Of a DNA stretch of 21,921 nt, positions 1 through 21,921 are shown one piece after another. Position 1 is the first letter of the stretch; the number at the start of each line of letters is the position of its first letter. The position numbers and the translations under genes are program-made. The notes beneath the pieces were generated by a model. The model worked only from the letters and a program-made list of their open reading frames with translations, did no database searches and was not told the origin of the DNA. The stretch lies in IMG/VR virus record IMGVR_UViG_3300009420_000107, positions 1-21,921 of that record; one strand, written 5' to 3'. Origin of the DNA: a virus.

Positions 1-2372
1 TGTCCTAAAACACCGTAACCATTATAACCCCAAGTATATAATTTACCGGTTACATCTAAAGCAAAACAGAAAGCGTATCCTGCACCAGCAGTCCAGAAAG
101 CGTCAATCTTATTACCATTGAAGTAAGTAGTCTTATTAATTTTTGTAGGTCTATTTAAATTAGTTGTATTGTTTTGTCCTAATTGACCGTATCCATTGTA
201 ACCCCAAGCCCATAGTTCACCGTTAGTATCTAACGCATAAACAGAGTGTGTATTTGTGTTATTGTCTCCGCCCCAATTAGTAATGTAAATTCTTTTAATT
301 CTTGTATCTTTCAATGTATGCGTTGAAGTGTTAGAAGCTTGATAAATTTCTTGGTATGTTCCACCAGGTCTTGTCGGATATCCTCTATTAGAATCAGCAG
401 CGTCACCATTTTGTCCGTGACCTCCGTAACCCCAATGGTATATTTCACCATTATTAAATAGTGCCATACCAACTTCATATCCAGATAATAGTTGAATTGC
501 TTTTGGTGGTTCTCCATCAGGAGTAGTATGAATACCACTACCACCGTTATCTGTACTTCTGTACCAGTCAAGGAATGGAAATACCATACCAACACCAGTC
601 ATAACAGAACCAGTTTCTAATCCGTTTTGACCGTTAGAGTTTGAACCCCAACTTGTAATTGAACCTCTACCGTTAATGAAACAAGGCCAGTTATAACAAT
701 TCGCTTGTTGGAATTGTCCAGGCAATCTGTATAACGGATGGTCATCACCGATAGGTCCGTTTTCATTACATAATGCCATTGCTTCTAATCTGTTTCCACT
801 AAAGAAGTTTTGATAACCTCTTGCTTTTTTCTGTGTAGTTACCACAGAGAATTGTACAGCTGCACTAGAATATAATACTTGTGCGTCAACAGCTAATACA
901 TCAGCAGCAGCGTTGTTTTCTCCACCAAGTAATTCAGGTTCGTTATTATTTTCCCATTGTGCGTTTTGCATTCCTCTTTTTTGGTCTCTAGCGATTTCTA
1001 TTTGAAGAGCTCCCCAAGTACCAATTGCTGTCACATCAAAAGTAAAGTCAGGTGCACCACCAGCTCCTATAAGTGCGTCAGCCAAAGTAATTGTTTCGTT
1101 AACAGCATATCCTAAACCTCCCATTTGACCACCAAGTGATTTCTTGGTAACAGCGACTGAAACTACAGCACCGTTGTTGTCTACTTCTACATCAAATGTT
1201 GCGTTTGAACCAGCACCTGAAGTTGAAGTTGGAGTTAAGTTTCTGTAAATACCAGGTTTTCTTTTGTAATGTGCAGTAGAGAAGTTGCCAACCGTTTTAG
1301 CAGATTGGTAACCTTCGACCGTTATGTTAACCTGTGGTGTATTATAACCGTTCGTTCTTCCTGCACCACTATTTTCAGCAGCGGCAGTAATATTTGTAGT
1401 ATTTACGAAAGGATAAAATCCTGCTTGTCTAGCAGGAGAAGCAGAAGTAGATGAAGTGTCTATTGTTGCAACAGCACCACTATCTGTAATTGTTTCGTCA
1501 TCAAATTGATGTTCTTCTGAAATTCTTTCCCAATACTTATTTGCGTCTGTATCAGTATCTTGGTCCCAAGGTAAAGTACCTGCAACACCAGATGTGTGTT
1601 CTCTCAAACAGACATAAGTTGCTCTAATATTTTGTATTTGGTCTCCAGAATATTGATTGTTTGTAGAAAAGTCATTATCTACAGGAACATTAATATGTAC
1701 TAAGTCATTTGGATTGTAAACTATAGAAGCTTCACTATGGTCACCTCTCCATTTAAATGATTGTCTGATTTCTTTCCATACTTGGTTTTCGGCAACGACC
1801 ATTTTAGGTCCCCAAGTAGCAGAAGGATTATCAAAGTTGAAGATATAGATTTCTTTTGGAGTTTCAGCAGTAATCTCTATTCTAATTTCTCTTTTAGTAG
1901 CATTGTTAAATGTACCAGAGTTAAAGTAGTTACCACTTGCAGTTCCACCACCAACAGACTTACCGTCTAGCATATAGGTTACATCTGTGTGGAATAAATT
2001 TGTTTCTTTTGATGTAGCAGAGTTAGAAAATGCAATCTTATTATCATCAAAGTCATTACCGTCTTGGTATAATACTAATGTATCACCAATTTTGTATTGT
2101 ACTTCTGTTTGAGGCCAAGTAGATTCACCGTCCCATTTATAAGCATTACCACCAGTACTTGCTGATGTAGCAATTGTTACCCTTGCATATCTTTTTTGTT
2201 GAGCTTCTGTTCCAGTATCAGGTGCTACTCCTGTAGTAGACGAGTTTTTAACGCAAATATAATCAGAATTGTTGTGTAATACAACATCATCTTTTATATA
2301 AGCCTTCGTACTCGAATAATCACCCTGGTAATTGAAGAACAGATTACCAATTCTAGTTTTTGTTGTTGCCAT
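1..2372 (-). CDS. Large tail-fibre-like protein with RCC1 repeats, 3' end beyond window
   Basis: I translated this frame by hand from the ATG at 2372. It appears open to the left edge, giving about 790 residues without a stop, so the C-terminus is missing. Residues 1-45 (MATTKTRIGNLFFNYQGDYS, then AYIKDDVV) match in layout the N-terminus of the neighbouring 1238-residue fibre, suggesting a shared attachment or carbohydrate-binding-like module. A second such module (FKWRGDHSEASIVYNPNDLV) lies further on. The last part carries RCC1-type repeats, seen as GEIYHWGYGGHGQNGD, LDTNGELWAWGYNGYGQLG and LDVTGKLYTWGYNGYGVLG, with a looser copy before them (GSITSWGSNSNGQNG). RCC1 repeats fold as beta-propeller blades and bind protein or other ligands, so a receptor-binding tip is plausible but inferred. 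A TATAAATA box lies just upstream. The fibre role is by context and composition. Confidence 0.85.
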   Translation of the reverse strand, partial: MATTKTRIGNLFFNYQGDYSSTKAYIKDDVVLHNNSDYICVKNSSTTGVAPDTGTEAQQKRYARVTIATSASTGGNAYKWDGESTWPQTEVQYKIGDTLVLYQDGNDFDDNKIAFSNSATSKETNLFHTDVTYMLDGKSVGGGTASGNYFNSGTFNNATKREIRIEITAETPKEIYIFNFDNPSATWGPKMVVAENQVWKEIRQSFKWRGDHSEASIVYNPNDLVHINVPVDNDFSTNNQYSGDQIQNIRATYVCLREHTSGVAGTLPWDQDTDTDANKYWERISEEHQFDDETITDSGAVATIDTSSTSASPARQAGFYPFVNTTNITAAAENSGAGRTNGYNTPQVNITVEGYQSAKTVGNFSTAHYKRKPGIYRNLTPTSTSGAGSNATFDVEVDNNGAVVSVAVTKKSLGGQMGGLGYAVNETITLADALIGAGGAPDFTFDVTAIGTWGALQIEIARDQKRGMQNAQWENNNEPELLGGENNAAADVLAVDAQVLYSSAAVQFSVVTTQKKARGYQNFFSGNRLEAMALCNENGPIGDDHPLYRLPGQFQQANCYNWPCFINGRGSITSWGSNSNGQNGLETGSVMTGVGMVFPFLDWYRSTDNGGSGIHTTPDGEPPKAIQLLSGYEVGMALFNNGEIYHWGYGGHGQNGDAADSNRGYPTRPGGTYQEIYQASNTSTHTLKDTRIKRIYITNWGGDNNTNTHSVYALDTNGELWAWGYNGYGQLGQNNTTNLNRPTKINKTTYFNGNKIDAFWTAGAGYAFCFALDVTGKLYTWGYNGYGVLG

Positions 2373-2396
2373 TTTTATATCTTCCTATTTAACTAT

Positions 2397-2404
2397 TATT
2401 TATA
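2397..2404 (-). promoter_or_regulatory. T4-type late promoter box TATAAATA
   Basis: The minus strand reads TATAAATA here, overlapping the end of the upstream fibre gene, with 24 bases between the box and the ATG at 2372. This is the T4 late promoter motif recognised by the phage gp55 sigma factor. The position fits a start site shortly before the RCC1 fibre gene. Confidence 0.7.
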
Positions 2405-5400
2405 TTGTTTCTATTACCAAGTCTCCAGATTTATCAATGTTTATTTGCATACTTCCATTGATAAATTCAAATCCTTCAGTTGCGTCCGTACCATCAAAGT
2501 AAGCACTCTCTTTTTGTATTAACTCATTTGCATTTGTTATTACTCTTCTTTTTAATGATAAATCTTCATCATCAATTGAAAGTGTTTGTAATGTAGGAGT
2601 TCCTTGTGCGTCAACATATGACTTATTAACTAAATCATTAGCCGCAGTTGGAGTAATAGCAGTTTGTGCCTGTGCAGAAAGAGTAATTATACCATTGTTT
2701 TGTGTTCCAATAGATAAGTTAACATCTGTTCCACTTGTACCTGTTGTAGAGATATTACTTCCAGAGGCAGTAATTGAACCAGCAGTTAATGAGTTAACTG
2801 ATAAATCGTTTTGTCCTCCACCAAGTTGACCATCTACATAGGTCTTAATCGCTCTTTCGGTAACTAGAGCAGTATCAGAATTATCTGCTAATGTTCCGTC
2901 AGTACTAAATTCATTAATCGTAGCACCGAAGTTACCTTGTGCGTTTGAGCCTAAACTCAATTCTTGTAATCCAGAAAGGTCAAATGCTTCAGCGTTCAAT
3001 GTCGCCTTACCAGTTGCTTGTTCGATTTGGAATAAGTTACCAACTCTAAAGTTACCGTCTTGGTCAGTAGATGAGTAGAATACTCTTCCTCTATCTGCCT
3101 CAAAGACTTCATCATTTGCGTCAGGTAATTGTGTTGGTGTGTTAGGATAATTTGTTGATACAATATCACCAGTACCTACATCTAAGAAGTCATGTCCAGT
3201 CAATCTAATGTTTGAGTAATTACTTCTTAATGTTGCAGTTTCAGCATGAGTTGGAGCGTTAGAAGTTGTAAATTTAGGATTTACTCTAACAAGTCCAGCG
3301 CCACCAGCGTAACCGGTTACACTAACAACATAATATGCTTGACCGGATATTCCAGCAAATTCAATAATGTCACCACCAGTTGGTGATTTAGATAATCCTG
3401 TTAGTCTAACAAAGGCAGTACCTTCACTAGAGATTTCAGCATAACCGTCACCAGTAATAGTTGCAGTTGTTGTTTCTGTTTTATATCCAGAGCCACTTGT
3501 TGTTACCGTAGTCTGTGAAATTACACCGTCACTAATGTGTGATGTTGCAGTTGCTACCGTACTTGCGTTAGGGTCTGTAATTGTTACCGTTGGTGCACTA
3601 GAATAACCGGCACCTCCGTCTAATATAAGAATTTTTGAAATTTGTTGATTTTCTACAACTGCTCTTGCGAGTGCGTTTCTACTAGGAGAACCACCACCAC
3701 TTAAAGCAACTCTTGGTTCAATTTCATATCCTGAAGTTGTATCAAATGCAGTAGCAGGAGATAATCCAGAGTTTACGAATACATCAAAACCGGCAGAGCC
3801 TGCTTCTTTTTGTATCGTTGCAGTTTTTGTAGAAGCAACATAGTCAGCGATAACTCCTGTGTTACCATAACCAGTTCCTGTATATACCGTAATTCTCATA
3901 CCATTGTAGAAGTCATCAGGTTGTGAATCAGAAGCAGCAAGTTTAATTGTACTTGCAGTTCCTGCTTGTGCATAACCTGTTGTAGTAAAGTGTGTTGAAC
4001 CGGTAGTGTTAATCTTTATAAAGTTTACAGCACCGTCAGCATGAGTTGTTGATACAGCACCAGAGGCACCGGATCCAGCAATTGAGACAGCAGAAGATGA
4101 GTAAGCTTGTCCAGCATATTGTAATTCTAATCTTCCAATACCTGAACCGGATACTAATACTCTTCCTACTTGTGCTTCATTATTTCTTAAATCTACAACA
4201 GCAGTATATGGTGTTTCTGTTGAGTCAATACCAGCAGCTGTTGAACCGTATTCACCGTAAGAGTTGTTTGAGTTCAAACTTCTCATAACAGCACCACTAT
4301 CACATAAGTAACCGTGATGTGCGTAATATGTAAATACAGATACTAATTCTGATTTAGCATTATTCAATGCCCAAACTCCAACACCGTCAGAAGAGACTTG
4401 TGTAAAGTCGTTTGCAAGTATACTTCTGTTTCCAGAGTTGTGTAATGAACCGTCAATCTTAATACCAACAGAACCGAATCCAAAGTGAGTACAATTCTGA
4501 ATAAATGGTGATTTAGTTGAAATGTGTGTAGTCGTATCAGAAACTCCAGTTCCTGGGTCTAATGCAAATACAACACCACTTCGTGTTGCACCGTCAGCTG
4601 TATTAGGTCTTGCAACTCCGTAAGAGTCAGCAGTTCCCATAGTTCCAACCATTCCAGTAAATGTAAATTGTGCGACCGTTGTACCGTTATGTACTCTAAA
4701 CATATCAGCACGATTGTTCGGAGTGTTTGTTAATCCAGTAGCTGTTGAGTTACCAGCAGCAGGTTTAATTCTTGTACTTCTAACACCGTCTCCAACTACT
4801 TGTGTATTAGCAGATAAGATGATAGGTAATGCTTCTTCGTATTCTCCAGTTTTAACATAAACCGTTTTGAATACACTAGTAGCAACATTGCTATTAATCC
4901 AAGTTGTTGCATATTGCAAAGTTAACCAAGGTTTGTCTAATGAAGTTCCTCTTCCTGTATCAGAAGAAGGATCACTATCTGTACCATGTTTTGCAACATA
5001 ATAAACACTAAAACTAACCCCAGGTATTGTCCAACTAACATCTGTTCCATTTGATGAAACAACTGAACCAGCTGTACCGATTGGCAATCTAATATTTTGT
5101 GTAGCGTTTCTTGTTAATATGTCACCTCTTACCGTGGTAACAAAGTTTGAATCTCCTTCAGCAAGTAGGTCCCAATAAACTCCGCCTGTATCATAATCAG
5201 GTCGTAATGCGTCTCCTACAACAGCAGTAGCTGTGTGAGCAAGTTTACATCTATAAGATGATGAACCGTAACCAATTGTGTCGCCAGGTGCATAAGCAGT
5301 TCCGTCTGTCCAATTGTTTCTCCAGTTAAATCCTTCGTTTAATAAATCCCAAGTCGCAGTAGTTGTTGGTACAACTCCAGTTGCGTCTTGTTTTGCAACA

Positions 5401-6116
5401 TAAGTGTGACCACCATATTTTACTACATCACCAGTTTTGTATGCAGTACCACCAGCATATGTACCTTGCATTTTGAAACCAGTTGTTAAAACCGTCCAAT
5501 ATGAAGCGTTGTTATATGGTGTTTGACCTGTTGATTGTTGTTCGGCAACATAGTTGTAACCACCGTAGGTTACAATGTCACCTGCTTGATATGCAGTACC
5601 CGAAGCATATGAATCTTCAAATTCTAGTCCTGAAACGAATAAAGTAAATTTAGAAGTATCAATAGTTGAAGCGGCAGTATGTTCAACCGTACAAATGTAA
5701 ACATTCGCACCGTACTTTGCTAAATCGTTAACTTTATATGCAGTCGCAGAAGCATATGTTCCTGTCCATTTAAATCCTGGAACAAATGATGTCCACTTTG
5801 AAGTGTCATCATATAAATCTGTTTGTGAAGCGTGAGCAGTATTACATACAAATGTAGAACCACCCCATTGGACAACATCATCTACTTTATAGTTAGTAGA
5901 ACCTGCCCAAGCACCTTTCCATTCTTGTCCAGCAACCATCTTTTTCCATTTAGTCGCTGTTAAATCTGTTTCAAACGCTGATGAACCTGTATGGTTCGCC
6001 ATCGCCACGAAGCTATTTCCTCCGTATCTTACAACATCATCTTTGATGTATGCCGTTCCTGTAACCCAATCTCCTTTGAAGTGAAATTTAAGTCTACCTA
6101 GAATAAAATCTGCCAT
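2400..6116 (-). CDS. Long tail fibre with six chitin-binding-like repeats and beta-helix-like region
   Basis: The 1238-residue protein opens with six tandem modules of about 50 residues (roughly 10-320). Each has the pattern W/Y..G.AY..GD.V.YGG..YVA, as in GTAYKTGDVVKYGGHTYVAK, resembling carbohydrate-binding modules of the ChiA/CBM5-12 type. Next comes YYVAKHGTDSDP..., KPWLTLQYA, VYVKTGEYEE and VVGDGVRSTRI, typical of the start of a right-handed pectate-lyase-like beta-helix. Later segments carry GGAGYSSAPTVTITDPN-like repeats. The segment VFYSSTDQDGNFRVGNLFQI with KATLNAEAFDLSGLQ is familiar from structural proteins of marine T4-like phages. The protein probably makes a long side or distal tail fibre that binds host surface glycans. 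It starts 23 bases after the 165-residue gene, with an AGAGAGA ribosome-binding site. Assignment to an adhesin is firm by architecture; the exact fibre type and ligand are unknown. Confidence 0.85.
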   Translation of the reverse strand: MADFILGRLKFHFKGDWVTGTAYIKDDVVRYGGNSFVAMANHTGSSAFETDLTATKWKKMVAGQEWKGAWAGSTNYKVDDVVQWGGSTFVCNTAHASQTDLYDDTSKWTSFVPGFKWTGTYASATAYKVNDLAKYGANVYICTVEHTAASTIDTSKFTLFVSGLEFEDSYASGTAYQAGDIVTYGGYNYVAEQQSTGQTPYNNASYWTVLTTGFKMQGTYAGGTAYKTGDVVKYGGHTYVAKQDATGVVPTTTATWDLLNEGFNWRNNWTDGTAYAPGDTIGYGSSSYRCKLAHTATAVVGDALRPDYDTGGVYWDLLAEGDSNFVTTVRGDILTRNATQNIRLPIGTAGSVVSSNGTDVSWTIPGVSFSVYYVAKHGTDSDPSSDTGRGTSLDKPWLTLQYATTWINSNVATSVFKTVYVKTGEYEEALPIILSANTQVVGDGVRSTRIKPAAGNSTATGLTNTPNNRADMFRVHNGTTVAQFTFTGMVGTMGTADSYGVARPNTADGATRSGVVFALDPGTGVSDTTTHISTKSPFIQNCTHFGFGSVGIKIDGSLHNSGNRSILANDFTQVSSDGVGVWALNNAKSELVSVFTYYAHHGYLCDSGAVMRSLNSNNSYGEYGSTAAGIDSTETPYTAVVDLRNNEAQVGRVLVSGSGIGRLELQYAGQAYSSSAVSIAGSGASGAVSTTHADGAVNFIKINTTGSTHFTTTGYAQAGTASTIKLAASDSQPDDFYNGMRITVYTGTGYGNTGVIADYVASTKTATIQKEAGSAGFDVFVNSGLSPATAFDTTSGYEIEPRVALSGGGSPSRNALARAVVENQQISKILILDGGAGYSSAPTVTITDPNASTVATATSHISDGVISQTTVTTSGSGYKTETTTATITGDGYAEISSEGTAFVRLTGLSKSPTGGDIIEFAGISGQAYYVVSVTGYAGGAGLVRVNPKFTTSNAPTHAETATLRSNYSNIRLTGHDFLDVGTGDIVSTNYPNTPTQLPDANDEVFEADRGRVFYSSTDQDGNFRVGNLFQIEQATGKATLNAEAFDLSGLQELSLGSNAQGNFGATINEFSTDGTLADNSDTALVTERAIKTYVDGQLGGGQNDLSVNSLTAGSITASGSNISTTGTSGTDVNLSIGTQNNGIITLSAQAQTAITPTAANDLVNKSYVDAQGTPTLQTLSIDDEDLSLKRRVITNANELIQKESAYFDGTDATEGFEFINGSMQINIDKSGDLVIETI

Positions 6117-6139
6117 TTTTATCTCTCTCTATTTAATTT

Positions 6140-6637
6140 TTACAAATACCTGTTAATATTGTTTTGGGTATAATAATTTCCTCCACTAGGTGTCCAGTTG
6201 CTTCCAGTAGAAGCAGTCGCTGTTTCGCTAGCGGCGTATGTATAGTCTTGCTGATACCTTGCAACAAGATTACCGTCATCATTTATGAAATAAAAAAGTT
6301 TCAACGGATCAAATCTCGTTTGTTGATACTTCCTAAACTGAGCATTCGTTTGATAGTGTGCGTCTGTACTTTCGTCAAAATCACTTTGTAGTGAATTTTG
6401 AACGGTACTTCCATCACTTGTTTTACCAAGTGCCATACCTTCAAAACCATTAAACCCAAATCCTTCACCAGAGTTAACTTCAATTGTCTCATTACTATCT
6501 AATTTTACTTTAGTATAGATTAAAAGACCGTTAACATCACGGTTAAGGGAGTGCATTGCATATTCGTTAGAGATTTGAAAACCAGCAGCGTCTGTTGCTA
6601 CTGCTTGTGAAGCTCCTGTTGGTAATGCTAATGCCAT
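6140..6637 (-). CDS. Conserved virion-associated protein, 165 aa
   Basis: No enzymatic motif is visible. The protein begins MALALPTGASQAVATDAAGF, continues NEYAMHSLNRDVNGLLIYTK, and has FYFINDDGNLVARYQQDYTY near residues 112-132, followed by a Ser/Thr/Asn-rich end. The style (beta-strand-rich, few charged clusters, no cysteine) fits a small structural protein of a T4-like phage. It is the first gene after a TATAAATA late promoter box and leads directly into the long fibre gene, so a role in fibre attachment or in the tail is inferred. A GAGGAATAATTAAATG arrangement gives a good ribosome-binding site for this start. Function unknown. Confidence 0.75.
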   Translation of the reverse strand: MALALPTGASQAVATDAAGFQISNEYAMHSLNRDVNGLLIYTKVKLDSNETIEVNSGEGFGFNGFEGMALGKTSDGSTVQNSLQSDFDESTDAHYQTNAQFRKYQQTRFDPLKLFYFINDDGNLVARYQQDYTYAASETATASTGSNWTPSGGNYYTQNNINRYL

Positions 6638-6662
6638 TTAATTATTCCTCTTCGTTTCTTTA

Positions 6663-6670
6663 TATTTATA
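6663..6670 (-). promoter_or_regulatory. T4-type late promoter box TATAAATA
   Basis: TATAAATA on the minus strand in the short gap between two genes, with 25 bases between the box and the ATG at 6637. The spacing matches the boxes at 2397, 9458 and 10105. Confidence 0.75.
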
Positions 6671-6693
6671 CAATAACCAGCGTCTAAAAACTA

Positions 6694-7023
6694 TTAAGTG
6701 TTTTCTAATACCGACATTACCGTATCTGTATTTCCATGAGACGCAATAACTCGTATAATGTCATTTGCCTCAAGGTTTACTGGTTTATCTAATATAAATG
6801 TGTTGTTTTGTGGAATGATGATATTAGACATCATAGTCTTAAAAGTTGTTCCACCGTCTATCGTTATTTTCACATCAACTTCTGCTGGAGTATCAGTTGA
6901 AGTATTTGAAATGTAAATAGCGTGTAATACAGCAGTACCATTTGATGGCGCTGTATAAACATTTGAAGTTGAGTCATCAACTTGCGAGTTTGTCATTCCT
7001 GCGTTTTTAAAAGCACTAGCCAT
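6694..7023 (-). CDS. Small virion-associated beta-rich protein, 109 aa
   Basis: The 109-residue product has repeated Thr/Asn/Val-rich strands (GTAVLHAIYISNTSTDTPAE, DVKITIDGGTTFKTMM, IIIPQNNTFILDKP) and a conserved-looking N-terminus, MASAFKNAGMTNSQVDDSTS. Such a beta-sandwich pattern with a paired-strand 'isntst' motif is common in small phage structural proteins that decorate capsids or tails. No Cys and no catalytic motif are present. Its ribosome-binding site, GGAGGA, is formed by the two Gly codons that end the upstream gene, only three bases away, so translation is probably coupled. A structural role is inferred from context; I do not recognise the exact family. Confidence 0.72.
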   Translation of the reverse strand: MASAFKNAGMTNSQVDDSTSNVYTAPSNGTAVLHAIYISNTSTDTPAEVDVKITIDGGTTFKTMMSNIIIPQNNTFILDKPVNLEANDIIRVIASHGNTDTVMSVLENT

Positions 7024-7026
7024 TTA

Positions 7027-7410
7027 TTATCCTCCAAACACAACAGCAAAGGCGAGAATATCTCCGGTCAATGCTAATGTTCCACTAGAATTTGGTAGTT
7101 TAATCGTTCTATCAGCTGTTGGATTTTCTACCGTTAATGTTGTTTCAAAGGCGTCAGCTGTGTTACCTTCAAAAATAATGTTTGCATTATTAAAAGTTAA
7201 GTCAGTAGTTGCAATAGCACCTGCTGTTAATACTGATTGAATATCAACCGCAGAAGCACCACCTACTTCTTTAATAGTACTTGAATTTTGTTTAGTATAA
7301 AACTTACCATCAGCAATGTTCATTGCCAATTCACCAATTTCTAAATCAGATAATTGAGGAACAGCAGAAGCTGTAAAACTTCTTTTTGGTTTTAGGACTT
7401 GGTCTGCCAT
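7027..7410 (-). CDS. Short fibre protein with Mtd-like N-terminus, 127 aa
   Basis: The N-terminus (KPKRSF...VPQLSDLEIGELAMNIADGKFY) matches the pattern 'KRS...P.L..GELA.N..D.K.Y' of the N-terminal domain of phage major tropism determinants and hyaluronidase-like fibres, which attaches fibres to the particle. Residues 76-117 (FEGNTADAFETTLTV then IKLPNSSGTL) are closely similar to residues 162-203 of the 433-residue fibre protein at 20520-21821. The gene begins inside the stop of the upstream fibre gene (TAATG). With only 127 residues it lacks a receptor-binding tip, so it may be an adaptor, a truncated fibre, or one chain of a composite fibre. The fibre-family call is good; its precise role is inferred. 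Confidence 0.78.
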   Translation of the reverse strand: MADQVLKPKRSFTASAVPQLSDLEIGELAMNIADGKFYTKQNSSTIKEVGGASAVDIQSVLTAGAIATTDLTFNNANIIFEGNTADAFETTLTVENPTADRTIKLPNSSGTLALTGDILAFAVVFGG

Positions 7411-9146
7411 TAGAACAATCCACCGTCAATAGTATTCAATTCAACAGCACCACTTGTTACCGTAAATTGTGTACTATGAAATGACGCAACTCCTTTATTA
7501 CTTGTACTTGCGTCTTCGCCAGCAATTGTAATTGAAGAACCTGAAGCAGAAGTATCAATTCCTTCTCCAGCAGAAATAGTTAATGTATTTCCTAATCCAA
7601 CCGTACCAGTTCCAGTCTCACCAGCAAGTAAAAGATTTGGATCCGCAAGTTTAGAGTTTGCAATACTTCCTGCTAACATAGCACTTGTAATTCCAAGCGC
7701 CTTAACTTGTAGTTTGTCTGATACTACTTCTATTGTCTGGTTATCGACATTAACATCTAAAGTGTTTCCTGATTTTACCATAGCTGCACCGGCAACTACT
7801 TGACCAGCACCAGAGAATTGTGATACAGGTAATTCAGTATTGTTTGAAAGTGTATTATCGTTTAATGTTGGTGTACCGTTGTGAGTGAATACATAACCGT
7901 TATCACTATTAGCAGTACCTTCTTCTACGAAAGTAAATGTACCACCAGTTAAGTCAGTACCTAAATTTGCGTCTAATGCTCTTGTTAATCTCCAGTTAGA
8001 AGAACCGTCACCAACGATTTCTACAAAGTAAATACCGTTTTGTCTAGCTTCTGTTTGGTCTTTAACTACAACTCTGTCATTTACTAGCAATGAAATACCG
8101 TCAATTGTTAAAGCGGCTTGAGTTGCGTTGTTGTCTAATCTTCCATTTGATTGGTCATATGTTGCAGATAAGTTTGCTGTAGTAGCAACTCTACAACTAT
8201 CTTTTACATCTAAACCACTTGAAGCACTATCAACATATTCTTTTGTTGCAAGTGAGTCAGCAGCGAAACCTGCTCTATCTTTATAACCACTAGGTACGGT
8301 AACCGTTCCAGTTCCGTGTGGTGTGAAAGTAATATTTCTATTTGCAGCTGATGTAGCAATGTCTTGTCCATCTATTGTTAAATGGTCAACAACTATATTT
8401 GTTAATCCAGCAATGTCAGTTGTAGTAGCACCGAGAGTTAATGCAGTAGTACCTAAGGTTACACCGTCATTTGCAAGTTTAACATTTGATACGGCACCGT
8501 CAGCAAGTTTTGCTGTGCTAATTCCACCGTCTTGTACATTTATAGTAACCGTATTACCGGAAACTGCTGTATCAATCGTTCCATCACCTGTAAGTAATAG
8601 AGTCGAGTTAGTTGAGTAATCTGTTGTTGCACCGGCACTATCTTCAATTGTAAGTGTAGTATCTACAGCGTCAAATCCTAATTGAGCTTCTGTACCAGAG
8701 GCAGAGATTACTTTTAGAAATTGTCCTTGAGAACCTGCACCGTCAGGTAGTAATAGTGTTGATGAATTTGTTAGTGATAATGGAGCCTTTAAAACAATGT
8801 TGTTTGAACCGTTGTTTGTAGCCTCATTAAAAGTTATACGACCAGAGTTAGTGGTTTCGTTACCAATTATAATCTCGTCTATTCTTTTATTTGAATCTGT
8901 TGTTATTAGTTTTTCAGCAGCGACAGCACCGTTCGTTGTTGGAAATAAACTAGTGAAATACTTACCACCAATTACATCAAGGTCGTTTGCGTTTCCTGAA
9001 CCGTCTACGCCACCTGCACCTACGAATAGTCTATCACCATTGTTGCCAGCGGTACCTGTACCATATGTAAATGCTAATTCACCAAGTTTTAATGATAGTG
9101 GGGCAGCGACATTGGAACTTCTTTTTATTCTGATTATTGTTGACAT
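7410..9146 (-). CDS. Tail fibre / virion structural protein, 578 aa
   Basis: The protein starts [20 protein letters not shown] and LGELAFTYG, then [10 protein letters not shown], again the fibre N-terminal pattern (IKRS, GELA). Repeated Thr/Ser/Asn-rich beta segments follow, for example [20 protein letters not shown], a pattern typical of trimeric phage fibres. Near the middle, [20 protein letters not shown] with [20 protein letters not shown] and GIYFV is a segment widely found in phage fibre and baseplate proteins. The C-terminus ends TIDGGLF. No endosialidase or lyase motif is seen. It follows the 85-residue gene by 30 bases, with an AGAGAGAG ribosome-binding site, and overlaps the next start by one base. 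It is very likely part of the host-recognition apparatus; ligand unknown. Confidence 0.82.
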
Positions 9147-9176
9147 ATCTTAACTCTCTCTTTTGTTACCTTAAAC

Positions 9177-9434
9177 TTAAAATGAACCACCGTTCAATGT
9201 TATTGAACCAGTAGTAGTCGAAATCTCGTCTCTCACAACAAACTTATCACTTGTTGCAGAGTACTGAATCATACTACCATCTGCTAAGGTTGAAGCGTCT
9301 ACATCTGCCATTAATCTAAATTTCAAAGTAGAGTTGGTTACAGCGGTTTGAGCGGCTGCACCTGCAGGCATAGTAACCGACACTTGTTGCGGTCTACTTA
9401 TCGTTGAATCTATTCTTGCTTTAATTTGCGACAC
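9177..9434 (-). CDS. Small virion-associated protein, 85 aa
   Basis: An 85-residue protein, MSQIKARIDSTISRPQQVSV at the start and SITLNGGSF at the end. The composition is Thr/Ser/Ala-rich with no cysteine, and the last Gly-Gly-aromatic tail resembles the GGLF end of the neighbouring 578-residue fibre. It has its own TATAAATA late promoter box 23 bases upstream and an AGGGAGACT ribosome-binding site, which supports it being a real late gene. A small structural or fibre-associated role is inferred from neighbours; I recognise no defined domain. Confidence 0.72.
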   Translation of the reverse strand: MSQIKARIDSTISRPQQVSVTMPAGAAAQTAVTNSTLKFRLMADVDASTLADGSMIQYSATSDKFVVRDEISTTTGSITLNGGSF

Positions 9435-9457
9435 TTTTAGTCTCCCTTAATTGTTAA

Positions 9458-9465
9458 TATTTATA
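9458..9465 (-). promoter_or_regulatory. T4-type late promoter box TATAAATA
   Basis: TATAAATA on the minus strand in the 68-base gap after the 113-residue gene, with 23 bases between the box and the ATG at 9434. The rest of the gap shows no convincing terminator hairpin. Confidence 0.75.
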
Positions 9466-9502
9466 ACCGAAGGGTATTCAAAAACTAATAGTATTAAAAT
9501 AA

Positions 9503-9844
9503 TTAAACGGTCACATTAGGACGAACGGTTATTATACCTTCAATAACCCTGGTTACTACACTATCACTAGTTCTCGTAACCTCTACATCATAAACATATC
9601 TTGCTGGAGCATCCAAGGCACTAGATTGAGCAGAAGTCAAAGATAGTGTTATAATGCCTGTAGCAGGGTTTGCTACGGTCGTAGACATCGCTATCCTAGT
9701 CTTTGTACTCTCATACCCCTTTGCCATTTTAGCGTCAACGGTATGTCCTGTTAGGTCCCAAGCGGCACCATCATTTCCTGCAAGTGTTATATTTGAGGAA
9801 AATGTAGTTCCTTGGTCTATTCTTAGATTTGCTATTGCAGCCAT
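9503..9844 (-). CDS. Small beta-sandwich structural protein, 113 aa
   Basis: The product begins MAAIANLRIDQGTTFSSNIT and contains alternating strands (GAAWDLTGHTVDAKM, GIITLSLTSAQSSAL, RYVYDVEVTRTSDSVVTRV, IEGIITVRPNVTV). This is the layout of an Ig-like or BppU-N-type baseplate/fibre domain: an input 'D.G..F...I.L....G...DLTG.TV.A.M' strand set followed by 'G.I.L.LT...S..L..ARYVYDVEV' and a closing 'G.I.V.P.V' strand. No cysteine or catalytic residues stand out. It sits 4 bases after the DUF6447-like gene and is presumably read from the same late promoter. I call it a virion component with moderate confidence; the similarity to BppU-type domains is from memory of the pattern. Confidence 0.72.
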   Translation of the reverse strand: MAAIANLRIDQGTTFSSNITLAGNDGAAWDLTGHTVDAKMAKGYESTKTRIAMSTTVANPATGIITLSLTSAQSSALDAPARYVYDVEVTRTSDSVVTRVIEGIITVRPNVTV

Positions 9845-9848
9845 TTAT

Positions 9849-10085
9849 TTAATCTTTTTTCGGTTCTTCTGTTTGAGTTTCTTCTTCTTTTGGAGCAGTT
9901 GGATCAATACCTAGAAATTCACAAATCTTAGCATTGTAGTATCTAACTAACACATCAATTTTTTCAAGTTCAACTTCAACTCTCGCTTTATTCTGTACTA
10001 ACTCTTGTCTAGCGATAACATAATTTTTAGTTCTATCGTCAAACTTCTCTTCATCATAATCTTTACCATTTATCTTAATTGCCAT
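9849..10085 (-). CDS. Small DUF6447-like helical protein, 78 aa
   Basis: MAIKINGKDYDEEKFDDRTK opens the protein, followed by a helix (NYVIARQELVQNKARVEVEL, EKIDVLVRYYNAKI) and an acidic, disordered end rich in Glu, Thr and Pro. The pattern matches the short DUF6447 proteins I know from T4-like marine phages; their function is unknown. The start is fixed by AAGGAG six bases before the ATG, and a TATAAATA late promoter box lies 19 bases upstream of the start codon. It is the first gene after the modification island, so the box resets late transcription for the structural genes that follow. Confidence 0.75.
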   Translation of the reverse strand: MAIKINGKDYDEEKFDDRTKNYVIARQELVQNKARVEVELEKIDVLVRYYNAKICEFLGIDPTAPKEEETQTEEPKKD

Positions 10086-10104
10086 AATTATCTCCTTGTA
10101 TTAT

Positions 10105-10112
10105 TATTTATA
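10105..10112 (-). promoter_or_regulatory. T4-type late promoter box TATAAATA
   Basis: TATAAATA on the minus strand in the 39-base gap between the last island gene and the DUF6447-like gene, with 19 bases to the ATG at 10085. It marks the boundary between the enzyme island and the downstream structural genes. Confidence 0.75.
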
Positions 10113-10124
10113 AGCGTTCTTATA

Positions 10125-10535
10125 TCAGATTTTGCCATCATATCTAATTTCTTTTTCATAATAGTCTCTAATATCAGGTATCATTCCCATTTGTTCATCT
10201 TTAGGAAACGCTTTTATGATTGGGTCATAAATGTGTTCCTTTCCTTTATATACTTCAAAGTATGGGTCATTGCCAAATAACAAGTCCTTGTCGTTTAACA
10301 AATCGTAAAACTTATCACCATAATCTCTCTCTATCCACTTTGCATAACATATCGCCACACAATAACTCTTTGCTGGATAGATAAATCTTTCGACTTGTTC
10401 TACCCAATGTCTTTTCGCATTAAGAATAATATCATTATCTTCCCATATAAGATATATCTCCTTATCATTCAATGTATCTTTATGAGTAGGATTTAATCTA
10501 TGATATACTTCTTGTTTGAGTTTCCATTCTCTCAT
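10125..10535 (-). CDS. Hypothetical protein, 136 aa
   Basis: I do not recognise this protein. It is charged and aromatic-rich, with EIYLIWEDNDIILNAKRHWV near residues 27-46 and YCVAICYAKWIERDYGDKFY near 57-77, suggesting a small soluble alpha/beta or helical fold. It has no signal peptide and no membrane segment. Its start codon lies 38 bases inside the preceding glycosyltransferase-like gene, in another frame, and it is the last gene of the island, followed by a late promoter for structural genes. The composition (many Trp, Tyr, Lys, Asp) differs from the Thr/Ser-rich fibre proteins, so it is more likely an accessory cytoplasmic protein of the island than a virion part. Confidence 0.7.
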   Translation of the reverse strand: MREWKLKQEVYHRLNPTHKDTLNDKEIYLIWEDNDIILNAKRHWVEQVERFIYPAKSYCVAICYAKWIERDYGDKFYDLLNDKDLLFGNDPYFEVYKGKEHIYDPIIKAFPKDEQMGMIPDIRDYYEKEIRYDGKI

Positions 10536-11292
10536 AACTTATATACTCCACATTCTTACATTCATTCCATTCCGGAATATTAACATTTAACATATTCTGT
10601 CTATTTACTTTATAAAACTTTACCGAATGATACGACTTGAAGAGTTGACGCCATTGTAATATCCAATTTTGTAAGTAATATTGACTAGGGTGTTTATCAG
10701 ACTTGTAATAAGGTTGTCCAGCATATATGTTATTAAATTTATTTGACATACTATATATGTCGTGTCCTATTAGGTAAACTTCTTTCAATTCTGCTACTTC
10801 TTTACAAGCAACAAAACCACTTGCAGGACCTGTTGCCCAAGTTAACTCGTCACCACCGTCAACTAAATCTGTAAAACTTTTTACTTTATCACCTGTCAAC
10901 CAACTAATGTTGACCATATTCTTTCCTGTTTCTTTATCATTGTATCCGTGCAAAACAAAACTATTAGAACCTACTCTTTGATTTTCTACAAGTAAACCTG
11001 AATTCCTAATTGCTCTTATATGTCTATACCCAGGAAAGAAACCATTTACCATATTCTCGTAATGTTCGTGTGGTACAGGATTCCAATCTCTAAAATAACA
11101 TTTAGCCGTATAACTATAACCTGAATGATAAATGCTGTGCATAACAGGATGGTCCATTGCAACTAAAATGTCAGGTGCAAAATCTTTGTACAGATTATTA
11201 CAACCTAAGATAACACCTCGTCCTTGAATAGTAGAAAATTTAAAACCTTTTCTACTTTGACCATTGCCTATAAGAAACGCTCTATTTGCCAT
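10498..11292 (-). CDS. Rossmann-type, DUF115/MptE-like putative glycosyltransferase
   Basis: The 264-residue protein starts MANRAFLIGNGQSRKGFKF, a glycine-rich loop after the first strand, followed by GRGVILGCNNLYKDFAPDIL and VAMDHPVM. Later it has ATGPASGFVACKEVAELKEV followed by YLIGHDIY. These signatures resemble the MptE/DUF115 and sialyltransferase-like group in which 'IGNGPS', 'GCN', 'D' and 'TGP.A...A' line a nucleotide-sugar or pterin diphosphate site. A sugar-transfer role, for instance on a fibre residue or a cell-surface glycan, is an inference. The gene starts 11 bases inside the upstream radical SAM gene, and a predicted hairpin lies just before its ATG; no clear ribosome-binding site is seen. 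It could instead be a non-catalytic Rossmann protein. Confidence 0.68.
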   Translation of the reverse strand: MANRAFLIGNGQSRKGFKFSTIQGRGVILGCNNLYKDFAPDILVAMDHPVMHSIYHSGYSYTAKCYFRDWNPVPHEHYENMVNGFFPGYRHIRAIRNSGLLVENQRVGSNSFVLHGYNDKETGKNMVNISWLTGDKVKSFTDLVDGGDELTWATGPASGFVACKEVAELKEVYLIGHDIYSMSNKFNNIYAGQPYYKSDKHPSQYYLQNWILQWRQLFKSYHSVKFYKVNRQNMLNVNIPEWNECKNVEYISYERMETQTRSIS

Positions 11293-12253
11293 ATCTAAAA
11301 CTATAAGTATCTAACAGATACCTATATCCATTGCAACCATCTTTTAGAGTTTTAACATATCTATAGTGTTCAGTTAAACATCTACCTAAATATTCACACT
11401 TACGACATATATCAGAAATATTTTGTTCTTTCTCTTTTTGACACCATACTTCGTAATCAGCAAAACTATCAAGTTCTAAAAAATACTCATTATCATCTTT
11501 ATCAAAATCTAATACAGCAAATTTACCATTAGGTGTAATATATAAGTGGTCATCACTATATGCGTTGTATTGATGATTAAGAGAATCTTTTATGTTCTCT
11601 TCATTAATAAATGCAAATTTATTTTGCTGATATCCTTCTCTTGTTTTTACACTTTTAAATTCTTCTATCATCTTTATTATAAAGTCTTCAAAGTCAGCGT
11701 GTGTCGCACCTAATTGATTTGCTTGATTTGTACTATAAGGTTTAATTTCAAATCCTTTAAAGTTTTTATTATCTACACCTAATTTAATCATCTTTGACCA
11801 AATACTTTGTGTTGATATTTTCATAACTTCTGGTGTTGCCAACATTAAAACAGAAAACTCAACAGGCAAAGTTCTCATATTATCATAAACTTGTTCGTGT
11901 TTCTCTCTGGTCTCCATATCATAACTAACACTTATAAAATAATCAGGATTCATAAACTCACTTCTTACCATAGATAAGTTTGTGTTTATATTAATCTTGT
12001 CTTTGTAATATATCTTAATTGCGTTAGTAATCTTTTCTAGGTTGTCTTCTTTTAATACACCTATCTCACCACCATATAAATCAATGTGTTCTATGTCTCT
12101 ATGAGTTTGTACTTCATTTAATAGTTCACTTAATTTAAAGTGGTCAATACATTTATTATCACCTAATTGGTCAGGCGTAAGATAACACCAATTACATCTA
12201 AAATTACAAAAATAAGATGGATTGATTGATAGATTAATTTTCCGCTTCGTCAT
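11282..12253 (-). CDS. Radical SAM protein with degenerate SPASM/twitch C-terminus
   Basis: In the 323-residue protein, C16-X3-C20-X2-C23 (CNFRCNWC) is the site for the radical SAM [4Fe-4S] cluster, and LYGGEIG near 59-65 is the SAM-binding GGE motif. The C-terminal part has C283-X2-C286-X5-C292, then His296 where SPASM proteins have the next Cys, and C307. The strand before it (YITPNGKFAVLDFD) aligns with the usual 'PDG.v..C' segment but lacks that Cys. So at most one auxiliary cluster is likely (twitch-like), unlike the other three radical SAM proteins here. The start has GAGGA eight bases before the ATG and lies 20 bases inside the upstream gene. The likely role is radical modification of a peptide or small molecule; substrate unknown. 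Confidence 0.85.
   Translation of the reverse strand: MTKRKINLSINPSYFCNFRCNWCYLTPDQLGDNKCIDHFKLSELLNEVQTHRDIEHIDLYGGEIGVLKEDNLEKITNAIKIYYKDKININTNLSMVRSEFMNPDYFISVSYDMETREKHEQVYDNMRTLPVEFSVLMLATPEVMKISTQSIWSKMIKLGVDNKNFKGFEIKPYSTNQANQLGATHADFEDFIIKMIEEFKSVKTREGYQQNKFAFINEENIKDSLNHQYNAYSDDHLYITPNGKFAVLDFDKDDNEYFLELDSFADYEVWCQKEKEQNISDICRKCEYLGRCLTEHYRYVKTLKDGCNGYRYLLDTYSFRYGK
11302..11326 (-). other. Predicted RNA hairpin just upstream of a start codon
   Basis: On the minus-strand RNA, UAUAGGUAUCU, loop GUU, AGAUACUUAUA can form an 11-bp stem (one G-U pair) ending 9 bases before the ATG at 11292. It lies within the end of the radical SAM gene. It may modulate translation of the glycosyltransferase-like gene or be a chance outcome of AT-rich coding sequence. 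Confidence 0.4.
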
Positions 12254-12794
12254 AATTCAATTCCTCAATAGACTTTAATAACATTCTTTTACTTCTACTA
12301 AACAAAATATTTCTTAAAATTGTTTCTTTTTCAAATAGTCCTATCCATAGATAATGATAGTCAATATGATTTCTCATAAACAATCTATTCAGTTCAGCAT
12401 ACTCTTGTTCTTTATCTAAAGTGTAATCTACTCGTTCTAATAGTTCACCCTTTACATTTGCTTGTTGTTCTTTTATTTTATATGATATACCAGATATATG
12501 TTTTGTTTTATTAATGATATCTGTTATTCTATCTAATTTGTTTTTACCACCTAACGCCAACATTATATAAAATGGCATATGGTGTTTCTTTGTAAAATGT
12601 CCTTCGCAACTTGATATTGGAAGAAAACCTTTTCTAATAAATTCATGGCAATGAGGTAATACACCTTTCTCAACTTCAATGTCAAAGTCTTTGTCAAATG
12701 GACTTACTGATAGAGCTAGATACCCATTTGAATAATCTAAATCTTGTTCTTGTGAGGCGTGTATTCTGCCGTTTTCAAATTTTTTATTTTTCAT
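12234..12794 (-). CDS. Hypothetical protein with SSCEGH motif, 186 aa
   Basis: I cannot assign a family. The central part has PHCHEFIRKGFLPISSCEGH followed by FTKKHHMPFYIMLALG (about residues 47-82). The 'G..pisSCeGH' segment, with nearby Cys and His residues, is reminiscent of small proteins where a Cys-Gly-His loop sits beside a beta-strand, and could bind a metal or a nucleotide. The C-terminal half is helical and Lys/Glu/Arg-rich. It overlaps the upstream 2OG oxygenase gene by 4 bases (ATGA) and the downstream radical SAM gene by 20 bases, so it is translated together with both and may assist one of them, which is inference. No signal peptide or membrane segment. Confidence 0.72.
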   Translation of the reverse strand: MKNKKFENGRIHASQEQDLDYSNGYLALSVSPFDKDFDIEVEKGVLPHCHEFIRKGFLPISSCEGHFTKKHHMPFYIMLALGGKNKLDRITDIINKTKHISGISYKIKEQQANVKGELLERVDYTLDKEQEYAELNRLFMRNHIDYHYLWIGLFEKETILRNILFSRSKRMLLKSIEELNYDEAEN

Positions 12795-13336
12795 ATATTA
12801 TAATTAAAACATCCTACAATTCGTTCATTGTTAATTAATTTAAATTTACCAACTTTGTGTTCCCATACTTTACTATGATTTAAAAATATTAAATCGTTCT
12901 TACCTGGATATAACCAACAAGACAATGACTTTGTTTGTTTATGTCTTACTGATAAAGAACCACCTTGTTCTTCATTACAGGCATTTGTAAAGTACATTAG
13001 TATAGCAATGTTAGCTCCTTCTTTCAAGTCATTGTGCCATAGTGTACTTTCATAGTCTACACCATTGACAATGTTTGGTCGTCCGTGTAATTCGTATTTA
13101 CTAGACACCTTACTAATATATTTATCACCCAAATATTTGTGGGTTGTGGCGAGTGCGTGTGCTACCTTTTCAGTATGTACAGCAATCGTATACTCTTTAT
13201 CTGTTTCTACAAAAGGTATTTGTATACCTTCAAAGAATTTAAATGGTGCAAGGTCTTTATGTGGCCACACTCCATTTATTACCAGATTTGATAAATCGTG
13301 TTCACCCCTCACTTGTCCATCTCCATTTAATTGCAA
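12791..13336 (-). CDS. 2-oxoglutarate/Fe(II)-type oxygenase, second of pair
   Basis: A 181-residue reading frame shows the double-stranded beta-helix signature: H101-x-D103 in LWHNDLKEG, the strand ANIAILMYFTNAC, GGSLSV, then PGKNDLIFLNHSKVWEHKVG with distal His160, and Arg172 in NERIVGCF for the 2-oxoglutarate carboxylate. Members hydroxylate proteins, peptides or small molecules; many T4-like marine phages carry them near structural genes. The start is uncertain: the longest frame begins with TTG at 13336, 35 bases inside the upstream oxygenase gene, with no ideal ribosome-binding site; in-frame GTG codons occur at residues 9 and 23. The catalytic core does not depend on this choice. It is distinct in sequence from the oxygenase upstream, not a simple duplication. 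Confidence 0.83.
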   Translation of the reverse strand: MQLNGDGQVRGEHDLSNLVINGVWPHKDLAPFKFFEGIQIPFVETDKEYTIAVHTEKVAHALATTHKYLGDKYISKVSSKYELHGRPNIVNGVDYESTLWHNDLKEGANIAILMYFTNACNEEQGGSLSVRHKQTKSLSCWLYPGKNDLIFLNHSKVWEHKVGKFKLINNERIVGCFNYNI

Positions 13337-13754
13337 GTCTTGTCTTTTCTCCCCAATAAGGCATTGCCCTATGTACTAAATGAGAGTCCATAATAAACAT
13401 TGCGTTTTGTCTAAAGTCATATGTCTTATCTTCAACTTGTATTTGTCCACCTTTATTTAAATCACCTTGTAGATATAATATAATAGTCTTCTCTCCTTTT
13501 ACATCGCTGTCTGTATGAAAACCTATAATATTCTTTTCTTCGTTTTTACTATTTACAGAAATAACATATCTAACAATACAATGTTTTATGTCAGGTACAT
13601 TTAATTTACAAATACTATCTACCCAATCCCAGTCGTCTGGTAATTTCTTGTGAACATTCTTCTCATAGACAGGATATTCTTTACCTAGATTACCTAGTTC
13701 AGCAATCATATGATTGAGTTCTAAACTTGTCATTACATTATTCTTAACTAACAT
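13302..13754 (-). CDS. 2-oxoglutarate/Fe(II)-type oxygenase, first of pair
   Basis: About 150 residues. The C-terminal half shows GFHTDSDVKGEKTIILYLQG, with the metal-binding H-x-D at residues 80 and 82. The segment QNAMFIMDSHLVHRAMPYWG supplies the distal His at 128, and the following KTRLAIKWRW supplies the Arg (139) that would bind 2-oxoglutarate. This is the prolyl-4-hydroxylase-like fold in its minimal form. I chose the ATG at 13754 because GAGAG lies five to seven bases before it; an ATG four codons upstream (13766) lacks a ribosome-binding site. It overlaps the radical SAM gene upstream by 11 bases and the second oxygenase downstream by 35 bases. The likely substrate is a peptide or protein side chain, by analogy; not shown. 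Confidence 0.85.
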   Translation of the reverse strand: MLVKNNVMTSLELNHMIAELGNLGKEYPVYEKNVHKKLPDDWDWVDSICKLNVPDIKHCIVRYVISVNSKNEEKNIIGFHTDSDVKGEKTIILYLQGDLNKGGQIQVEDKTYDFRQNAMFIMDSHLVHRAMPYWGEKTRLAIKWRWTSEG

Positions 13755-14838
13755 ATTCTCTCTCATAAGGTGTCATTTCTATATGTGATTTATTATTTGC
13801 AACCAAAATATCTTTTCCAATTCTTTTCATCTTCTCACAATGTTTCTCTACAACTCCTGCCTCTTTATAATCTTTCACGGTCTTTCTACAACCATTACAT
13901 ATGTTAAACATAGGACAACTATAGCAACTTTTCTTCATTGTAGATAAATTTAAGTCATCTTGTAAAGGTGTAAAAAACTTACCTTTCATTTCTTCTTCAA
14001 AGTCTATCGCTTTGTCTTTATCATCACCAAATGCACCACAACTATAGTAGTCACCATCTGGTTGTAAACATCTTATACCTTCATCACATTTTCTACTTAA
14101 CGGACAACTTGTAGCAGTATCATTTATTGCTAACATCATCTGTCTAGTATTAAACTCCCAAGGTGCTAGACCTGCCTTATAAATCTCTACATACTTCTCA
14201 TATATATCTGATAACAAAAACGGCTCTTTTTGTTCGCCACTTGCCATTGCATAATTCAATTTACATTCTACACCTGTCTTCTCTTCTCTCCAGAAGTTAT
14301 GTAATGTGCCTTCAGGTATTTTCTGTTCGGACATCTTCTTTGCAAGTTCAACATTCTTTATTGCGTTGTGTTCATTCTCTCTTGTAATAACGGATATAAA
14401 GTCTGGTCTATAACCACAATGTTCTAACATTGCGTCTGAACACTTATAAAAGTCCTCTTCTGTAAATTCAGAATAGTCACCTTTTAATCTACCACCACCA
14501 TATTGAAAAGAAGTTGTGATACCAACTCTTTCGTTATTAAATAAGTCAACCCACTTACTAGGTTTCTTATAGAACGGCCATAAGTTTGTCGTTAATGCAA
14601 GTGAAGTAGTATATTCTCTTTCGTCTAACCAATCAATAATCTTCCAATAGTAATTAGGTTCCATCATTAATGGGTCACCACCATTTACTATGATTGTTTT
14701 TGTTTCTGGGAATCTTTCTAAAAAACGAAATATCTGGTCATGTTTTAACCAGTTCTTTTTCTCATCTGTAAGCTGCGTACTAGAACAAAATGAGCATTTG
14801 AAATTACAAAGTTCAGTAGGTTTAATTATTAAATCCAT
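13744..14838 (-). CDS. Radical SAM/SPASM protein, 364 aa
   Basis: C11-X3-C15-X2-C18 (CNFKCSFC) marks the SAM cluster, and IIVNGGDPL near 49-57 the GGD/E motif. The C-terminal domain is cysteine-rich: C245, C251, C257, C267 (CLQPDGDYYSC), then C305-X2-C308-X5-C314-X2-C317 and C334. This is a SPASM layout with enough cysteines for two auxiliary [4Fe-4S] clusters, as in anaerobic sulfatase-maturing enzymes and RiPP maturases. The last-but-one spacing (X2 rather than X3) is slightly unusual. The start ATG follows AGGA and lies 10 bases inside the upstream gene. Peptide or protein modification is the usual job of the family; the substrate here is unknown, and an activase-like role cannot be excluded. 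Confidence 0.88.
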   Translation of the reverse strand: MDLIIKPTELCNFKCSFCSSTQLTDEKKNWLKHDQIFRFLERFPETKTIIVNGGDPLMMEPNYYWKIIDWLDEREYTTSLALTTNLWPFYKKPSKWVDLFNNERVGITTSFQYGGGRLKGDYSEFTEEDFYKCSDAMLEHCGYRPDFISVITRENEHNAIKNVELAKKMSEQKIPEGTLHNFWREEKTGVECKLNYAMASGEQKEPFLLSDIYEKYVEIYKAGLAPWEFNTRQMMLAINDTATSCPLSRKCDEGIRCLQPDGDYYSCGAFGDDKDKAIDFEEEMKGKFFTPLQDDLNLSTMKKSCYSCPMFNICNGCRKTVKDYKEAGVVEKHCEKMKRIGKDILVANNKSHIEMTPYEREYVS

Positions 14839-15461
14839 TTTCCTATCCAGTTCAATCCTGTAGTAGATTCTTTATTTCTAATCCAGTAATCTTTTAGTTT
14901 ACCTTCTTTAACTTTGTCAAAACCAAACTGCCACATTATTTCTCTATGATATGGTTCTTTCTGTGCTCTCATTTGATTCATTGTCAGGTGTAACCAATCA
15001 AAGTAAGTACCAGACGGACATAATATATCTCTACCTTTAAATATGTTTATCGTATCACACCACATTTGTCTAATTAGTTTTCTGTTTTCTGTTGGAGGTC
15101 TGTTCTTCATGTATCCTGCATATTTTAAAGAACCGACTATAACATACTCATTATAGATATGAAACATACCTACGCCCTTAATATAAGTGCTAGGCGTACC
15201 ATTTTGAACCCATTGTCTCTCGCCTTTTGTTTTTTGTGCAATCTCGTATAGTTCAGGATCCTCTTCTTTCTTGCCTAACCATAAAAACATATGTGCTCGT
15301 CTACCATCTATTCTAGGAAGATATGGTTTCTCAACAGGAAAGTAATCTAGTTGTACTTCGATATGTTTAGGAAAATTATAGCCTAATTTAGTTTGCGATA
15401 TAGTTTCGCTGTACTCGTACATCTTCGATATATCGGTGCGTAAGCTTGTAAACACATTCAT
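14829..15461 (-). CDS. Hypothetical protein, 210 aa
   Basis: I do not recognise this protein. It has a mixed alpha/beta look with many aromatic residues: HIEVQLDYFPVEKPYLPRID, RRAHMFLWLGKKEE, GVGMFHIYNEYVIVGSLKYA and CPSGTYFDWLHLTMNQMRAQ. No cofactor motif, signal peptide or membrane segment is seen. The start is set by a strong AAGGAGG six bases before the ATG at 15461; a longer frame from 15488 lacks such a site. With this start it still overlaps the upstream radical SAM gene by 74 bases in another frame, and overlaps the next radical SAM gene by 10 bases. Being wedged between two radical SAM genes, it may be a partner or substrate-recognition protein, which is only inference. Confidence 0.75.
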   Translation of the reverse strand: MNVFTSLRTDISKMYEYSETISQTKLGYNFPKHIEVQLDYFPVEKPYLPRIDGRRAHMFLWLGKKEEDPELYEIAQKTKGERQWVQNGTPSTYIKGVGMFHIYNEYVIVGSLKYAGYMKNRPPTENRKLIRQMWCDTINIFKGRDILCPSGTYFDWLHLTMNQMRAQKEPYHREIMWQFGFDKVKEGKLKDYWIRNKESTTGLNWIGKWI

Positions 15462-16440
15462 CCAACTCCTCCTTGTATCTATAATCATGGTTCATAAAAC
15501 AGCCAAGTGTACATCTATCTAAAAATTCACAACTACTACAATTATACTTCTCTAGGAAAGAGTTTTCTATTATACTATTGTCTCTTGGTTTAATGGGCGA
15601 CTTGTATTGACTTATATCTTGTTCTTCTTGTACAAGGTTACCACATTGACATAATGTACCATCTGCTAATACAAGTTTTGAAACTCTACAACTTGCATAA
15701 TTCTTTTTGTTAAATATCCAATCTCTAACAGGATGAACATTAGGATATTTGTCAACACAATGTTTAAAAAACTTTAATAATAGTTCATCGCCAGGCATAT
15801 TAAACTTTGCGTGTTCATCTGGCATATAATAATCAAAGTAAATATACTTACCTTGTTTATACAGATAGTCAAAGTATTCATCACCTTCATTTAAATAAAA
15901 GTTAATATTAGGCTTTGTAAGTAAACAAGAAAAACAGGTTACTTCATCACCCCAAAATTCTACATTAGATTTAAATATCTCAAAGTCTTTTTTATTAAAT
16001 CTACCTCGTGGGTCATAACTTGTTGTAAGTCTACTAGGTATATCTTCTTCTCTGGACCAAGTGAGTAAGTCCATAATAAGTTCATTACCTTCATCTGAGG
16101 TAACCAAGTTAGACACCCAATTGATTGAAAATTCTTTATTGTGTTTTTGACATATCTTTTTTATGCCTTTTACTAGAAGTTTATATCCGTCATTTAAATC
16201 TTTGTTATAGATTGCAGGTGCAAAGACTTCGCCACCCATAATATTAAAGGTGACCTTCATATACATTTCTTTTGAGATAAATTTTTCTATAGAAGGAAGT
16301 TTGTCAACCACATTATCAACACCGATTTTATTGTCGTGGTTCTGCCAACAGAAATTACAACGCAAATTACAAAATTCAAATAAATGAATAGTGTACTCTT
16401 GCTCTGGGTCTCTTTTGGGGTCTATTAAAAACTCTCGCAT
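15388..16440 (-). CDS. Radical SAM/SPASM protein, 350 aa
   Basis: C24-X3-C28-X2-C31 (CNLRCNFCW) binds the radical SAM cluster; NIMGGEVF near 66-73 is the GGE motif. The C-terminal SPASM region has C251, then LADGTLCQCGN (C264, C266), then an exact C301-X2-C304-X5-C310-X3-C314 and C329. Additional cysteines at 169 and 172 (CFSC) lie in the barrel. The set is sufficient for two auxiliary clusters. The gene has AGGAG seven bases before its ATG and follows the 371-residue gene by 8 bases. Its last 74 bases are also read in another frame as the start of the 210-residue protein. The architecture is that of peptide/protein-modifying maturases; substrate unknown. A role on the Cys-His protein upstream is possible but the first radical SAM gene is closer. 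Confidence 0.88.
   Translation of the reverse strand: MREFLIDPKRDPEQEYTIHLFEFCNLRCNFCWQNHDNKIGVDNVVDKLPSIEKFISKEMYMKVTFNIMGGEVFAPAIYNKDLNDGYKLLVKGIKKICQKHNKEFSINWVSNLVTSDEGNELIMDLLTWSREEDIPSRLTTSYDPRGRFNKKDFEIFKSNVEFWGDEVTCFSCLLTKPNINFYLNEGDEYFDYLYKQGKYIYFDYYMPDEHAKFNMPGDELLLKFFKHCVDKYPNVHPVRDWIFNKKNYASCRVSKLVLADGTLCQCGNLVQEEQDISQYKSPIKPRDNSIIENSFLEKYNCSSCEFLDRCTLGCFMNHDYRYKEELDECVYKLTHRYIEDVRVQRNYIAN
15466..15474 (-). promoter_or_regulatory. Strong ribosome-binding site AAGGAGGAG inside a coding region
   Basis: The minus strand reads AAGGAGGAG, near-perfectly complementary to the 16S rRNA tail, placed just before the ATG at 15461. It lies within the radical SAM gene and decides the start of the 210-residue protein. 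Confidence 0.75.
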
Positions 16441-16448
16441 TTAAACTC

Positions 16449-17564
16449 CTATGAGTTTGCGAATAGTCTGTATTTTCCTAGTTTGTCTGTATCGTTAGAT
16501 TTCTTTAATGAGAAGAGATATTGTAAAAATGTATAATTAATATTTCCAATATCAAATCTAGGAATAAAAGATAGACTAGATGGACTATTCACGGTTTCAG
16601 TTATAATTGTATCAAAGTCAGTAGAAGATAAACTTGAAGCACAAGCTTTATCTAAATGGTTCATAAAGTAATCAGGATCCGGAGAGTTTTGGAAATCATA
16701 TAGGTCTTTAATTAATGCTTTCAATGCAGTTTGTTTGTCTGTTGAAAGACCGTCAATGTTTGCAATATTTACAGCACCTACATTTGCAGTAGGTTTTTGC
16801 GTAAATACATCTTCGTCAGCAAATGGTGCTAATGGTGTAATACCTGAAAATGGATTGTCATTATTTAAATCAACATCATCACTAGTATAACCTAATGCAG
16901 TTTGTTGATTAGTATTCAAAAGATTTAGAGCAGCACCTTCTCTACTATCTGTTAATACTTCTTTATAAAATCTTTTTAAGAATAAATGCCAAGTAGACAA
17001 TAAGTTTGCTTGGTGAGTATCAGCACCTGCAAAGTATTCGCCTAATAATAATTCAATTGAGAAATTTAAATTAAGAGCTTTAATTCTATCTAAATCAAGT
17101 GTAGGTAATACATTAAAATATCCTGCAACATCTCCTAGACCAGCATTAATTTTTGTTAGCGCTAGCGTGTGAGTAGGTTGCAATTGTGTATTTGCAATAA
17201 TTTTTTCGTGGTGTAAATTAATATCTAAAAACTTCTGTACTGCTGTTTGGTCAACAAATGGTAACATAGTTTTTAACCAGGTTACTGATAAGTTTAAGTA
17301 TGCTTCACTATCGCAGTAAATAATAACTTTGGTACCTAGAGTACTTTGTTTTAATTTTACATCTTCAAAGAAACCAGTTAAGTCAGTATACTTACCTGCC
17401 ATTGCATTAACATTGTGTGAATAGTTAATTAAAGTTCCTCTGTATGTAGTTTGCAGTTCCTGGTGCATTTCATTACCAGTTTCTGCTGATATTACATATC
17501 TGTTTGTATGACAATCAATTGAATCGTCAAACGCTAAATAGACTTTATTAAATAAGTGTAGCAT
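16449..17564 (-). CDS. Hypothetical island protein, 371 aa
   Basis: I do not recognise a family. The first third looks like an alpha/beta fold (HLFNKVYLAFDDSIDCHTNR, YVISAETGNEMHQELQ, KVIIYCDSEAYLNLSVTWLK); the rest is helical with loops (LNFSIELLLGEYF, WHLFLKRFYKEVL). A flexible Asn/Pro/Thr-rich linker lies near residues 230-275. The start strand followed by D-D-S-I-D and the later 'IIYCDSEAYL' could form a nucleotide- or metal-binding edge, but no known catalytic motif is complete. It follows the 221-residue gene by a single base (TAATATG) and precedes a radical SAM gene by 8 bases. Together with the 221-residue protein it may form part of the machinery handling the Cys-His protein; this is inference from gene order alone. 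Confidence 0.75.
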   Translation of the reverse strand: MLHLFNKVYLAFDDSIDCHTNRYVISAETGNEMHQELQTTYRGTLINYSHNVNAMAGKYTDLTGFFEDVKLKQSTLGTKVIIYCDSEAYLNLSVTWLKTMLPFVDQTAVQKFLDINLHHEKIIANTQLQPTHTLALTKINAGLGDVAGYFNVLPTLDLDRIKALNLNFSIELLLGEYFAGADTHQANLLSTWHLFLKRFYKEVLTDSREGAALNLLNTNQQTALGYTSDDVDLNNDNPFSGITPLAPFADEDVFTQKPTANVGAVNIANIDGLSTDKQTALKALIKDLYDFQNSPDPDYFMNHLDKACASSLSSTDFDTIITETVNSPSSLSFIPRFDIGNINYTFLQYLFSLKKSNDTDKLGKYRLFANS

Positions 17565-17565
17565 A

Positions 17566-18231
17566 TTAGTTTTTCTCTTTACCTTTTAAATATTCTTTTG
17601 TATCAAATTTACCTTCGGCAATTGCCCAAGTCATTAAGAATAGTGGATTACTTTCTGTCGCCCAATATTCAAATAAAGATTTACCTTTAAACATATAATC
17701 TTTAAAGTACTTCGTATAGTTCTTAACAATACCTTCTTTTTGTATTTGATAATAACTATAAAATTCTTTGTGTTTTAATAATGAAACAAAGTTAATACCT
17801 CTAACATCTTCTGTCTCGTCTTTAGGATAACTCTCAACAAATTCATTAAAAGCACCTTCACCAACGATTGACATATTATACAATGGTAGACTTTCTAATT
17901 TGCCTTCCCACTTGTCAAGTATTTCTTTGTTCTTTTCTATAACACTCTTATATTTATCTGTCTTTGACAACCCCTTGTGTTCAAATAATACAGCGATTAT
18001 TTCTTTTTCTAATTTAGGTATATTTACTAACATTTGTGTGTTAAGATATTCACTAATTAGTTCTTCGTCCATATTTAATATATCACAAGGTATATCTAAA
18101 TTACTTAAATAGGTTAGAAACTGAGCACCTTTTAATGTGCTGTTTTCGTAATCAATAAGATAACTTTCTGTCTTATCTTCAAAGTATTTTTTTAAGTCTT
18201 TCAATTCAATCGGTACAATAGTATTAATCAT
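17566..18231 (-). CDS. Hypothetical island protein, 221 aa
   Basis: The protein is mostly helical and rich in Lys, Glu, Leu and Tyr, with no cofactor motif, signal peptide or membrane span. Recognisable stretches are LIDYENSTLKGAQFLTYLSN near 26-44, PKLEKEIIAVLFEHKGLSK near 73-91, and SLFEYWATESNPLFLMTWAI near 187-206. One Cys only, in DIPCDILN. Its ATG overlaps the stop codon of the Cys-His protein gene (TAATG), and its ribosome-binding site (GAGGAAGAAGA) is made from the codons for that protein's terminal Arg-Gly-Arg-Arg. Such tight coupling suggests matched production with the Cys-His protein, so a chaperone, recognition or assembly partner is a reasonable guess but not demonstrated. Confidence 0.75.
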   Translation of the reverse strand: MINTIVPIELKDLKKYFEDKTESYLIDYENSTLKGAQFLTYLSNLDIPCDILNMDEELISEYLNTQMLVNIPKLEKEIIAVLFEHKGLSKTDKYKSVIEKNKEILDKWEGKLESLPLYNMSIVGEGAFNEFVESYPKDETEDVRGINFVSLLKHKEFYSYYQIQKEGIVKNYTKYFKDYMFKGKSLFEYWATESNPLFLMTWAIAEGKFDTKEYLKGKEKN

Positions 18232-19004
18232 TATCTTCTTCCTCTACTTCCGTGACAACTACTATGACAGCTACTATGACATATAGTTTTTGTTAATGTA
18301 TAAGTGTTACCTCTTTCAGTAGAATATGCGTTTGCAAGGCTCGACATAAACGATTCTAAATTTGTATCGTCAATTGTTTGACCAGGTTGTAAACTACTAG
18401 GTTGTGATGGATTTAATGTTGTTCTTTGTGCAGTTGTTAAGTGTGCAATTTGTGTATCCGAATATTGTGTTCCTGCACCTGTCATACTAACTATAGCGTA
18501 TGTATTTTTGATATTAGTATAATTATTCATTTCTGCTTTTAGTGTACCGTAAATATTGTTTGCAGTAATTACTGAACCTGCATTACCGATATTAGAACCT
18601 GTGATACCAATTGATACAGCACTTATTACTGCTAAAGTATTAACCGTACCTACAGCACCTGAAGAAGTGCCTGATATAATATCGTTTTGTAAGAATCCTG
18701 TTTGACCAGCACCTGGATTAATTGTTCTTAATTTTAATACATTGCTAGAATAACTAACTACGATACCAGTTGTTGCAGTTATCGTAGAGTTAACCGTTTC
18801 ACCTGCTGTATAAGTTCCAGTCACACCTGTTAGTGTTAATTCAAATCCGTCAACAACACCACCAAAATCAGCAGAAGTAAATGAAGAGTGTCCTGGTAGA
18901 TTATCAGTACCCCATACAATATGGTGGTCTGCTACATCTGTTACCAGTTCTTCAAATCTATCAACTATATTTTGACTTGTTATCGGGTTGTTTAAAGTTA
19001 CCAT
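18231..19004 (-). CDS. Virion-like protein with terminal Cys-His repeat, candidate radical SAM substrate
   Basis: The 257-residue protein begins MVTLNNPITSQNIVDRFEEL and continues HHIVWGTDNLPGHSSFTSAD followed by FGG, a style I know from structural proteins of T4-like marine phages. The middle is beta-rich and Thr/Ser/Gly-rich (GVTGTYTAGETVNSTITATT, GTSSGAVGTVNTL). The last 16 residues are CHSSCHSSCHGSRGRR: Cys at 242, 246 and 250, each followed by His, in a period of four, then a basic tail. These are the only cysteines in the protein. The gene starts inside the end of a radical SAM/SPASM gene (7-base overlap) and its stop overlaps the next start. I infer a virion or adhesin protein whose tail is a modification target. 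A metal-binding tail without modification is the main alternative. Confidence 0.8.
   Translation of the reverse strand: MVTLNNPITSQNIVDRFEELVTDVADHHIVWGTDNLPGHSSFTSADFGGVVDGFELTLTGVTGTYTAGETVNSTITATTGIVVSYSSNVLKLRTINPGAGQTGFLQNDIISGTSSGAVGTVNTLAVISAVSIGITGSNIGNAGSVITANNIYGTLKAEMNNYTNIKNTYAIVSMTGAGTQYSDTQIAHLTTAQRTTLNPSQPSSLQPGQTIDDTNLESFMSSLANAYSTERGNTYTLTKTICHSSCHSSCHGSRGRR
18255..18281 (-). repeat. In-frame 12-base tandem repeat encoding Cys-His-Ser-Ser
   Basis: Two adjacent 12-base units on the minus strand, TGTCATAGTAGC then (C)ATAGTAGT within TGTCATAGTAGT, differ at one base. They are followed by a third partial copy, TGTCAC, just below 18258. Each full unit encodes Cys-His-Ser-Ser, so copy-number change would keep the frame. 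Confidence 0.7.
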
Positions 19005-20029
19005 TTCGCCTCACTTTGTTTTTTTAAGTGTTTCATAAGAGATTTAGGAGCGCCACATATGTCGTCTTGCCATGCTAATTGGTGACAATCGCCACCACAA
19101 TACTTAAATACTTCACACTCAAAGCATTTAGGATTTCTTGCTACTTCACAAGCAACATTTTCTAATCTCTTAGGACTATTTATAAGTTCTACTAGAGGGT
19201 CATCTATAGTTCCAAAATTAAACTCGGGAGCTGCATTAGGACAACCACCTATTGTGCCAGTTGCGTTAAGTGTAAATAGTTTTTGTTCACAATCTCGGCA
19301 GAAAGTGCCTTCTTTTGTTGAACCAGTATCAAATTTTGAGTAAATTGTTTCAAAAAACTCATTATCAAACCAATCTCTTGTGTTATACTGAATAGATTGC
19401 TCGTGCATTTTTAAAAACCACTTATCTTGTTCTATATTTCTAGGAAATATCTCTGGATGCAAGTTTGCATTACCATTTCCAGTCAATCTTTCAAGTGCCA
19501 TTTCTTTTACACCTAAATCTTTGACCCATTTAAGTAATTCAATAGGTTCAATTCTAATTGTGTCTTTGGTTACTGATATGAAGAGTTTAATATCAACACC
19601 TTCACTAATTAAAGTCTCTACATTCTTACGCCATAAGTTTGCTTGTTTCTCATTTGCAAATCTTATGTTAGGATCCCAACTAGTTCCACATCTATTTTTA
19701 AGTGGACCTTTAATGAAGTCAATGTGTTCTTGTTTTAGTTTAAATGTTAAGTTAGAAGTTATGCCCATTGATTGTTGAATCCACAAATCTTTTGTGTTCT
19801 CATAGACATATTGCATTTCAGACACAGGAACTAAAAACGGTTCGCCACCGTGTAGTTCTAAATGTGCTGTATCGTGTTTGTGAAAATTGTATTTTCTGAA
19901 ATCTTGTAACCACTTAATGGTTTTATCTGGATTCCAATAGACTTTAGGACCATTTGAACCTGAAGTAAAACAATGTTTACAATTCAAGTTGCAGGTTTCG
20001 GTTGTTTTTAAATAAAACATCCAATTCAT
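18998..20029 (-). CDS. Radical SAM/SPASM maturase-like protein, 343 aa
   Basis: C13-X3-C17-X2-C20 (CNLNCKHC) binds the radical SAM cluster; LELHGGEPF near 57-65 is the SAM-binding GGEP motif. The C-terminal domain has C244-X2-C247, C263 (GTIGGCPN), C294, then an exact SPASM core C302-X2-C305-X5-C311-X3-C315 and C325. This is the architecture of sulfatase-maturing enzymes and of radical SAM RiPP maturases that act on Cys, Ser or other side chains. I place the start at the ATG at 20029, with AGGAGT six bases before it; a longer frame from 20056 would need a TTG start. It overlaps the cupin gene stop by one base and the Cys-His protein gene by 7 bases, making that protein the most likely substrate. 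Confidence 0.9.
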   Translation of the reverse strand: MNWMFYLKTTETCNLNCKHCFTSGSNGPKVYWNPDKTIKWLQDFRKYNFHKHDTAHLELHGGEPFLVPVSEMQYVYENTKDLWIQQSMGITSNLTFKLKQEHIDFIKGPLKNRCGTSWDPNIRFANEKQANLWRKNVETLISEGVDIKLFISVTKDTIRIEPIELLKWVKDLGVKEMALERLTGNGNANLHPEIFPRNIEQDKWFLKMHEQSIQYNTRDWFDNEFFETIYSKFDTGSTKEGTFCRDCEQKLFTLNATGTIGGCPNAAPEFNFGTIDDPLVELINSPKRLENVACEVARNPKCFECEVFKYCGGDCHQLAWQDDICGAPKSLMKHLKKQSEAKW

Positions 20030-20508
20030 TATATAACTCCTATACTTAACCCCCAAGTATCTGCTTCGTTTTCAACATAATGTTTTACACCTTGTTCTAT
20101 GAATATTCCTTCATCATCATATACTGGTTTAATAACACCATCTAAAGATACTTTCTTTTTGCCTTTGACAACATATAAGTAAACATCTTTATCATCTTTA
20201 TGTTCTTTAAAACTAATACCTGGTTTCTGATTTACAAATAAATGAATATCTTGTCTTTTCTTTCCTGTGATATTCAATACTACTTCGTCTAAAACTTCTT
20301 TTAACCAGGCTACATCTTCTAAGCCTTCCACCTTAATAGTTTTAAATCTATCGTACTCTCTTATCCATTCTCCATAAGACATATGGTCTTTAACCTCACG
20401 GTCAAGTCCTTCTTCATCTATGTAAAATAGTTGTCTTGCTTCGTATCTAGTGTGTGATTGGATTTCTTCTTTTAATCTGGAAATCCATAAGATTGTTTGT
20501 TCGTCCAT
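20029..20508 (-). CDS. Cupin/JmjC-like Fe(II) oxygenase, 159 aa
   Basis: The C-terminal half reads DIHLFVNQKPGISFKEHKDD, then KDVYLYVVKGKKKVSLDG, then EGIFIEQGVKHYVENE. This is the 'H.D..DV.L..v.G.K.v' signature of JmjC/Cupin_4-type oxygenases: H103-x-D105 plus a distal His at 143 as metal ligands, with a Lys-rich strand that often holds 2-oxoglutarate. Known relatives hydroxylate His or Arg in proteins. The N-terminal half is helical and may recognise the partner. The ATG follows AAGGAG, which overlaps the stop of the fibre gene upstream. The stop overlaps the radical SAM start (TAATG). A hydroxylase acting on the same target as the radical SAM protein is a fair guess; a non-enzymatic cupin is possible. 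Confidence 0.72.
   Translation of the reverse strand: MDEQTILWISRLKEEIQSHTRYEARQLFYIDEEGLDREVKDHMSYGEWIREYDRFKTIKVEGLEDVAWLKEVLDEVVLNITGKKRQDIHLFVNQKPGISFKEHKDDKDVYLYVVKGKKKVSLDGVIKPVYDDEGIFIEQGVKHYVENEADTWGLSIGVI
20036..20041 (-). promoter_or_regulatory. Ribosome-binding site deciding the radical SAM start
   Basis: AGGAGT on the minus strand, six bases before the ATG at 20029 and inside the end of the cupin gene. It supports this ATG over the in-frame TTG at 20056. Confidence 0.65.
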
Positions 20509-20519
20509 AATATATCTCC

Positions 20520-21821
20520 TTATTTACCAACAACAGCTTCTATAACTCTCTCTTCGTTAGAATCGTCATTGACTAAACTTTTTCCAATTAATGCACCGTT
20601 TCTTGGTTCTGCTTCAGCTCTAGCACATCCTGCAATACTACAAGATACTAACATATCGCCTTTTCTTACAGGACCACATACTCTTACTGGTACTCTTCCT
20701 GTCATTGCTACCGTAGCGGTAACACCTTCTAAACTGCCATTCATAATAAAGGCAGGTTTTTCTGATTGAACACCAATAACTTTTGTGCAATGATTTTCTG
20801 TACATATAGTTACCTCAGCTGTGCCACCTATACATAAGACGGTACCTACTGGATATTCTCTATCAGATTTATACTTTTCTGCCAAGTCAGCATATCTTGC
20901 TGATGTAGCAGTTGTTGTTAAAATATTTGTTGATGGATTGTAATATAATCCTGAATCTGCTTTTAGAACATTTGAACCTGAAGTACTATCAGCAAAAGTT
21001 AAATATCTTGTTGCGTTTTGAGTATTTTCAGTAGTTAAATCTACAGCACTTGATAATGAAGCAGTACCTGTAATAGTATTTGCAACTAAAGTGTCAACCG
21101 TTAATGTTGCAGAATTAAATCCTGATAGTTTTGCAATCGTAACCGAGTTATCAGCAATTTGTGAAGTACTTACAGCATTATCTGCTATCATAGTTTGTGT
21201 AACCGTATTCGTATCACCAGAAGTAATAAGAGTACCACTAGCGTCAGGTAGTGTAATTACATTATCTTGTGATGGGTCGTCTACTCGTAATGTAGTTTCA
21301 AAACTATTAGGAGTAGCACCTTCAAATTGCATTGAAGCACCATTGATTGTTAATCCAGCACCAACAAGTGTACCACCGGCAGATATACCACCTGTTGTAT
21401 TTAATTGTTCGTTACCAAAATCAATTGTACCACTTGCAGAAGTAATTGAAGAAGTACCAATCTGTATGTTCGCAATCTCAGCTGTTGTTGCAACATCAAT
21501 TGTTGATAGACCAGTTAAGTTTGTATTTAATCCGATTGTTAATGTATCTGGATTTGATACCGTTGCAGTAAGACCTGTACCACTCGCTACGGTTAATGTG
21601 TTACCAGAGGCAATACCTTGTACATTCGTTCCATCTGTTAATGTGAAACCAGCAGCTGCAATTGCAATAGCATTGATTTCGTTAACAGCACCAATTACAG
21701 AAGTAGCAGATAAAGTAGGATCCAGAGTGGCAATATCACCAAAATCTGAGGACGCTAATGCGTTAAATTCTATTCGTAATTTATCTAAACTATCTGTTTC
21801 TGTTACCTGTCTTACAGCCAT
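20520..21821 (-). CDS. Fibre-like structural protein with Cys-rich C-terminal domain, 433 aa
   Basis: The N-terminus (MAVRQVTETDSLDKLRIEFN, then LSATSVIGAVNEIN) is of the type found in tail-fibre proteins of marine T4-like phages. The body consists of Thr/Ser/Asn/Ala-rich beta repeats, for example NAVSTSQIADNSVTIAKLSG. Residues 162-203 closely resemble residues 76-117 of the 127-residue fibre protein at 7027-7410. From about residue 310 (YADLAEKYKSDREYPVGTVL) a compact C-terminal domain follows, with GRVPVRVCGPVRKGDMLVSC and GALIGKSL; similar 'ADLAE.Y...GTVV' domains end many phage structural proteins. All six cysteines (330, 340, 345, 382, 394, 399) lie in this domain. AAGGAT inside the upstream gene serves as ribosome-binding site. 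It heads the transcript into the enzyme island. Structural call is good; fibre type unknown. Confidence 0.82.
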   Translation of the reverse strand: MAVRQVTETDSLDKLRIEFNALASSDFGDIATLDPTLSATSVIGAVNEINAIAIAAAGFTLTDGTNVQGIASGNTLTVASGTGLTATVSNPDTLTIGLNTNLTGLSTIDVATTAEIANIQIGTSSITSASGTIDFGNEQLNTTGGISAGGTLVGAGLTINGASMQFEGATPNSFETTLRVDDPSQDNVITLPDASGTLITSGDTNTVTQTMIADNAVSTSQIADNSVTIAKLSGFNSATLTVDTLVANTITGTASLSSAVDLTTENTQNATRYLTFADSTSGSNVLKADSGLYYNPSTNILTTTATSARYADLAEKYKSDREYPVGTVLCIGGTAEVTICTENHCTKVIGVQSEKPAFIMNGSLEGVTATVAMTGRVPVRVCGPVRKGDMLVSCSIAGCARAEAEPRNGALIGKSLVNDDSNEERVIEAVVGK

Positions 21822-21823
21822 TT

Positions 21824-21921
21824 TTATTTATCCTTACACATATTTTTTATTAAATCTTTTATTTCAAACAACTCTTGCTTTAAACTATTTATCTCTCTAC
21901 ACATTGACTTCATTTGGTTAA
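21824..21921 (-). CDS. 3' end of a small coiled-coil gene
   Basis: Reading in from the right edge, the minus strand is open to a TAA at 21824-21826 and encodes NQMKSMCREINSLKQELFEI then KDLIKNMCKDK. The heptad-like Leu/Ile spacing and charged residues suggest a coiled coil, with a Cys near each end. An in-frame ATG exists at 21913, but no ribosome-binding site precedes it in the window, so the gene probably starts further upstream. It ends two bases before the next start codon and contains that gene's AAGGAT ribosome-binding site. Function unknown. Confidence 0.55.
   Translation of the reverse strand, partial: NQMKSMCREINSLKQELFEIKDLIKNMCKDK

What the first reader, a model, noticed from the sequence alone, without database searches (positions are those of the whole stretch)
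18231..20508. RiPP-like unit in a phage: oxygenase, radical SAM/SPASM enzyme and a virion-like protein ending in CHSSCHSSCHGSRGRR
Seen: three genes overlap in series (TAATG, then a 7-base overlap). The middle gene has CX3CX2C, GGEP and an exact SPASM CX2CX5CX3C set. The last gene has its only three cysteines in a terminal Cys-His-Ser-Ser repeat followed by a basic tail. Known: SPASM radical SAM enzymes mature Cys-rich or Ser-containing peptides, and the genes for enzyme and precursor usually lie side by side. Inferred: the phage modifies the C-terminal tail of a structural protein, perhaps by thioether, Cys-to-formylglycine or other side-chain chemistry, with an added hydroxylation by the cupin enzyme. 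A structural protein, rather than a short free peptide, carrying a RiPP-like core would be unusual.
Basis: partly seen in the sequence, partly recalled or inferred. Interest (0 to 1): 0.92.

Follow-up and report, generated by a model that had tools for sequence, protein, structure and literature searches.

The report
Radical-SAM-modified tips on phage fibre proteins
Many large phages, and some relatives of predatory bacteria, carry a fibre-type protein that ends in a nearly invariant Cys-His-x-Ser repeat, almost always together with the same family of radical SAM enzyme, which suggests that they chemically modify the tips of the structures they use to touch other cells.

Summary
The three genes, overlaps, radical SAM/SPASM motifs and C-terminal CHSSCHSSCHGSRGRR are as described. 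Searching by enzyme alone, 79 of 79 loci with room downstream carry a protein ending in CHxxCHxxCHxxRxRR. Searching by tail alone (capped list), 112 of 118 viral loci and 13 of 14 cellular genomes or bins hold the partner enzyme. The proteins vary (124-364 aa complete), while tails of identical sequence differ by up to 25 of 48 bases, so the tail is selected as protein. In the predicted structure it is a disordered end on a folded body. The carriers look like fibre proteins: one is fused to a Peptidase_S74 fibre chaperone, the gene sits among fibre genes, and in Bdellovibrionota the cassette lies near S74 fibres. Divergent tails there keep His-x-Ser/Asn but can lose Cys (WCHSSHSSHSSHSSRGRR). 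The best reading is dedicated radical-SAM (plus JmjC-like cupin) maturation of His-x-Ser repeats at a fibre tip. The likeliest chemistry is a His-to-Ser/Asn cyclophane, about 40%. Nothing is shown biochemically. No paper found in the searched library links enzyme and tail.

The parts
18231..19004 (-). Tail protein, 257 aa: folded body plus disordered C-terminal core (predicted substrate)
   Evidence: AlphaFold2 mean pLDDT 89.6, last residues about 52-60; PHROG 35144, unknown function, matches its C-terminal part
18231..18281 (-). Core: codons for CHSSCHSSCHGSRGRR and stop
   Evidence: all six Cys/His and R-4, R-2, R-1 constant in 168 tails distinct over their last 60 residues (partly imposed by the search pattern) and in the enzyme-first set, 79 of 79
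18618..18851 (-). Beta-stranded insert in the tail protein (residues 52-129), seen in the six nearest of the 32 sequences of alignment A2; resembles domains of phage structural proteins
   Evidence: VIA Z 7.7 and 6.8 to baseplate proteins, but unrelated eIF2-gamma scores about 6
18998..20029 (-). Partner radical SAM/SPASM enzyme, 343 aa
   Evidence: (PHROG 1802, 3e-65)
20029..20508 (-). Cupin protein with a JmjC-like HxD-(13)-K-H pattern, candidate Fe(II)/2-oxoglutarate hydroxylase
17566..18231 (-). Conserved accessory protein, 221 aa (called PIEL here), no confident known fold; next to the tail gene
   Evidence: Family in 182 of 213 tail loci; PHROG 20767; model pLDDT 90.2, no confident PDB match
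16449..17564 (-). Conserved accessory protein, 371 aa (called MLHLF here), function unknown
   Evidence: Family in 137 of 213 tail loci; no convincing PDB match, best E 0.033
15388..16440 (-). Second radical SAM paralogue
   Evidence: PHROG 1802, 9e-41
13744..14838 (-). Third radical SAM paralogue
   Evidence: PHROG 1802, 1e-56; Pfam Radical_SAM 29.6 vs cut-off 29.5 bits
12791..13336 (-). Probable 2OG-Fe(II) oxygenase
   Evidence: 2OG-FeII_Oxy_3, 25.8 vs cut-off 27 bits, so below threshold
11282..12253 (-). Fourth radical SAM paralogue
   Evidence: PHROG 1802, 7e-31
20520..21821 (-). Tail-fibre-like protein just upstream of the cassette
   Evidence: PHROG 22593 (7e-15, unknown function) and 19602 tail fiber protein (3e-5); no Pfam match; family in 128 of 213 tail loci

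Best explanation
The cassette is a dedicated maturation system for the exposed end of a fibre-type surface protein. SHOWN by comparison: enzyme and tail protein co-occur with few exceptions; the tail is conserved as protein; carriers are fibre-like or lie beside fibre genes; most divergent tails go with one enzyme clade. INFERRED: (1) the folded body presents a disordered C-terminal core of three His-x-Ser/Asn units, each preceded by Cys, ending in RGRR; (2) the SPASM enzyme abstracts hydrogens and modifies the units one after another, most likely joining the His ring to the beta carbon of the residue two positions on (a three-residue cyclophane); (3) the JmjC-like cupin hydroxylates the core; (4) other radical SAM and 2OG enzymes of the cassette modify it further or modify neighbouring fibres; (5) the finished tip is mounted on a phage tail fibre, or on a pilin-like fibre in predator relatives, and contacts the target cell. 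Probabilities: the tail is the enzyme's substrate 0.83; the carrier is part of a fibre or the virion 0.8; cyclophane chemistry 0.4; tip used in cell contact 0.6.
For: Enzyme-first: 79 of 79 testable loci have the tail gene downstream on the same strand; the five others end 111-245 b after the enzyme. Tail-first: 84 of 118 viral loci have the partner in held DNA, 2 a fragment of it at an edge, 26 more elsewhere in the record, for example 11 kb away in G001; cellular genomes or bins 13 of 14. Identical tails differ by up to 25 of 48 nt. Tail disordered on a folded body. L396 protein: CHTSCHSSCHDSCHGD followed by Peptidase_S74 (1.5e-11). S74 match within 15 kb of the tail, or in G043 of the enzyme, in 7 of 9 Bdellovibrionota genomes counted; chance about 1e-10 with uniform placement and a threshold set afterwards. 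Variant tails keep His-x-Ser/Asn: CHSSHSSHSSHSSRGRR has one Cys; the enzymes of six of the seven variant-tail genomes fall in one clade, support 1.0. The residue two after His is S 496, N 58, A 21, Q 4, R 2, K 1 of 582; known SPASM cyclophane enzymes join i to i+2, including C2(His)-Cbeta(Ala) and C2(His)-Cbeta(Arg) (passages of PMC11002830). Cupin HxD-13-K-H pattern; weak profile match to the histidyl hydroxylase MINA, 5e-4. In Atu_ph07 a virion-protein cluster named in print starts at CDS 170, the tail protein.
Against: No modification has been observed. The enzyme is not specially close to known cyclophane enzymes (YhhB 32 of 445 bits, FxsB 25 of 370). Cys precedes His in every canonical unit, which a His-x-Ser cyclophane does not explain. 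Some variants break the unit: CNCN (L400), CYTPPPKSRSRR (G110). G197 has the enzyme but no tail was found. Tail type does not follow enzyme clade strictly: G110, L396, L397 and L400 have odd tails with enzymes on the canonical side; the variant-side clade also holds second copies in G044 and G047 (which have a canonical pair too) and the only full partner enzymes found in G043 and G045, whose tails are canonical. I recognised no tail gene near the variant-side enzymes of G044, G047 and G043. Two records of 46 and 70 kb have the enzyme and no exact tail. Six viral tail records and one 1.0-Mb bin lack the enzyme. Loci are not independent: many contigs recur between searches. The Atu_ph07 virion evidence is indirect: the three printed clusters all span 46 CDS and Table S5 could not be read.
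Confidence: 0.66

Rival explanations
1. Cys chemistry: the SPASM enzyme forms thioethers from each Cys to a nearby residue (ranthipeptide or sactipeptide type), giving small rings in the tail.
For: Cys is constant in all canonical tails; weak full-length similarity to PapB, 9e-11; profile match to 5wgg (its identity as the thioether-forming CteB is recalled).
Against: CHSSHSSHSSHSSRGRR has one Cys for four His-x-Ser units, and CHGNFPPPCHGSRGRR two, with enzymes of the same wider clade; PapB model 41.6 of 340 bits, far under cut-off.
Confidence: 0.18
2. The tail is not modified by the partner. It is a metal-binding or disulfide-bonded Cys-His tip, and the radical SAM cassette makes or modifies something else on the same fibre module.
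For: Cys-His repeats could bind metal; the cassette has three further radical SAM proteins and oxygenases without known substrates; some partner-clade enzymes have no tail gene recognised nearby; rSAM gene cassettes lie in host-recognition islands of pelagimyophages (passages of PMC7029224).
Against: Linkage holds to this one enzyme clade even when the two genes are about 11 kb apart, and six of seven divergent tails go with one enzyme clade; a metal site would not obviously keep His-x-Ser while losing Cys.
Confidence: 0.11
3. Formylglycine: the enzyme oxidises the third Cys in C-H-x-S-R, as in anaerobic sulfatase maturation, to give an aldehyde that bonds covalently to the target.
For: Full-length profile similarity to the sulfatase-maturing enzyme (4k37 residues 12-333, 6e-9; TIGR03942 6e-11); C-x-x-S-R resembles the recalled C-x-[PA]-S-R motif.
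Against: Position +2 is Ala in only 4 of 194 tails and never Pro; the position of the recalled catalytic Asp (D277) is Pro or Ala in 32 of 32; this does not explain three repeats.
Confidence: 0.05
4. The C-terminal repeat is a removable recognition or assembly tag read by the enzyme or by PIEL, with the real modification on the protein body.
For: RGRR at the very end is nearly constant and could be a docking signal.
Against: The body is the variable part (mean column identity 19% in A2), and canonical bodies differ greatly in length and sequence; in L396 the repeat lies internally before S74 and lacks RGRR.
Confidence: 0.06

Closest known systems
His-Xaa-Ser (HXS) systems, HxsA/HxsB/HxsC/HxsD (Haft and Basu, as cited in a passage of PMC9062424; details recalled)
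   Same: A protein with His-x-Ser repeats beside radical SAM maturases; chemistry there is, as far as recalled, also unknown
   Different: HxsB and HxsC models reached at 31 and 29 bits only (cut-offs 370 and 268); no HxsA or HxsD model in the lists shown; here each canonical unit starts with Cys and the tail ends in RGRR, and the carrier is a fibre-type protein in phages
Triceptides and three-residue cyclophane-forming SPASM enzymes (XncB, OscB, MscB, YxdB, HaaB, YhhB)
   Same: SPASM radical SAM acting on aromatic-x-residue triads of a precursor; His as the ring donor is known there; acceptor residues overlap (Ser, Asn, Ala, Arg) (passages of PMC11002830)
   Different: Substrates described in those passages are peptide precursors, not fibre or virion proteins; no close sequence similarity of the enzymes; product untested here
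Anaerobic sulfatase-maturing enzymes (anSME)
   Same: SPASM enzyme of similar length that modifies a full-size protein; best full-length profile match among solved structures
   Different: Recalled catalytic Asp position and substrate motif not met; far under the family cut-off
PapB/SCIFF-type thioether maturases
   Same: SPASM enzyme and Cys-containing substrate tail
   Different: Cys is not conserved in every unit of variant tails; model cut-off not met
Bdellovibrio mosaic adhesive trimer (MAT) fibres
   Same: Predator surface fibres with phage-like S74 chaperone tips (PMC10769870, passages)
   Different: That paper's text has no hit for 'radical' or 'pilin'; of six S74 proteins scanned here four have a pilin-type start over cut-off, and they lie near the cassette

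Membership tests
Radical SAM/SPASM peptide or protein maturases | CX3CX2C, GGE-type motif and a SPASM Cys set | tested here: met
   All present in the window enzyme; Cys set constant or nearly so in A1, 27 sequences; TIGR04085 over cut-off
RiPP-like system | Precursor gene linked to maturase, with a conserved core at one end of a variable protein | tested here: met
   79 of 79 and 112 of 118 linkage; core constant, body variable
RiPP-like system | Core released from a leader by proteolysis | tested here: inconclusive
   No protease recognised among the genes scanned; the body is a folded domain, so release looks unlikely
HXS system | His-Xaa-Ser repeats in the substrate | tested here: met
   Residue two after His is Ser in 496 of 582 units
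HXS system | HxsB and HxsC maturases, HxsA and HxsD partners by curated models | tested here: not met
   HxsB 31.1 of 370 bits, HxsC 29 of 267.9; no HxsA or HxsD match in the lists shown for ten window proteins, two of which were cut at 25 rows
Triceptide (3-CyFE) | Crosslink i to i+2 on an aromatic-X-X3 triad | not testable with these tools
   Triads present; the crosslink needs mass spectrometry or NMR
Triceptide (3-CyFE) | Enzyme in a curated cyclophane-forming family | tested here: not met
   YhhB 32.2 of 445, FxsB 25.3 of 370 bits
anSME | Catalytic Asp after the SPASM Cys (recalled D277) and substrate C/S-x-[PA]-x-R | tested here: not met
   Pro 30, Ala 2 of 32 at that position; Ala at +2 in 4 of 194 tails; TIGR03942 42 of 349 bits
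Ranthipeptide or sactipeptide maturase | Donor Cys in every unit of the substrate | tested here: not met
   Met in canonical tails, but CHSSHSSHSSHSSRGRR has one Cys in four units
JmjC/cupin 2OG hydroxylase | HxD...H iron triad and 2OG-binding Lys | tested here: met
   H103, D105, K118 constant and H143 in at least 90% of 20 sequences; activity untested, and the residue roles are recalled
Phage or predator fibre | Fusion to or neighbourhood of intramolecular-chaperone fibre proteins | tested here: met
   S74 fusion in L396; S74 within 15 kb in 7 of 9 genomes; PHROG tail-fibre matches near the window cassette

The most novel reading that the evidence does not exclude
Phages and predator-like bacteria share a system that builds a covalently rewritten tip (His-x-Ser/Asn cyclophanes, further hydroxylated and possibly C-methylated by the cassette's oxygenases and, in relatives, B12-type radical SAM proteins) on the end of adhesive fibres. 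This would be natural-product chemistry installed on a virion or surface fibre rather than on a free peptide, and used to grip target cells.
Probability: 0.3. Interest if true: 0.95.

Novelty: new variant of a known kind. Interest (0 to 1): 0.88.

Why it matters
Radical SAM cassettes have been noted in jumbo and marine T4-like phages without an assigned substrate in the passages I saw (PMC11898562, PMC8066314, PMC7029224, PMC5332604). This work gives one enzyme clade a specific, testable substrate. If the tail is modified, post-translational peptide chemistry becomes part of how phages and predator relatives build their contact tips, which bears on host range and on the search for new peptide crosslinks. 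Isolated phages carrying the pair exist (Phosso, Atu_ph07, SURPRISE13, FLC6, FLC8, pPa_SNUABM_DT01), so one mass spectrum could settle the main claim.

Tried and rejected
Formylglycine reading: tested against the sulfatase-maturing enzyme profile and the tail tallies; motif and Asp position not met.

HXS membership: attractive by motif, rejected by models.

Phage-only system: rejected; Bdellovibrionota genomes carry it with the same accessory genes. Three of 19 genome contigs pattern hits (L207, L208, L214) had no tail ORF and are taken as chance. The Rhodobacteraceae bin (L212, L216, L221; G049) holds several cassettes on several contigs; I took these for phage contigs and left G049 out of the S74 distance count (10 genomes searched, 9 counted). 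In G043 the tail lies on another contig, so its distance was taken from the enzyme; leaving it out gives 6 of 8 (no probability computed for that).

Enzyme without tail: 8 of 16 Bdellovibrionota with the enzyme lacked the exact pattern; 7 of these 8 proved to have a variant tail in the cassette, G197 none.

Strict pairing of tail type and enzyme clade: not upheld; see evidence against.

Fold of the tail body: no PDB match with E <= 0.001; the VIA rows cover only the insert. PIEL: best VIA Z 3.4, no chain at Z 5 or more; absence here does not show a new fold. tblastn of the tail protein itself in 'phages' found nothing at E <= 0.01, although six isolated phages carry it, because little but the tail is conserved.

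Literature: searches gave no paper that, from listing or passages, links this tail to a radical SAM enzyme; the motif strings occur only in an irrelevant 1881 text. The library is open-access only, and supplementary files could not be read.

Limits: E-values in the search for related loci are relative; lists were capped; contigs recur among, so loci are not independent; the partner clade was picked by profile score, so its monophyly is partly circular. In one search three added enzymes were read on the wrong strand; one search repeats the tree correctly, and only 121 is used for it. One search was this report in a wrong format.


Full report
Observation. The window (an IMG/VR virus record of 21,921 b) carries on the minus strand cupin 20029-20508, radical SAM/SPASM 18998-20029, a 257-aa protein 18231-19004 and a 221-aa protein 17566-18231, coupled by TAATG, a 7-base ATGGTAA overlap and a second TAATG.

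Linkage, enzyme first. A scan with the enzyme alone kept the best 80 of 189 viral relatives; four isolated phages were added (from the 7 phage records matched). Of these 84 loci, 79 have room for a gene beyond the enzyme, and all 79 carry downstream, on the same strand, a protein ending in CHxxCHxxCHxxRxRR. The other five end 111-245 b after the enzyme. In four loci (L019-L022) a 308-aa paralogue without the tail lies between. A second scan with alignment A1 gave the exact tail in 76 of 79 newly numbered loci (L304, L315 and L330 end soon after the enzyme); many are the same contigs as, so this is not independent. The DT01-like jumbo phages gave 24 of 28 (L389 is cut; L396, L397 and L400 are variants), and the L210-like set 4 of 4. 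In the L126-like set (38 loci) the tail genes lie further away, and only 2 loci showed them in held DNA. Of 13 records searched whole, 11 have two tails each; G335 (46 kb) and G338 (70 kb) have none; the remaining 25 loci were not searched whole in that call.

Linkage, tail first. The partner enzyme lies in held DNA in 84, is cut at an edge in 2, and in 26 of the other 32 was found elsewhere in the record. The six misses are records of 5.6, 7, 18, 24, 33 and 39 kb (35 loci were given, three of which already had the partner). In genome contigs 16 of 19 hits end an ORF, in 14 genomes or bins, some of which look like phage contigs binned with cells; 13 of these hold the partner at E <= 1.2e-117 (the miss, G042, is a 1.0-Mb bin).

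The tail is selected as protein. In 168 tails distinct over their last 60 residues the six Cys/His and the three Arg do not vary. The pattern forces this in the tail-first set, but not in the enzyme-first set. Identical 16-residue tails differ by up to 25 of 48 nucleotides, and both codons of Cys and of His are used about equally. Complete tail proteins have 124 to 364 residues (233 proteins), and 182 of 233 have no other cysteine.

Carrier. Only the six nearest of 32 aligned sequences share the beta insert at residues 52-129, which resembles parts of phage structural proteins in the viral library; solved-structure matches to it are weak and mixed with unrelated folds. The window cassette lies between tail-fibre-like genes. 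In L396 the same protein has the units CHTS, CHSS, CHDS and CHGD and then a Peptidase_S74 chaperone (1.5e-11, over cut-off), so autocleavage would leave the repeat near the end of a mature fibre (the cleavage is inferred). In Bdellovibrionota the cassette sits near proteins with S74 chaperones; of six scanned, four have a type IV pilin start over cut-off, one below it, one none. An S74 match lies within 15 kb in 7 of 9 genomes counted (G045 and G046 have none on the contig; G043 measured from its enzyme); with random placement the chance is about 1e-10, but the 15 kb was chosen after seeing the distances. In Agrobacterium phage Atu_ph07 the tail protein is gp170. The virion mass-spectrometry paper (passages read) names a virion-protein cluster CDS 170-215, and gp215 is the major capsid protein in both numberings. 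That suggests gp170 is in the virion, but all three printed clusters span 46 CDS and the table was not readable.

Variants. Of 290 genomes of G038's phylum, 16 have the enzyme clade (all at E <= 3e-107) and 8 the exact tail (pattern read backwards 0 of 290). The other 8 were read in 9.5-20 kb stretches. Seven have a protein in the cassette with a related end: YCHGNFPPPCHGSRGRR (G270, G278, G261), YCHTNVPTPPPCHASRGRR (G284), YCHSNHCSHSNHGSRGRR (G130), WCHSSHSSHSSHSSRGRR (G194) and ICHSNCYTPPPKSRSRR (G110). None was found in G197. So in the most divergent tails His-x-Ser/Asn outlasts Cys. On an enzyme tree the enzymes of six of these seven lie in one clade with support 1.0. Against a strict pairing: G110 and the odd-tailed L396, L397 and L400 lie on the canonical side, and the same clade holds G197, second copies in G044 and G047, and the only full partner enzymes found in G043 and G045, whose tails are canonical (both are draft bins, so a canonical-side enzyme may be missing). 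Enzyme and tail therefore tend to change together, with exceptions.

Chemistry. The residue two after His is Ser 496, Asn 58, Ala 21, Gln 4, Arg 2, Lys 1 of 582. Known SPASM cyclophane enzymes join residue i to i+2, with His as donor in HaaB and YhhB and with Ser, Asn, Ala or Arg among the acceptors (review PMC11002830, passages read). This fits the triads better than thioether or formylglycine chemistry, but it does not explain why Cys is so strongly kept. Glu180, Arg181 and Thr183 are constant in 32 of 32 partner enzymes and absent in the three window paralogues; they are candidates for substrate handling (inference). The cupin has H103-x-D105, K118 thirteen residues on and a distal H143, as recalled for JmjC hydroxylases; the profile finds MINA at 5e-4 behind ordinary cupins.

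Cassette. Among 213 loci with a tail, related genes recur: radical SAM in 186, PIEL in 182, cupin in 141, MLHLF in 137, fibre in 128, a probable 2OG oxygenase family in 68 and a second, untested one in 52, another radical SAM family in 52, a B12-binding radical SAM type in 45 (the labels are mine, loci overlap and are cut at edges; the B12 and 2OG Pfam matches are below curated cut-offs).

Literature. The Burkholderia phage papers list the cupin, radical SAM and 2OG genes without a role (PMC11898562, PMC8066314; passages). Pelagimyophage host-recognition clusters can differ by radical SAM cassettes (PMC7029224; passages), and one marine T4-like genome has 12 radical SAM genes (PMC5332604; passages). 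Two jumbo-phage overviews gave no hit for 'radical SAM' in the main text. Searches for the link found nothing (calls listed under Tried and rejected).

Verdict. A real, widespread enzyme-substrate pairing on fibre-type proteins is well supported by comparison. The modification and its chemistry are inferred.

Noticed in passing
window 11282-12253, 13744-14838, 15388-16440: Three further PHROG 1802 radical SAM paralogues and probable 2OG oxygenases in one run of genes, with no substrate assigned; they may act on the same tail or on neighbouring fibres.
   Followed up: partly
L260 15955-17142, L262 4654-5691, L263 4628-5920, L265 1505-2542, L284 15452-16546, L286 11575-12705: Proteins ending in an S74 fibre chaperone, several with a type IV pilin-type start, each beside a roughly 200-aa protein ending ..GRHWVKVK or similar, and often near a small protein with a Tat-like start, in Bdellovibrionota.
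   Followed up: partly
L085, L108, L116, L117, L126, L148 and others: A group of viral contigs carries two adjacent small tail proteins (about 124-140 aa) with the enzyme several kb or more away; 23 of 118 tail loci have two tail proteins.
   Followed up: partly
L019-L022, about 7016-8384: The gene after the enzyme has the usual N-terminus but a Gly-rich end without the repeat, and the repeat sits on a separate 140-aa protein behind it, so N-terminal and C-terminal parts are separable modules.
   Followed up: no
L061 11455-13005 and relatives: A B12-binding radical SAM type protein (PF02310 and PF04055 below cut-off) recurs in 45 of 213 tail loci; C-methylation is conceivable.
   Followed up: no
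L262 12306-13451, L263 1638-2765, L264 5435-6562: Partner-clade enzymes of the variant-tail side in genomes with canonical tails, with no tail gene recognised beside them; their substrate is unknown.
   Followed up: partly
L204, L211: Tail cassettes in contigs labelled Euryarchaeota and Bacteroidetes MAGs; these look like phage contigs binned with cells.
   Followed up: no
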